A stretch of DNA of 56,518 nt from Nitrospirota bacterium (GTDB taxonomy: Bacteria; Nitrospirota; Thermodesulfovibrionia; Thermodesulfovibrionales; Dissulfurispiraceae), in the NCBI GenBank assembly GCA_021792185.1, contig JAJYVD010000013.1, forward strand, positions 1 to 56,518, written 5' to 3'. Position numbers and translations under genes: made by a program. The notes beneath the pieces are model-generated. The model searched no databases, was not told the origin of the DNA, and saw nothing but the letters and a program-made list of their open reading frames with translations. Positions 1 through 56,518 of this stretch are shown piece after piece (position 1 is the first letter of the stretch; each line of letters starts with the position of its first letter).

Positions 1-35
1 TTCTGCCTTACCATGATGATGTCCTCTCCTGCCAT
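1..35 (-). CDS. Partial transposase-like CDS, first 11 codons only
   Basis: On the minus strand an ATG at 35-33 opens a frame reading MAGEDIIMVRQ up to the window edge. A strong purine-rich ribosome-binding site (GGGGAGGA, about 41-48) lies just upstream. The N-terminus resembles the MAGE/MEG..IM starts of transposases with an N-terminal helix-turn-helix, but eleven residues cannot assign a family. The adjacent 24-bp-period repeats at 75-120 support an insertion-sequence origin. It is truncated by the window, not necessarily broken. Confidence 0.45.
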   Translation of the reverse strand, partial: MAGEDIIMVRQ

Positions 36-74
36 CCTGTCCTCCCCTTAAATCAGACAGTTTAGCAGTCTCTT

Positions 75-120
75 TATAGGACATTTCTATTTTGGCTATA
101 TAGGACATTATCATTTTGGC
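75..120. repeat. Two 22-bp direct repeats, 24-bp period
   Basis: TATAGGACAT begins both copies and TTTTGGC ends both (75-96 and 99-120); only a few central bases differ. Closely spaced direct repeats like this usually are transposase-binding sites at the end of an insertion sequence, which fits the transposase-like start at 35-33. Confidence 0.6.
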
Positions 121-214
121 GTTACATTAGGATGACCATAACTGTCATGTGGAAATATTGCTATATAATTGCTATACTTTTGTTAAAAATATACGGATAA
201 GGAAGGATTCTCTA

Positions 215-610
215 ATGGAAGATATTGCAGCAACGCTTAAAGATTACTTTAAATATAAAGAAGATATTCTCCTTGTTTTTATTTTCGGCTCCGCAGTCAA
301 TGACCGTTTAACAAGAGAGAGCGATATAGATATTGCTGTTTTATTTAAGTATATACCTGATTTTAAAGAAATTTTTCATTTAAAAGGCGACATCTCCGAA
401 TTGATAAAAAGAGAAACGGACGTGGTTGTATTGAATAATTCATCACCTGTTATCAGAATGCAGGTTCTTAGAAACGGCGTAGCGGTTGTTAATAAAGACA
501 GCGCCGCATACAATGATTTTTTTGTCAGGACAGTAAAGGAATACGATGATCTTAAGCGTGTGCGAAAGGAAACCGAAGAAAATATTTTAAGAGGTAAGAT
601 TTATGCCTGA
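215..610 (+). CDS. mntA: MntA-type nucleotidyltransferase antitoxin
   Basis: Minimal nucleotidyltransferase of the MNT family, about 131 residues from the ATG at 215. An AAGGAAGG ribosome-binding site ends 8 bases upstream, so I prefer this start to the one at 149. The signature GS-x10-DxD is complete (GSAVNDRLTRESDID). In known pairs, MntA AMPylates the HepT RNase on the tyrosine of its active site and so silences it. The stop overlaps the start of hepT by 8 bases, indicating translational coupling. The family and partnership are well supported; activity is inferred. Confidence 0.85.
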   Translation: MEDIAATLKDYFKYKEDILLVFIFGSAVNDRLTRESDIDIAVLFKYIPDFKEIFHLKGDISELIKRETDVVVLNNSSPVIRMQVLRNGVAVVNKDSAAYNDFFVRTVKEYDDLKRVRKETEENILRGKIYA

Positions 611-1019
611 TATGGATGTAATTCTCGCAAAGACAGGCAATATCCAGCGATGCCTGAGACGGATTAGAGAGGCGACCGATCTCAAGCCGGACAGCCTTGA
701 TGATATCAATAAACAGGATATTTTTGTGCTAAACCTTCAAAGGGCGGTAGAAGCCGCTATCGATATTGCCGCGCACATAGTCGCTTCCGAGGGCCTGGGG
801 CTGGCCTCTACGATAAAGGATAATTTCAAATTCTTAAGCGAGGTAGGCATAATCGATGAAGATCTTTTAAAAAAAATGCAGGCCATGGTCGGATTCAGAA
901 ATATAGCAGTGCATGATTATCAGGCAATAGATGCGGCAATTCTCAAATCGATATTGACAAACAATCTTAAAGATATTGAAGAGTTTTATGCAGTAATACT
1001 TAAGAGGTTTCCTGTTTAG
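603..1019 (+). CDS. hepT: HepT-like HEPN-domain RNase toxin (DUF86)
   Basis: 138-residue all-alpha HEPN protein. The HEPN RNase motif R-x4-6-H-x-Y is present as RNIAVHDY at about residues 98-105; the tyrosine is the residue modified by MntA in studied pairs. The gene overlaps the end of mntA and is preceded by an AGAGGT-like ribosome-binding site. Length and motif fit HepT closely. The pair sits between an insertion-sequence end (left) and the pilin promoter (right), a typical accessory setting. Confidence 0.85.
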   Translation: MPDMDVILAKTGNIQRCLRRIREATDLKPDSLDDINKQDIFVLNLQRAVEAAIDIAAHIVASEGLGLASTIKDNFKFLSEVGIIDEDLLKKMQAMVGFRNIAVHDYQAIDAAILKSILTNNLKDIEEFYAVILKRFPV

Positions 1020-1093
1020 GCGCAAAATGATGACAAAAAATGTCAGTAAATATTGACCACCCCATTTGTAAAAAGTCCGAAAAAGCGTCTTTT

Positions 1094-1173
1094 CGTCATT
1101 CCAGTAAAAACGGGAATCCAATCTTTTCAAATAGTTGCTTGCGCTCTGGATACCCGCCTTCGCGGGCATGACG
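1094..1173. repeat. Short palindromic dispersed repeat (CGTCATTCC...GGCATGACG type)
   Basis: The ends CGTCATTCC and GGCATGACG are imperfect inverted repeats. The interior carries the familiar segments GGAATCC, CTGGATACCCGCCTTCGCGG and a small CCCGC-CTTC-GCGGG hairpin. This looks like a widespread class of intergenic palindromic repeat found in many Proteobacteria and Nitrospirota. It ends 13 bp before the sigma-54-type site of the pilin gene. Confidence 0.7.
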
Positions 1174-1186
1174 ACTTTTTACGAGG

Positions 1187-1202
1187 TGGCATGGAACATG
1201 CT
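1187..1202 (+). promoter_or_regulatory. Sigma-54 (RpoN) promoter for the pilin gene
   Basis: TGGCATGGAACATGCT matches the RpoN consensus TGGCACG-N4-TTGCW: GG and GC are exactly 10 bases apart. Pilin genes are commonly transcribed by RpoN with the activator PilR. The predicted start site, about 12 bases downstream near 1213, gives a leader of roughly 100 nt before the ATG at 1312. Confidence 0.7.
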
Positions 1203-1215
1203 TGATAAAGTTGTG

Positions 1216-1244
1216 TTGCAATAGGGGATTTTACGGTATATAAT
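1216..1244 (+). promoter_or_regulatory. Possible sigma-70 promoter, second pilin promoter
   Basis: TTGCAA at 1216-1221 and a perfect TATAAT at 1239-1244 with a 17-bp spacer. The -35 is weak (TTG plus the final A). It lies immediately downstream of the sigma-54-type site and could give a basal transcript. Confidence 0.45.
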
Positions 1245-1267
1245 TATCATCGTATTCACTCTAACAT

Positions 1268-1284
1268 TGCCGTCCTTGACGGCA
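1268..1284 (+). promoter_or_regulatory. Hairpin in the pilin mRNA leader
   Basis: TGCCGTC-CTT-GACGGCA is a perfect 7-bp stem with a 3-nt loop, 14 bases before the AGGAGG of the pilin gene (1299-1304). There is no U-tract, so it is not a terminator. It may stabilise the abundant pilin transcript. Confidence 0.5.
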
Positions 1285-1311
1285 AGCAGTCTTTAAATAG
1301 GAGGTTTTAAA

Positions 1312-1674
1312 ATGTTGAAGGCAATCAACAGGATGAAAAGGGATGAGAAAGGCTTTACACTCGTCGAACTGCTCATCGTCGTCGCGATCATAGCAATACT
1401 CGCGGCTATAGCGATACCGCAGTTCGCGCAGTACAGGCAGAAGGCAGCGGCGTCGTCGGCTGCTGGCTCCTTTACAAATTATGTCAGCCAGCTTAATGCA
1501 GAGTATGCCGATACCGGAACTGTAGTAAGTAAGGCAGGCACTATTGGCACTACTGCGGTGACCTTTACTTTAGACCCAGCCACCGGGGCAGTTACTGCCT
1601 CTCCGGTGGTTTATGCGGTAAAGGGACTTACCGTTACCTGCGCATATGCTGGTGGCATAGTAACCTGCACCTAA
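1312..1674 (+). CDS. pilA: Type IV major pilin precursor (PilA-like)
   Basis: 120-residue prepilin. A short basic leader (MLKAINRMKRDEKG) is followed by the prepilin peptidase site G|FTLVE with the invariant Glu5 and a long hydrophobic N-terminal helix (about residues 15-40). The globular domain is small, with a Cys pair near the C-terminus (VTCAYAGGIVTC) that could form the D-loop disulfide. An AGGAGG ribosome-binding site (1299-1304) and the sigma-54-type promoter upstream fit a highly expressed major pilin. A strong terminator follows at 1692. The role as major subunit is inferred from promoter strength and position. Confidence 0.85.
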   Translation: MLKAINRMKRDEKGFTLVELLIVVAIIAILAAIAIPQFAQYRQKAAASSAAGSFTNYVSQLNAEYADTGTVVSKAGTIGTTAVTFTLDPATGAVTASPVVYAVKGLTVTCAYAGGIVTCT

Positions 1675-1691
1675 ACGGTATTATTGTTGAA

Positions 1692-1718
1692 GGGGAGAGG
1701 AGACTCTCCCCTTTTTTT
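1692..1718 (+). terminator. Rho-independent terminator after the first pilin
   Basis: GGGGAGAG (1692-1699), loop GAGA, CTCTCCCC (1704-1711), then seven T. This strong hairpin separates the first pilin from the downstream pilin and glycosyltransferase genes and would set a high pilin-to-downstream transcript ratio if partly read through. Confidence 0.9.
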
Positions 1719-1752
1719 GTAAGTCCCAACAGAAAACTTGGAAGATACTATT

Positions 1753-2103
1753 ATGGACAGATCAATAAAAGGCAAAGATGGTTTTACCCTTGTGGAGTTA
1801 CTTATAGTTATTGCAATTATCGCAATACTCGCTGCTGTGGCGCTGCCGCAATTCTCACAGTATAGACAGAAGTCTGCCGCAGCGAGCGCTGCAATGTCAT
1901 TGACAGGCTGCGCTCAGGATTTGAATGCCAGATATGCCGATGATGGATCTACTACGACTAAAACATGCGGTGTCGGGTCATCTACGGCAACGCTTACCTT
2001 AAATCCGTCTGACGGGACAATTACCGGCATCGACGGTTCGTATACCGTAAAGGGGCTTAGCGTTACATGTGCTCTCAGCAATAATCAGGTCGAGTGTACT
2101 TAA
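1753..2103 (+). CDS. Second type IV pilin-like protein
   Basis: 116 residues from the ATG at 1753, which has GGAAG 8 bases upstream; a TTG at 1738 in the same frame is less likely. The leader MDRSIKGKDG is followed by FTLVELLIVIAIIAILAA, nearly identical to the first pilin through the N-terminal helix. The C-terminal half is related but distinct and has four Cys (GCAQ, KTCG, VTCA, VECT). It is a tandem duplicate of the first pilin, lacks its own obvious strong promoter and may be a minor subunit. The next gene starts 10 bases after the stop. Confidence 0.8.
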   Translation: MDRSIKGKDGFTLVELLIVIAIIAILAAVALPQFSQYRQKSAAASAAMSLTGCAQDLNARYADDGSTTTKTCGVGSSTATLTLNPSDGTITGIDGSYTVKGLSVTCALSNNQVECT

Positions 2104-2113
2104 ATTGTCTGTG

Positions 2114-3046
2114 ATGAGAATAGCGGCTGTTATTCCTGCCTATAGAGTCGTAAATCAAATAAAAGATGTAATTTCATCCCTGCCGGATAACATAGGCCAT
2201 ATTATAGTCGTCGATGACAAGTGTCCTGATTTTTCGGGTAAGGAATCCCAAAAAATAAATGACGACAGAGTGGTTGTGCTGTATCATGATGAGAATAAAG
2301 GGGTCGGAGGGGCTGTAGTTACCGGTTATAAAAAGGCCGTAGAATTAGACTGCGATATAATTGTTAAAATAGACGGTGACGGACAAATGGATACTTCATA
2401 TATTGATCGCTTGATTGCTCCCTTAATTAATAATGAAGCTGACTACACAAAAGGCAACCGTTTTATGGATTTTTATGCTCTTAGAACCATGCCCAAGATC
2501 CGCCTCTTTGGTAACAGCATATTATCATTCTTGCTGAAAATAGCATCAGGATACTGGAATATTATCGATCCTACAAACGGCTATACCGCTATACATCGCA
2601 GGGCATTGGATAAGCTTAACTTGGATCGATTGTCGAGAGGGTATTTTTTTGAATCAGACATGTTGATTAACTTGGGCATTATTAATGCCGTAGTGAAAGA
2701 TATAGATATACCGGCTAAATACGGCGATGAAGATAGTTCGCTTAATATCGTTAAAATAGCGCTTCAATTTCCTCAAAAACTCATAAAAGGGTTTATCAAA
2801 CGCCTATTTTTAAAATACTTTATTTATGACTTTAACATGGCTTCGGTATATATTTTGGTCGGTCTTCCTATGTTTGTTTTTGGGATTTTTTTTGGAATTG
2901 TAGAATGGCTGGATTCAATTATCAACGGCACTGTCAAAACAGCAGGCACCATAATGCTGGTCGCCCTGCCCATTATAGTTTCGTTTCAGATGCTCTTACA
3001 GGCTATAAATATAGATATTAATTCCATCCCACGAAAAGATAGATAA
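2114..3046 (+). CDS. GT2 family glycosyltransferase, polyprenyl-phosphate (DPM1-like)
   Basis: 310 residues from the ATG at 2114; upstream in-frame starts overlap the pilin gene and precede the conserved MRIAAVIPAYR. The GT-A domain shows VVDD near residues 32-35 and the metal-binding DGDGQMD. Two hydrophobic segments lie at the C-terminus (LVGLPMFVFGIFFGIV and TIMLVALPIIVSF). The layout fits enzymes that transfer a sugar from a nucleotide donor to polyprenyl phosphate at the inner membrane. It is a paralog of the enzyme at 17588-18547. The likely partners are the GT-C-like proteins downstream, which would use the lipid-linked sugar (inference). Confidence 0.8.
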   Translation: MRIAAVIPAYRVVNQIKDVISSLPDNIGHIIVVDDKCPDFSGKESQKINDDRVVVLYHDENKGVGGAVVTGYKKAVELDCDIIVKIDGDGQMDTSYIDRLIAPLINNEADYTKGNRFMDFYALRTMPKIRLFGNSILSFLLKIASGYWNIIDPTNGYTAIHRRALDKLNLDRLSRGYFFESDMLINLGIINAVVKDIDIPAKYGDEDSSLNIVKIALQFPQKLIKGFIKRLFLKYFIYDFNMASVYILVGLPMFVFGIFFGIVEWLDSIINGTVKTAGTIMLVALPIIVSFQMLLQAINIDINSIPRKDR

Positions 3047-3050
3047 AAAA

Positions 3051-4499
3051 ATGGCAAAAATACTCTTATTATCTCCACCGTATATAGAACTCTACGGCAA
3101 TCTCAAGAAAGCAGCAGGGAGATATTTCCCTTTAGGCTTAGGTTATATTGCTTCATATCTTAGGACATACGGGCATCATAATGTTGAAATGTATGAGCCG
3201 GAAGCACAGGGCTTGTCCTACGACGACATTGCTGCAATAATAAAACGTTTTATGCCTGATATTATAGGTATTACATGTTCCACTCCAAATTTTTTGAGAG
3301 CCGTTGAACTGGCGAGAGTATGCAAAAGATATGCTGACTCCAAAGTTGTCATCGGCGGCGTTCATGTGTCCGCAGTGCCTGAATTTATTATGGAGGAATA
3401 TTCCGATTGTATAGATTGCATTGTTATAGGCGAGGGAGAAAAAACAATGCTGGAACTCGCAAACGCGTATCAGGACAATTCAAGCATAGAAAATATAAAT
3501 GGTATCGCATACAAGAACGACAATAAAGTCATTCGTAATGAGAATAGGCCGTATATAGAAGATTTGGATTCGATTCCATTCCCGGCGCGCGATCTTATTC
3601 CTCAGGATATTTTCGTTCCCAACATGCACAATGCAAGATACAGAAATTGCAGCACAATTCTTACGAGCAGGGGATGTCCTTTTAATTGCAGTTTCTGTGC
3701 CGCACGGATCGTGTCAGGCAAAAAATACAGGATGCATTCTGCGGAGTATGTTTTGGAAGAAATGCAGATGTTAAAAAGAGATTATAAAGCGCGGCAGCTT
3801 ATAATAACTGACGATACATTTACCTTAAACCATGCCCGCCTCGAAAAGATATGCAGGGGGATGATAGATAAAAAGCTCGACCTTGCGTGGTTTTGTTTTT
3901 CACAGGTAACAACGGTAGATAGGGATATATTATCCCTTATGAAAAAGGCAGGCTGTTACAGCATTGGTTTTGGAATAGAGTCTGCCGATGAGGCGATACT
4001 GCAAAAAATGGGCAAGCCTATCGCTCCGGAAAAGGCAAAGGAAACAGTTAGGATGGCAAACAGCCTCGGAATAAAGACACAGGCATTTTATATCCTTGGG
4101 TCTTATGGAGAGACAAAAGAACAAATGGATCGCACTATAAAATTCTCACAGGAAGTTAATGCTACGCTCGCTTTCTATAATATGCTGGTGCCATTTCCTG
4201 GTACTAAAGATTTTGATTATTTCTTTTCAACGATGCCTTTAAAAGATATAGAATGGGATAAATTTGTTGCTGTCGGCAAGGAATGCGTGCTTAAGAATTC
4301 CAATGTTTCTTCGGAACAAATCAAGCGGTTGATAGGCAAGGCTAATATGCTTTATTATATGCACCCTTTGCGGCTTTTAAATGTATTGCATCATATTAAA
4401 ACAGTCTATGAATTTTCTAATTATCTTCAGGGAGGGATTGCATTAATGCGTCAAATATCGAGTTGGCTTCAAAAGAAACACGTTAGGCAGGAGTCATAA
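3051..4499 (+). CDS. Cobalamin-binding-domain radical SAM protein
   Basis: 482 residues. An N-terminal B12-binding-like Rossmann domain (about 1-150, with GLGYIASYLR and GEGE) precedes a radical SAM barrel carrying CPFNCSFC (Cys209, 213, 216) for the [4Fe-4S] cluster. The C-terminus has the usual helical extension. The family performs methylations, ring contractions and other radical chemistry on lipids, glycans and cofactors; the substrate is unknown. It starts 4 bases after the glycosyltransferase and overlaps the next start as TAATG, so it belongs to the same operon. Confidence 0.75.
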   Translation: MAKILLLSPPYIELYGNLKKAAGRYFPLGLGYIASYLRTYGHHNVEMYEPEAQGLSYDDIAAIIKRFMPDIIGITCSTPNFLRAVELARVCKRYADSKVVIGGVHVSAVPEFIMEEYSDCIDCIVIGEGEKTMLELANAYQDNSSIENINGIAYKNDNKVIRNENRPYIEDLDSIPFPARDLIPQDIFVPNMHNARYRNCSTILTSRGCPFNCSFCAARIVSGKKYRMHSAEYVLEEMQMLKRDYKARQLIITDDTFTLNHARLEKICRGMIDKKLDLAWFCFSQVTTVDRDILSLMKKAGCYSIGFGIESADEAILQKMGKPIAPEKAKETVRMANSLGIKTQAFYILGSYGETKEQMDRTIKFSQEVNATLAFYNMLVPFPGTKDFDYFFSTMPLKDIEWDKFVAVGKECVLKNSNVSSEQIKRLIGKANMLYYMHPLRLLNVLHHIKTVYEFSNYLQGGIALMRQISSWLQKKHVRQES

Positions 4500-6517
4500 T
4501 GAAAGCCCTACCGCACAATTTGAATAGTCCGCTTATTCATGCTATTGTCGTCATGATTATAGGCATTGCTGTCTATTCTAATACCTTGTATAGTCCGTTT
4601 ATGTTTGATGATGAGGCAAACATTATTGAGAACCCTATAATTAAAGATTTTGTATATTTTAAGGATAACACAAAAGTTTATGGCAGTACTGCATTGAGTG
4701 GAATTAAAGATTTTTTTCGGAGTCGGTATGTAGGATATCTGAGTTTTGCGATAAATTACCGTTTGCACGGGCTTGATGTTTTGGGGTATCACGTTGTCAA
4801 TATAGCAATTCACATAATAAATGCTTTATTTGTTTATTGGCTTATAATGCTAAGTTCTAAAACGCCCTTTCTTAAGAGCAGCATATTTGATGTAAATAAT
4901 AATAGGAAACTCGGAGGTATCATCGCTCTATTTTCCTCTCTCTTGTTTGTTGCTCATCCCATACAGACACAGGCAGTTACCTATATTGTTCAGCGTTTTA
5001 CATCGCTGGCAACTTTGTTTTATCTATTCTCCTTGATTCTATACATACGATCAAGACTTGAGGAGTCTACTGCCAAACGTTACGGCTTTTATGTCGCATC
5101 GCTTATATCAGCCGTTTTAGCGATGAAGACAAAAGAAATTTCTTTTACACTGCCGGTTATAGTTGCGATTTATGAGTTCATGTTTTTTGAAGGTAAGCTT
5201 AAAAAAAGGCTGTTCTATCTAATTCCAATCATCCTTACAATGCTCATTATTCCATTAACTTTTATAACTAACAATTTTTCAGGATCTAAGAATATCGAGG
5301 AAGTATTTAAAATAGCGAATATTTCACAATGGGATTATCTTTTTACCCAATTTAGGGTAATAGTTACATATATAAGGCTTATGTTTCCCCCTGTAATACA
5401 GAATCTCGACTATGACTATCCTGTATATCATTCATTTTTTGAACTGCCGGTTTTTTTGTCTTTTGTTTTGCTTTTATCAATATTGGGACTTGGTATTTAT
5501 CTGTTTTACCGCTCTCGTCTCGCATCTCACGTTTTACGTCTCATCGCCTTTGGCATATTTTGGTTTTTCATAACACTATCTGTAGAATCGACCATAATAC
5601 CGAGACCTGATGTTATATTTGAGCAGCGTATGTATTTGCCGTCAATAGGTTTTCTTATGGCAGCGGTGACGGCATTGATGATGACAAGGATTCCCTTGCA
5701 AAGTAAGTTTGCTGTTTTGGGGAAAGCGGTTATGCCTACAGTAGCAGCAATTGTTTTTATTTTTGCCGGCGGCGCATACGCGAGGAATACCATCTGGCAG
5801 GATGAAATCAAATTATGGGAAAACGTTGTTCGTAAAAGTTATGGGAATGCCCGTCCTCACACTAATCTCGGGAAATCATATCTCATAAAGGGTAGGATTG
5901 AGGAGGCTATAAGAGAATTCAAAATAGCGCTGCAGATTAATCCTGATATGCAAGAGGCGCACCTGAACCTCGGATTGGCTTATATCAGGCAGGGATTTTT
6001 TGATAAAGCAATAGAAGAATTTTTATTAGTATTAAAACGCAACCCTTATTACCATAAGGCTCACATCAACATTGGCATAGCATATTTCGAACTTAATCGT
6101 TTTGATGACGCCGCAAGAAGTTTTAAAAATGCCACAAAAATAAATCCCGACCTTGCGAAAGGTTATTACAACCTTGGGTTAACATATGAAAAACAGGGCA
6201 ACACCGATTCCGCCATTAAGGAATATAAAATTGCCATGAAATTAGATCCTGACATGATAATTATGTATAATAATCTTGGTGTAAATTACTTTCAAGAAGG
6301 CAAACTCGATGATGCAATAAGAAGTTATCAAATTCTGATAGAATTAAGGCCTGATTTTGTCCAAGCACATTATAATCTTGGACTGGCATATAAAGGGCAG
6401 AAACGTTATGATGAAGCTATTCAGGAATTTGAAGCTGCGTTAAAACTAAAACCGGATGACGTGACTATGAAAAATATAGGAACTTATTTGAATGAACTGA
6501 AAAAATTATCGCCATGA
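4499..6517 (+). CDS. GT-C-like membrane protein with C-terminal TPR domain, copy 1
   Basis: 672 residues. About ten hydrophobic segments cover residues 10-440, followed by six 34-residue TPRs from about 450 to the end. Hallmarks of bacterial TMTC-like proteins: FDDE in the first extracytoplasmic loop (probable catalytic acids of a GT-C fold), RYVGYLSFAINYRLHGLD, VHPIQTQAVTYIVQR and EQRMYLPSIGF. Eukaryotic TMTC proteins O-mannosylate cadherins; the bacterial role is not settled. The gene is joined to its neighbours by TAATG and ATGA overlaps. It is the first of three paralogs in a row. A heptamer array lies within it at 5515-5549. Confidence 0.7.
   Translation: MKALPHNLNSPLIHAIVVMIIGIAVYSNTLYSPFMFDDEANIIENPIIKDFVYFKDNTKVYGSTALSGIKDFFRSRYVGYLSFAINYRLHGLDVLGYHVVNIAIHIINALFVYWLIMLSSKTPFLKSSIFDVNNNRKLGGIIALFSSLLFVAHPIQTQAVTYIVQRFTSLATLFYLFSLILYIRSRLEESTAKRYGFYVASLISAVLAMKTKEISFTLPVIVAIYEFMFFEGKLKKRLFYLIPIILTMLIIPLTFITNNFSGSKNIEEVFKIANISQWDYLFTQFRVIVTYIRLMFPPVIQNLDYDYPVYHSFFELPVFLSFVLLLSILGLGIYLFYRSRLASHVLRLIAFGIFWFFITLSVESTIIPRPDVIFEQRMYLPSIGFLMAAVTALMMTRIPLQSKFAVLGKAVMPTVAAIVFIFAGGAYARNTIWQDEIKLWENVVRKSYGNARPHTNLGKSYLIKGRIEEAIREFKIALQINPDMQEAHLNLGLAYIRQGFFDKAIEEFLLVLKRNPYYHKAHINIGIAYFELNRFDDAARSFKNATKINPDLAKGYYNLGLTYEKQGNTDSAIKEYKIAMKLDPDMIIMYNNLGVNYFQEGKLDDAIRSYQILIELRPDFVQAHYNLGLAYKGQKRYDEAIQEFEAALKLKPDDVTMKNIGTYLNELKKLSP
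5515..5549 (+). repeat. Degenerate heptamer array in GT-C/TPR copy 1
   Basis: TCGTCTC-GCATCTC-ACGTTTT-ACGTCTC-ATCGCCT, a 7-base periodicity in frame within the loop encoding SRLASHVLRL. The third paralog has a non-repetitive segment of similar length there, so insertion is less certain than at 7115-7142. Confidence 0.4.
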
Positions 6518-8238
6518 AAGATGACGCAAAATCTAATAAAACAAAAATTATATATCAATCGGCTGTACAAATTTTGATAATTATATTTATAGGTTTTTTT
6601 AGCTATAGCAATACACTCAACGCGCCATTCGAATTTGATGACGAAGTAAATATTGTCAACAATACAGTAATTAGAGATTTCAATTTTTTTAAGGAACCTG
6701 CACTGGTTAGAAGTAGCACTATTGCGAATAACGTTAAGTACTTTTTTCACACCCGTTATATAGCATATTTAAGTTTTGCGATAAATTACAGACTGCACGG
6801 ATTGGACGTATTTGGGTATCATGTCGTCAATATAGCAATTCATATTATAAATGCCATGCTTGTTTATTGGTTCATCATTCTCAGCTTTAAGACGCCTTTT
6901 TTTAGAGGCAGCATGTTTGCTCCGGATAGCGTATCGAGTGATAACAGGAACTATGCGGGCATGATCGCTTTCTTCTCATCGATTATCTTTGTTGCTCATC
7001 CTATTCAGACACAGGCTGTCACCTATATTGTCCAGCGTTTTACATCTATGGCGGCAATGTTTTATCTCTTTTCACTTGTTTTTTATATAGAATCGAGACT
7101 TATAACAATTAACGGTCAGCAGTCAGCGGTCAGCAGTCAGGGTAAGGAACAAAAAACAAAACATATAAAATTTAAAAAGTGGAGTTGTTATTGCGCTTCT
7201 ATAATTGCTGCTGCTTTAGCAATGAAAACAAAAGAAATTTCTTTTACGCTACCTCTTATTATTGTAGTTTATGAATTTTTGTTTTTTGATGGCAAAATAA
7301 AGAGAAGGCTTCTTTATCTGGTGCCTATCTTGCTTACTATTTCCATAATTCCGTTGAGTCTCCTAACAAGCAATCCTTTAGGGACTCAAAACATTGAGGA
7401 TGCATTCAAAATAGCAAGTCCTAAAAACAGCATTTCAGCATGGGATTATCTTATTACCCAATTTAGAGTGATAGTTACATATATAAGGCTTATGTTCCCT
7501 CCTGTAGTGCAGAATCTCGACTATGACTATCCGGTATATCGCTCTTTTTTTGATGTTAAAACAGTTCTGTCTTTTCTCCTTCTCGTATCGCTTTTTGGTT
7601 TTGCTATTTATTTACTGCGCCGGTCATCGATTATGGATAGTAAAGGTAATAGCATTTTGAGATTATCTGCCTTCGGTATTTTTTGGTTTTTCATAACATT
7701 GTCTGTGGAATCAAGCATTATTCCTATTCACGATGTGATTTTTGAACACCGGGTATATCTGCCATCTGTAGGTTTTCTTACTGCAATAGTTGCATTGATT
7801 ATATCGGCGAGGATTTTCTTGCTCGATAAATTTGTTGTCATTGGAAAGGCGCTTGTGCCGGTATTAATGGTAACTGTTCTTATCTTTTCAGGTGCGACAT
7901 ATGCGAGGAATACTATCTGGCAGGATGAGATCAAGTTATGGGAAGATGTGGTTAAAAAAAGCCCTAATAAGGCACGCGTGCATTATAATCTCGGCGTTGT
8001 TTATGAAAAGAAAGGCCGTATTTATGAAGCTATGGATAAATATCTAACTGTAATTAAATTAAGTCCGAATCATGCAGATGCTTATAACAACCTTGGAGCG
8101 GCATACGCTAAAATAGGCCGTCTTGACAAGGCGGTGGAAAATTTTTATTTTGCCGCAAAGTTAAAACCTGAAGATGACGATATTCAGAGAAATTTCAGTC
8201 GTGCCAGTGAAGAGTTGGTCGGCAGGAATAGGCAATGA
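6514..8238 (+). CDS. GT-C-like membrane protein with two TPRs, copy 2
   Basis: 574 residues, the shortest of the three paralogs because it has only two TPRs (about residues 500-565). It keeps FDDE, RYIAYLSFAINYRLHGLD, VHPIQTQAVTYIVQR and EHRVYLPSVGF. It carries an extra hydrophilic stretch of roughly 20 residues around 205-225 (QQSAVSSQGKEQKTK) that neither paralog has. This stretch is encoded by a four-unit heptamer array at 7115-7142. ATGA overlaps on both sides couple it to copies 1 and 3. Confidence 0.7.
   Translation: MKDDAKSNKTKIIYQSAVQILIIIFIGFFSYSNTLNAPFEFDDEVNIVNNTVIRDFNFFKEPALVRSSTIANNVKYFFHTRYIAYLSFAINYRLHGLDVFGYHVVNIAIHIINAMLVYWFIILSFKTPFFRGSMFAPDSVSSDNRNYAGMIAFFSSIIFVAHPIQTQAVTYIVQRFTSMAAMFYLFSLVFYIESRLITINGQQSAVSSQGKEQKTKHIKFKKWSCYCASIIAAALAMKTKEISFTLPLIIVVYEFLFFDGKIKRRLLYLVPILLTISIIPLSLLTSNPLGTQNIEDAFKIASPKNSISAWDYLITQFRVIVTYIRLMFPPVVQNLDYDYPVYRSFFDVKTVLSFLLLVSLFGFAIYLLRRSSIMDSKGNSILRLSAFGIFWFFITLSVESSIIPIHDVIFEHRVYLPSVGFLTAIVALIISARIFLLDKFVVIGKALVPVLMVTVLIFSGATYARNTIWQDEIKLWEDVVKKSPNKARVHYNLGVVYEKKGRIYEAMDKYLTVIKLSPNHADAYNNLGAAYAKIGRLDKAVENFYFAAKLKPEDDDIQRNFSRASEELVGRNRQ
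7115..7142 (+). repeat. Heptamer array, four units, in-frame insertion
   Basis: GTCAGCA-GTCAGCG-GTCAGCA-GTCAGGG. It encodes part of a linker absent from the two tandem paralogs, which is direct comparative evidence that the array is an insertion that kept the reading frame. Confidence 0.75.
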
Positions 8239-10349
8239 AAGAGTTTATAGAGAATTTTTTAAGAAAGCAAATCTTCAGCACATTGTCTCTTCATGTGATT
8301 TTTATTGCTGTGGTAGGATTTTTAGTGTATTCCAATACCTTTTATGCTCCATTTGAACTTGATGACAAAAGAAACATCATAGATAATCCAGCGATCAAAA
8401 GTTTTCAGTATTTCAAAAATCCGTCTGTTCTGCAAAACGTCGATACATACAAGGAAGTAAAAAAGTTTTTTTGGTCCAGATATATAGGGTATCTTACCTT
8501 TGCTTTGAACTATAGACTTCACGGACTTGATGTGTTCGGTTATCATGTCTTCAATGTGTTAATTCACATAACCAATGCATTTCTTGTATATTGGATAGTT
8601 ATTTTTATATTTAGGACTCCGTATTTCAGGGATTTTCAGGATCATAATAGCAATAATCTTATAGCTTTCTTTTCTGCCTTAATCTTCGTCGTTCATCCGA
8701 TACAAACACAAGCCGTTACATATATAGTCCAAAGATTCACTTCCCTTGCAACATTTTTTTATTTGTTTTCTCTCTTTTTGTATATTAAGTCAAGGCGTTC
8801 AGGTTATGTTAGAATGCGCTGTGGGTTATATGCAGGTTCTATTATCTTCGCTGTTCTTTCAATGAAAACCAAGGAAATAGCCTTTACCTTGCCTATTATT
8901 GCCGTGCTTTATGAATTTATGTTCTTGCAGGGCAATATTAGAAAGAGGATTCTCTATTTAATTCCTATGTTGCTTACGATACTTATCATTCCAATGACAT
9001 TTATAGGAGCAAATAACTTTACTGAATTGGAATGGAAAGCTATAGAAAAGTCTGTTAATACTGCAAATTCCCTAAACATATCAAGTGTGGATTATTTTAT
9101 AACTCAGATTAGGATTATTGTTACTTATATAAGGTTGTTGCTGTTGCCAATCAACCAAAATTTAGATTATAACTATCCTATATATAGTTCATTTTTTGCA
9201 CTGCCTATTTTTTTATCCCTTCTCCTTCTTCTGTCGATAGTTGGTGTAGGTATTTACCTGTTTTATCATTCCAGGAGTAACGGATATTTAAGGCTCACTT
9301 CATTCGGTATTTTTTGGTTTTTTATAACCCTCACGGTTGAATCGAGCATCATCCCATTGGCAAATGTTATATTTGAACATAGGATGTATCTACCTTCTAT
9401 CGGTTTTATAATATCTACAGTATCTTTTCTAATGGCAATAAAGATCAAGGTGAAAAAAATATTTATTTCCTTAGAGGAGGCGATTGTTTTTGCTTTGATT
9501 ATGATAGTACTCATCTTTTGTGGAGTTGCTTACGCAAGAAATACTGTTTGGCAAACCGAAATCGGGCTATGGGAAGATGTCGTGCGCAAAAGTTATGGGA
9601 AGGCTCGACCTCATTATAACCTTGGCTTGGCTTATTCCAGAGCAGGTAAATTTAATGAGGCTATAAAAGAATTTTTATATGTAAGAGATAGCGCAGATTT
9701 TGACCTGCTGAGATATAATTTAGGCTGGGTTTATTTTAAAAAGAATATGCTTGAAGATGCGGAGCGTGAGTATCTTGCCGCAATAAAACTTAATCCTAAT
9801 TATACAGATGCTTATATAAATTTAGGCGCTGTTTATATGAATCAAGGCCGCTTTGATGATGCAATTGAAGTATTAAAAAAGGCGATTGCCATTAAACCCG
9901 ATGATCCTGAAGCTCATTATAATCTTGGCGGCGTATATGAGGGGCAGGGGAAATTGGAGAACGCCATTGAGGAATATAAGATTGTTTTACGGCAGAGACC
10001 GAAACTTACTGAGGAGCATAATAACATCGGTGTCGAGCTTTTCAGGCAAGGCAGGTTTAAAGAGGCTGAAAGGAAATACCGCATTGCCATAGGACTTAAG
10101 CCGGATATGGATCAGCCACATTATAATCTTGCCCTGGCGCTTAAAAAAATGAAAAAATTCGATGAGGCAGTAAAGGAATTAAATGAAACTATCAGACTTA
10201 AACCGGATATGGAAAGGGCTTATTACAACCTCGGACTGATATATAAAGAGAAAGGCCTTTCCGGGAAGGCGAAAGAGTCATTTCAGGCCGCCCTTAAACT
10301 GAAATCAGATTATCAAGATGCAATTAGGGAGCTTGAAGCATTGAAATGA
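8235..10349 (+). CDS. GT-C-like membrane protein with seven TPRs, copy 3
   Basis: 704 residues, the longest paralog, with seven TPR units from about residue 455 to the end. The first-loop motif reads LDDK, unlike the FDDE of copies 1 and 2, so the acidic pair is kept but its context differs. RYIGYLTFALNYRLHGLD, VHPIQTQAVTYIVQR and EHRMYLPSIGF are conserved. It ends one base before the convergent DegT gene, with no clear terminator between them. The three copies differ mainly in TPR number (6, 2, 7), suggesting different partners or acceptors (inference). Confidence 0.7.
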   Translation: MKEFIENFLRKQIFSTLSLHVIFIAVVGFLVYSNTFYAPFELDDKRNIIDNPAIKSFQYFKNPSVLQNVDTYKEVKKFFWSRYIGYLTFALNYRLHGLDVFGYHVFNVLIHITNAFLVYWIVIFIFRTPYFRDFQDHNSNNLIAFFSALIFVVHPIQTQAVTYIVQRFTSLATFFYLFSLFLYIKSRRSGYVRMRCGLYAGSIIFAVLSMKTKEIAFTLPIIAVLYEFMFLQGNIRKRILYLIPMLLTILIIPMTFIGANNFTELEWKAIEKSVNTANSLNISSVDYFITQIRIIVTYIRLLLLPINQNLDYNYPIYSSFFALPIFLSLLLLLSIVGVGIYLFYHSRSNGYLRLTSFGIFWFFITLTVESSIIPLANVIFEHRMYLPSIGFIISTVSFLMAIKIKVKKIFISLEEAIVFALIMIVLIFCGVAYARNTVWQTEIGLWEDVVRKSYGKARPHYNLGLAYSRAGKFNEAIKEFLYVRDSADFDLLRYNLGWVYFKKNMLEDAEREYLAAIKLNPNYTDAYINLGAVYMNQGRFDDAIEVLKKAIAIKPDDPEAHYNLGGVYEGQGKLENAIEEYKIVLRQRPKLTEEHNNIGVELFRQGRFKEAERKYRIAIGLKPDMDQPHYNLALALKKMKKFDEAVKELNETIRLKPDMERAYYNLGLIYKEKGLSGKAKESFQAALKLKSDYQDAIRELEALK

Positions 10350-10350
10350 T

Positions 10351-11505
10351 TTATGTATTGCGTGAAAAGAACTCCTTGATTGTCTCAGTTACATAATAAG
10401 TATCTTCTTCTTTCTGGAGAGGACTCATAGGTAGCGACAGCACCTCTTGCGACATCATCTCGGAAACTTCCAATGAGCCGCTTATTTCCATTATTCTCTC
10501 GAAAGAAGCCATTTTGTGAAGCGGCAGCGGATAATAGATCATGGTGCTAATACCTTTTTCATTAAGGAATTTTTGCAATAGATCCCTTTTTTCCACATCA
10601 ACTCTGACTGTATATTGGTTGTAGGAGTGTTTGGATGCTGCAGAAGGAATTTTCGGCAAAGATAGCCCTTCGATTCCTTCGAGGTCTTTGTTATAAACCT
10701 CGGCGATTTTTCTTCTGCGCTCGATAAATTCATTTATATATTTCATTTTTGCAAGCACTATTGCCGCCTGCATGGTATCGAGGCGGGCATTATATCCCAC
10801 ATGCATAACATTGTATTTATCCTTGCCTCCCTGACGTATCAGCATCCTTACGATTTCATTTATTTCCGGGTCGTTTGTAGATAACATGCCTCCGTCTCCA
10901 AATCCGCCTAAGTTTTTGGAAGGGAAAAAGCTGAATGCCCCTGTAGTGCCTATAGAGCCGAGTTTGCTGCCGCTCCATTCGCCGCCGAATGCCTGAGCCG
11001 TGTCTTCGATTACAAATAGATTATACTCTGCCGCAATGCCCATTATCTCATCCATGTTGCAGGGCTGCCCGTAAAGATGCACAGGTATTATTCCTATTAC
11101 ATTTTCAGCAGAGGTAAGATATTCTTTTATTTTTTTTGAATCTATATTATAGGTCTCCGGATCTATATCTACGAATACAGGGGTAGCGCCGGACCGCGCT
11201 ATTGCATTGCCGGTAGCCGTAAAGGTAAATGGAGTAGTGATTATTTTATCTTCCTTATTGAAAAATTCTTCTCCTTTTGTTTCTATGGCAAGTGCCCTCA
11301 GGGACAATACAAGCGCTTCTGTGCCCGATGACACGCCGATGCAGTATTTTGCATTCAGGTATTTGGTAACGGTATCTTCGAGTTCCGCTATTTCCGGGCC
11401 GAATATCCATTTTTGATGTGCAAGGCATTTTTTTATTGCAGCGTCGATACTGTCTTTCATGTATTCATACTCTGCCTTGAGGTCTAACATCTGTATTTGT
11501 TTCAC
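10351..11505 (-). CDS. DegT/DnrJ/EryC1/StrS sugar aminotransferase (WbpE-like)
   Basis: 384 residues, typical family length. PLP-dependent: the probable Schiff-base lysine is in SFFPSKNLGG, with EDTAQAFGG upstream and GVSSGTEAL near the N-terminus. Such enzymes aminate keto-sugar nucleotides. The start overlaps the end of the oxidoreductase-acetyltransferase gene by one base (11505). Together these supply the dehydrogenase, aminotransferase and N-acetyltransferase steps of the WbpB/E/D route to UDP-2,3-diacetamido uronic acid sugars; that pathway assignment is inferred. Confidence 0.85.
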   Translation of the reverse strand: MKQIQMLDLKAEYEYMKDSIDAAIKKCLAHQKWIFGPEIAELEDTVTKYLNAKYCIGVSSGTEALVLSLRALAIETKGEEFFNKEDKIITTPFTFTATGNAIARSGATPVFVDIDPETYNIDSKKIKEYLTSAENVIGIIPVHLYGQPCNMDEIMGIAAEYNLFVIEDTAQAFGGEWSGSKLGSIGTTGAFSFFPSKNLGGFGDGGMLSTNDPEINEIVRMLIRQGGKDKYNVMHVGYNARLDTMQAAIVLAKMKYINEFIERRRKIAEVYNKDLEGIEGLSLPKIPSAASKHSYNQYTVRVDVEKRDLLQKFLNEKGISTMIYYPLPLHKMASFERIMEISGSLEVSEMMSQEVLSLPMSPLQKEEDTYYVTETIKEFFSRNT

Positions 11506-13079
11506 TATTTCCCCTCTATCGTCCTGAATAATCCTTCTTCATATTTGTATCTGTTCCCGCAGTATTTGCATACGGCATCGGTATTATTGAAATCCAATGT
11601 TGTCCCGCATTTACAGACCCAACCCTTTTGTTTTGCGGGCACACCCGCAACAACAGCATGATCCGGCACGTCGGATTTTATGACGCTGCCCGCCCCTACC
11701 ATCGCATACTTGCCGACAGTAATTCCGCATATGATAGTGGCGTTGGCTCCTATGGTAGCGCCTTTCTTAACGCGTGTTTCTTTGAATTCATGTTTTCTTT
11801 CTATGAATGCCCGCGGATTATATACATTTGTAAACACGCATGAAGGTCCGCAAAAAACGTCGTCCTCCAAATAAATCCCTTTATAAACGGATACGTTGTT
11901 TTGTATCTTGCACCTGTTTCCTATATGCGCCTCAGGGCCGATAGACACGTTCTGTCCTATAATGCAGTTATCCCCTATTACGGAATCCTTGAGGATATGC
12001 GAGAAATGCCATACCTTTGTCCCTTTCCCTATTTTCACACCTTCCTCTACAAACGAACTCTCATGAACATAATAACCGGGCTGTTCATGTTTTTGACCCT
12101 TGCTTGAATTGCCTGAAAGACTGAGTTCGGCGGCCTCGAGGACTTTTAACACCCTTAGTCCCTCCTGCCCGTCTGTAAGAGGTTTTTTTCGAGATTGGAC
12201 GCAGTCGATAAAATGCAGGAGTTCCTGTTTTAACGGCTCTTCACTGCCTACTGTGATTACTTCGTATTTTGCAGGCATCGCAACCGGTATTCTGCCGTCT
12301 TTCCATTCTATTTTATGATGATATACGAAAAGCTTTTCTTTGCTTACATCATCAAAGACAGCCATAGCCTTTGATCCGACTACTACCAATTTTTGTTCCT
12401 TAAAGGGATGCAGCCAGCTTACAAAAATATGGCCTTTAATGCCGCTTTTGAAGCTTATCTTTGTAAGCGTAGTATCATAAATCGAGTTGTTCAGGTAAGC
12501 GCCGCCGAACGCCGATACCTCTTCAGGGGCTTCGTCCAGCAGCATGAGAATAACTGATATATCGTGCGGCGCAAAACTCCAGAGAATATTCTCTTCTGTC
12601 CTTAATTTGCCTATATTCAGGCGGTTTGAATATATGTAGTGTATCTTGCCGAGTTCTCCCGAAGATATAAGCTCTTTCAGTTTTATAACTGCAGGATGGT
12701 ATTGGAGGATATGCCCTGCCATGAGAATTCTTTGTTTTTTTTCGGCAAGCCTAACAAGACTCTCTCCCTCTTTGACGGTAAGGGCGAGCGGTTTTTCTAC
12801 CATGACATCTTTACCGGCGCGGAGGGATTTTTCGACCAGTTCTCGGTGCGTTACAGCAGGGGTGGAAATAACTACGGCCTTTATGTCGGGATTGTTTAGA
12901 ATATCGTTAAAGGAATAGGTGTAGTTAATCCCCGGAAACTCTTCTTTTTTCCGCGCCACGATTTCGATATCAGAGTCGCAGGCGGTATGCAGAACCCCTT
13001 CGCCGTGAAGATTGCGAAGGATGTTTTTACCCCAGTAGCCGAGACCGATAAGTCCTATAAATCTTTCTGTTTTTTCCAT
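11505..13079 (-). CDS. Fusion of Gfo/Idh/MocA oxidoreductase and left-handed beta-helix acyltransferase
   Basis: 524 residues. Residues 1-330 form an NAD-dependent sugar-nucleotide dehydrogenase (GLIGLGYWG dinucleotide motif, VEKPLA signature). Residues about 340-490 are a hexapeptide-repeat acetyltransferase of the WbpD type (VIGDNCIIGQNVSIG and similar turns, VVAGVPAK). The last 35 residues carry CKC...CKYC, a probable zinc ribbon. The two activities are separate proteins in the WbpB/WbpD pathway; here they are one chain next to the aminotransferase. It starts 4 bases downstream of the deacetylase stop. Confidence 0.85.
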   Translation of the reverse strand: MEKTERFIGLIGLGYWGKNILRNLHGEGVLHTACDSDIEIVARKKEEFPGINYTYSFNDILNNPDIKAVVISTPAVTHRELVEKSLRAGKDVMVEKPLALTVKEGESLVRLAEKKQRILMAGHILQYHPAVIKLKELISSGELGKIHYIYSNRLNIGKLRTEENILWSFAPHDISVILMLLDEAPEEVSAFGGAYLNNSIYDTTLTKISFKSGIKGHIFVSWLHPFKEQKLVVVGSKAMAVFDDVSKEKLFVYHHKIEWKDGRIPVAMPAKYEVITVGSEEPLKQELLHFIDCVQSRKKPLTDGQEGLRVLKVLEAAELSLSGNSSKGQKHEQPGYYVHESSFVEEGVKIGKGTKVWHFSHILKDSVIGDNCIIGQNVSIGPEAHIGNRCKIQNNVSVYKGIYLEDDVFCGPSCVFTNVYNPRAFIERKHEFKETRVKKGATIGANATIICGITVGKYAMVGAGSVIKSDVPDHAVVAGVPAKQKGWVCKCGTTLDFNNTDAVCKYCGNRYKYEEGLFRTIEGK

Positions 13080-13083
13080 TCCC

Positions 13084-14094
13084 TTATCGCACCTCCCTCC
13101 ATGCTTCGTCTAACTGTTTAATAATATCCGATACCTTTATTATTTTCCATCTGCCGCTGTCGAGAATCTTTTTGAGAGTTTCTTTATACCAATCAAGATG
13201 GTCTTTTATTATCGATGGATGAAAATTTAGAACTGCAGGAGCTTGCCGTCTGTCTGCCCCGTCGAGGGCTTCTAAAAGGAGGAGTCCTGCATCTTTTTCT
13301 CCAAGCCTTAAATTTTTTAATAGATAGTCGTCCTGCAGAGTTAAGGGCAGTTCCCATAGTTTGCCGTTATTTATAGGCATTGGTCTGAATATGTCCCATC
13401 CGCCATTATAGTTTCTTAATGAGCTATCTGCCCTTATACCGCTGTCCGCAAGGATTTCAGAAAGCGTCGGAGTCCATGCAAGTCCGGGAGCGCGAAAACT
13501 TATCGGTTTGTATTCGGCTATCTCATGCAGTCCTTCCTTTATCATCTTTGTCTGAAAGGACGGTGAACGGAAGCCCAATGCAATGTCATGCCATACGCCG
13601 TGCAGGCCTATTTCGTGTCCTGACGCGACAAGTTCGTTAAGAATGGGTCGTTCCAGTTTATATCTTCCGTTGGTAAGGAAATGCCATGTGGAGGATACGC
13701 CGAGGCTGTTTTCTATGGATGCTACCTTCTTTATGTTTTTAAAGCACGAGTCCAGGTCAACGTCATGCGTGAGCACCAGAGGTCTGGGGCGGCTGAACCA
13801 TAGTCCTTTATTTGGAATACGATTGTCTTTTATGATTTTCTCTATCGGATGGTCTGCGCCTAACGGCTCTTTATGTCCTTTCTGCAGAGAAGCTTTTAAG
13901 GTCTTTGTAACGGCAAGAAAAAGACCTTCCGGGATTATAGAAAGCGGTTTCGATAATAATTTGCGGGCAGCGAGCTCACTGCCTCCCTGCTGGCTCTCAG
14001 GGAAAAAAGGCCGGTTATTTTCATCTGTAGGCGAATAATAATAAACTCCGTAAAGTTTTAGGATTTTTAAGTATGAATTCATGTCAACAGGCAT
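13084..14094 (-). CDS. Polysaccharide deacetylase-like protein (NodB homology)
   Basis: 336 residues. NodB motifs are visible: THDVD (acidic residues for metal and catalysis), HEIGLHG with two histidines, FRAPGL and later LNFHP. The N-terminal 100 residues are a family-specific extension (PEGLFLAV). There is no signal peptide, so it may act on a cytoplasmic or lipid-linked sugar. The start codon directly abuts the stop of the upstream radical SAM gene (TAAATG), indicating the same operon. The substrate is unknown. Confidence 0.75.
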   Translation of the reverse strand: MPVDMNSYLKILKLYGVYYYSPTDENNRPFFPESQQGGSELAARKLLSKPLSIIPEGLFLAVTKTLKASLQKGHKEPLGADHPIEKIIKDNRIPNKGLWFSRPRPLVLTHDVDLDSCFKNIKKVASIENSLGVSSTWHFLTNGRYKLERPILNELVASGHEIGLHGVWHDIALGFRSPSFQTKMIKEGLHEIAEYKPISFRAPGLAWTPTLSEILADSGIRADSSLRNYNGGWDIFRPMPINNGKLWELPLTLQDDYLLKNLRLGEKDAGLLLLEALDGADRRQAPAVLNFHPSIIKDHLDWYKETLKKILDSGRWKIIKVSDIIKQLDEAWREVR

Positions 14095-15552
14095 TTATGT
14101 CACTACCTTTTTCTTCCTGTTCGCGCTGAAAATACTTCCTGCCGTTATTTTCAGAAAGATTGCCGCTCCGCCGAGGAGATTTTTTATATCATGAAACGAT
14201 CGGATCTGTTTCAACCTCGACAGTATATAATGGGGGCTGAGATAGAAAGACTTGTATGCCTTTGTGACCCATCGGTGTATCTCCTCAGCGGGAAGTCCTG
14301 GCAGGTTTACAGTGGAAATCTTATCGCTGACAATGGCAAAATCTATCCACTTTAAGTTTGGCCTGAAGTATCCTGCTTCTTTAGCCATGCGGTAGAATTC
14401 GGTGCCGGGATAAGGGCTTGCCTGGAAGAAAGCTACGGTGTCAGGATTGCACATTTTCGCGAGCCGTATTGTTTCTTTTATTGTGTCGGGCGTTTCTCCT
14501 ATATGTCCGATAACGAAACTTACCCCTACCTTAATGCCGGCTTTTTTGATCTCCCGTACTGCCTCTATCGATCTGGAAAGATCAAGCCGCTTATTCATTG
14601 CTTTTAGTACCTGCTGAGAGCCGGATTCGAGTCCCATCGCGATCTTTCCACAGCCTGCTCTTTTCATCAGCTTTAGGATGTCGGGCTGGATATAATCGGC
14701 ACGGCTCATGCAGACCCATTTTATATCGAGATTTTTCTCGATAAGGAGTTCGCAAAATCTCGACAGCCTTTTCTTATCCGCGGTAAAAAGATCGTCGTTA
14801 AAGTTGAATTCCCTGATCCCATAATCATTAATCAGATGCTCGATCTCAGCAACGACATTTTCAGGGCTTCTGTGGCGGTATTTCCTGTCCCACATCATGT
14901 CCGACAGGCAATACGTGCAGTGAAAAGGGCATCCGCGCGAGGATATGATATTGGCTGTTCTGTCTTCCGATATGCTCTTGGTCGGTGGAGAATAATAAAG
15001 GCGCATAGGCAGCAGGTCGCGGGCAGGAAGCGGCAGGGAATCCAGATCCTTTATCAAGTCTCTTTTGCCTGTGAATGTAACGGAATTTTCTTTTCTAAAG
15101 CATATGCCCTTAATTCTGTTTATTGTGTCATTGTTTTTTACGGCATCGTAAATTTCTGTAAGCGTTAGTTCTCCTTCTCCGAGAACAACGGCTGTAACAC
15201 CTTCTGTTGACGCGCATTCCTCCGGACTGCCTGTGGCGTGAGGCCCGCCTAAGATTATCGGCGTTTTCGGCAATTTATTATGTATCCGGTTAATGAGTTC
15301 TACGATAATATCGAAAGAGGGTGTTGTTGTTGTGATGCCGATAATATCAGGGTCGAAGGCTATGACTTTATTCAGCGTTTCTTCGTATGAGAGACCATAT
15401 GCTTCCGCGTCCAATATTTCTATTTTAGCATCGGAACGCTGTTCTCTCAGGTATGCGGCAAGACAGGCAAGATTAAGCGGAGCGGACAGGCCGCCGTGCC
15501 CTTTGATACCTGCATACCGGTTGAATGATGGGTTTATCAACAGAACTTTCAT
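14095..15552 (-). CDS. Cobalamin-binding-domain radical SAM protein
   Basis: 485 residues. N-terminal B12-type domain (MKVLLINPSF, GLSAPLNLACLAAYLR, GEGE) followed by a radical SAM core with CPFHCTYC at residues 208-215 and a conserved GLESGSQQVLKAMNK segment. It overlaps the methyltransferase stop by 4 bases (ATGA). It is a paralog of 3051-4499 and 16145-17578, all in glycan-related operons. The reaction is unknown; methylation or rearrangement of a sugar or lipid carrier is the natural guess. Confidence 0.75.
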   Translation of the reverse strand: MKVLLINPSFNRYAGIKGHGGLSAPLNLACLAAYLREQRSDAKIEILDAEAYGLSYEETLNKVIAFDPDIIGITTTTPSFDIIVELINRIHNKLPKTPIILGGPHATGSPEECASTEGVTAVVLGEGELTLTEIYDAVKNNDTINRIKGICFRKENSVTFTGKRDLIKDLDSLPLPARDLLPMRLYYSPPTKSISEDRTANIISSRGCPFHCTYCLSDMMWDRKYRHRSPENVVAEIEHLINDYGIREFNFNDDLFTADKKRLSRFCELLIEKNLDIKWVCMSRADYIQPDILKLMKRAGCGKIAMGLESGSQQVLKAMNKRLDLSRSIEAVREIKKAGIKVGVSFVIGHIGETPDTIKETIRLAKMCNPDTVAFFQASPYPGTEFYRMAKEAGYFRPNLKWIDFAIVSDKISTVNLPGLPAEEIHRWVTKAYKSFYLSPHYILSRLKQIRSFHDIKNLLGGAAIFLKITAGSIFSANRKKKVVT

Positions 15553-16148
15553 GATTTTGTATTACATCCTTCTGCATATGGGCTTGCAACATAAAGGCTG
15601 CTGATGCCCAAGAAATATCTTACTACTTTGCATATTATAAATCCGTTTGATGTAAGAAGGGCAATTATCTCAGAATTCGAAAAGCCATATCTCATTCCCT
15701 TTTTTATCATATACTGTTCTGGTTTCCACCATGCAAATGCATGCCGAATTCTTGACCATAAACTGTTTGTGTTTGTAATAAGCAGTCTGCCCTCCCAATT
15801 TAGTACCCCTTTTGCCTCTTTTAAGGCGAGGCCGGGATTTTCATGATAATTTAGAGACCCAATAAATGTTATCGTATGAAACACTCCATTTTTGAAAGGC
15901 AAATAATAACTGCTGGCGCATATATCTACTCCCCTGTAAGGAAAGATGTCGAGACCTTGACCATTCAATCCTTTGCGTCGGATAAACAAATTACCTTCTC
16001 CACATCCAATATCCAATACGGGCTCCTTTGCATAGCGCGCACAGATGCGCATTCTCTCTTCCTGCACCGAAGTCAGACCGAGGGCATCAACACGATCATT
16101 ACTCAACAGGAACCTGAGAGGAAGGGAAAGTATATCCATAAGTTTCAT
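15549..16148 (-). CDS. Class I SAM-dependent methyltransferase
   Basis: 199 residues with motif I VLDIGCGEGN and a post-motif GLDIFPYRGVD. The next acidic segment and SLNYHENPGLALKEAKGVL fit the Methyltransf_11 fold. It sits between two radical SAM genes with 4-base overlaps at both ends, so all three are translated together. A sugar or lipid substrate is likely from context only. Confidence 0.75.
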   Translation of the reverse strand: MKLMDILSLPLRFLLSNDRVDALGLTSVQEERMRICARYAKEPVLDIGCGEGNLFIRRKGLNGQGLDIFPYRGVDICASSYYLPFKNGVFHTITFIGSLNYHENPGLALKEAKGVLNWEGRLLITNTNSLWSRIRHAFAWWKPEQYMIKKGMRYGFSNSEIIALLTSNGFIICKVVRYFLGISSLYVASPYAEGCNTKS

Positions 16149-17578
16149 CGTCTTCCTTCTGTGCTTCTGAGAGAAATTGCTTTAAGGCCTATGCGCGCTT
16201 TGCGGTAAAGCTCATCGAAAGAGCGGACTTTAAAAAGTTCCCTTAAGATATATCGTGGCCGACGGTAAAACCTTCTGTAGGCATGATGGAATAATTCGAC
16301 AAGTTCATCCCTTTTGAGGTGTTCTTCCCATACCGGAGTCTGAAAATCTGCGGACGGATTTCTGGCAAAATCTCGCCAGTAATCCGTCCTTATCAATCCC
16401 CTGTCCATCCCCATCTGATAAAGATCCGTGCCCGGGTACGGCGTCATAACGGTAAACTGCGCGTAAGAAGGATCAAGTTTCAATGCAAAGTCTATGGTTT
16501 CTTCTACGTCTTTTTTTGTCTGATCCGGCCCGCCGATGATAAAATCTGCCAGTGTTTCGATGCCTGTTTTTTTGCAGAGTTGGAAGGCACGCATTACCTC
16601 TTCGATTGTTATGCTTTTCCTGAGAGACTTCAGCATGCGGTTAGAGCCGGCTTCTACCCCAAAAGAAATACGTCTGCATCCCGCCTTTTTAAGAGATATG
16701 AGAAGCCCTTCGTCAACGGTATTGACCCTTGCCCGCAGCGAAAACGCAATATCCAATCTTTGCTCTGTTATCATGCGGCAGATATCTTCCACACGGGATT
16801 TTACAACGGTAAAGGTGTCGTCAAAAAATTGGAAGCTTTTTATCCCGCATTCCATAGCGCGTTTTATATCTTCAATGACTCGTTTTGGCGAGTGAGGCCG
16901 GAAAATATTTCCAAGGTGAGGTCGGTCGCAATATATGCACTTATACGGGCATCCGCGGGAAGACATGAGCATGGCGGATAGTTCTTTTTCCATAACAGGT
17001 CTGTATCTCTCCGGTTTGATGGATGTGAAATCGATAGGAGCTAATGAATCGAGGTCTTTTATGAGTGTCGGGGGCGCTCCTTTTATGTCTCCCTCGGCGC
17101 TTCGATAGAAAACACCGGGGATTGTCGGCGGTTCCGAAGAGCTTTCTAAATGGCTGATAAGCGCGGGGAAGGAAATTTCGCCTTCGCCGGTTATAACGTA
17201 ATCTATATTCGGATTGGACAGTACTTCTTTGGGGAACAAATGCGCGTGAGGGCCCCCTAAAATTAGAATTGTATCGGGGAGATTTCTTTTAATCTCGGCA
17301 GCGCACCGATAAACATCGATAAGATGAAATGTGAGCACCGTTATGCCGATAATATGCGGTTTGTAATTCAAAAGCCTTGCTGTAAGGCTGTTGAGATCGA
17401 TGCCCTCTGCCATGCAATCGAGTATCTTTACTTCATCACGAGGGCGTATTTGCCTTAATGACGCATGGAGGTAAAGGAGGCCGAGTGGAGGATATACCCC
17501 CGCATCTTCCTCGAACATATCGGACATATCCGCGGTTATGGGATGACTTAACGGTACCCTGAGTAGAAGGATTTTCAT
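16145..17578 (-). CDS. Cobalamin-binding-domain radical SAM protein
   Basis: 477 residues. N-terminal B12-type domain (MKILLLRVPLSHPI, PPLGLLYLHASLR, GGPHAH, GEGE) and a radical SAM core with CPYKCIYC at residues 210-217, then FGVEAGSNRMLKSLRK. The C-terminal helical tail HAYRRFYRRPRYILREL is shared with the other two copies. The gene starts 9 bases after the GT2 stop. The function is not assignable beyond family. Confidence 0.75.
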   Translation of the reverse strand: MKILLLRVPLSHPITADMSDMFEEDAGVYPPLGLLYLHASLRQIRPRDEVKILDCMAEGIDLNSLTARLLNYKPHIIGITVLTFHLIDVYRCAAEIKRNLPDTILILGGPHAHLFPKEVLSNPNIDYVITGEGEISFPALISHLESSSEPPTIPGVFYRSAEGDIKGAPPTLIKDLDSLAPIDFTSIKPERYRPVMEKELSAMLMSSRGCPYKCIYCDRPHLGNIFRPHSPKRVIEDIKRAMECGIKSFQFFDDTFTVVKSRVEDICRMITEQRLDIAFSLRARVNTVDEGLLISLKKAGCRRISFGVEAGSNRMLKSLRKSITIEEVMRAFQLCKKTGIETLADFIIGGPDQTKKDVEETIDFALKLDPSYAQFTVMTPYPGTDLYQMGMDRGLIRTDYWRDFARNPSADFQTPVWEEHLKRDELVELFHHAYRRFYRRPRYILRELFKVRSFDELYRKARIGLKAISLRSTEGRR

Positions 17579-17587
17579 AATGGAGAG

Positions 17588-18547
17588 CTATCTTTTATAT
17601 AAATGTTTGTTGTGTTCCATATCCATGAACATAGCGATTACCACCGAGAAATAGCCGCTGAGGATAAGCATTGCGAGAACCAGCTTCCATCCGATTCCGA
17701 TCCATATCCCCTTAAAGAAGGTATCGATTATAAAAATGACAACTCCCGCTGCAATGCCAAGAAACAGCGCGGGAAAACCGAAGAAATAAAGCAGCACAAG
17801 GGGATGAAAGCTTTTGTAGACATATTTAATTATCATACGCTTGAAGAAAAGGCGTATTAGGAGGGCGCTGATAGAAAAAATAACCTTATATATCTTTATG
17901 CCCGATTTCTCTCCGATGCCGTAAACAGGATTTATCGGCACGTCCATAACGGTAAAGTCGAATATATTGAGGGTAACCAAAAAATCGTTAGGCATGCCGT
18001 AACGTTTATAAATCGCGTCTGGATTGATAGTTTTCAATACCTTAAGGGAAACTGCAGTGTAACCGCTTTGGGAGTCGGCAACGTGCCAGTAACCGGAAGC
18101 TATCTTTGTTAGGAATGACAGGACTATTCCACCGAATAACCTGACCGCAGGCATTTTATCCGTAACGAAAGGGTTGAAAAACCTGTTACCCTTGGCATAA
18201 TCGACCTGTCCTGTCGCTACCGGCTCGATTATAGCAGGGAGATCTGCGGGGTCCATTTGTCCGTCTCCTGCCATCACGACCGTGACATCTATATTATTGT
18301 CTCTTGCCCATGCGTATCCTGTGCCTATGGCTCCGCCTACACCCTGATTCCTTTCATGGAAAATAGGGATAACACGGCGGTACTTCTCGGAGTAATTAAT
18401 AATACGCTGACGGGTATCATCTTTACTGCAGTCGTCTATGCATATGATATGGTCGATAAAATCCGGCATGGTCTCGATAACCCTGCCGATAAGGTGAGAA
18501 ACATTGTAGCAAGGAACAACAACAGAGATTGTTTTGTTGTATAACAT
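17588..18547 (-). CDS. GT2 family glycosyltransferase, polyprenyl-phosphate (DPM1-like)
   Basis: About 319 residues from the ATG at 18547; a TTG four codons upstream (18559) is an alternative, and the AAAGGA upstream fits neither ideally. GT-A motifs: VVVPCYN, CIDDCSKDD, AGDGQMD. Two or three hydrophobic segments lie at the C-terminus. It aligns closely with the enzyme at 2114-3046 (GGA-GTGY, DYxKGNRF, LSFLTKIASGYW). It is the first gene of the minus-strand glycan operon and is divergent from the activase locus. Confidence 0.8.
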   Translation of the reverse strand: MLYNKTISVVVPCYNVSHLIGRVIETMPDFIDHIICIDDCSKDDTRQRIINYSEKYRRVIPIFHERNQGVGGAIGTGYAWARDNNIDVTVVMAGDGQMDPADLPAIIEPVATGQVDYAKGNRFFNPFVTDKMPAVRLFGGIVLSFLTKIASGYWHVADSQSGYTAVSLKVLKTINPDAIYKRYGMPNDFLVTLNIFDFTVMDVPINPVYGIGEKSGIKIYKVIFSISALLIRLFFKRMIIKYVYKSFHPLVLLYFFGFPALFLGIAAGVVIFIIDTFFKGIWIGIGWKLVLAMLILSGYFSVVIAMFMDMEHNKHLYKR

Positions 18548-18622
18548 TTTTTCGGTCAAAATCCTTTAATAAATATAGTTCATTCTTTGCCGTTTTTGCA
18601 AGCAATACAGGCACTATAGCAG

Positions 18623-18651
18623 TTGACATAGGTTTCATTAGCTATCATAAT
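18623..18651 (+). promoter_or_regulatory. Sigma-70 promoter of the activase locus
   Basis: TTGACA at 18623-18628, 17-bp spacer, CATAAT at 18646-18651. It now faces the truncated copy at 18692, the toxin-antitoxin remnant and only then the intact activase, about 870 bp away. Confidence 0.65.
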
Positions 18652-18691
18652 GACAATAGGGCATTTGAAGATATTTTGCCGGAGGGGGATT

Positions 18692-18943
18692 ATGCATTTT
18701 ATCGGACTTGATGCCGGTTCCGTGGCTGTTAAGCTCGTTGTCCTCGATAAAAACGGGGTCGTTATTGAAAGGCATTATGTCAGGCATTACGGACACGCCG
18801 TCAGAACGGCGCTCGAACTTTTAAAAGTCATAAAAGAAAAATTTTCTGAAAGTTCTTTATCCATTACAGGCTCTGCCGGAAAGATCATCGCCTCAACGCT
18901 GAAGATAAGTCCGATTAACGAGATCGTCTCTCAGTTCTATTAA
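18692..18943 (+). pseudogene. Truncated duplicate of the activase 5' end
   Basis: Encodes 83 residues from an ATG at 18692 with GGAGGGGG upstream. The first 137 bases are identical to 19525-19661. Identity then falls: single differences at first, many in the last 60 bases. The frame stops after SQFY where the intact gene continues SQSYSVKK. Only the first half of an ASKHA ATPase domain remains, so it cannot be an activase. The identity gradient suggests conversion or a recent recombination between two diverged homologs. Confidence 0.8.
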
Positions 18944-18969
18944 TCAGGCTTTTATGATAAGATAAGGCT

Positions 18970-19296
18970 ATGAAGAAGCTCCGCCTTTACATTGATACAT
19001 CTATTCTTGGCGGTATCTTTGATACGGAAGACCTCAAACGGGTGAAGACAGCCCAATTGCTCCTGGAATTGATTAAAGACGGCACTTACGAAGGGTTTAT
19101 ATCACGGCTAACGATTGAAGAGGTCTTTGACGCCCCTGAAAAGATACATTTGTCTCTGCAAAATAGAATTGTAGAAACAGGGTTCATTATAGCTGTAAGG
19201 CGGCTTGTAAACAGCGTGAACTTGAGAATGGGCTATAACCCTATTGAAATAATCTCTCCAGAGGAGGTGATCGGTAATGGAGAAATGGGACTATAA
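18970..19296 (+). CDS. PIN-domain (VapC-like) toxin with a large internal deletion
   Basis: 108 residues; PIN toxins are usually 130-160. The N-terminus is intact (LYIDTSILGG with the first catalytic Asp, LTIEEV with the Glu). The C-terminal NSVNLRMGYNPIEIISPEEVI matches the family's usual end. The middle part that normally carries the remaining catalytic acids (ADALHIA...SWNF) is missing between ETGFI and VRRLVN. It is therefore probably inactive as a nuclease. It overlaps the next small gene by 20 bases, an arrangement typical of this toxin-antitoxin type. Confidence 0.65.
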   Translation: MKKLRLYIDTSILGGIFDTEDLKRVKTAQLLLELIKDGTYEGFISRLTIEEVFDAPEKIHLSLQNRIVETGFIIAVRRLVNSVNLRMGYNPIEIISPEEVIGNGEMGL

Positions 19297-19459
19297 ATCT
19301 CTTGAGTGGATACATCAAGCAAGGGAAGAAAATTATAAAAAGACAAAAAAGCTTTCGCCTGCTGAATTAGTCAAAAAAACGCATAATGCTACCGATACTG
19401 CTATTAAGGCTATGGGGCTAAAAGTTGTTAGGATGAGAGACCAAGTGCATACTCATTGA
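19277..19459 (+). CDS. Small antitoxin-like protein paired with the PIN gene
   Basis: 60 residues (starts MEKWDYKSLEWIHQAREENY). Small proteins of this kind commonly follow PIN genes of this class and serve as their antitoxins. An AGAGGAGGTGAT ribosome-binding site lies just upstream of the ATG. The gene overlaps the PIN frame. It lies between the truncated and full activase copies. Confidence 0.6.
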   Translation: MEKWDYKSLEWIHQAREENYKKTKKLSPAELVKKTHNATDTAIKAMGLKVVRMRDQVHTH

Positions 19460-19524
19460 TATTGCTTGCGTTAGCTCGAAATTGCAAAGGTTAGGTTTAC
19501 GCATAAAGAATTCGCGGGGGGATT

Positions 19525-22500
19525 ATGCATTTTATCGGACTTGATGCCGGTTCCGTGGCTGTTAAGCTCGTTGTCCTCGATAAAAACGGGGTCGTTATTG
19601 AAAGGCATTATGTCAGGCATTACGGACACGCCGTCAGAACGGCGCTCGAACTTTTAAAAGGCATAAAAGAAAAATTTTCTGAAAGTTTTTTATCCATTAC
19701 CGGCTCTACCGGAAAGATCATCTCTTCCACGTTTAAGATAAGGCCGATCAATGAAATCGTTTCGCAGTCATATTCCGTAAAAAAACTATTTCCGCATATT
19801 AAGACCGTTATCGAGCTCGGGGGGGAAGATTCCAAGCTCATTATTTTGGAGGATGGAAATATAAAGGATTTTTCTATGAACTCCGTTTGTGCAGCGGGCA
19901 CCGGCTCTTTTTTGGAACAGCAGGCGGAGAGGCTGAGGTTCGGCATAGAAGAATTCAGCGAAATAGCCGCAAAGTCTAAGCGGCCTTCCAAGATTGCGGG
20001 CAGGTGCAGCGTTTTCGCTAAGTCGGACATGATACATCTCCAGCAGATAGCTGCGCCTGTTGAAGACATCGTTGCAGGCCTCTGTTTTGCGGTCGCGCGT
20101 AATTTTAAAGGAACTATCGCCAAAGGCAGGGACGTAAAAGCGCCGATGGCTTTTCAGGGAGGCGTAGCCGCGAATAAAGGAATGATAAGGGCGTTTAAAG
20201 AGGTGTTTGAACTTGATGAACTTTTCATTCCGCCCGATTTCGCCTTTATGGGTGCATTGGGTGCTGTCATAAAGGACATGGATGAGGATCGCAGAAATAC
20301 CTTCGATATCAAGGAACTCGAGTCCTTTGTTTTATCCGCAAGGTTTTCGGAACAAGGGCATGCGCCTTTAATATTGAAGGAAGATGATTTTTTTGAAAGA
20401 CACATAGATAGAGCGGAAGATAGGAAGATCGGAAGGAAAAACTTCCATAGTGTAACTTCCGAGCTTCCGAGCTTCCGAGCTTCTGTTCTAATAACTGCTT
20501 ATCTCGGAATTGACATCGGTTCGATAAGCACCAACCTTGCCGTTATAGATGAGGACGGCAATCTCCTCGCCAAACGTTATCTGATGACTGCAGGCAGGCC
20601 TATTGAAGCGGTAAAGCAGGGGCTTGAGGAGATTTATTCGGAAATCGGGAACCGGGTCGAGATTGCAGGGGTCGGGACTACCGGTTCCGGGAGGTATATG
20701 ATAGCGGATTATGTCGGCGCCGATATAGTGAAAAACGAAATTACGGCTCAGGCGACCGCCGCGATATATATAGATCCGCAAGTAGATACTATTTTCGAGA
20801 TAGGGGGACAGGATTCTAAGTATATTTCAATCCGTGACGGTATTATCGTCGATTTCGAAATGAATAAGGCGTGCGCCGCAGGCACGGGCTCATTCATAGA
20901 AGAACAGGCCGAGAAGCTCGATATCTCGGTAAAGAAAGAGTTCGCCGAATGCGCTTTCCGTGCCGAGAGCCCGTGCAGGCTCGGCGAGCGGTGCACGGTG
21001 TTTATGGAGAATTCCCTTATGGCGAATCTCCAGAGAGGCGCTGAAAAGGACGGCCTTCTTGCGGGGCTTGCGTATTCCATTGTTCAAAACTACATAAACA
21101 GGGTTGTTGCCGGAAAGCCGGTAGGCAAAAATATTTTCTTTCAGGGCGGAGTGGCTTTCAATAAGGCGGTTGTCGCTGCGTTTGAAAAATATTTGGACAG
21201 AAAGATAACCGTCCCGCCAAATCATGATGTTACAGGCGCTATCGGCATGGCGCTTATCGCAAGGGATTATATGAAAAAGAATGTGAGAGGGTATCGGTGT
21301 GACGGGGTATCGGAGAATATGTCACACCGACACACTGATACACTCCGATACACCGATACTTCGATACACCAACACACTAAATTCAAGGGTTTTGAATTTT
21401 CAAGAAAGCCGTATGAGATAAGCTCTTTTGAATGCAAAGGATGCCCGAATGTATGCGAGATCAACAGGGTAAAGATTCAGGACGAAGAAGGTTATTTGTT
21501 TTACGGCGGGAGATGCGAAAAATACGATGTGAGAAGGGCTAAAAAATCCGAACTTCCGGACCTCTTTGCGTTCAGGGAAGAGATGCTCTGGAAGGCGCAT
21601 AATGAAAGAGCAGAAGAGCAGGAGAGCAGAAGAGCGAAGGATGCTTCTGAGCTTCCGCGCTTCCGCACTTCCGCACTAAAGATCGGAATTCCTTACATTT
21701 TCTTTTTCCACGACCAACTTCCTTTCTGGTCGACGTTTTTATGGGAACTCGGATTTGAGGTTGTGGTTTCTCCAAAGACGAACAAACAGGTCGTGAACCT
21801 CGGCGTCGAAAACGTCCTTTCCGAGGCGTGTTTCCCGGTAAAGGTCGCGCACGGGCATATAAAATGGCTTAAAGACGCAGGCGCAGACGCCGTCTTTATT
21901 CCGAGCTTTATAGGATTGAATCGGCACGGCGAAGGGTATAACAAAGGCGTGGCATGCCCGCATACCCAGACTATTCCGTATGTCTCAAAGGCAGCCATTC
22001 AGGGAATAAAAACACTAAGCCCTATTGTTAATTTTGAGTTGGGCTCAAAATTCCTTAAGAGGGAATTGAAAATGGCATTTGAGGAATACGGCATAAGCGG
22101 CAAGGATATCGAAAGGGCGCTGCAAAGCGCCGAATCCGCTCAATCGGAGTTCCAGAGGGCAATAAGAGAAAAAGGGCGGGAGATATTAAAATTAAGTGCG
22201 GAAGCACAGACTACCATCGTAATCATCGGCAGGGCGTATAATGCCTTTGATTCCGAAGTCAATCTCGAAATTCCTAAGAGACTGTCTCATATAGATGTGC
22301 TCTCGATCCCTATGGATATGCTTCCGGCGGATAATGAAAGGCTTCAGGATTCATGGCCCAATATGTATTGGAGGTCGGGTCAGAGGATACTGAGAGCGGC
22401 GCGGATAGTGAAAAATACGCCCAATCTCTATGCGATTTATATAGGAAATTTTTCATGCGGCCCCGATTCTTTTATACTTAAATATTTCAAAGAGGAGATG

Positions 22501-23874
22501 CAAGAGAAGCCTTTCCTGCACATAGAAATAGACGAGCACAGCGCGGATGCAGGCGCGGTAACGCGGTGCGAGGCATTTTTGGACAGCATTGAACAGCAGA
22601 GCAGAAGAACAGAAGTGCAGAAGATCGGAAGTACGGAAACAAAAGACTTCAGAGACAGCAATGCTTCCGCTCTTCCGCACTTCCGCGCTGCTGCGCTTAA
22701 AAAACGCACGGTTTTCATTCCGCGCATGGCAGATCATGCGTTTGCCCTGAAGGCTGCCTTTGAATACTGCGGCGTTCCCGCAGAGGTGCTGCCTGAATCG
22801 GATAAAGAATCCGTAGACATCGGCAGGAAATACGTATCCGGCAAGGAGTGTTACCCTTATCTGGTAACCGCAGGCGATATGTTGAAGAAGGTCTTTTCAT
22901 CTGATTTTAAGCCGGGAGAATCGGCTTTCTTTATGCCGTCCGGCACCGGACCGTGCAGATTCGGCCAGTATAATGTGGCGCAAAAACTCATCCTCGAAAA
23001 ACTGGGACTTAAAGAGGTGCCTATTTTCGCTCCCAATCAGGACATCGAATTTTACAGGGATCTCGGAATAGCAGGCAAGGATTTTTCAATGAGGGCATGG
23101 AGCGGGATCGTCGCATATGAGCTGCTTACGAAATGCCTGCATGAAACGAGGCCGTATGAGAAAACACACGGCGATTCCGAATGCCTTTATGGAAACTACA
23201 GCGAAAAGATCGGCCTGAGCATAAGCGGCAGGAACGGGGATATTAAATATCTTCTCAAGGATATGGGGATTGCGTTTAGGGCTATACCGCTTAAGAAAGA
23301 AAAGAGGCCGCTCATAGGCATTGTCGGGGAGATATTCGTGAGATCGCATAAATTTTCCAACGAACACTTGGTTAAAAAAATAGAATCTCTCGGCGGTCAA
23401 GCATGGCTTGCGCCTATAGAGGAGTGGATATACTATGTGAATGCCATGTCTTTGAGAAAAGCCTTGATAAAAAAGGATAGGTCTGCTATCATGAATATCT
23501 TCTTAAAACGGGTCTTTCAAAAGCGCATTCAGCACAGATTCGAGAAAGCCTTTAGAGGTTTTTTGAAGACACTGAAGGAGCCGGATACAAAAGAGATATT
23601 GAAAAAGGCGGCGCCGTACGTCCACGACTCCTTTGAAGGAGAGACGGTGTTAAGCGTGGGCAAGGCGATAGACCTTATAAATAGAGATGCATCGGGCATC
23701 GTCAATGCTATGCCCTTCGGCTGCATGCCGGGAACTATCGTTACCGCTCTTATGAAGGCGGTAAGCAAGGATTACGGCGTGCCATGCATAAGCATTCCGT
23801 ATGACGGCACGGAGTCGCCGGCAACGGCGCTTCAGCTTGAGGCGTTTATGGAATCCGCTAAGATGAGGAGGTGA
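19525..23874 (+). CDS. Large activase of the 2-hydroxyacyl-CoA dehydratase type (two ASKHA domains, DUF2229)
   Basis: 1449 residues. Two BadF/BcrD-type ASKHA ATPase domains: the first about 1-260 (GLDAGS; VCAAGTGSFLEQQ; GRCSVF), the second about 325-575 (GIDIGS; ACAAGTGSFIEEQ; GERCTVF). Each has the cysteines that ligate a dimer-bridging [4Fe-4S] cluster in HgdC. The rest is a DUF2229/HgdB-like region with several Cys. Small activases pass an electron to dehydratases with ATP hydrolysis; the role of the giant form is unknown. Four tandem-repeat arrays are inserted in frame in its linkers (20414-20485, 21291-21378, 21608-21675, 22591-22695). The ATG at 19525 follows GGGGGG. Confidence 0.8.
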   Translation: MHFIGLDAGSVAVKLVVLDKNGVVIERHYVRHYGHAVRTALELLKGIKEKFSESFLSITGSTGKIISSTFKIRPINEIVSQSYSVKKLFPHIKTVIELGGEDSKLIILEDGNIKDFSMNSVCAAGTGSFLEQQAERLRFGIEEFSEIAAKSKRPSKIAGRCSVFAKSDMIHLQQIAAPVEDIVAGLCFAVARNFKGTIAKGRDVKAPMAFQGGVAANKGMIRAFKEVFELDELFIPPDFAFMGALGAVIKDMDEDRRNTFDIKELESFVLSARFSEQGHAPLILKEDDFFERHIDRAEDRKIGRKNFHSVTSELPSFRASVLITAYLGIDIGSISTNLAVIDEDGNLLAKRYLMTAGRPIEAVKQGLEEIYSEIGNRVEIAGVGTTGSGRYMIADYVGADIVKNEITAQATAAIYIDPQVDTIFEIGGQDSKYISIRDGIIVDFEMNKACAAGTGSFIEEQAEKLDISVKKEFAECAFRAESPCRLGERCTVFMENSLMANLQRGAEKDGLLAGLAYSIVQNYINRVVAGKPVGKNIFFQGGVAFNKAVVAAFEKYLDRKITVPPNHDVTGAIGMALIARDYMKKNVRGYRCDGVSENMSHRHTDTLRYTDTSIHQHTKFKGFEFSRKPYEISSFECKGCPNVCEINRVKIQDEEGYLFYGGRCEKYDVRRAKKSELPDLFAFREEMLWKAHNERAEEQESRRAKDASELPRFRTSALKIGIPYIFFFHDQLPFWSTFLWELGFEVVVSPKTNKQVVNLGVENVLSEACFPVKVAHGHIKWLKDAGADAVFIPSFIGLNRHGEGYNKGVACPHTQTIPYVSKAAIQGIKTLSPIVNFELGSKFLKRELKMAFEEYGISGKDIERALQSAESAQSEFQRAIREKGREILKLSAEAQTTIVIIGRAYNAFDSEVNLEIPKRLSHIDVLSIPMDMLPADNERLQDSWPNMYWRSGQRILRAARIVKNTPNLYAIYIGNFSCGPDSFILKYFKEEMQEKPFLHIEIDEHSADAGAVTRCEAFLDSIEQQSRRTEVQKIGSTETKDFRDSNASALPHFRAAALKKRTVFIPRMADHAFALKAAFEYCGVPAEVLPESDKESVDIGRKYVSGKECYPYLVTAGDMLKKVFSSDFKPGESAFFMPSGTGPCRFGQYNVAQKLILEKLGLKEVPIFAPNQDIEFYRDLGIAGKDFSMRAWSGIVAYELLTKCLHETRPYEKTHGDSECLYGNYSEKIGLSISGRNGDIKYLLKDMGIAFRAIPLKKEKRPLIGIVGEIFVRSHKFSNEHLVKKIESLGGQAWLAPIEEWIYYVNAMSLRKALIKKDRSAIMNIFLKRVFQKRIQHRFEKAFRGFLKTLKEPDTKEILKKAAPYVHDSFEGETVLSVGKAIDLINRDASGIVNAMPFGCMPGTIVTALMKAVSKDYGVPCISIPYDGTESPATALQLEAFMESAKMRR
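20414..20485 (+). repeat. Facing octamer arrays in the activase, site 1
   Basis: CGGAAGAT-AGGAAGAT-CGGAAGGA (20414-20437) faces three CTTCCGAG units (20456-20479) and a decayed fourth. The two arms are inverted and could pair. It lies in the linker between the two ASKHA domains and keeps the frame. Confidence 0.7.
21291..21378 (+). repeat. Facing GTATCGG / CCGATAC arrays in the activase, site 2
   Basis: GTATCGG occurs twice at 21291-21313, and CCGATAC-type units repeat at 21347-21369. They encode a polar linker rich in Arg, His and Thr (SHRHTDTLRYTDTSIHQHT) immediately after the second ASKHA domain. Confidence 0.65.
21608..21675 (+). repeat. Facing octamer arrays in the activase, site 3
   Basis: GAGCAGAA-GAGCAGGA-GAGCAGAA-GAGCGAAG (21608-21639) faces CTTCTGAG-CTTCCGCG-CTTCCGCA-CTTCCGCA (21644-21675). 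The octamer periodicity is exact over both arms. They encode a charged linker (NERAEEQESRRAKDASELP). Confidence 0.75.
22591..22695 (+). repeat. Facing octamer arrays in the activase, site 4
   Basis: Six octamers ending in GCA, GAA or GGAA at 22591-22638 face CTTCCGCT-CTTCCGCA-CTTCCGCG-CTGCTGCG at 22664-22695. They use the same CTTCCGC unit as site 3. The repeats encode a polar linker (EQQSRRTEVQKIGSTETK). Confidence 0.75.
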
Positions 23875-23878
23875 TGGT

Positions 23879-23971
23879 GTGGGGAACGTCGCAAAATGGC
23901 GTAAGAAGAAGATGCGCAAGCACAAGCATAAAAAGCTGCGCAGAAAGACAAGGGCCCAGAGAAGAAGGTAA
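23879..23971 (+). CDS. bS22-like small basic ribosomal protein (AURKAIP1/COX24 domain)
   Basis: 30 residues from a GTG at 23879: MGNVAKWRKKKMRKHKHKKL followed by an Arg-rich end (RRKTRAQRRR). A near-perfect AGGAGGTGAT (23866-23874) sits 6 bases upstream and overlaps the activase stop. The pattern KxRxKxMxKxKHKKLxRxTRxQRR is that of the mycobacterial small-subunit protein bS22 and of mitochondrial mS38 (AURKAIP1/COX24). It probably binds 16S rRNA on the small subunit near the decoding region. Family match by eye is strong; it is too short for most gene callers. Confidence 0.75.
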   Translation: MGNVAKWRKKKMRKHKHKKLRRKTRAQRRR

Positions 23972-23995
23972 TTCGGATTGATGATCGGATATTAA

Positions 23996-24030
23996 AATCA
24001 TCAGTCATAAATCATAAATCTGAGATCAAA
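23996..24030 (+). repeat. Heptamer array before a small gene
   Basis: AATCATC-AGTCATA-AATCATA-AATCTGA-GATCAAA, ending just before the AGGAG of the gene at 24044. The units AATCATA and AATCTGA recur at 56355-56387 in front of tuf. A faint inverted counterpart (GGATTGATGATCGGAT) precedes it. Confidence 0.6.
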
Positions 24031-24043
24031 ACAGGAGCCTATA

Positions 24044-24247
24044 ATGAAGGAGATAATCGCTTTGCAGGAAAGGCTGACTCTTATGGAACAGGAGTTGAAA
24101 ACCCTTACTGATAAGGTTACCGAACTGGAACTGTCTTTAAAAGAACTTGACGATTTCAAACTTGAGATAAAGGGATTGAAGGTTTTCCTTGGAAGGGTGC
24201 ACCCGGAATTTAAGGCTCAGTTTCCGGATATAATCAAGAAATTATAA
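24044..24247 (+). CDS. Small coiled-coil protein, function unknown
   Basis: 67 residues. Residues 1-50 show a continuous heptad pattern of Leu and Val (LQERLTLMEQELKTLTDKV...), predicting a coiled coil; the tail reads LGRVHPEFKAQFPDIIKKL. AGGAG lies 8 bases upstream of the ATG. Its last codons overlap the convergent stop of the next gene by 6 bases. It resembles short SlyX- or ZapB-like coiled coils only in general character, so I give no name. Confidence 0.65.
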   Translation: MKEIIALQERLTLMEQELKTLTDKVTELELSLKELDDFKLEIKGLKVFLGRVHPEFKAQFPDIIKKL

Positions 24248-25129
24248 CGGTTCGTTAAAGCGTGTGATTTTGGCTCCCACGAAGGGCATTTTCTTAATAT
24301 AGTTTTTGAATAACGCTTTTTTTACAACTCCGCCTTTGCCCTTTATTCCGCCGGCATGGATGAGATAAACCTTTTTATTTTCTGTCTTGATTATTCCCAT
24401 ATGAGCTATGATCTCTTCCTTTTGGGATCTTTTCTTAGGGTCTTTTATAAAAAAGATGATATCCCCGCTTTTTAGGGCATTCATCTTTATCCTCAATTCA
24501 TCGGGCGGCAGGAACTCTATGAAATCCTTCCCTCTGGAACCGTTTGTTCTTTTGACCCTGCCTATGTGCGATGTTATCTCTTTGCCCCACTTGTCGCTAT
24601 GTATCATATCCTCGCCGTATTCAAAGCGGTTATCGTAATTGATAACCTTTCCGTCTTTAATGATGCCCTTTGAATGGAATCTTTTATTCAGTGCGATATC
24701 GATCGCCTCATCCGGTGTGCCGCTGAGCGCAAGCTCTACCGCCCGGAATGTGAGATACATGCAGTCCACCCGCTCATCCGCCACGATTACGGATTTGGAA
24801 ACGTATTCGCCCATGGGGTATTTGTCGTAGGGAACGCCTATGAATTTTTCAGCCCAAAAAGCTATACGTTCTCCGACAGGCTTGTTTTTGAGTCCGGATT
24901 GCAAGGTGATAATTTCTCCATCCGAAAGAGCAAAAGAGGTTTGAGCCGCATATAGCAGTAATGAAAAATAAACAGCAAAAAGGAGAACGGGCAGGATATT
25001 GAAGCGGCTTCGGCTAACTTCTGATGACCCACAGACGGCAATGTAAACTGTGAATCGGAGAAAGGCCGGATGCCTTTCGAGAATGAGCGGATAATACCCT
25101 GTCCGCTCTCCTTTCGACACTTCTCTCAT
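24242..25129 (-). CDS. Exported NlpC/P60-like protein (DUF1460-like)
   Basis: As drawn 295 residues, but the first 48 are encoded by repeat element S3 (24983-25110) and are probably not native. A hydrophobic export signal follows (FNILPVLLFAVYFSLLLYAAQTSFA). The mature domain has VDCMYLT (candidate nucleophile Cys), IAHMGII and LIHAGG (candidate His), the pattern of DUF1460 and related cysteine amidases acting on peptidoglycan. No good start codon lies between the repeat and the signal peptide, so either the repeat supplies the start or expression was damaged. It is divergent from the gene at 25145. Confidence 0.6.
   Translation of the reverse strand: MREVSKGERTGYYPLILERHPAFLRFTVYIAVCGSSEVSRSRFNILPVLLFAVYFSLLLYAAQTSFALSDGEIITLQSGLKNKPVGERIAFWAEKFIGVPYDKYPMGEYVSKSVIVADERVDCMYLTFRAVELALSGTPDEAIDIALNKRFHSKGIIKDGKVINYDNRFEYGEDMIHSDKWGKEITSHIGRVKRTNGSRGKDFIEFLPPDELRIKMNALKSGDIIFFIKDPKKRSQKEEIIAHMGIIKTENKKVYLIHAGGIKGKGGVVKKALFKNYIKKMPFVGAKITRFNEPL
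24983..25110 (+). repeat. Family S hairpin element, copy S3
   Basis: The outer arms 24983-25000 and 25093-25110 pair at 15 of 18 positions, with one more G-T wobble. Box 1 (25001-25018, GAAGCGGCTTCGGCTAAC) and box 2 (25060-25090) match the other two copies. Box 2 contains the hairpin GAAAGGC-CGGAT-GCCTTTC then GAGAATGA. The outer-arm sequence differs from the arms of S1 and S2. It covers the 5' end of the divergent minus-strand gene. Confidence 0.75.
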
Positions 25130-25144
25130 GTGCTATAATACCAC
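25112..25144 (+). promoter_or_regulatory. Promoter predicting a leaderless mRNA for the MetE-like gene
   Basis: TATAAT at 25134-25139 is only 5 bases from the ATG at 25145; transcription would begin at or next to the A of the start codon. The -35 is poor (TTTCGA near 25112). No ribosome-binding site precedes the ATG, consistent with leaderless translation. Confidence 0.45.
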
Positions 25145-26158
25145 ATGTCGAATATTATCAAGCCTTTTTCAACCACAGGCATCGGCAGCCTTCCGCATAA
25201 AGATCCCCGGGAGGCGTGCGAGCTTATCCTCAGAACATTCGATATCCCTTTCTGGCCCCAACTGCCGGCGGTTTCTTTCAGAGAATCTATGACCGTTCAG
25301 TATTCAGAAGGCATGCCGTATATCAGGCTCGACGAAGACGCGCAGACAGCGTGGGTCATGAGGGACGGCAGCGACGAACTCGATAGGTTTTACGAATCAT
25401 ATTCCGACAACGCGAAGATAGCCGTATCAGAGGATTATGCTGCCGGATTGCACGCGTTTTTGAAGATGATAAAGGGCAGGAGATTCGATGCGCTTAAAGG
25501 GCATATCACCGGGCCGGTTACCTTCACCCTCGGCCTCAAGGACCACTACGGACGGCTTATATATTTTGACGAGGAACTGCGCGAGATTTCATCTATGCTG
25601 CTCAGGGCAAAGGCGCGCTGGCAGGTGGATATATTAAGGCAGCATTCCGAGAACGTGATTATTTTCATAGACGAACCGATCCTCTCAGCCATAGGCAGTT
25701 CTTCGTACTTAGGCGTCGACGGACAAGAAGTGTTGCGGCTGCTCAAGGATACGGCGGCCGCTATCGAAGACGTGGGCGGCATACCCGGCATCCATTGCTG
25801 CGGAAGGGCGGACTGGCCGCTGGTGATTAAAAGCGGAGTCAGGATACTGAATTTCGACGCCTTCGAATATTTCGATACGCTTGCCATATATCACGAAGAA
25901 TTGAAGGATTTCCTTCAGGGGGGCGGATATCTCGCGTGGGGAATAGTGCCGACCTCAGATGCCATAAGGGGCGTTGATGACGGGCAGCTTATATCTCTTA
26001 TGCGCGGACATATCGAGAAATTATGCTCGCATGTGCCGTCTGAACTTGTGAGATCGCGCATTATCATTACCCCTTCGTGCGGAACCGGTTCGAGGAGCAT
26101 AGAAGAAACCATAAAGGTCTTCCAGTTGATCATGAGACTGAAAGAGGCAATGGCGTGA
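25145..26158 (+). CDS. MetE C-terminal-like cobalamin-independent methyltransferase
   Basis: 337 residues with a single UROD/MetE-like barrel. It starts FSTTGIGSLPH, typical of this subfamily. Zinc-ligand candidates are visible: HCC in GIHCCGRADW, the Glu in FDAFEYFD and the Cys in TPSCGTGSR, matching the His-x-Cys...Glu...Cys set of MetE. It lacks the N-terminal folate-binding half of full MetE, so the methyl donor may be a corrinoid protein or other carrier, as in archaeal MetE-like enzymes (inference). The tmk start overlaps its stop (GTGA). Confidence 0.75.
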   Translation: MSNIIKPFSTTGIGSLPHKDPREACELILRTFDIPFWPQLPAVSFRESMTVQYSEGMPYIRLDEDAQTAWVMRDGSDELDRFYESYSDNAKIAVSEDYAAGLHAFLKMIKGRRFDALKGHITGPVTFTLGLKDHYGRLIYFDEELREISSMLLRAKARWQVDILRQHSENVIIFIDEPILSAIGSSSYLGVDGQEVLRLLKDTAAAIEDVGGIPGIHCCGRADWPLVIKSGVRILNFDAFEYFDTLAIYHEELKDFLQGGGYLAWGIVPTSDAIRGVDDGQLISLMRGHIEKLCSHVPSELVRSRIIITPSCGTGSRSIEETIKVFQLIMRLKEAMA

Positions 26159-26802
26159 AAGAAAATCAGCAATCAAAGAGAGGGGTCTTTATTTCCCTCG
26201 AAGGCATAGAAGGAACCGGCAAGACAACTCAGGCGAAACTTCTAAGCGAAAGGCTTTCAAAAGAAGGATACGATGTTGTCCTGACAAAAGAGCCGGGAGG
26301 CACTGTCATCGGCGGCAGGATTCGCGAAATCCTGCTTCAGCCCGACCATACGGAGATGTCTTATGTTGCGGAGCTTCTTCTTTATAATGCCGACAGGGCG
26401 CAGCACTTAAATGAAAAGATTTTACCTGCTGTGAATAACGGAAAGATAGTTATCACCGACAGGTTTACCGATTCTACGATTGCCTATCAGGGGTACGGCA
26501 GGGGAATCGATATCGGGCTTCTGAAATCAATAGATATTATTGCGACAGGCAGCATAAGGCCGGATTTGACCGTACTTTTCGACCTCGATGTCGAAGTAGG
26601 TCTGATGAGGAACAAGGGGGCAAACAAGATCGACAGGCTTGAACTCGAAGATATAGAGTTTCATAAAAAAGTCCGTGAAGGTTATTTGAAGATCGCGGAG
26701 GCCGAGACTGAAAGGGTAAAGATCGTGGATGCGTCAATGCAGCCTGAACAGGTAAGTGAAAAGATATGGGAGATCGTGAGATGGCGCTTAAAGATGTCTT
26801 AG
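26155..26802 (+). CDS. tmk: Thymidylate kinase
   Basis: 215 residues from the GTG at 26155, which overlaps the preceding stop and has AAGAGG 7 bases upstream; an upstream in-frame ATG lies inside the previous gene and codes for no tmk sequence. P-loop GIEGTGKTT, the DR motif in TDRFTDSTIAYQGYGRG and KEPGGT are all present. It phosphorylates dTMP to dTDP. It is followed by holB with a 22-base overlap. The order tmk-holB-ricT-metG is also seen in Firmicutes and other phyla. Confidence 0.95.
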   Translation: MKENQQSKRGVFISLEGIEGTGKTTQAKLLSERLSKEGYDVVLTKEPGGTVIGGRIREILLQPDHTEMSYVAELLLYNADRAQHLNEKILPAVNNGKIVITDRFTDSTIAYQGYGRGIDIGLLKSIDIIATGSIRPDLTVLFDLDVEVGLMRNKGANKIDRLELEDIEFHKKVREGYLKIAEAETERVKIVDASMQPEQVSEKIWEIVRWRLKMS

Positions 26803-27794
26803 GGCAGGAGCGGGCGTTAAGAATACTTTCCGGCACTCTCAGGAGAGATCGGGTGCCGTCCGCCATGCTGTTTTCCGGAGATTCCGGCATAGGAAAGAGG
26901 CTGGCTGCTATTAATTATGCCAAGGCCATTAACTGTGCGCGGCCGGAAGGCTATGATTCGTGCGATGAATGCGTGTCGTGCCATAAGATAGGCGCGGCAA
27001 CCCATCCCGATGTTCTGACCGTTACCCTTGAGAATGTCGAAGACACGCTTTCTTTAAAGGAGAAGACAGGCAAAGATAAAAGCAGATACGAGTATCCGAT
27101 AGAGGCTGTGCATAAGATCGAAGAGATCCTTTATTTAAGCCCTTATGAAGGCAGGAAGAAAATTATCATCATAGACGATGCCGATGTCATGAATATCAAT
27201 GCAGCGAATGCCTTTTTAAAGACCCTCGAGGAGCCGCCGCCCGACAGCCTGATAATACTTGTATCCTCAAGTCCTGACAGGCTGCCGGATACTATAAGAT
27301 CGAGGTGCGTGCAAATAAAATTTTATCCGCTGCCTCTGGACGGATGTAAAGGCGTGATGTCAAAGCATATCGACGAGAAGGATATGGATTTTGTGCTCAA
27401 TATCGCGATGGGAAGGCCGGGTCTCGCGGTGTCTGCGGATCTCATAAAAGAACGTGAGAGGTTTACAGAGATTCTCAACGGCATGATTCGCGGAGAGTCG
27501 AAGGATGCGTGGGCGGATAAGGGTGAAATCAGATCATGGCTCGATATGGCATCGGTTATGTTGAGGGATATGGCGGTAAGCTCGGAGTTCGGAGTTAAGA
27601 GTTCGGAGTTTCTGATATTTTCTGATGTCGTTTCTGCAAAATCAACGCTCAACGCTCAACGCTCAACGCTCAACGATGTCTTGAACGCGTATCAGGAGAT
27701 GCAGCAGTTAAAGGGACTCCTTGATTTTAATCTCAATAAATCCATAACATGGAATTATGTGTCAACGATAATGAGACAGGTAATGGAGGTATAG
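26781..27794 (+). CDS. holB: DNA polymerase III delta-prime subunit
   Basis: 337 residues from the ATG at 26781 (MALKDVLGQERALRIL), preferred over 26766 because family members start here. The Walker-A-like GDSGIGKR, the zinc-ribbon cysteines in CDECVSCHK and LKTLEEPPPDSLIILVSS are clear. It is part of the clamp-loader complex. Residues about 267-298 contain an inserted segment encoded by two tandem-repeat arrays (27581-27675), including the peptide NAQRSTLN also found in PurL. It is co-transcribed with tmk and ricT. Confidence 0.9.
   Translation: MALKDVLGQERALRILSGTLRRDRVPSAMLFSGDSGIGKRLAAINYAKAINCARPEGYDSCDECVSCHKIGAATHPDVLTVTLENVEDTLSLKEKTGKDKSRYEYPIEAVHKIEEILYLSPYEGRKKIIIIDDADVMNINAANAFLKTLEEPPPDSLIILVSSSPDRLPDTIRSRCVQIKFYPLPLDGCKGVMSKHIDEKDMDFVLNIAMGRPGLAVSADLIKERERFTEILNGMIRGESKDAWADKGEIRSWLDMASVMLRDMAVSSEFGVKSSEFLIFSDVVSAKSTLNAQRSTLNDVLNAYQEMQQLKGLLDFNLNKSITWNYVSTIMRQVMEV
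27581..27675 (+). repeat. TCGGAGTT and CAACGCT arrays inside holB
   Basis: The first array repeats TCGGAGTT with variants (27581-27610). The second is CAACGCT four times plus CAACG (27643-27675). The same heptamer, on the other strand, occurs in purL at 45556-45590. Both are in frame in the C-terminal part of HolB. Confidence 0.75.
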
Positions 27795-28691
27795 ATGCCG
27801 GATGTTGTAGGTATACGGTTTAAGAGCTGCGGGAAGATATACGATTTCGAGGTTAACGGAATAGAGGTGAATGAAGGGGATTCAGTTGTCGTGGAGTCTG
27901 ATTTCGGTGTCAGTATAGGCAGGGTAATAAGGGGGAGGCGCACGGTAGAAGCCGGCGGAAGGGAACTCAAGAAGGTTATGAGGATTGTCGGCGAAGACGA
28001 TATAAAAACAGACGAGGGAAACAGGAAACTCGAACAAGAGGCTAAGGATTTCTGTGTCGAGCGGATAATGGCGCGCGGCCTTCAGATGAAGCTTGTGGGA
28101 GCGGAATCGACCCTCGATAGAAAACGGATAATCTTTTATTTCACCGCGGACGGAAGAATAGATTTCAGGGAACTCGTGAAGGACCTTGCCGCAAGGTTCA
28201 AGACAAGGATAGAGATGAGGCAGATAGGCATACGCGACGAGGCAAAACTCATAGGCGGACTCGGAGTTTGCGGCAGGGAGCTTTGCTGCAGCACATTTTT
28301 GACTTCATTCGAGCCTGTATCCATAAAAATGGCCAAACGCCAGGATCTGGCCTTGAACGTGGGCAAGCTTTCTGGACTTTGCAGCAGGCTTATGTGCTGT
28401 CTCAGGTACGAGTACGAAGGAGACATGGAAAGCATTGCAACGGACGATGAGATTCCGGCTGAGGAAGACGTGCGCGAAGAGAAGCAGGACAGCAGGATTT
28501 CGGAAGTCCTGTCAAAACTGGAGCAGAGCGATGCGGTTGAGGAATCCATAGAAACCCCGCCTGAGAAGGTTTCCGGTGAAACTATCGAAGAGAATAAAAC
28601 CGAGCAGCCAAAACCTGAGCAGCCGAAATCCGAACAAGGCGAACATCGGCATAAGAAATTCAAGCATAAGAGGAGGCGCTTCAGGCGATGA
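27795..28691 (+). CDS. ricT: PSP1 domain protein, RicT/YaaT family
   Basis: 298 residues. The PSP1 core shows IGGLGVCGRELCCSTFL and KLSGLCSRLMCCLRYE, the cysteine-rich segments that in Bacillus RicT help bind [4Fe-4S] clusters in the RicAFT complex. The C-terminal 75 residues are low-complexity (EQPKPEQPKSEQ) and end in a basic HKKFKHKRRRFRR. It starts right after holB and overlaps metG by 4 bases. In Bacillus the complex controls RNase Y-dependent RNA processing; whether that holds here is unknown. Confidence 0.85.
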   Translation: MPDVVGIRFKSCGKIYDFEVNGIEVNEGDSVVVESDFGVSIGRVIRGRRTVEAGGRELKKVMRIVGEDDIKTDEGNRKLEQEAKDFCVERIMARGLQMKLVGAESTLDRKRIIFYFTADGRIDFRELVKDLAARFKTRIEMRQIGIRDEAKLIGGLGVCGRELCCSTFLTSFEPVSIKMAKRQDLALNVGKLSGLCSRLMCCLRYEYEGDMESIATDDEIPAEEDVREEKQDSRISEVLSKLEQSDAVEESIETPPEKVSGETIEENKTEQPKPEQPKSEQGEHRHKKFKHKRRRFRR

Positions 28692-30661
28692 ACTCCGGCA
28701 GTCGGTTTTATGTTACAACGCCCATTTATTATGTGAATGACATACCGCATATCGGTCATGCGTATACCACTATTGCGGCAGACATCCTTGCAAGATACAA
28801 CAGGCTGAAGGGCAATGAGGTCTTTTTTCTTACAGGCACCGACGAGCACGGGCAGAAAGTTGAAAAGGCAGCGAAGGAAAAAGGCAAGACCCCTAAGGAA
28901 CATGCCGATATAATGGTCGAGAACTTCAAAGGCCTCTGGAAGAAACTCAATGTATCGAACGACGCATTTATAAGAACCACCGACACAGAGCACATAAAGA
29001 CAGTGCAGGGGCTTATGCAGATGCTCTTTGACAGGGGAGAGATAGAAAAGAGGAGCTATGCCGGATGGTATTGCGTTCCCGACGAAAGATTCTGGACAGA
29101 GAAGGATTTGATAGAGGGCAATTGCCCTGACTGCGGCAGGCATGTGGAGCAGATAAAGGAAGAGAATTATTTTTTCCTGATGTCGAAATATCAGGACAGG
29201 CTGATAGATTATATAGAAAAAAATTCCGACTATATACTGCCTGAAACCAGAAAGAACGAAGTGCTCGGATTTTTAAAAAACAATACGCTTGGAGACTTAT
29301 GCATTTCGAGGCCTAAGCAGAGGCTTGCGTGGGGAATACCTCTTCCGTTTGACGATAACTTTGTGACATATGTGTGGTTTGACGCGCTTGTGAATTATTT
29401 TTCGGCAACACGGTATCTCGTTGAAGAGAATTTGAAATTTCAAATTTCAAATTTCAAATCTACGACGGATTGGTGGCCTGCAAATCATCACATAATCGGC
29501 AAAGATATACTTACAACCCATGCCGTTTACTGGTCAACGATGCTCATGGCATTAAACGATATAGAACCGGATAAGTACCGTCTCCCCGTGAATATTTTCG
29601 CGCACGGATGGTGGACGGTTGACGGCAAAAAGATGTCCAAGTCCATAGGCAATGTTGTTGACCCTAATGAGATGATAGATAAATACGGCGTTGACGCATT
29701 CCGCTATTTCCTTTTCAGGGAAGTGCCTTTCGGGCTTGACGGCGATTTTTCGGAAGACGCCTTGATAAGGCGCATAAACACAGACCTCGCCAATGACCTC
29801 GGGAATCTGCTGAGCAGGTTTTTGACTATGGCGGAAAAATATTTTGATGGAAAGATTGAAATTGTTGACTCTTCCGGCGATTTTGCTCAGGAATGCGTAA
29901 AGGCAAACGAAAGTATTAATAAAGAGGATTTTTGGCTGCGTCTTCAATTCAATCTGATTCTCGAAAGTGTATGGAATATTGTCGGAGCTGCAAACAACCA
30001 TATCGCGCAAAAAGAGCCTTGGAAACTCGTAAAGAGCGATCCCGACGAGCTTAAGGCTGTCCTGTTTAATATCTGGAACGCGCTGAGGCTTTCGGCATTA
30101 GCCGTATCTCCCTTTATGCCCGACGCGGCAGAGAAGATTTGGACACAAATAGGGTTGAGGTCTTTGACTGATGAGACAAGAGAAAATCAGGAAATATTTG
30201 ATTGGAGTTGGAAACCTGCCTATGAAATAAAAACAGCAAAGGGCGAGCAGCTTTTCCCCCGCATAGAAAAAAAAGAAGAAAAACAAAAACCTGAACAGAA
30301 GAAGGAGAAACCGAAGATGACGGAAGGTGTTAAAGAATTAATTGCCATAGATGATTTTGCAAAGGTCGAATTAAGGGTCGGAAAGATTGTAGCTGCAGAG
30401 AAGGTCGAAAAGTCCGAAAAACTTTTAAAGCTGAAGGTTGATATCGGAACCGAAGAAAGGCAGATAGTAGCGGGCATTGCAAAGGCATATACTCCTGATG
30501 ATTTAACAGGTAAAAAAATCGTGGTAGTTACGAACCTAAAACCCGCAAAGTTGATGGGCATCGAGTCGCATGGCATGCTCCTTGCGGCAACGGATGAAGA
30601 GGGCAATATGTCAATCCTCGCTCTCGATAGGGAAGTGAAGCAAGGGGCGAGGGTGAAGTAA
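28688..30661 (+). CDS. metG: Methionyl-tRNA synthetase with C-terminal tRNA-binding domain
   Basis: 657 residues. Class I signatures PHIGHAY and KKMSKSIGN, and the zinc-knuckle segment with CPDCGR. The catalytic and anticodon-binding parts span about 1-510, then a Lys/Glu-rich linker, then an EMAP/OB-fold domain (FAKVELRVGKIVAAEKVEKS) from about 555. Around residue 250 it carries KFQISNFKS, encoded by an AAATTTC heptamer array (29431-29460), just before DWWPANHHIIGKDI. Starts with ATGA overlap; the stop overlaps the radC start. Confidence 0.95.
   Translation: MNSGSRFYVTTPIYYVNDIPHIGHAYTTIAADILARYNRLKGNEVFFLTGTDEHGQKVEKAAKEKGKTPKEHADIMVENFKGLWKKLNVSNDAFIRTTDTEHIKTVQGLMQMLFDRGEIEKRSYAGWYCVPDERFWTEKDLIEGNCPDCGRHVEQIKEENYFFLMSKYQDRLIDYIEKNSDYILPETRKNEVLGFLKNNTLGDLCISRPKQRLAWGIPLPFDDNFVTYVWFDALVNYFSATRYLVEENLKFQISNFKSTTDWWPANHHIIGKDILTTHAVYWSTMLMALNDIEPDKYRLPVNIFAHGWWTVDGKKMSKSIGNVVDPNEMIDKYGVDAFRYFLFREVPFGLDGDFSEDALIRRINTDLANDLGNLLSRFLTMAEKYFDGKIEIVDSSGDFAQECVKANESINKEDFWLRLQFNLILESVWNIVGAANNHIAQKEPWKLVKSDPDELKAVLFNIWNALRLSALAVSPFMPDAAEKIWTQIGLRSLTDETRENQEIFDWSWKPAYEIKTAKGEQLFPRIEKKEEKQKPEQKKEKPKMTEGVKELIAIDDFAKVELRVGKIVAAEKVEKSEKLLKLKVDIGTEERQIVAGIAKAYTPDDLTGKKIVVVTNLKPAKLMGIESHGMLLAATDEEGNMSILALDREVKQGARVK
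29431..29460 (+). repeat. AAATTTC heptamer array inside metG
   Basis: Three AAATTTC units plus partial ones on both sides. The run is self-complementary, so it could fold on either strand. The same unit recurs between two tRNA genes at 56122-56143. Confidence 0.65.
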
Positions 30662-31344
30662 TGTCCGACGGCAAAATAAAACACTGGCCTGAGAATGAGA
30701 GGCCGAGGGAGCGGCTCGTTAAATACGGCGCTGAAAACCTCTCTGACGCGCAGCTTCTTGCGATAATACTGCGGACAGGTAGCGGAGAAAAAGGAGTGTT
30801 GGGTCTCTCGATGTCGCTCCTCGAAGCGTTTAAAACCCTGAGAAGCATAGACGCCGCTTCGATATCCGAACTCTCATCAATGAAAGGCCTCGGAACCGCA
30901 AAGATTGCCCAGATTAAAGCGGCCTTTGAACTCGGCAAGAGATTGATGGGCGAGTCGTCCGACGGCAGACCGGTATTTTCTTCGAGCCATTCGGTATACG
31001 AATATTTCGCGCCCCGGTTTAAAAATTTCAAAAAGGAGATATTCATATCGGTTCTGCTTGACGCAAAAAACAGGCTTCTGAGGGAGTGTAAAGTCTCTGA
31101 AGGCACGCTCACCAATTCGCCCATTCACCCGAGGGAGGCGTTTAAAGAGGCGATAAAGGAGTCGGCGGCATCGGTAATATTTGTTCATAACCATCCGAGC
31201 GGAGATCCTGAGCCAAGCAAGGACGATATAATTATTACCGAACGGCTGAAGGGCGCGGGAGAGATTATCGGCATAGGCGTGCTTGACCATGTGATCATAG
31301 GCGACGGAAAATATGCAAGCCTTAAAGAAAAAGGCGTATTGTGA
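30661..31344 (+). CDS. radC: RadC family JAB-domain protein
   Basis: 227 residues. N-terminal helix-hairpin-helix (MKGLGTAKIAQIKAAFELG) and C-terminal MPN/JAB domain with the zinc-binding HNHPSGDPEPSKDD. Despite the name, a repair role is not proven for the family. It overlaps the metG stop (TAATG) and ends the tmk-radC operon; element R1 follows 32 bases later. Confidence 0.9.
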   Translation: MSDGKIKHWPENERPRERLVKYGAENLSDAQLLAIILRTGSGEKGVLGLSMSLLEAFKTLRSIDAASISELSSMKGLGTAKIAQIKAAFELGKRLMGESSDGRPVFSSSHSVYEYFAPRFKNFKKEIFISVLLDAKNRLLRECKVSEGTLTNSPIHPREAFKEAIKESAASVIFVHNHPSGDPEPSKDDIIITERLKGAGEIIGIGVLDHVIIGDGKYASLKEKGVL

Positions 31345-31376
31345 TAAAATAGCGCATACCCGAATTGAGCGGTTTT

Positions 31377-31546
31377 ATACATGCCGGGCATGACTCAAAA
31401 CCTTTAGAAAGTGTTTGTTGCAATGCATATGAGAGATTAAAAACGTATTGCTCAATAAAGTACCCGCCGATGCGGATGACGGATATAAGACTAATGTTAG
31501 TTACAATGCCGGGGTCTAAAGGTTTCTCGTCAAACCCGGCATGTAT
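31377..31546 (+). repeat. Family R hairpin element, copy R1
   Basis: Outer stem ATACATGCCGGG (31377-31388) with CCCGGCATGTAT (31535-31546), a perfect 12 bp. Inner stem AAACCTTTAGA (31398-31408) with TCTAAAGGTTT (31515-31525), a perfect 11 bp. An internal loop CATGACTC on the 5' side corresponds to CATACCTC in R2. Inside is a box with a CCGC-CGAT-GCGG mini-hairpin (31464-31482) that also occurs inverted in R4. It lies in the 418-bp radC-purH gap. Confidence 0.8.
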
Positions 31547-31559
31547 TTTCAAAAGAAGA

Positions 31560-31725
31560 GATGGAAGACGAAGCATTGGAGCGACTTCGACAGACCAAGC
31601 ATAACGCAGGTTAAGGTTGAGGTTAAGGTTAAGAAAGAAAAACTCAGCCTCAACCTTAGCCTTAACCTGTCGTTGAAAGGCCGGATGCCTTTCGAGAATG
31701 AAGCGGAAATGCTTTGCCTTTCATC
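31560..31725 (+). repeat. Family S hairpin element, copy S1
   Basis: Outer arms 31560-31577 and 31708-31725 pair at 15 of 18 positions plus two G-T. Box 1 (31578-31606) begins GGAGCGACTTCG and contains CCAAGCATAAC. Box 2 (31674-31706) has GAAAGGC-CGGAT-GCCTTTC, then GAGAATGAAGCGG. The centre holds facing GGTTAA/CCTTAACC arrays (31607-31669). It follows R1 by 13 bp and precedes purH. Confidence 0.8.
31607..31669 (+). repeat. Facing hexamer arrays nested in S1
   Basis: CAGGTTAAGG followed by GGTTGA/GGTTAA-type units (31607-31632) faces AGCCTCAACCTTAGCCTTAACCTG-type units ending at 31669. The ends CAGGTTAAGG and CCTTAACCTG are exact inverted repeats, so the centre of S1 can form its own long hairpin. 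Confidence 0.7.
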
Positions 31726-31763
31726 GTGCAGGATTAAATTTTTATAAACAGGAGGAATGAATA

Positions 31764-33311
31764 ATGATTACGAGAGCGCTTATTAGTGTCTCCGACAAGA
31801 GAGGAGTCGTCGATTTTGCAAAGGAATTATCCGCTATGGGGGTTGAGATTTTATCCACTGGAGGCACCGCTAAGGCGTTGAGAGACACGGGCGTTTCCGT
31901 TGTCGAGGTTTCGGATTATACCGGATTCCCGGAGATGCTCGACGGCAGGCTTAAAACGCTTCACCCGAAGATACACGGCGGGCTACTTTCGAGACGCGGC
32001 AACTCCAAGGACATGGAGGACATAGAGAAGCACGGCATTAAACCCATAGACATGGTAGTTGTTAATCTTTACCCATTCGAGGAGACCATTTCAAAGCCTA
32101 ATGTGACATTCGAAGACGCAATAGAAAATATAGACATAGGCGGCCCTACAATGCTGAGGGCGGCTTCCAAGAATTTTCAGGACGTTGCTGTGGTTGTAGA
32201 TCCGGAAGACTATCCGAAGATAATAGAAGAGATGAAGGCATCGAATAAGACGGTAAGCAAAGAGACTAAACTCAACCTCGCCAAAAAGGTTTTCGCGCAT
32301 ACTGCCCGGTATGACACGCTAATCGCAGACTATTTAACGGGGGTAACGGAAAAAGAGCAGTCCTTTCCGGAATATTTTACGACCTCTCTTAGGAGGGTAT
32401 CTGTTTTGAGATACGGTGAAAACCCTCAGCAGAAGGCCGCCATATATAAAGAAAAGACAAGCGGTCTTTCTCTTCCGGACGCGAAGGTGCTTCAGGGGAA
32501 GGAAATGTCGTTCAATAATTATCTCGATACACACTCCGCGCTTATGCTCGCGCTCGAGTTCGACAAAAAAGCGTGCGCCGTCATAAAACACAATAATCCG
32601 TGCGGCGTCGCTCTCGGCGATACCGCTGTTGAGGCTTATAAAAAGGCTGAAAAGGCCGACCCTGTTTCCGCCTTTGGAGGAGTTGTGGCGTTTAACACCG
32701 GGGTGGACGGGGATGCTGCTAAGGCGATGATAGATATGTTCTTAGAGGTGGTGATAGCGCCTTCTTTCACCAAAGAGGCTATGGAAATATTCTCGAAAAA
32801 GCCCAATGTGCGGCTGTTGGAGTTTCCGGATATGGGTTCAAATAAAAAAGCGGGATCTTGGGATATTAAGCGGATTGCCGGCGGAATGCTCCTTCAGGGA
32901 TGGGATTATTCGGATGAGGACATTATGTCGATGAAGGCGATCACAAAACGGCAGCCCACAAAAGACGAGTTTGAGGCGCTTTCCTTCGCGTGGAAAGTCT
33001 GCAAGCATGTAAAGTCCAATGCCGTCGTATACGCGTTCAAAGACAGAACAGCAGGTATAGGCATCGGACAGACAAAGAGGGTCTATACGGCCAAAATAGG
33101 AGCTATGAACGCAGGAGAGCCGATTCAAGGCTCGGTTGCGGCCTCCGACGGATTTTTCCCGTTCAGGGACGGCATAGACGTTCTGCATGAAATGGGCGTC
33201 ACTGCTGTTGTTCAGCCGGGAGGCTCTGTAAAAGATCAGGAGATTATACAGGCGGCGGACGAGCACAACATGGCGATGATTCTTACAGGGACGAGGCATT
33301 TCAGACACTGA
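31764..33311 (+). CDS. purH: Bifunctional AICAR transformylase / IMP cyclohydrolase
   Basis: 515 residues, normal length. N-terminal IMP cyclohydrolase ([41 protein letters not shown]) and C-terminal transformylase with the catalytic [10 protein letters not shown] and QPGGSVKD. It catalyses the last two steps of IMP synthesis. AGGAGG lies just upstream of the ATG. Its stop shares a base with the next start (TGATG), placing it in one operon with the protoglobin gene and purD. Confidence 0.95.
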
Positions 33312-34204
33312 TGAGATCCTTCAGAGAAATAAAGCTGCATTACAACTTTACCGTAGAGGATGAGAAGAGGCTCGTCTCTCTGAAGATCCTCATGGATGAG
33401 CATGCGGATGAGGCTATGGACGCCCTCCATTCATGGATACTGCAGACAAAGCAGGCGGCAGCCTTTTTTACCGATGAACTCAGGAAAAAGCATATATTCG
33501 GGGCGCAGAAAATATGGTTTGCAGATCTTTTCTCCGGAAGTTACGACAATAAGTATTACGAAAAACTGATAAGGATAGGACAGAGGCATATGAGGGTGAG
33601 TGTGGATGCCCATTATATGAACCGCTCGGTTAATATCATAAGAAATTTCTGTATCAATATCCTTAGCTCCCAAATAGAAGATGCGGATGAGCGGGCGCGG
33701 CTGCTGATTTCCATAGAAAAGATACTCGATATAAACCTCGATATAATCACGTCTTCTTACATAGAGGAGGAGTTGAGGACTTATTCCCCTGCTTACAGGG
33801 TGAAGAACGCATTGATAAGCTTTTCGGAGCGTTTTTCCCAGTCCATGAATCTTGTCCTCATTCTTGCGCTTATAGGGCTGACGCTCGGTGTTGTCGGTCT
33901 GTTTGTTTACGATGTGCGGAACCTTGTTACAGGCAACCTTGAGCATGGAATAATATCAGCCCTCGGCTCGATGCTGATTTTGTGGGTAATGATAGAACTT
34001 ATGAATACCGAAATAGCGCATCTTAAAGGCGGAAAGTTTCATATCAGCGTTTTTATAGGGGTTGCGCTTGTAACTATCATAAGGGAGACTATGATTGCCA
34101 CGCTGAAGCATGAAAAGCCCGAGACTATATACTATCTCATAGCGGCGATACTCGTTATAGGTCTGGTTTACTGGATGGTTAAAAAAACGGAGGAGAAAGG
34201 ATAA
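33311..34204 (+). CDS. Protoglobin-domain protein with PsiE-like membrane domain
   Basis: 297 residues. Residues 1-165 fit a sensor globin/protoglobin: HMRVSVDAHYM carries the likely proximal heme His, in the usual IGxxHxRxxVxxxY context. Residues about 180-290 contain four hydrophobic segments like PsiE (LVLILALIGLTLGVVGLFV, ALGSMLILWVMIELM, ISVFIGVALVTII, YYLIAAILVIGLVYWMV). It may sense O2, CO or NO at the membrane (inference). Single-base overlaps with purH and purD tie it to purine synthesis genes, an unexpected pairing. Confidence 0.7.
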   Translation: MRSFREIKLHYNFTVEDEKRLVSLKILMDEHADEAMDALHSWILQTKQAAAFFTDELRKKHIFGAQKIWFADLFSGSYDNKYYEKLIRIGQRHMRVSVDAHYMNRSVNIIRNFCINILSSQIEDADERARLLISIEKILDINLDIITSSYIEEELRTYSPAYRVKNALISFSERFSQSMNLVLILALIGLTLGVVGLFVYDVRNLVTGNLEHGIISALGSMLILWVMIELMNTEIAHLKGGKFHISVFIGVALVTIIRETMIATLKHEKPETIYYLIAAILVIGLVYWMVKKTEEKG

Positions 34205-35481
34205 TGAAGGTTTTGGTTGTAGGCAGCGGAGGAAGGGAGCACGCGATTGTTTGGAAGCTCTCGCAGTCCAGACTTGTCGATAAAATTTACTGCACCCCCG
34301 GCAATGCGGGAATATCAGGAATGGCCGAATGCATAGATGTGGATTCGTCGGACTTCAGCGCGCTGGTGGATTTTGTCAGATACGAATGGGTAGACCTCAC
34401 AATTGTAGGCCCTGAAGACCCGCTTTCAAGGGGAATAGTCGATGCCTTTGAAAAGGAAGGCAGGAGGATTATCGGGCCTTCAAAGGCGGCGGCGCAGCTC
34501 GAATCGAGCAAGGTTTTTTCTAAGGAGTTCATGAAGAAGCACCGCATTCCCACCGCCGGATATAAAGTTTTCAGTTCGTATATCCATGCCGAGGATCATG
34601 TGCGGATGAAGGGAGCGCCCATCGTTATAAAGGCCGACGGACTCGCCGCAGGCAAGGGGGTTATTGTCGCCTCTACAGTGGATGAAGCCACAGATGCATT
34701 GCGGTTTATTATGAAAGACAGGGCATTCGGAGATGCCGGGAATAAGGTAATAGTTGAAGACTGTCTTAATGGAGAAGAGGCGTCTTTTATGGTCTTTACG
34801 GACGGCAAGACCATTGTGCCGATGGTAAGTTCTCAGGATCACAAAAGGGTTTTTGACGGCGACAAAGGACCGAACACAGGCGGCATGGGCGCATACAGCC
34901 CGGCGCCTGTCATTACAAAGGAACTCGAATCCTTAGTGATGGAGACGATAATGAGGCCGACCATCGACGGGCTTAAAAGCGAAGGGATAAAGTATAAAGG
35001 GATTTTATACGCGGGGCTGATGATCGACGGCGGCAAACCGTCTGTCCTTGAATTCAACTGCAGGCTCGGCGACCCTGAAACGCAGCCTATCCTTGCGAGG
35101 CTCGATACTGATCTGATGGATATTTCCATGGCGATAACCGATGAAAAGCTGTCGGACATAGAGATTAATTGGAAGGAAGACGCGTCGGTATGCGTTGTTT
35201 TAGCATCCGGGGGGTATCCGGGAAAATACGAGAAGGGAAAAGTTATATCCGGATTGGATAATGCCGGGAAGATGAACGATGTGGTTGTCTTTCACGCAGG
35301 CACCGCCTTCAATAACAATGAAATAGTCACCAGCGGCGGAAGGGTGCTGGGCGTTACCGCGTTGGGCGAAGATATAAATGCTGCGAAAGGAAAGGCGTAC
35401 GAGGCGATAAGCAAGATACATTTCGACGGCATGCATTACAGAAAAGACATTGCGGACAAAGCGCTGAATAGATCAAAGTGA
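34204..35481 (+). CDS. purD: Phosphoribosylamine-glycine ligase
   Basis: 425 residues. Starts MKVLVVGSGGREHAI; the ATP-grasp core shows KADGLAAGKGVIVA, GPNTGGMGAYSP and EFNCRLGDPETQP. It ligates glycine to phosphoribosylamine. The start overlaps the previous stop (TAATG). The stop codon itself is part of the outer stem of element R2. Confidence 0.95.
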   Translation: MKVLVVGSGGREHAIVWKLSQSRLVDKIYCTPGNAGISGMAECIDVDSSDFSALVDFVRYEWVDLTIVGPEDPLSRGIVDAFEKEGRRIIGPSKAAAQLESSKVFSKEFMKKHRIPTAGYKVFSSYIHAEDHVRMKGAPIVIKADGLAAGKGVIVASTVDEATDALRFIMKDRAFGDAGNKVIVEDCLNGEEASFMVFTDGKTIVPMVSSQDHKRVFDGDKGPNTGGMGAYSPAPVITKELESLVMETIMRPTIDGLKSEGIKYKGILYAGLMIDGGKPSVLEFNCRLGDPETQPILARLDTDLMDISMAITDEKLSDIEINWKEDASVCVVLASGGYPGKYEKGKVISGLDNAGKMNDVVVFHAGTAFNNNEIVTSGGRVLGVTALGEDINAAKGKAYEAISKIHFDGMHYRKDIADKALNRSK

Positions 35482-35649
35482 TACGGCAGACATACCTCAA
35501 AGCCTTTTGAAAGCGATTAATTTTTAATTTTGAGTCGATTGCTTATCAGTCTAATGCAAATGTGATACTGAAATTGCCTTTTAATGGCGGGAGGGTTCGT
35601 AATTAAGGTATCGCAGACAAAAGGCTTTTCGGCACATCTGCCGTATCGA
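35480..35649 (+). repeat. Family R hairpin element, copy R2
   Basis: Outer stem GATACGGCAGA (35480-35490) with TCTGCCGTATC (35639-35649). Inner stem AAAGCCTTTTG (35499-35509) with CAAAAGGCTTT (35620-35630), both perfect. The internal loops CATACCTC and TCGGCACA lie between them. It begins within the purD stop codon and ends 16 bases before the DUF89 gene. Its centre (35510-35619) is AT-rich and shares little with R1. Confidence 0.8.
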
Positions 35650-35665
35650 TGAGGGTATATTAGTT

Positions 35666-36529
35666 ATGAAAGTTCATTTGGATTGTTTTCCGTGTTTTTT
35701 GAAGCAGACACTGATCGCTGTCCGTCTCGGTACAAGGGACGGTTCGCTTCAGGCGGATGTAATAAAAGGCGTGCTCGATGAGATCAAGGCGACCGATATG
35801 TCGAAGCCGCCCGCATATTCCACCACATTCTTGCACAGGAAAATAAGGCAACTGCTCGGCAAAGACCCATTCAAAGAGATAAAGTCCGAATACAACCGGA
35901 TAGCGTTGGGGCTTTATCCGGAACTGAAAAAAAAGGTTGAAAACAGCAAAGACCCCTTGTGGACCGCGGCGCGGCTTGCTATTGCGGGTAATGTCATAGA
36001 TTTCGGCATATTCACATCGGTGGATATTATCGGGACCATAGAGAAGGCATTGCATAACCCTCTTACCGTAGATGCTTACGCGGCTTTCAAAGACGCGTCG
36101 GATAAATGCCCGGAAATGCTTTACCTGCTGGATAACGCGGGCGAAATAGTGTTCGACAGGATTCTCATCGAGGTCTTGTCTGGCATGGGTAAAAAGGTCA
36201 CGGCAGTTGTAAAAGGAGAGCCGGTATTGAACGATTCCACGATGGAAGACGCGCGTGAGATCGGCCTTACTGATGTCTGCGAGATAATAGACAACGGCTC
36301 CGACGGCATCGGGACGATACTCGAATTTACGTCTCCGGAATTCAACAGAATATTCGCGGAAGCCGGGTTTGTAATAAGCAAGGGACAGGGGAATTTCGAG
36401 ACCCTGCGGGATACCGGACATGCCGGCGGCAAAAAAGTCTTCTTTCTTTTGCAGTCGAAGTGCGATGTGGTCTCTAAGGAACTCGGGGTGTCGAAGGGGT
36501 CCATGCTTTTGATGCAATCGGAAGGGTGA
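35666..36529 (+). CDS. DUF89/ARMT1-like damage-control phosphatase
   Basis: 287 residues. The N-terminus MKVHLDCFPCFLKQTL has the CxxC typical of the bacterial/archaeal DUF89 branch. The metal-binding core is LYLLDNAGEIVFDRILIE, KGEPVLNDST and VISKGQGNFETL. Family members are metal-dependent phosphatases acting on damaged phospho-metabolites (sugar phosphates and related compounds); the substrate is not known here. It stands alone between R2 and the atp promoter. Confidence 0.85.
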   Translation: MKVHLDCFPCFLKQTLIAVRLGTRDGSLQADVIKGVLDEIKATDMSKPPAYSTTFLHRKIRQLLGKDPFKEIKSEYNRIALGLYPELKKKVENSKDPLWTAARLAIAGNVIDFGIFTSVDIIGTIEKALHNPLTVDAYAAFKDASDKCPEMLYLLDNAGEIVFDRILIEVLSGMGKKVTAVVKGEPVLNDSTMEDAREIGLTDVCEIIDNGSDGIGTILEFTSPEFNRIFAEAGFVISKGQGNFETLRDTGHAGGKKVFFLLQSKCDVVSKELGVSKGSMLLMQSEG

Positions 36530-36584
36530 TAGCCTTCAATTATAAAAGCTTATCAATCAATAAAAAACTTAAAGGGCCGAAACC

Positions 36585-36613
36585 TTGACATTTAACTTTT
36601 TTTAAATTATCAT
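36585..36613 (+). promoter_or_regulatory. Sigma-70 promoter of atpB-atpE
   Basis: TTGACA at 36585-36590, 17-bp spacer rich in T, TATCAT at 36608-36613. The leader of about 24 bases runs to the AAGGAGG of atpB. Confidence 0.8.
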
Positions 36614-36643
36614 AGCTGTTAATTTTCTTTAAGGAGGCGTCCC

Positions 36644-37321
36644 GTGGAAGCACCTACTATCCTGCACGCAGTACTACCGAATATACCGCCGTATGTTTCA
36701 TATTCATGGCTTGCGATGGGCATTTTAATAGGCGCCGCCCTTGTCGTAAGGAATAAACTGAGCCTCGTTCCTTCAGGACTCCAGAACATCATGGAGGTTA
36801 TCGCGGATTTTATATTGAACCTCTCGCGAAGCAACATCGGGCATCACTGGGGAGATAAGTTTTACCCCCTTATCGGAACCATCTTCGTTTATATTTTGAC
36901 CTGTAATTTTATGGGGTTAATACCCGGTTTTGACGCGCCCACGAGCAATATAAACATGACCGCGTCCATGGCCATTCCCGTATTCCTGATATATCAGTTT
37001 TACGGGATAAAGGTGCACGGCCTGAAATATTTGAATCATTTCCTCGGCCCTATGAGGTCTATTTATGCGCTGCCGCTGATGATAATGATGTTTTTCATAG
37101 AGATTATAGGCCATCTCGTCAGGCCTATCACATTATCCGTCAGGCTTTTCGGCAATATGATGGCAAAGCATACCCTTATGATTATATTGGGCATTCTGAC
37201 GCCTGCCTTTGTGCCGATTGCCATACTCGGCCTCGGCGTGCTTGTAAGCGTTGTGCAGGCATTTGTTTTTACGTTATTGGCTACCCTGTATATAGCAGGC
37301 GCTGTTGAAGAAGCGCATTAA
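36644..37321 (+). CDS. atpB: F1Fo ATP synthase subunit a
   Basis: 225 residues from a GTG at 36644 with AAGGAGG upstream. Five to six membrane helices. The functional Arg is in LSVRLFGNMMAKH, and helix 5 reads LGVLVSVVQAFVFTLLATLYIAGAVEE. It forms the half-channels for proton entry to the c-ring. The cluster has only a and c; b, delta and F1 subunits must be elsewhere. Confidence 0.95.
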   Translation: MEAPTILHAVLPNIPPYVSYSWLAMGILIGAALVVRNKLSLVPSGLQNIMEVIADFILNLSRSNIGHHWGDKFYPLIGTIFVYILTCNFMGLIPGFDAPTSNINMTASMAIPVFLIYQFYGIKVHGLKYLNHFLGPMRSIYALPLMIMMFFIEIIGHLVRPITLSVRLFGNMMAKHTLMIILGILTPAFVPIAILGLGVLVSVVQAFVFTLLATLYIAGAVEEAH

Positions 37322-37357
37322 ATCTTCAAACATCTTTTAAGAAAGGAGGGAAACGCT

Positions 37358-37705
37358 ATGAAAAAGATATTCGCACTCACTGTGCTGACACTTGTCGCGC
37401 TCGCGCTGTTTGCGCCTATCGCCTTTGCTGAAGAGGCCAAGGCTGTTGCGAGCGACGCGAAACTCAGCTATTATGGAATGGCTGTTCTCGGCTGCGGTCT
37501 TGCAATAGGTCTTGCCGGTCTCGGAACGGGAATCGGTATGGGCGTGGGCTTGAGAGGCGCAACGGAAGGTGTGGCAAGGAATCCGGGAGCATCAGGCAAG
37601 ATCACAACGACTCTTATCATCGGTCTTGCGATGATCGAGTCTCTTGCTATTTATGCCCTTGTTGTTGTTCTTATAGTGCTTTTTGCAAATCCTTTCAAAC
37701 TTTAA
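37358..37705 (+). CDS. atpE: F1Fo ATP synthase subunit c with signal-like extension
   Basis: 115 residues, longer than the usual 75-90 because of an N-terminal signal-peptide-like segment ([24 protein letters not shown]). The hairpin follows, with the loop ARNPG and the ion-binding Glu in [14 protein letters not shown]. The glutamine that marks Na+-type rings is Met in GIGMGVG, so proton coupling is likely. AAAGGAGGG upstream, strong terminator downstream. Confidence 0.95.
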
Positions 37706-37731
37706 TTTTTTCACCATTCATAAGAAAGGGA

Positions 37732-37760
37732 CGGGGACTCCGAAAGGAGTCCCCGTTTTT
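37732..37760 (+). terminator. Rho-independent terminator after atpE
   Basis: CGGGGACTCC-GAAA-GGAGTCCCCG, a perfect 10-bp stem with a GNRA-type loop, followed by TTTTT. Confidence 0.95.
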
Positions 37761-37780
37761 ATATGGAGTAAAGTTGTTAT

Positions 37781-37913
37781 TAGGAGATTCTATAGTATTT
37801 CCGCTTCATTCTCGAATGGCATCCTCGCCATTCTCCGAAGCTGCGCCAGCCCGCTTAAATATCCATGTTACGCTTGGGCTGCCGAAGTCGCTCCAATACC
37901 ATAGAATCTCCTA
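37781..37913 (-). repeat. Family S hairpin element, copy S2 (inverted)
   Basis: Outer arms 37781-37799 and 37895-37913 pair at 18 of 19 positions (TAGGAGATTCTAT with its complement). Read on the minus strand, box 1 has GGAGCGACTTCGGCAGCCCA and AGCGTAAC. Box 2 has GAATGGC-GAGGAT-GCCATTC followed by GAGAATGAAGCGG. The box 2 stem differs from S1/S3 by a compensated base pair. It overlaps the stop of the next gene. Confidence 0.8.
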
Positions 37914-38321
37914 TTTATCCTGTCTATTATTTCTGAAATACGACGATTTATATTTTTCCGGCTGGAACGATGCGAGCCTCACTACTTTGCAAAGCGGAAA
38001 CCTTTTAGCTATATCTTCCTCCGACACCCGCTGGTCGTATCCGAGGGCGAGGACATCAGGCTGAAGCTCTTCCAATATCTGAAAGATGTCAGTATCGAGG
38101 TTCCCTAAAACCGTTGAATCGGGTATGCCAGTGCCTTTGACATCATCCCTTCGCCGGCTTTCATCGTGCGTAGGCAAAAAACCTTTAATCCTCTTAACGG
38201 TTTCATCTCTCGCTACGATAACAACCAGTTCATCGCCGAGCGACTTTGCCTGTTTTAGAAAGTCTATATGACCCGGATGAAAGTGATCGAATGTGCCTGC
38301 GCAGACGACTTTTTTCTTCAT
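37911..38321 (-). CDS. Cytidylyltransferase-like nucleotidyltransferase (RibL/TagD-like)
   Basis: 136 residues. Starts VVCAGTFDHFHPGHIDFLKQA with the nucleotidyltransferase HxGH (HPGH). The usual C-terminal ISST signature is not evident; VLALGYDQRVSEEDI replaces the substrate-side loop, as in archaeal FAD synthetase and glycerol-3-phosphate cytidylyltransferase relatives. The exact substrate cannot be told from sequence. Single gene, convergent with atpE. Confidence 0.75.
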   Translation of the reverse strand: MKKKVVCAGTFDHFHPGHIDFLKQAKSLGDELVVIVARDETVKRIKGFLPTHDESRRRDDVKGTGIPDSTVLGNLDTDIFQILEELQPDVLALGYDQRVSEEDIAKRFPLCKVVRLASFQPEKYKSSYFRNNRQDK

Positions 38322-38350
38322 GTATTAAATGATACCAGAACGCTCAATCC

Positions 38351-38380
38351 TTGACAATCCTCGCGTTGAGATGGTATTGT
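38351..38380 (+). promoter_or_regulatory. Probable promoter of tRNA-Ala
   Basis: TTGACA at 38351-38356 and TATTGT at 38375-38380 with an 18-bp spacer, 37 bases upstream of the tRNA. The -35 is perfect, the -10 weaker. Confidence 0.5.
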
Positions 38381-38416
38381 TTTATACTTTCCTTTGTTTA
38401 CCGAAAAGTTCTTGAA

Positions 38417-38489
<73 letters not shown>

Positions 38490-38548
38490 CTTAAATTTCA
38501 AAAAGTTATATCGCCGCTCTTTCATGCGTAAATGATATGCGCTCCCGT

Positions 38549-38878
38549 CTAAGACCAATATGCAGACTTTTTCTCATATGCCTTATCGTGCGGTCCGAGG
38601 TCTATAAATCTAATAGTATCATCAGGGGATTTACCGCAGTCATGACAAAGGACCGTCTTATTATCACCCTTTGCCCTACAAACTTTACAATACAGATAAA
38701 TAATGAGAAAGTTCTTTTTAACAGGACAGCTATAGTATCCTCTGAAATTTCCTTTCAAAGGTTCACCCAATGCAACGGGATTTTTTATTATCATATCAAC
38801 TTTTTTCTGTATTGCCGTTCTGATCGAGCTATATTTTTTCAGGGATGACACAAAAACATCGCTGAATACCGCATTCAT
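38549..38878 (-). CDS. RelE/ParE-superfamily toxin with an inserted Cys cluster
   Basis: 109 residues. The fold pattern (FVSSLKKYSSIRTAIQKKVDMIIKNP, LKGNFRGYYSCPV, NFLIIYLYC, IRFIDLGPHDKAY) is RelE/HigB-like and ends with the conserved GxHDxxY. Between the last two strands is an extra stretch with CKVC and CHDC, a possible zinc ribbon not found in canonical RelE. Translation is coupled to the antitoxin by an ATGA overlap. Probably a ribosome-dependent mRNA endonuclease (family inference). Confidence 0.7.
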   Translation of the reverse strand: MNAVFSDVFVSSLKKYSSIRTAIQKKVDMIIKNPVALGEPLKGNFRGYYSCPVKKNFLIIYLYCKVCRAKGDNKTVLCHDCGKSPDDTIRFIDLGPHDKAYEKKSAYWS

Positions 38879-39129
38879 TTGAAGACCTCATCATATTTTG
38901 ACCACTTCACTTTGCCGGTTCTAATCCTTGAGATGGTATTTAAAAGGCTTTCTTTGAAGTCCGGGTCGGCAAGAATTATTTCAGTAGGAGATTTCTCTTT
39001 TGTCCTTTTTAAATTTAATACGAACTGCGTGAAAATTTCAGATATGCTGGTTCGCTGCTCCTCTGCGTAGGTCTTGATGTATTCTATCAAATCCCTATCA
39101 AGAGTTATATTAACCTTGCCTTTGTGCAT
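38875..39129 (-). CDS. Antitoxin of the RelE-type pair (DUF6364/RHH-like)
   Basis: 84 residues. The N-terminus KVNITLDRDLIEYIKTYAEEQRTSISEIFTQF reads as a ribbon-helix-helix DNA-binding domain. The C-terminal part would wrap the toxin. A GGAGGTG ribosome-binding site lies 7 bases before the ATG. The tandem 11-bp repeats at 39158-39179 just upstream are the likely operator. Confidence 0.75.
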   Translation of the reverse strand: MHKGKVNITLDRDLIEYIKTYAEEQRTSISEIFTQFVLNLKRTKEKSPTEIILADPDFKESLLNTISRIRTGKVKWSKYDEVFK

Positions 39130-39157
39130 ATAAAATCACCTCCAAACCGTTATGTTT

Positions 39158-39179
39158 CTAATATACGCCTAATATACGC
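39158..39179 (-). promoter_or_regulatory. Tandem 11-bp repeats, probable antitoxin operator
   Basis: CTAATATACGC occurs twice without a gap (39158-39168, 39169-39179). On the minus strand the units contain TATATTAG, overlapping a probable -10, so binding by the RHH antitoxin would repress the operon. Confidence 0.55.
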
Positions 39180-39330
39180 CTATGTCAATACCCCTCCTTA
39201 TACCCCCTATGTGTCTGTGATCCCCGCATTTAAAAATCCTCCTGCTAAAATATCCAATTCCATATACTGCGGGTCGATAAAAAGTACAGCAGGTTTCTTA
39301 ACGGCAAGGGAGTTTCATAGCATACGAGGA

Positions 39331-40245
39331 TTACTCTGAGGGTTGCTGTTTATGCGCAACGACCCTGTTTCTTCCCTGCTCTTTTGCGGCATAAAGAGCG
39401 CTGTCGGCCTGCCCGATAAGCCTGTCCGGCGGCAGATAAAGGCATTCATTATAAGGGGCATAGGCGGTAACTCCTATGCTGACCGTAACTGGGATCCGCG
39501 TGCTTCCGTTCTCGCAGAAAAAATCCTTGTCATGAACAGCGGCCCTCAGCTTTTCTGCGGCAGTAAAAACACCTTCTACGTCGGTATTGGGCAGCAGAAT
39601 AATGAACTCCTCCCCGCCGTATCTTGCTACTACATCTTCTATTCTCAGTACGGCAGTCATGGTATTGGCGATTTGCTTGAGTATTTCATCTCCGCAGCCG
39701 TGCCCGTAAGTATCGTTAATCTTCTTGAAGTGGTCGATGTCGAGCATCATGAGTGAGATCGGCTCTGCTTGTCGAGACGACCATGACAACTCTTCATGGA
39801 ACCGCTCCATAAAAAACCTGCGGTTATAAATACCGGTAAGGTAATCCCTGTCGAGAAGCTTTTCGAGTTCCTTTACTCTTTCGCAGGCAAATGTGATATT
39901 GCTGAGCCTTGCTATTATCTCCTCTTTGAAATACGGCCTGGAGATATAATCGTATGCGCCGAATTCGTATCCTTTTGCGAGTTTAGATTGCGATTTTTTG
40001 GACGCTATGAGGACTACCGGAATATCCCTCGTGGAGGGGGCGGACTTCAGCTTTTTTAATATTTCGAGCCCGGACGGTCCGGCATGCTTCGTGTCGAGGA
40101 TAATGATATCGGGGACTTCGGTATAGACTTTTTCGATAATATCAGCGTTGTTTTCTATGAATACGCATTCGTAATCTTTGCCGGGAAGCATCCCGCCCAG
40201 GACGCTCCTTGTATCTTCAGCATTATCGGCAATCAGCACTTTCAT
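39331..40245 (-). CDS. Response regulator with diguanylate cyclase domain (REC-GGDEF)
   Basis: 304 residues. Receiver domain 1-120: DNAED near the N-terminus, phospho-acceptor Asp in IIILDTKHAG, Lys in VVLIASKKSQ. GGDEF domain 135-300 with the active site written GGEEF, and an inhibitory I-site RIED five residues before it. It should make c-di-GMP when phosphorylated, with product inhibition. No histidine kinase is adjacent. It is a plausible regulator of the pili and surface glycans in this window (inference). Confidence 0.9.
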   Translation of the reverse strand: MKVLIADNAEDTRSVLGGMLPGKDYECVFIENNADIIEKVYTEVPDIIILDTKHAGPSGLEILKKLKSAPSTRDIPVVLIASKKSQSKLAKGYEFGAYDYISRPYFKEEIIARLSNITFACERVKELEKLLDRDYLTGIYNRRFFMERFHEELSWSSRQAEPISLMMLDIDHFKKINDTYGHGCGDEILKQIANTMTAVLRIEDVVARYGGEEFIILLPNTDVEGVFTAAEKLRAAVHDKDFFCENGSTRIPVTVSIGVTAYAPYNECLYLPPDRLIGQADSALYAAKEQGRNRVVAHKQQPSE

Positions 40246-40300
40246 TTTCTTTCAAGAGATGATAAATGCATTTCTTTGTTTCCCGCCTTTTATTGAAAGT

Positions 40301-41053
40301 CTATTTTGTTCTCATAAGGCGGAACCCTACTATACCGCTTTTATACGCGGGCGGACGGTAGAAACGATTTGTAGAGCGCACGTCGCCGGATTTGCTGTAC
40401 CAGCTTCCGCCCCTTACGACACGATCTACGTCTTGCTGTCCTTTATATACCGGATTGTTTTTTGAATGATTGTAATAAGCATTTTTATCGTATATATCTT
40501 CTACCCATTCCCACACATTGCCGGTCATGTCATAAATTCCGAACCAGTTAGGTTTTTTTTGTCCTGCGGGATGAGTCTTATCTCCGGCATTTTTATCATG
40601 CCAGGCATAGCCGTCGAGTTCGACGCTTTCGTTTGTCCCTGCCCATTTTTCGTCGTTACCGCCGCTCCTCGCCGCGTATTCCCATTCCGCTTCGGTCGGA
40701 AGCCGGTATTTCCCGTCCGCCCTGTCGTTCAATTTTCGGATAAACTCCTGCACATCGTTCCAGCTTATATTTTCTACCGGGCAGTTGTCGCCGCAGTCTT
40801 TGAAAGACGAAGGATTATCGCCCATGATTTCTTTCCATTGTCCCTGAGTTACCTCATATTTACCCATATAAAAGCCGTCCACGCAGACTTCATGCGACGG
40901 CTTTTCGTCAGGTTCGCCGTCGCCGAAAATATCACCCATCCGATAGCAGCCGCCTTTTACGAATACAAACTCCATCTCCGTGTTCGCGGATATAACGTTT
41001 GCGTTTAACAGCATAAGAGCTGCAACAATTGCCGGATAAACCGCTATCCTCAT
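40301..41053 (-). CDS. Exported SUMF1/FGE-fold protein without the catalytic cysteines
   Basis: 250 residues with a signal peptide (MRIAVYPAIVAALMLLNANVISA). The formylglycine-generating fold is clear: FVKGGCYRMGD, YEVTQGQWKEIMGDNPSSF, YRLPTEAEWEYAAR, NVWEWVEDIY, RVVRGGSWYS, RPPAYKSGIVGFRL. At the active-site position real FGEs have cysteines, but here the segment reads GGSWYSKSGDVRSTNR, so it is probably a structural or ligand-binding variant. GGAGGT upstream of the ATG. It follows the adhesin-E-like gene by 12 bases. Confidence 0.85.
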   Translation of the reverse strand: MRIAVYPAIVAALMLLNANVISANTEMEFVFVKGGCYRMGDIFGDGEPDEKPSHEVCVDGFYMGKYEVTQGQWKEIMGDNPSSFKDCGDNCPVENISWNDVQEFIRKLNDRADGKYRLPTEAEWEYAARSGGNDEKWAGTNESVELDGYAWHDKNAGDKTHPAGQKKPNWFGIYDMTGNVWEWVEDIYDKNAYYNHSKNNPVYKGQQDVDRVVRGGSWYSKSGDVRSTNRFYRPPAYKSGIVGFRLMRTK

Positions 41054-41065
41054 ACGACCTCCGTT

Positions 41066-41566
41066 TTACCGTTTTTCAGCTTCAGGAAAGGCGCAGACCG
41101 CTTTATACAACGATTCGTCGCCCGATGCGGGGACTACAGGATTCCAGCCCGCAAACGGCGACTCGGATTTAGCCAGTAAATTCCCTTCTTTTGTGTAGTC
41201 GGCCTCGGACAAAGAACGGATCATTTTATCGGAACAGTTTATTTCTTTCAGCGACAGCGTATATTCGTAATGCTCGTAATCTTTTACGGACAGACCGAGG
41301 TTTTTGTTTTCCAGTATCTGCCGGTCTCTGCCCTTGTCGTTTTTTATAGAGCGCTTTGTCCACACTCTGACGATTCTTTTTTTGAAGATACTGAGAATTT
41401 CCTTTAACGGATCCGGTTCTTCTGCATTGTAATAAAAATAGAAATACTGATTTTCGGAGTAGAGCTTCCAATCTGCGCCGTACGCAGTATTGGAGTGCAG
41501 GATTGTAAAACAGAGAGCGGTGAGAATAATCCCGATTTTAGCGGGTAATGCTTTTTTCGTCGTCAT
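41066..41566 (-). CDS. Exported surface-adhesin-E-like protein
   Basis: 166 residues with a signal peptide ending near SNTAYGA. The mature part starts DWKLYSENQYFYFYYNAEE and has VRVWTKRSI, LSLKEINCSDKMIRSL and Cys near the C-terminus. The pattern WxLY...YY...VWxK...C resembles the surface-adhesin protein E family (PF16747). The biological role is unclear. It lies between a small gene and the SUMF1-fold gene in what looks like one transcription unit after purL. Confidence 0.6.
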   Translation of the reverse strand: MTTKKALPAKIGIILTALCFTILHSNTAYGADWKLYSENQYFYFYYNAEEPDPLKEILSIFKKRIVRVWTKRSIKNDKGRDRQILENKNLGLSVKDYEHYEYTLSLKEINCSDKMIRSLSEADYTKEGNLLAKSESPFAGWNPVVPASGDESLYKAVCAFPEAEKR

Positions 41567-41579
41567 GCCTTCCGTGCTT

Positions 41580-41798
41580 TCAGCGTTTTCCGCTGTGATG
41601 CTTAGTGTGTTCGGTTATAATTTTTTTGATCTCATCCGATTCTTTAGGGATAATCCGCGTCCTTTCGCCCCTGACATACTCGCCTTCGTATACATCCCAG
41701 TCTCCATGCTGGTTGGCTACGTATTTGACTCTCTTATGCTCATAGCAGGTGACGAATATCCCGTTATAAAAAGATTTGACATGAGTTTTCTTGATCAT
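41580..41798 (-). CDS. Small hypothetical protein
   Basis: 72 residues, not recognised. It opens MIKKTHVKSFYNGIFVTCYEH and is basic and hydrophilic with no signal peptide. AAAGGGGGA lies 8 bases upstream of the ATG, which supports a real gene. It sits 33 bases after purL and 13 before the adhesin-E-like gene, in the same direction. Confidence 0.6.
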   Translation of the reverse strand: MIKKTHVKSFYNGIFVTCYEHKRVKYVANQHGDWDVYEGEYVRGERTRIIPKESDEIKKIITEHTKHHSGKR

Positions 41799-41831
41799 CG
41801 GTTATCCCCCTTTGTAAATTCCGGTATTATA

Positions 41832-44800
41832 TCAAACCTCTGTGTTTTCGCACCACTCCCGCGCGTTTTGGAACATCCTGAGCCACGGTGATGCCTTGAG
41901 ATTTTTTTTCATTTCTTCCGGCATCCATGCCCACTGCCACTTCAAAAATGCCCTTTCAGGATGGGGCATTATCGCAAGATGCCTGCCGTCCGGGGCGCAT
42001 AGCGCCGTTATGCCGTAGGGCGAGCCGTTGGGATTAAAGGGATATTTTTCCGTAAATTCTCCGGTGTCATCCACATACCTGACGGGCGCGAGTTTTTTGT
42101 CGATTATTTCATTCATGATATTTTTGTCGGGGAAATGAGCGAGGCCTTCTCCATGCGCTACCCATACCCCTAAAACAGAGCCTTCCATGCCCTTCAGCAT
42201 TACGGCGGGGCTTTCGGTGATCCTGACCGTTGCGAATCTGGATTCAAACCTGCCTGACTTGTTATGGATAAACCTCGGCTGGTTTTTACCGGCAATCCCC
42301 TGCCACGGAACCCATCCCAGTAACGCCGTTAACTGGCAGCCGTTGCATACTCCGAGGCTGAATGCGTCGGGTCTGTTATAAAAGTCATGGAACTGTTCAT
42401 AGAGGTTTTTATTGAAACGTATAGTCCCTGCCCAGCCTTTTGCGGAATCGAGGACATCGGCGTAACTGAAGCCGCCCACAAATACAACGCCTTTGAATTT
42501 CGAGAGTTTTATTTTTTCCTGCAGGAGATCGGTCATTGTGACATCCCAAGGCTCGAATCCGGCTGAATAAAAGGCAGAGGTCATCTCCCTGTCGCCGTTG
42601 CTCCCTTCCTCGCGGATTATTGCGACTGCCGGTTTTGAATCCCGCTTTAAGATTATTTCCGGGGTCTGTTCCGGTGTGAATGTGAGGCGATAAGAAGGGC
42701 CCGTCCTGTCGTATATTATTTCCTTTTCCTCAAGAACGCATTCCGGATTGGCCTGAAGCATATCCAAACGATGGCTCGTCTCTTCCCACACCGCCCTGAG
42801 TTTCAGCATGTCTTCATCGAGAACGTTTAGGGGTTCCGAATCCGGGATAAGGAAATTTATTCTTATCTTTTTTTCCGACAGCGTCCTGCCGATACCCAGA
42901 TGCGGCACGGAAAATTTTTTAAGAAGCGAAGTTATCTCTTCCTCTTTGGCCGGAGCATATTCTATAACCAGCCCTAATTCCTCGGAGAATAGAGATGAAA
43001 TTATTTCGTCCTGACGCCTCCCCTTTGCTGCCTGCGCCCTTAGACCTATCTCCAAACCGCAGTTTCCGGAAAAAGCCATTTCAAGGAGCGTGGTTATAAG
43101 GCCGCCGTCGCTCCTGTCGTGTCCCGATAATATAAGTTTTTTGTCTATCAGTTCCTGAACTGCGTTGAATGCGTTTTTCAGCAGTTGAATGTTTTCAATA
43201 TCCGGAGATTCATCGCCTATCTGCTTGTAGCAGTGAGCGAGGGACGAGCCTCCAAGCCTGTTTTTTCCGTTTCCGAGGTCTATGTAGATAAGCCTGCTCT
43301 TGCCGGGCATTTTAAAATCGGGCGTGATTACCTTTGTAATATCCGGGCATGAGGCATAGGCTGAAATGACGAGGCTTCCCGGCGATTTAACGGTCTCCGC
43401 TTCTCCTGATGGATGTACGACCATTGCGGCCATCGAAAGACTGTCTTTGCCGCCGTCAACCGCAATGCCTAATTCAAGCATCATATCCCTCATGGCGACA
43501 GCAGCGTCATAAAGCCGCGCTCCTTCTCCGGCAATCTTGGGAGCCCACATCCAGTTCGCTGAGCACTTAATATCATTCAGCGAGCTTATCTTTGCCCATA
43601 CTATATTCGTCAGCGCCTCGCCCACGCTCATCCTCGCCATTGCGGACGGATCGATAAGCCCTTTTACCGGCTGCTCTCCGATCGATATCGCGGCGCCGGT
43701 CAGCCCGAGATGGCTCTGAGCTATGACGGCTACATCCGAAACCGTAAGCTGGAGCGGACCGGCGCACTGCTGCCGCGCGATCAGGCCGGTAACGGACCTG
43801 TCCACCTTATTCGTGAGGAATCTTTTAGAGCCTACCGAGATGAGCCTGAGCACCCTGTCGAGGGCGTTTATTACGGTCATTCCATCAGGGAACCGCAGCG
43901 GCTGGGTGTGAGACGCGATGCGGTTAAGATGAAAGGTCTTCTGCGGCATGTCGCCCAGTACTTTTTCGAGATTAAGGTGTTCGATAACGGAGTTGTCGCT
44001 TCCGTCATAAAGCACGATATAACCGTCGCCTGTTATTTCGCCTATGATCGCAACAGGAACTTTTTCCCTTTCGCACAGGCATTTAAACATTTCAACCCTG
44101 TCCGGCCGGATAAGAAGGGCGTCCTGTTCCTGATACTCTGCGCCCCATATTTCGAGGACAGAGAGGGTATCGTCGCCGACAATGATTTTTCTTACGTCTA
44201 TTTTCGCGCCCACCGGATGAATGATCTCTTTTACTACGTTGCAGTTGCCGCCTGCCCCCTGATCATGTATGCTCACGACGGGATTTTCATCGCCCGATTC
44301 GACGCATGCCCTTATGACCCTGTTCACTTTTTGTTCCATCTCGGCATCGCCGCGCTGGACAGCGTTGAAATCGAGTTCTTCTATATTCTCTCCGGATATC
44401 ATGCTCGATGCCGCGCCTCCGCCTATGCCTATGCGGTATGCGGGACCTCCAACCTTTACGACAACCGTGCCCTTTTCAGGATCGCCTTTTTCAATATGCC
44501 CTGCGTCCATCTGTCCGATGCCGCCTGTGAACATTATGGGTTTTATCCATTCCCTCCGCTCGCCGTCCGGCATCTTCAAGCCGAACGACCTTGTAAAGCC
44601 CTGTATTAAAGGCTCTCCGAATTTATTTCCGTAATCCGACGCGCCGTTGCTCGCCTCAATCTCTATCTGCAGCGGAGACGCTAAGTTTTTGGGATAAACG
44701 AACGAGCCGTGCTCCCACGGCAGCGGGTAGCCGGGAATAAAGAGATTACCTACGCAATAAGCGGCTGTGCCCGCGATAACGAGGCTTCCCCTGCCTGTGG

Positions 44801-45824
44801 CATGCACATCCCTTATCCTTCCTCCGGTGCCTGTCTCCGCACCCGGAAATGGAGCTACTCCGGTGGGGAAATTATGGGTCTCAGCGGTAAAGATTATGTG
44901 GTATGTTGTTTCTTTTTCCCTGAACGGCGAGGGTTTGCCGGGGATGTCGGGCATCATGGCTTTTATCCTGTATCCTCTTATGGCGCTGGAATTGTCCTTA
45001 AACGCTATGACGCTGTTGTTAGGATTCCTTTTGTAAGGCTCTTTTACGATCTGCATAAGGTTTTCGGCAATTTCAGCTCCATCTATGATGAGTTTTCCTC
45101 TGAAAAACCAGTGACGTGAATGTTCGCTGTTGGACTGGCTCAAATCGAAGCATTCCACGTTGGTGGGATTTCTTTTCAGATCGTTTGCAAACAGGTTGTA
45201 ATAATAAGCGATGTCCCAATCGTCGAGCCCGAGCCCCATTTCACGATTGATTTTAATGAGCGCCTCTTTGCCTTCTTCCATAAAGGGAATGATTTTTACC
45301 GGTTCAGGTTTGAGCTTTGAATAGAATGTATTGAGGGGTTCGGGGTAAGGGCATTCGGTCATCCTGTCGTGAATGAGATCCCAAAAGTATTTTTCCCAGA
45401 GCCTATCGCCTATCGCCTCTTGCCTGAAAACTAATTTGTATCTCCTTGATCTCTCGATGCGCTTTATCTTCGTCAATCCGCATGCATGGCATACGGAAAC
45501 CGCGTTTGTAGACCATGCGGTTGTGAAATTCATGCGGGGGCCGACCTCGAAGATAGCGTTGAGCGTTGAGCGTTGAGCGTCAAGCGTTAAAAAGCTTTCT
45601 GAAGAAAAATTCTCAGGCTCGAAGGTTTCCGCCAAAAGCCATTGGAGCGCATCCAACTCCTTGTCCGTAAGGGGTCCGGATGTTTCTATATTGAAGCAAA
45701 ATTCAGTTTCAATATCCTGAATATCTGGGTTTATCCTTTTCCCGAATGCCTTTAAAAGAACGTCTTTTTTATGCGCGGAAAGGGCGGGAGCGCGGTAGCG
45801 GTGCAAGAGCTTGTTATGCGGCAT
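41832..45824 (-). CDS. purL: Phosphoribosylformylglycinamidine synthase, large single-chain form
   Basis: 1330 residues, the long form with N-terminal, two AIRS-like and C-terminal glutaminase domains. SNSEHSRHWFFRG, TETHNFPTGVAPFPGAETGTGGRIRD and HDRSDGGL mark the synthetase; SLGVCNGCQL holds the glutaminase Cys, with MPHPERA following. It makes FGAM from FGAR and glutamine. The N-terminal domain carries two heptamer-repeat insertions (45401-45428 and 45556-45590), the latter encoding DAQRSTLN. It is transcribed away from the FapA gene. Confidence 0.95.
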   Translation of the reverse strand: MPHNKLLHRYRAPALSAHKKDVLLKAFGKRINPDIQDIETEFCFNIETSGPLTDKELDALQWLLAETFEPENFSSESFLTLDAQRSTLNAIFEVGPRMNFTTAWSTNAVSVCHACGLTKIKRIERSRRYKLVFRQEAIGDRLWEKYFWDLIHDRMTECPYPEPLNTFYSKLKPEPVKIIPFMEEGKEALIKINREMGLGLDDWDIAYYYNLFANDLKRNPTNVECFDLSQSNSEHSRHWFFRGKLIIDGAEIAENLMQIVKEPYKRNPNNSVIAFKDNSSAIRGYRIKAMMPDIPGKPSPFREKETTYHIIFTAETHNFPTGVAPFPGAETGTGGRIRDVHATGRGSLVIAGTAAYCVGNLFIPGYPLPWEHGSFVYPKNLASPLQIEIEASNGASDYGNKFGEPLIQGFTRSFGLKMPDGERREWIKPIMFTGGIGQMDAGHIEKGDPEKGTVVVKVGGPAYRIGIGGGAASSMISGENIEELDFNAVQRGDAEMEQKVNRVIRACVESGDENPVVSIHDQGAGGNCNVVKEIIHPVGAKIDVRKIIVGDDTLSVLEIWGAEYQEQDALLIRPDRVEMFKCLCEREKVPVAIIGEITGDGYIVLYDGSDNSVIEHLNLEKVLGDMPQKTFHLNRIASHTQPLRFPDGMTVINALDRVLRLISVGSKRFLTNKVDRSVTGLIARQQCAGPLQLTVSDVAVIAQSHLGLTGAAISIGEQPVKGLIDPSAMARMSVGEALTNIVWAKISSLNDIKCSANWMWAPKIAGEGARLYDAAVAMRDMMLELGIAVDGGKDSLSMAAMVVHPSGEAETVKSPGSLVISAYASCPDITKVITPDFKMPGKSRLIYIDLGNGKNRLGGSSLAHCYKQIGDESPDIENIQLLKNAFNAVQELIDKKLILSGHDRSDGGLITTLLEMAFSGNCGLEIGLRAQAAKGRRQDEIISSLFSEELGLVIEYAPAKEEEITSLLKKFSVPHLGIGRTLSEKKIRINFLIPDSEPLNVLDEDMLKLRAVWEETSHRLDMLQANPECVLEEKEIIYDRTGPSYRLTFTPEQTPEIILKRDSKPAVAIIREEGSNGDREMTSAFYSAGFEPWDVTMTDLLQEKIKLSKFKGVVFVGGFSYADVLDSAKGWAGTIRFNKNLYEQFHDFYNRPDAFSLGVCNGCQLTALLGWVPWQGIAGKNQPRFIHNKSGRFESRFATVRITESPAVMLKGMEGSVLGVWVAHGEGLAHFPDKNIMNEIIDKKLAPVRYVDDTGEFTEKYPFNPNGSPYGITALCAPDGRHLAIMPHPERAFLKWQWAWMPEEMKKNLKASPWLRMFQNAREWCENTEV
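45401..45428 (-). repeat. Heptamer array inside purL, site 1
   Basis: GCCTATC-GCCTATC-GCCTCTT-GCCTGAA, four units in exact 7-base register, encoding QEAIGDRLW on the minus strand. Whether it is an insertion needs a family alignment. Confidence 0.5.
45556..45590 (-). repeat. Heptamer array inside purL, site 2
   Basis: GCGTTGA three times, GCGTCAA, GCGTTAA: five heptamers. They encode TLDAQRSTLNA around residues 79-90. The same repeat gives NAQRSTLN in HolB at 27643-27675. Confidence 0.75.
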
Positions 45825-45943
45825 AATATGGAGTCTCCTTACGTATCCGGAATATCCGACATTTTAACATAACTACGGCTAAAATCTTAAAATATTGCAT
45901 AATTTCAAACAACTGTTATATTATTTTTAGATTCCGGGGGATA

Positions 45944-46729
45944 ATGCTCAAACTCAGGGCGAACGAACTTAAGGAAGGGATGGTCGTCGCTTCAGACGCC
46001 TATGTAAGCGGCGTAAGCATCCCTGTTGTCCGCGGCGGAGTAGTCCTCAGTCAAACGTACATAGAAAAGATCAAAAAACACGGCGTTGCATTCATCGACA
46101 ACCCGGTTAACGTCGCGGCAAGGCAGAATATCACAATGGAATCCGCAAGTTTTGCGATAATAAAAACTGACGGGGATTTGGCCGCAGGCGGGGACATTAT
46201 CGATACAAACATTGTTGCAAGAGGCGAAGTTAAAATCGGAGGAAAGATTTTAAGAGGGCAGGTGCAGACACATTCGCGTATGGTTTTGGGGGGATGCGGC
46301 AGCGAAGAATCGGGGCAGGTAATGCTTGTTGTAAAGCCCTTAGAGTCTCAGGAGCTTATGCAGGAACTTTTTAAAATAGATACGGCCGTATCAGGACTGG
46401 TAGAGGAAAGAGAGGGGTTTCAGAATATCATAGACCTTATAAAGAAGCTCGGGAAGGCGATAGATCAGCTTCCGCAGGACAAGAGGCTGGAATTCGCGAA
46501 AGGCGTAAAGCGGTTTAAGGATATAGAGGCCGAGGTTGCCGCGCTCGAGTCGAAGAAGTCGGATATTAAAGGCGAGATAGACCGTCTCTTGAGCATCAGG
46601 AGGATTATCGTTAACGGCGATATTTTCCCCGGCACGATCGTTTCCATAGCAAACAAAAGTCTCACGATTACCGCAAAGAGCAGCAGGCTTTCTTTCTGCG
46701 TTAAAGGCAGCAAAATTGTAACGGAATGA
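45944..46729 (+). CDS. FapA-like (DUF342) protein
   Basis: 261 residues, shorter than typical DUF342 proteins (450-600). Residues 1-60 resemble a c-di-GMP-phosphodiesterase-associated N-terminus (LRANELKEGMVVASDAYV). About 60-140 has the DUF342 beta-helix turns (IIDTNIVARGEVKIGGKILRG). Residues 150-215 form a coiled coil (LIKKLGKAIDQLPQDKRLEFAKGVKRFKDIEAEVAALESK), then a C-terminal beta part (IVNGDIFPGTIVSIANKSL). Function unknown; FapA-like proteins are often near signalling and polar-localisation genes. GGGGGAT precedes the ATG. A chemoreceptor follows. Confidence 0.75.
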   Translation: MLKLRANELKEGMVVASDAYVSGVSIPVVRGGVVLSQTYIEKIKKHGVAFIDNPVNVAARQNITMESASFAIIKTDGDLAAGGDIIDTNIVARGEVKIGGKILRGQVQTHSRMVLGGCGSEESGQVMLVVKPLESQELMQELFKIDTAVSGLVEEREGFQNIIDLIKKLGKAIDQLPQDKRLEFAKGVKRFKDIEAEVAALESKKSDIKGEIDRLLSIRRIIVNGDIFPGTIVSIANKSLTITAKSSRLSFCVKGSKIVTE

Positions 46730-46830
46730 AAATAAGATGTTAAGGAGAAAACAATAGCCGATAAGACGGATACCGGCATCCGGATCCGATATGTGTTAAA
46801 ATAACTCGCATTTAAGTTGAGTTTATGTAA

Positions 46831-46850
46831 GGCAGGCATACTTCAAAGCC
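46831..46850 (+). repeat. Family R remnant, 5' arm only
   Basis: GGCAGGCATACTTCAAAGCC is the conserved 5' segment of family R (compare R2 and R3), but no matching inner or outer 3' arm follows. The rest of the 166-bp gap (46730-46895) shows a small CCGGCATCCGG palindrome at about 46784 and the ribosome-binding site of the chemoreceptor. Confidence 0.55.
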
Positions 46851-46895
46851 GATAAAAAAATTTGCAGGACAAAACAATAAGGAGGATGGGGAGAG

Positions 46896-48554
46896 ATGTT
46901 TGCACGGTTAAGGGACATGAGTCTTAAGAGAAAATTGAACATTATCATCGGATTGCTGATCGGCGGGACGATAATGGGAATAATCGTGGGGCAGTTGACC
47001 TTCGCGAGGGTTCAGGTGGGAGGCGCGGTCTATTCGAGGATAGAGCGGAATATGGACATAGCCGACAATGTCGCAAAGCTGAGGGTTAACCTAACCCTTG
47101 TAAGATCAAGGCTGTTGACGATGATGTTGGAAAAGGACAGGGAAAAGCTGGAGTCTCACAAAGAGGCTATAGACGGACTTACGTCACGTATAGAGGAACT
47201 ATTCGATTCAATAGAGAGGCTGTCAAAGGAAAACAATCTTACCGATGTGATGGGACATATAAAAGCTGGAAGGGAACAATGGGCGGCTTTCAAAGATACA
47301 AGGGACAAGGAACTTATACCGCTTATCTTTGCCGGCAATATAGATAAGGCCAAAGAAATAGGAGGGGGCATTCAGGCGGAGAGATACAATGCCTTCCTTG
47401 CGGCGTCTAAAGAGGCGGTAGATGCGGTGAGGGCGGATATTCCCAAGATGGTCGAAAAGATGAAGAGGGAATCGACGATTATAAAATGGGGGTATATAGT
47501 AGGCGGAGCTTTCGGCGTAGTGTTTCTTGCGCTTTTGGGAAGGCTGTTTTTTAGTGTCGTTATCAATCCCATAGTCCTTATATCCGGTAAATCGAAGGCG
47601 ATGGCAGAGGGAGATTTCAGTTCTGTGGACATAACCGCTTCCGGTAAGGATGAGATAGGTTCTATGATAGGGAACTTTACCGCTATGTCCATGAAGATAT
47701 CCGATATGGTCGCTAACATAAAAAACGGCACGGAAAGGCTTTTGGCATCATCGGTTAAGCTGACGGAAACGGCTGAAGACCTCAATAAAGGCTCGCAGCA
47801 GGAATCGTTTCAGGCGCAGCAGGTAGCTACTGCGGCTACCCAAATGTCACAGACCATAATGGACGTAGCAAAAAACGCAGGGAATGCGGCCGATGCCGCA
47901 AAAGAGTCGTCCATAACGGCCGGTAAGGGAAAAGAGACGGTTGATATGGCCGTGGAAGAAATTTTTAAGATATCGAGGAGCGTAAAAGAGACGGAGGGCA
48001 TTATCGACCAACTCGGCAGCAAGCTGGGACAGGTCGGAGAGATAGCAGGCGTTATTAAAGACATTGCCGATCAGACAAACCTGCTCGCTCTTAATGCCGC
48101 TATAGAGGCTGCCCGCGCAGGCGAGCAGGGAAGAGGATTTGCCGTTGTCGCAGACGAGGTCAGAAAGCTTGCCGAAAGAACCGGCAAGGCGACGAACGAC
48201 ATCACCGAAAGGCTCTCAATAATTCAGGAAGAGGCAAAGGCATCGGTAGATGCGATGAGAAAAGGCAGCAGGGAAGTAGATAAAGGAAGCGAACTTGCTA
48301 CCGCGTCGAGCGAGTCGCTTAAATCCATAGTGAGCGCATCGGAAAATACCATGGACATGGTTCAGAGGATAGCCGCGGCAGCCGAAGAACAGTCCGCGGC
48401 CTCGGAAGAGATTACAGAGAACATAGGCCGCATTTCCGAAGGGATAGATCATTCGCTGGGATCGGTTGGGGAGATTAAGCAGGCTGCCGATAACCTTTCG
48501 AAACTCGCCTCGGATATAAAGAGACAGATGGAGTGGTTCAGGTTTAATAATTAG
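46896..48554 (+). CDS. Methyl-accepting chemotaxis protein
   Basis: 552 residues. TM1 at about 17-37, a four-helix-bundle sensor region to about 185, TM2 at 197-219, a HAMP domain ([20 protein letters not shown]) and the cytoplasmic coiled coil with the signalling tip [40 protein letters not shown] (split here for orientation: tip centred near residue 405). No C-terminal CheR pentapeptide is present (ends WFRFNN). AAGGAGG upstream. No che genes are in the window; it may feed a type IV pili twitching pathway (inference). Confidence 0.9.
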
Positions 48555-48562
48555 GCAGGCGC

Positions 48563-50443
48563 ATGGAATTAAGGCTGACTTCAGATGAAGTTGTAAGAAT
48601 AAAAGAGGGCGAGGATATTTATGCCACCCTGAAAAGGGCGGGTATTTACCTTACGGCCTCATGCGGGGGCAAAGGCACCTGCGGCAAGTGCAGGGTCAGG
48701 ATTGTCGAGGGTGACGCCGAAATTAAAGGCTACGGCAAGCTCACCCAAATAGAGCGTGAATCTAATATTGTCCTTGCGTGTCAGACCGTTCCTAAAGGCG
48801 ATATCCTTGTCGAAGTCCCTAATGAGTCGCGCCTTGTCGTAGGCGATAAGATTGCAGTTGCGCGGACAAAAGACCTTGCTGGATATCTGAAATCATACGG
48901 CGTCGGCATAAATCCGACCGTTAAAAGACTGCCCTTGAACATTCCTCCTGCTACTATTACAGACAATATCAGCGATCTCGATCGGCTGAAGCGCGCCCTT
49001 GATGAGCATGGAATAAAAGGCATGAGGTTTTCGCACGAGTTTGTCGCAGAGCTTGCGGACACCCTGAGGCGCGCCGATTGGAATGTGGAACTCGTGTATG
49101 TGGAGGGGCAGGGCATCCCGGCGGAAGCCATATTCCTTACGCCGCTTGAAGGCTGCGACAGGCGTTACGGCATAGCCGTGGATATCGGCACGACAACGGT
49201 GGTCGTATATCTTGTAAATCTCATTACCGGAGAAGTGGTCGATATAGGCTCTACCTATAACTCTCAGATGAGGCACGGCGACGATGTTATAACGAGGATC
49301 GTCCATGCTACAGAGGGCGGAGGTTTGCAGGAGCTTCAGGAGGCTGTTGTAAAGGATATAAACACAATTACGGATTCCCTTATGGAGCGGCATGACATTA
49401 AAAGCTGCGAGGTCGATGCCGCGACCATTTCGGGCAATACCACAATGTCTCATATTTTCTGGGGGCTTGATCCCGGCTCTATAAGGGAAGAACCTTATAT
49501 CCCTACATTGAACTTCTTCCCCATGTGGCGCGGCGGAACAGCGAGGCTTTCAATAAATCCTCAATCTCCTGTTTACACCGTACCTTGCGTTGCAAGCTAC
49601 GTGGGCGGCGACATTGTTGCGGGCGTGCTTGCGACAAAGATGCACAGAAACCCAGAAGTCGCGCTCTTTATGGACATAGGAACCAACGGCGAGATAGCCA
49701 TAGGCAATAACGAATGGCTTATGACCGCCGCATGTTCTATGGGGCCGTGTTTTGAAGGAAGCGGCATAAGGTGCGGCATGAGGGCGACGTCAGGTGCGAT
49801 AGAGGCGGTTAAGATAGACCCTGAAACTTACGAGCCGCAAATAAGCGTGATCGGGGGAGGGCATCCGATGGGGATTTGCGGCTCCGGAATGATCGATGCC
49901 ATATCCGAGATGTTTCTGACCGGCGTAATAGATCGGAAAGGAAAGTTTGTCAAAGGGAAGACAGGCAGGATAAGGGAAGGTGAAGAAGGAGCGGAGCTTG
50001 TAATCTATAAGGACGAAAAGCATCGCAAGGATATAGTTCTCACAGAGGCGGATGTCGAAAATATAATCAGGGCAAAGGCGGCTCTCTATGCCGGAATAAA
50101 AACCCTTCTATCCGAGGTCGGGTTTACGATGGACGCGGTAGAAAAGATATATATAGCAGGAGGTTTCGGAAATTACATCAATGTCGAAAAGGCGATACTC
50201 TTGGGCATGCTTCCCGATATTCCGAAAGAGAGATTCGTGTTCATGGGTAACACATCCATAACCGGAGCCTATCTCTGCCTGCTGTCAGAAGAATTGAGAA
50301 AAGAGGCCGAGGATATTGCATCAAAGATGACATACATAGAGTTGTCTGTTTACAGAAGCTTCATGGACGAATACATGTCCGCGCTTTTCCTACCGCATAC
50401 CGATATGAGCCAATTCCCGACAGCGGCGGGCATGATGAAATGA
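48563..50443 (+). CDS. RACo-like ASKHA protein with N-terminal 2Fe-2S ferredoxin (DUF4445)
   Basis: 626 residues. Ferredoxin domain 1-95 with Cys34, 40, 43 and 73 in the C-x5-C-x2-C-x29-C pattern. Linker 100-195, then an ASKHA actin-like domain (AVDIGTTTVVVYLVN, DIGTNGEI, GSGMIDAISEM, IAGGFGNYINVEKAILLGMLPD). Such proteins (RACo, RamA) use ATP to re-reduce Co(II) corrinoid in methyltransferase systems. Starts 8 bases after the chemoreceptor stop. Its client corrinoid protein is not in the window; the cobalamin radical SAM enzymes or the MetE-like gene may be linked (inference). Confidence 0.85.
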   Translation: MELRLTSDEVVRIKEGEDIYATLKRAGIYLTASCGGKGTCGKCRVRIVEGDAEIKGYGKLTQIERESNIVLACQTVPKGDILVEVPNESRLVVGDKIAVARTKDLAGYLKSYGVGINPTVKRLPLNIPPATITDNISDLDRLKRALDEHGIKGMRFSHEFVAELADTLRRADWNVELVYVEGQGIPAEAIFLTPLEGCDRRYGIAVDIGTTTVVVYLVNLITGEVVDIGSTYNSQMRHGDDVITRIVHATEGGGLQELQEAVVKDINTITDSLMERHDIKSCEVDAATISGNTTMSHIFWGLDPGSIREEPYIPTLNFFPMWRGGTARLSINPQSPVYTVPCVASYVGGDIVAGVLATKMHRNPEVALFMDIGTNGEIAIGNNEWLMTAACSMGPCFEGSGIRCGMRATSGAIEAVKIDPETYEPQISVIGGGHPMGICGSGMIDAISEMFLTGVIDRKGKFVKGKTGRIREGEEGAELVIYKDEKHRKDIVLTEADVENIIRAKAALYAGIKTLLSEVGFTMDAVEKIYIAGGFGNYINVEKAILLGMLPDIPKERFVFMGNTSITGAYLCLLSEELRKEAEDIASKMTYIELSVYRSFMDEYMSALFLPHTDMSQFPTAAGMMK

Positions 50444-50459
50444 ATTGTTCATAAACCGT

Positions 50460-50627
50460 GGGGTGTGAGGCATACTTCAAAAGCCTTTACTAAGTGTAAT
50501 TGCCTGTGTAATCCGGAGACTGCCAGTGTCTTATCGAAGAAGAAAGCAATGTTGTAGCTCACGAGAAGGAGAATGTTGTGATAATATCCTTTATGAGTAA
50601 AGGCTTTTTCAGCACGCCTCACATCCC
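50460..50627 (+). repeat. Family R hairpin element, copy R3
   Basis: Outer stem 50460-50471 (GGGGTGTGAGGC) with 50616-50627, 12 pairs with one G-T. Inner stem AAAAGCCTTTACT (50479-50491) with AGTAAAGGCTTTT (50596-50608), a perfect 13 bp. The loop ATACTTC matches R2 and the remnant at 46831. It starts 16 bp after the RACo-like gene and is followed by the inverted copy R4. Confidence 0.8.
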
Positions 50628-50657
50628 ATAACTTGAAATCAAATATTTGAAAAATTC

Positions 50658-50831
50658 AACACAAAGCGCGGATTCGCTTCAATGACTTTATCGACGAAAC
50701 TTTTAGACTACATTCTCTTATACCCGTCATCCGCATCGGCGGCGTCTATCTTTGATGAAACATACAGCATCTTTGCTTTGCCCAAGGAACAACACTTATA
50801 AAGACGTTGAAGCGGATTTGCGCTTTGTGTT
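50658..50831 (-). repeat. Family R element, inverted diverged copy R4
   Basis: Outer arms 50658-50682 and 50807-50831: 22 of 25 positions pair normally and the other three are G-T wobbles on the plus strand. A 19-base run CCGTCATCCGCATCGGCGG (50725-50743) is the exact complement of a run in R1 (31464-31482). The downstream TCTAAAAGTTTCGTC (minus strand) matches the R1 3' inner arm. The 448-bp gap 50444-50892 is almost wholly R3 plus R4. Confidence 0.7.
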
Positions 50832-50892
50832 ATTAAAGACTTTGAGCCGTGCCTGCTCGCATAAAATCGTTCGATTTAGGTTAAAATAGAAT

Positions 50893-51090
50893 ATGAGCGA
50901 ATATTCAAAATTCGATTCAGGCGATAACACCGAATTCATCTGCCCCGCGTGCGGAGCAGTGCTTACCGCCGATAAGCGCACTGAAGGCGGCTGGAACTGC
51001 AAATGCGGGGACTTCATCCCGGAGAGCATGGCGATTAACCCTTACAAGGGCGTATCGAATCAACACAAACAGAATTTTTTGTGGAGATAG
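50893..51090 (+). CDS. Small zinc-ribbon protein, function unknown
   Basis: 65 residues. CPACGAVLTADKRTEGGWNC and then KCGD form a four-Cys zinc ribbon (CxxC...CxC). The C-terminus reads ESMAINPYKGVSNQH. No clear Shine-Dalgarno sequence lies before the ATG (GGTTAAAATAGAATATG), but the preserved metal-binding pattern argues for a real gene. Convergent with the lipoprotein gene, one base apart. Confidence 0.55.
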   Translation: MSEYSKFDSGDNTEFICPACGAVLTADKRTEGGWNCKCGDFIPESMAINPYKGVSNQHKQNFLWR

Positions 51091-51091
51091 A

Positions 51092-51733
51092 TCATTTTTT
51101 ACCCCCTATAATAACATCCTTGCCTGATACCAAAATCTGATCATTGAGGTTCTCCAAAGCCGCGGTCAGGCTTTCGTTGACAATTTTCCCTAATTCCTTT
51201 AACTGTATAGACTCGCCCAATATGCCGATGATTAGAGATGCTACACCCGCTTCTCCGGTTGTCCTTGTAACACTGCCATTCGCAGTTCCTTTCCATAACA
51301 TGTTCCATTTTCTATCATATACCGCGCAGAGCAATTCCACCGTGGCTGTGTGCTCAGAAAGAGTAGCTCCGCCGTATATGAATTTTGACGAGAGGCTGAA
51401 TTCAATGATAACCATCCTTTGGATATTAGGACTGATCGCGGCTTTTTCCTGAATAAAGGAAACCTCATGAAAAACCTTTTTTAGTGACTCTATTGCACTC
51501 GCTTCAATGGCCTTGCCGATTTCAAAATTAAGGGTGTCGGATGCTATTTCTACCGGCATCAGATAATTCTTCGTTGTGTCGCTCAGAAAAAGACCTACTC
51601 TTAACGGCAGTTTTTCTGCCCTTTCCCGGAACTTTACCGAATCCTGTTTTACAGTGATGATACTGATGCATCCCAGCAAAAGGATTGGGATTACCAACAT
51701 CGGCATAACTAATAACTGTATTTTTTTATTCAT
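51092..51733 (-). CDS. Lipoprotein, function unknown
   Basis: 213 residues. Lipobox LLGC at about residue 22 after a hydrophobic signal (LLVMPMLVIPILLLGC). The body (LPLRVGLFLSDTTKNYLMP, FEIGKAIEASAIESLKKVFHEV, ATVELLCAVYDRKWNMLWKG) is like outer-membrane lipoproteins of the YajG or DUF4136-like kind, with a flavour of periplasmic assembly factors. I cannot assign a function. It is transcribed alone. Confidence 0.65.
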   Translation of the reverse strand: MNKKIQLLVMPMLVIPILLLGCISIITVKQDSVKFRERAEKLPLRVGLFLSDTTKNYLMPVEIASDTLNFEIGKAIEASAIESLKKVFHEVSFIQEKAAISPNIQRMVIIEFSLSSKFIYGGATLSEHTATVELLCAVYDRKWNMLWKGTANGSVTRTTGEAGVASLIIGILGESIQLKELGKIVNESLTAALENLNDQILVSGKDVIIGGKK

Positions 51734-52117
51734 GGCTTTTTTATCTTATCCCAAACATACGGATATAAGCCAGTCCCGACACAAAGTCTTTTCCATGAGG
51801 GCGCTTGCAGCAGCATGCGGGATGGAGATGATGTGGAGCCTGATGCCGTTTAATCGATAATACACCCTCGTTACAGGAGTTCACTATGTACTGGATATAA
51901 CATAGCACTTTTCAATATTAAGGATGCTGAGTTGATAAATTGTTTTCTTTTTGAGGTTACGGGAGTAAAGTTTGATTTTGCGGAAGCTGCCAATCCATAT
52001 TTTGTTAAAAATAAATAACTCCGCCATCCACATTTTTCCTCTCCTGCGGGGGGTCGGGAAGCCGGGAAATTGTAAAAATGATAAAATAGAGATAAGATAA
52101 AGCAGAAAGAGGCGCAA
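51734..52117. other. 384-bp gap, possible gene remnant
   Basis: The only suggestive stretch is the plus-strand frame 51890-52018. It has no start codon and follows an in-frame stop at 51851, but its last 30 codons look protein-like (NIKDAELINCFLFEVTG, KFDFAEAANPYFVKNK). It may be the tail of a lost gene. A GC-rich run (52043-52065) and an A-rich promoter-like stretch (TTGTAAAAATGATAAAAT) precede the MNT gene. No repeat-family element is seen. Confidence 0.35.
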
Positions 52118-52435
52118 GTGAGACAGAGAGATTATGAAATAGCGAAACAACTGAAGGAAAGATTATCCGGAATCGTCCGGCTGATTGATTTCAAGGTTTT
52201 TGGCTCGCGGGCTCGCGGGGACGAGGACGAGTATTCGGATATGGATGTTTTTATAGAGGTTGAATCGCTCGATAGAGAACTGAAGAAAAAAATACGGGAT
52301 ATTATATGGGAAGTAGGCTTTGATAACTCTATCTATATTTCGCCGCTGATCTTGACGCGTTACGAATTGGAAGATTCACCTTTAAGGTCGTCTCCTATTG
52401 TTAGGAATATCAACGAAGAAGGTGTGAAGGTATGA
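52118..52435 (+). CDS. MNT-type nucleotidyltransferase antitoxin
   Basis: 105 residues from a GTG at 52118 with AGAGG upstream. Complete GS-x10-DxD motif (GSRARGDEDEYSDMD). It pairs with the HEPN gene downstream through a 4-base ATGA overlap. By family, it would modify or neutralise the HEPN partner. It differs clearly from mntA at 215. Confidence 0.8.
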   Translation: MRQRDYEIAKQLKERLSGIVRLIDFKVFGSRARGDEDEYSDMDVFIEVESLDRELKKKIRDIIWEVGFDNSIYISPLILTRYELEDSPLRSSPIVRNINEEGVKV

Positions 52436-52827
52436 CGGATAAGGAAACGCTTTTTTTATACAGATTAAAGCAAGCCGAAGAAACACTCGCCGAGTCAGAA
52501 AGAATGGCGGGGAATAATTTCAGTCCCCGATCGATAATAAACCGCGCTTACTATTCGATGTTCTACGCGGTATTAGCGCTATTCCTAAAGGCCGGAATAA
52601 ATACGAAAACATCCAAACACGGCGGAATTATTTCATTGTTTGACAGGGAATTCGTAAAGGCCGGAAAAATCGACAAGCGATATTCAAAAATACTTCATGA
52701 TACTTTTGATGCCAGGCAGGAGGGTGATTATAAGGAGTTTGTTGAACTGTCCCAAGATGATGCTGCCGAATTCGTTAAACTTGCAAAAGAGTTTTTTGAA
52801 GAAGTTAAAAATATTATCAATAAGTAA
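52432..52827 (+). CDS. HEPN-domain protein, toxin partner
   Basis: 131 residues. HEPN features: SIINRAYYSMFYAVLALFL and KTSKHGGIISLFDREFVKAG, then a helical C-terminus. It belongs to the HEPN branch with NRxYYxxFYA rather than the HepT branch. The classical R-x4-6-H motif is not obvious; the conserved basic SKHGG may serve instead. RNase activity is therefore uncertain. Confidence 0.75.
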   Translation: MTDKETLFLYRLKQAEETLAESERMAGNNFSPRSIINRAYYSMFYAVLALFLKAGINTKTSKHGGIISLFDREFVKAGKIDKRYSKILHDTFDARQEGDYKEFVELSQDDAAEFVKLAKEFFEEVKNIINK

Positions 52828-52890
52828 ATAGATTCTTACGCATTCCCCGTTCTTTCTTTAAAACCGCCTGATATTATATAATTCACAACA

Positions 52891-55035
52891 ATGGGCTTTT
52901 TTCATGACATAAAGAGAGACTTGGATGCCGTGTTTGAGCGCGACCCGGCTGCAGGAAATACCCTTGAGGTCATTCTTGCGTATCCGGGCTTTCATGCGAT
53001 ATTTATCCACAGGATAAGTCATGCGCTGTGGAAGCTTAAAATCCCTATAATACCGAGGCTTTTTTCTCATATTGCGCGTTTTCTTACAGGCATAGAGATA
53101 CATCCTGGCGCGAAGATCGGCGCGGGCTTTTTTATCGATCACGGAATGGGCGTTGTAATCGGAGAGACGGCGGAGATAGGCGAAGATGTTTTATTGTATC
53201 AGGGAGTAACTCTCGGAGGAACCGGAAAGGAAAAAGGCAAGAGGCATCCGACATTAGGCAATCATGTCGTGGTCGGCGCCGGAACAAAGATATTGGGCCC
53301 TATAAATATCGGAGACTATGTTAAGATCGGCGCTAATTCCGTAGTTCTGAAATCGGCTCCCGACTATTCGATAGTTGTAGGAGTGCCCGGGAAGGTCATT
53401 AAAAAGAAGGTTATGAGAATAGAGCAGGAAGGGATAGTGGAAACGCTCGACCATGTTAAGCTTCCGGATCCTGTTGATGAGAGGCTCCATGAGTTGTCGG
53501 AACACATTGCGCGGCTCGAAGACAGGCTTGAGAAATTGGAAGGAAAGGGAATTCAAGGAGGAATAATGAAGGTATTCAACACCATGACAGGCAAAAAAGA
53601 GGATTTTATTCCGCTTACAAAAGGCAAGGTCGGGATATATGCCTGCGGGGTTACGGTATATGATTACTGTCATTTAGGACATGCGCGAAGCGCCGTTGTA
53701 TTTGATGTTATGCACCGGTATCTGAGATATAAGGGCATTGACGTTAAATTCGTAAAAAATTTTACGGACATCGACGACAAGATAATAAAGCGCGCCAATG
53801 AAGAAGGCGCCTCGTGGGATGTTGTTGCCAAAAAATATATAGACGAATACTACAGGGACATGGATGCCCTCGGCATTGCGCGCGCCGATATCGAGCCGAA
53901 GGCAACGGAGCATATAGGCGAAATGATAGAGGTTATAAAAACCCTCATTGAAAAAGAATACGCCTATGCCGTGCAGGAAGGGGATAACCAAAGCGTTTAT
54001 TTCGAGGTGGAGAAATTTTCCGGATACGCGAAGCTCTCCAAAAAAGATATTGATGACCTGCTCGCAGGCGCGAGGGTCGATGTCGATGAAAGGAAGAAAA
54101 GCCCGGTTGATTTCGCGTTATGGAAGGCGTCAAAGGAAGGAGAGCCATGGTGGGAAAGCCCTTGGGGAAAGGGCAGGCCAGGCTGGCATATCGAATGCAC
54201 TGCAATGGCTATAAAGCATCTTGGAGAGACTTTCGACATACACGGCGGAGGCGCTGATCTGATCTTTCCGCATCATGAGAATGAGATCGCGCAGTCCGAG
54301 GCATATACAGGCAAGCCGTTTGCGAACTATTGGATGCACAACGGATTCATTACAATAGATAAGGAGAAAATGTCTAAGTCCCTCGGCAATTTCTTCACTA
54401 TCAGGGATATTCTCGATAAATACGACGCCGAGGTGATAAGGCTGTTTTTGACATCGAGCCATTACAGAAGCCCGATAGAGTTTTCGCAGGAACAGCTTCA
54501 CGACGCGGAGGCGTCTCTTGACAGGTATTACACTACAGTTTCGAGGATTGACGATTTTCTGTCTCATGACGCAACGGGCAAGGGGCAAAAGGCGTCGGGC
54601 GTAAAGGAATTTGCCGCTATCACTGACGGTTTTAAAGAACAGTTTGAATCCGCTATGGATGATGACTTCAATACAGCCCTTGCCATAGGACATATCTTTG
54701 AACTCGTGAGAGAGATAAACAAATTCCTCGATGCGAAGCCTTCAGGGGATGAGGCAGCGGCTTTAATCAAAAAGGCAAAGGACGCATTGAATAGTGTCGC
54801 GAGGGTGCTCAATCTCTTTAACAGGACGCCTGCGCTCTGGAATATAGCCCTTTTAAAAAGCAAGAAGATTGCCCTTTCAGAGGCTGATATAGAGCAGAAG
54901 ATAAAAGACAGGCAGGCTGCGAGGCAGAGCAAAGACTGGGCAGCAGCCGATGCCGTAAGAAACGAACTCGATGAAAAGGGGATTATCCTTGAAGATAAAA
55001 GGGACGGGACAAGCTGGAAGGTAAAGATTAGCTGA
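52891..55035 (+). CDS. cysE-cysS: In-frame fusion of serine O-acetyltransferase and cysteinyl-tRNA synthetase
   Basis: 714 residues. Residues 1-225 are Cys[34 protein letters not shown]... (hexapeptide turns), [16 protein letters not shown] with the catalytic His, and a C-terminal coiled helix. Residues 226-714 are Cys[19 protein letters not shown] (zinc Cys, HIGH), [21 protein letters not shown] and [10 protein letters not shown]. No stop codon separates them. Yet AAGGAGG (53555-53561) precedes an ATG at 53566 where a free CysS would begin, so both a fusion and a separate CysS may be made. cysE-cysS order is common; fusion is not. Confidence 0.85.
53555..53568 (+). promoter_or_regulatory. 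Internal ribosome-binding site and ATG of cysS within the fusion
   Basis: AAGGAGG at 53555-53561, four bases, then ATG (53566-53568) at codon 226 of the fused frame. It matches where a separate cysS would start and suggests recent loss of the cysE stop or internal re-initiation. Confidence 0.65.
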
Positions 55036-55038
55036 TAT

Positions 55039-55785
55039 ATGAGGGATAAAGGCGATAAGGAATTGTGGCTTTACGGCCTAAACCCGGTTTTAGAGGCCGT
55101 CAAATCCGGCAGAAAGATAACCTCCATCTATATTTCCAAACAACGGCATGAGCAAACACAGAAGATTATCGGACTTGCAAAGGAGCATGGCGTCCGCATA
55201 GAGTTCGCGGATAAGGAATTTTTCGATTCGAAATTTCATAAAGGCCATCAGGGCGTTGCCGCGCTCGTTGAAAAAAAGAGAGTTTTAAGCATAGACGAGC
55301 TTTTAGCTATCCCTGAAAAAAGAGGGGAAACACCGTTTTTTCTCATTCTCGACCTTATCGAAGACCCTCGAAATTTCGGCGCAATCTTGCGGGTGGCCGA
55401 TGCCGCAGGCGTCCACGGCGTGGTTTTTCAGTCCCATAGATCCGCAGGCGTTACATCGCTTGTATCTAAGGCATCGGCAGGGGCGCTTGAATATGTGAAT
55501 CTTGTGGAGGTTGTAAATATAAAGCACGCCATAGAGAAGATGAAAAAACTGGATATCACGATAATAGGCGCGGAGGCTGACTCGGAACTTACCATATGGG
55601 ATGTTGACATGAAAGTCCCTCTTGCGGTGGTAATAGGCTCCGAAGGGGAGGGATTGAGGCGTACTGTGAAGGAAATGTGCGATTTTACGGTCAATTTACC
55701 CATGAGAGGTACGGTGAATTCGCTCAATGTCTCTGTTGCAACGGGAATTCTTGCTTACGAGGTCATGAGGCAGAGGCTAAAATAG
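55039..55785 (+). CDS. rlmB: TrmH-family 23S rRNA 2'-O-ribose methyltransferase
   Basis: 248 residues. N-terminal substrate-binding domain (LYGLNPVLEAVKSGRKI, HQGVAALVE), then the SPOUT knot: LDLIEDPRNFGAILRVADAAGVHGVVF, VIGSEGEGLRR and LPMRGTVNSLNVSVATGILAYE. Likely methylates G2251 of 23S rRNA. It starts 3 bases after the fusion stop, so it is in the same operon. Confidence 0.9.
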   Translation: MRDKGDKELWLYGLNPVLEAVKSGRKITSIYISKQRHEQTQKIIGLAKEHGVRIEFADKEFFDSKFHKGHQGVAALVEKKRVLSIDELLAIPEKRGETPFFLILDLIEDPRNFGAILRVADAAGVHGVVFQSHRSAGVTSLVSKASAGALEYVNLVEVVNIKHAIEKMKKLDITIIGAEADSELTIWDVDMKVPLAVVIGSEGEGLRRTVKEMCDFTVNLPMRGTVNSLNVSVATGILAYEVMRQRLK

Positions 55786-55884
55786 GGATAACCCGGATTG
55801 TCAAAAAACAGCGTCTGAGCGGAATTCAGTCCTGCTTGTTATGCCATCCACATCTAATGTTTATAACCAGTTGCAATTTTGCAA

Positions 55885-55914
55885 TTGACAAGTATATAAT
55901 AACTTCCTTATATT
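55885..55914 (+). promoter_or_regulatory. Promoter of the tRNA-tuf operon
   Basis: TTGACA (55885-55890), 18-bp spacer, TATATT (55909-55914), 13 bases before the first tRNA. The upstream TTGCAATTTTGCAATTGACA stretch is AT-rich, like an UP element. Confidence 0.7.
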
Positions 55915-55927
55915 AATAAGTTATCTC

Positions 55928-56000
<73 letters not shown>

Positions 56001-56009
56001 TTGGGTAAT

Positions 56010-56094
<85 letters not shown>

Positions 56095-56143
56095 GCGATT
56101 TCGCTGTGCGAAATCGCGGGGTGAAATTTCAAATTTGAAATTT
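56095..56143 (+). repeat. Two palindromes between tRNA-Tyr and tRNA-Gly
   Basis: GCGATTTCGC-TGT-GCGAAATCGC (56095-56117) is a perfect 10-bp hairpin starting right at the CCA end of tRNA-Tyr. It is followed by a perfect 22-bp palindrome of AAATTTC units (56122-56143), the same unit as in metG. They may affect tRNA processing or be a repeat insertion. Confidence 0.7.
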
Positions 56144-56158
56144 CAAAATGTCGGGTGT

Positions 56159-56233
56159 GCGGGAGTAGCTCAGTGGTAGAGCGTCAGCCTTCCAAGCTGA
56201 GGGTCGCGGGTTCGAATCCCGTTTCCCGCTCCA
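56159..56233 (+). tRNA. tRNA-Gly (anticodon TCC)
   Basis: Acceptor GCGGGAG with TTCCCGC, anticodon stem TCAGC/GCTGA, loop CTTCCAA gives TCC; CCA encoded. Confidence 0.95.
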
Positions 56234-56236
56234 TAT

Positions 56237-56309
56237 GCCCATGTAGCTCAGTCGGCAGAGCACATCCTTGGTAAGGATGAGGTCACCGGTTCGATTCCGG
56301 TCATGGGCT
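56237..56309 (+). tRNA. tRNA-Thr (anticodon GGT)
   Basis: Acceptor GCCCATG with CATGGGC, anticodon stem CATCC/GGATG, loop TTGGTAA gives GGT. CCA is not encoded. The order Thr(TGT)-Tyr-Gly-Thr(GGT)-tuf equals E. coli thrU-tyrU-glyT-thrT-tufB. Confidence 0.95.
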
Positions 56310-56324
56310 CTGGCAATTATTGCT

Positions 56325-56518
<194 letters not shown>

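Follow-up and report, generated by a model that had tools for sequence, protein, structure and literature searches.

Probable insertion-duplication of an activase gene start around a PIN-type toxin-antitoxin module with an apparently inactive toxin in a Nitrospirota bacterium

The spread and stacking of toxin-antitoxin (TA) modules are usually explained by integrons, transposons or plasmids. Integrative elements that bring along a replacement gene end are known as well, and the second gene end keeps the target gene whole. Homologous recombination offers other routes. In Escherichia coli, linear DNA can be ligated into a circle and then integrated via a single crossing-over, and homology-facilitated illegitimate recombination can join a non-homologous end (PMC3240628). 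Transformation commonly leaves mosaic patches of donor DNA (PMC13344027). In the T6SS effector-immunity displacement arrays of Vibrio cholerae, a module is anchored via a conserved part of a gene, and gene remnants remain together with an orphaned protective gene (PMC5361080).

The locus described here lies in the window, by which we mean the whole analysed stretch of 56,518 nucleotides from a Nitrospirota bacterium (contig JAJYVD010000013.1). A small TA module is positioned between a truncated copy of the start of a large acyl-CoA dehydratase activase gene and the intact gene, and the locus is composed of the following features.

18623..18651, + strand: native activase promoter, TTGACA-17-CATAAT, now 5' of the truncated copy (11/12 consensus match; hexamers and spacing the same in the relatives G001 and G002)
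18684..18941, + strand: copy 1 of the repeat, a truncated activase start with ribosome-binding site (repeat alignment; DNA match to G002 stops at its end; conserved residues A62 and A67 retained)
18684..18827, + strand: identical tract, equal to 19517-19660, the proposed crossover and conversion tract (144 nt)
18942..19516, + strand: inserted segment of 575 bp with a GC content of 40%, against 47% in the activase (missing at the syntenic G002 site; single copy in the genome)
18970..19296, + strand: PIN/VapC-like toxin, 108 aa left after an in-frame internal deletion of 53 aa, probably inactive (alignments with full-length relatives; PIN fold of a relative)
19277..19459, + strand: intact antitoxin-like ORF of 60 aa overlapping the toxin end (50-68% identity to antitoxins adjoining full-length toxins)
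19517..19774, + strand: copy 2 of the repeat, with the ribosome-binding site and start of the intact activase (repeat alignment)
19525..23874, + strand: intact acyl-CoA dehydratase activase of 1449 aa, with two BcrAD_BadFG domains, DUF2229 and HGD-D (ORF and domain matches; orthologs in 27/31 family genomes, the window's genome counted)

The locus shares with end-replacing integrative elements the second gene end that keeps the target whole, but it has no integrase, the insert comprises only 575 bp, and the repeat far exceeds an attachment site in length and in divergence. It shares with VapBC systems the PIN/VapC fold of the full-length toxin relatives, the small overlapping antitoxin gene and the sporadic distribution, whereas the toxin of the window lacks the 53-aa catalytic core, the toxin gene lies 5' of the antitoxin gene, and the antitoxin falls outside curated families. 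The succession of truncated copy, foreign segment and whole copy, with homology on the gene side and one or two illegitimate junctions, is also that of Campbell-type single-crossover insertion-duplication and of homology-facilitated illegitimate recombination (PMC3240628); unlike those cases, the window holds a natural event, its identical tract and diverged tails require conversion, and no deletion of recipient DNA is seen in it. With the V. cholerae arrays (PMC5361080) the locus has in common an incoming module that is anchored via a conserved gene part and leaves remnants and an orphaned protective gene, but the effector gene itself is displaced there, while the window duplicates the start of an unrelated metabolic gene and its protective gene belongs to the insert.

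The direct repeat found by comparison within the window (18684-18941 against 19517-19774) extends over 258 nt at 93% identity, with its copies 833 bases apart, and both copies carry the ribosome-binding site and the start of the activase gene. It is the only spaced direct repeat in the whole window at a length of at least 60 nt and an identity of at least 78%, with copies no more than 4 kb apart. Homology stops 8 nt 5' of the ATG at one end and at approximately nt 250 of the gene at the other, and the ORF of copy 1 (18692-18943, 83 aa) runs into a stop codon at the break (TAA, 18941-18943). The first 144 nt are identical between the copies and consist of 136 nt counted from the ATG at 18692 and the 8 nt preceding it. 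Beyond this tract, 17 sites differ in about 113 nt (0/144 against 17/114, Fisher p 5e-7). An earlier sequence-only reading of this DNA had recognised the duplication, which stands, although the 137 unchanged bases that it counted from 18692 require the above correction. The same reading had described identity as decaying toward the breakpoint. The copies do diverge past the identical tract, but the rise of differences toward the break within the diverged part is weak (4/54 against 13/60, p 0.04), and the divergence is therefore mainly a step, a term that fits better than gradient.

The inserted segment contains no ORFs beyond those of toxin and antitoxin. Close relatives of the toxin are approximately 157-161 aa in length and come from the same order and from other Nitrospirota-like and 'deltaproteobacterial' bins. 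The toxin of the window lacks 53 consecutive residues in the alignment, including DDARHIA and VSWNYKHMVN, which are kept in 12/12 full-length relatives, and it matches the Pfam PIN family only below the cut-off (E 0.09), while its relative at locus L039 clears that cut-off (31.3 vs 23.6 bits). The model of another relative, L059 (pLDDT 85.7), has VapC toxins as its top structural matches, VapC catalytic-site mutants among them, which identifies the toxin family, at the level of predicted structure, as PIN/VapC-like. The complete acidic active site is not present in the toxin of the window, as a core stretch is deleted, and the deletion covers the part that, going by VapC toxins in general, should hold the C-terminal catalytic acid. 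With this 53-aa core missing, the toxin is most likely inactive. The TA pair that had been noticed between the two copies is thus present as two ORFs with the antitoxin intact, but hardly as a working cassette.

The antitoxin is full length, exhibits 68% identity to its counterpart at L039, and is encoded next to the toxin in an arrangement that is conserved in relatives. A domain-family search returned no curated family covering it, and no solved structure was found by sequence search. The toxin family occurs sporadically, with any match in 15/176 genomes of the order; within the window's own bacterial family, a close match is found only in one other genome (G010), at a different locus. The antitoxin has no match among the plasmids of PLSDB and the toxin has none in viral contigs, and plasmid and viral origins of the module were accordingly rejected. 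A decayed relative of the toxin, comprising the C-terminal part only, lies beside a repeat region at L042 1465-1656 (apparently the same locus as L066).

G002, a genome of the same genus, has the upstream glycosyltransferase gene, the intergenic region and one activase gene in an unbroken row and lacks the cassette. The DNA match between the left part of the window and G002 stops at 18941, where the G002 gene continues. G001 likewise possesses a single activase, and no second activase gene start occurs in family genomes other than the window's (31 genomes). The empty site in G002 and the lack of a second gene start elsewhere in the family indicate that the insertion is particular to the lineage of the window, as far as the genomes compared can tell. 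Such a comparison with sister genomes had been proposed from the sequence alone, with a full second activase at this place in a relative named as the contrary case; it was sought among the family genomes and not found.

At 18623 lies the only strong promoter-like site, and nothing comparable occurs between the cassette and the intact activase, which bears out the earlier observation that the only clear promoter precedes the truncated copy. Because G001 and G002 carry this promoter at the same position, upstream of their single activase, the site is the activase's own promoter. Transcription that starts there and reads through the cassette probably accounts for expression of the intact activase. 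The promoter spacer (18629-18645) is closer to that of G001 than to that of the otherwise closer G002, a further sign of mosaicism.

The origin of the two tails can be approached via their distances. Over the diverged part, the two copies are 85% identical to one another; copy 1 and copy 2 exhibit 81% and 76% identity to G002 and 81% and 80% identity to G001, respectively, and G001 and G002 are 87% identical. The tail divergence of 15% is thus about the between-species level of the genus. Copy 1, copy 2, G001 and G002 lie about equally far from ten more distant relatives, which argues that neither copy is decaying or hypermutating; localised hypermutation and pseudogene decay were excluded on these relative rates, as there is no acceleration against the ten outgroups. 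A diversity-generating retroelement was also rejected, since the substitutions between the copies are not limited to adenines. The truncated copy is the more typical one at conserved residues, with A62 (13/13 relatives at the deciding base) and A67 (12/13) in place of the T and S of the intact activase.

Along the gene, the window groups with G002 at nt 1-136 and 341-705 (G001 odd at 56 sites, the window odd at 9), but not at nt 137-340 (9 G001-odd and 25 window-odd sites; pattern switch chi2 p 5e-9), and trees of short segments point the same way with moderate support only. The tail of copy 2, the presumed resident allele, is also unlike G002 at nt 137-340. A wider profile shows identity to G002 changing from patch to patch throughout the neighbourhood, within about 75-99%. 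The idea that nt 137-340 of both copies represents an import into a background 96% like G002 was dropped, as that background is itself a 75-99% mosaic. The sober conclusion from these comparisons is that the tails are alleles from two lineages, as far apart as species of the genus, at a frequently recombining locus. The sequence-only reading had likewise preferred recombination or gene conversion between diverged homologs to a simple tandem duplication; the 15% divergence of the tails, the lack of acceleration and the mosaic relation to G002 all fit.

A direct duplication flanks the insert and one copy of the gene is whole, as in insertion-duplication. The locus is a lineage-specific insertion-duplication with a toxin-dead PIN module, to judge from the sequences compared, and a variant of known recombination outcomes. 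We consider it moderately probable that it arose by RecA-type insertion-duplication with DNA from a related species and with conversion of the 144-nt crossover tract. The donor DNA would have carried a PIN-type TA module adjoining an activase start (about -8 to +250), and this piece may have been end-joined, circularised or illegitimately joined at one end. Homology-driven entry into the resident activase would have involved one crossover in the first ~144 nt, and repair would have copied this tract so that it became identical in both copies, while the tails beyond it would keep the parental alleles; the duplicated parts do look like two parental alleles, both in their divergence and in their equal outgroup rates. 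The product would possess, in order, the native promoter, the truncated gene start, the TA module and the intact gene with its own ribosome-binding site, and the activase would have survived because the duplication regenerated one whole copy. We infer a single event, the identity of the donor, and the order in which the toxin decayed, by the in-frame loss of 53 aa with the antitoxin ORF kept. The cassette could be lost again via recombination between the 144-nt repeats. The ORFs in the insert include no mobility gene, repeat analysis gave no terminal inverted repeats, and a genome search gave no further copies. Among the TA relatives fetched, there was no donor with the same TA module adjoining an activase. 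As the tail of copy 2 is unlike G002, at least one further exchange is needed in the lineage of the window or of G002.

A history in two steps is possible, if rather unlikely. In an ancestor, the TA module would first have entered immediately 5' of the ribosome-binding site of the activase, and the gene start would have been imported later, when the upstream region and activase start of a cassette-less relative recombined by left-side homology. The import would have been joined illegitimately just 5' of the TA module, which brought back the native promoter followed by a truncated gene start, and gene conversion would finally have evened out the first 144 nt. The upstream flank is indeed native and G002-like, copy 1 retains the conserved residues of the family, the one-sided junction is typical of homology-facilitated illegitimate recombination (PMC3240628), and the scheme is similar to the displacement model of effector-immunity arrays (PMC5361080); however, more separate events are required, and the tail of copy 1 is just 81% like G002 compared with about 96-99% for the flank. 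The direct orientation and sharp ends of the repeat would also suit a simple tandem duplication in the window's own lineage, with the TA module inserted between the copies and a useless fragment left to decay. This is disfavoured and seems very improbable, because 144 nt with zero divergence are followed by 113 nt that diverge by 15% (p 5e-7), and because it is not the truncated copy that changes faster and this copy has the better conserved residues.

An assembly or binning artefact that joined the alleles of two strains might be suspected in a draft genome of 89 contigs, the more so as the identical block of 144 nt comes close to k-mer sizes in common use and the tails resemble alleles from different lineages. 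We nonetheless regard it as very unlikely, since it would take two novel junctions (activase nt 250 to cassette, and cassette to activase -8) and the collapse of two ordinary single-copy alleles cannot yield both; a molecule with both junctions either has a gene start on each side of the TA module or is a small circle, which is the proposed intermediate, and the flanks are syntenic with G002. We find hardest to credit an element moved by an integrase or transposase, with the gene start as its target and a replacement start on board that keeps the gene whole. Replacement gene ends are familiar from such elements in general and the unusual residues do sit in the start of the intact gene, but the 575 bp hold no recombinase ORF, no inverted termini surround the single-copy insert, and attachment sites are shorter and less diverged than the repeat.

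Similar layouts recur at other loci of the same TA family, where direct repeats also surround the TA module. At L065 (3410-8408), an intact uvrA is followed by a second PIN gene and the TA module and then by a 312-nt copy (93%) of the uvrA 3' end. At L061 (3151-7453, the same locus as L040), a DNA methyltransferase gene is followed by the TA module, a methyltransferase 3' fragment, a ParE-type module, a fragment, a PIN module and further short fragments, so that copies of the methyltransferase 3' end of 255-352 nt have PIN, ParE-type and PIN modules between them. The TA module at L062 lies near methyltransferase fragments (3' ends) on either side, and at L058 a gene end of 133 nt flanks the module on both sides. 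The window's own genome provides two more examples. At L077 (798-3181, contig C77), the 3' end of a DpnI-type nuclease gene appears two more times, first behind a HicAB pair and then behind a PIN toxin, next to a related methyltransferase, and at L109 an 86-nt repeat surrounds a small two-gene unit that adjoins a ParE-type toxin. L080 was not retained as a clean case, as it looks like tandem paralogs with common 5' regions. Spaced repeats of this type are rare in the same genome, of which 416 kb contained only that of the window, a tandem array, and one 83-nt pair between membrane-protein genes that look like paralogs.

Since just 2/36 other TA loci in that genome are bracketed by repeats, an excess of bracketing repeats at TA loci is a lead, suggestive but not proven, and not a result. 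We advance only tentatively, and think it unlikely on present grounds, that TA modules in these bacteria spread as units tied to the end of a host gene, integrating by homology, leaving duplicated ends and building integrase-free arrays. Our searches found no on-point literature on TA modules between duplicated gene ends. If the pairing holds, it would offer TA modules a simple integrase-free way to spread and stack in chromosomes. Taken by itself, the case is fairly ordinary, and the recurrence in relatives possibly reflects a general pattern. The window provides a readable snapshot of the way in which a TA module can enter a coding gene without destroying it; the enzyme stays whole because the gene start was duplicated, and of the module only the antitoxin is kept and the toxin lost.

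The activase itself displays two additional peculiarities. Its identity to G002 shifts from approximately 95-99% at 19864-21200 to 74-78% at 21822-22200, with a steady identity to G001. It also contains 8-bp tandem repeats (e.g. CTTCCGAG, ACACCGAT) at 20456-20483, 21324-21370, 21606-21639, 21652-21677 and 22591-22624, which sit at inter-domain linkers whose sequences differ in G001 and G002.
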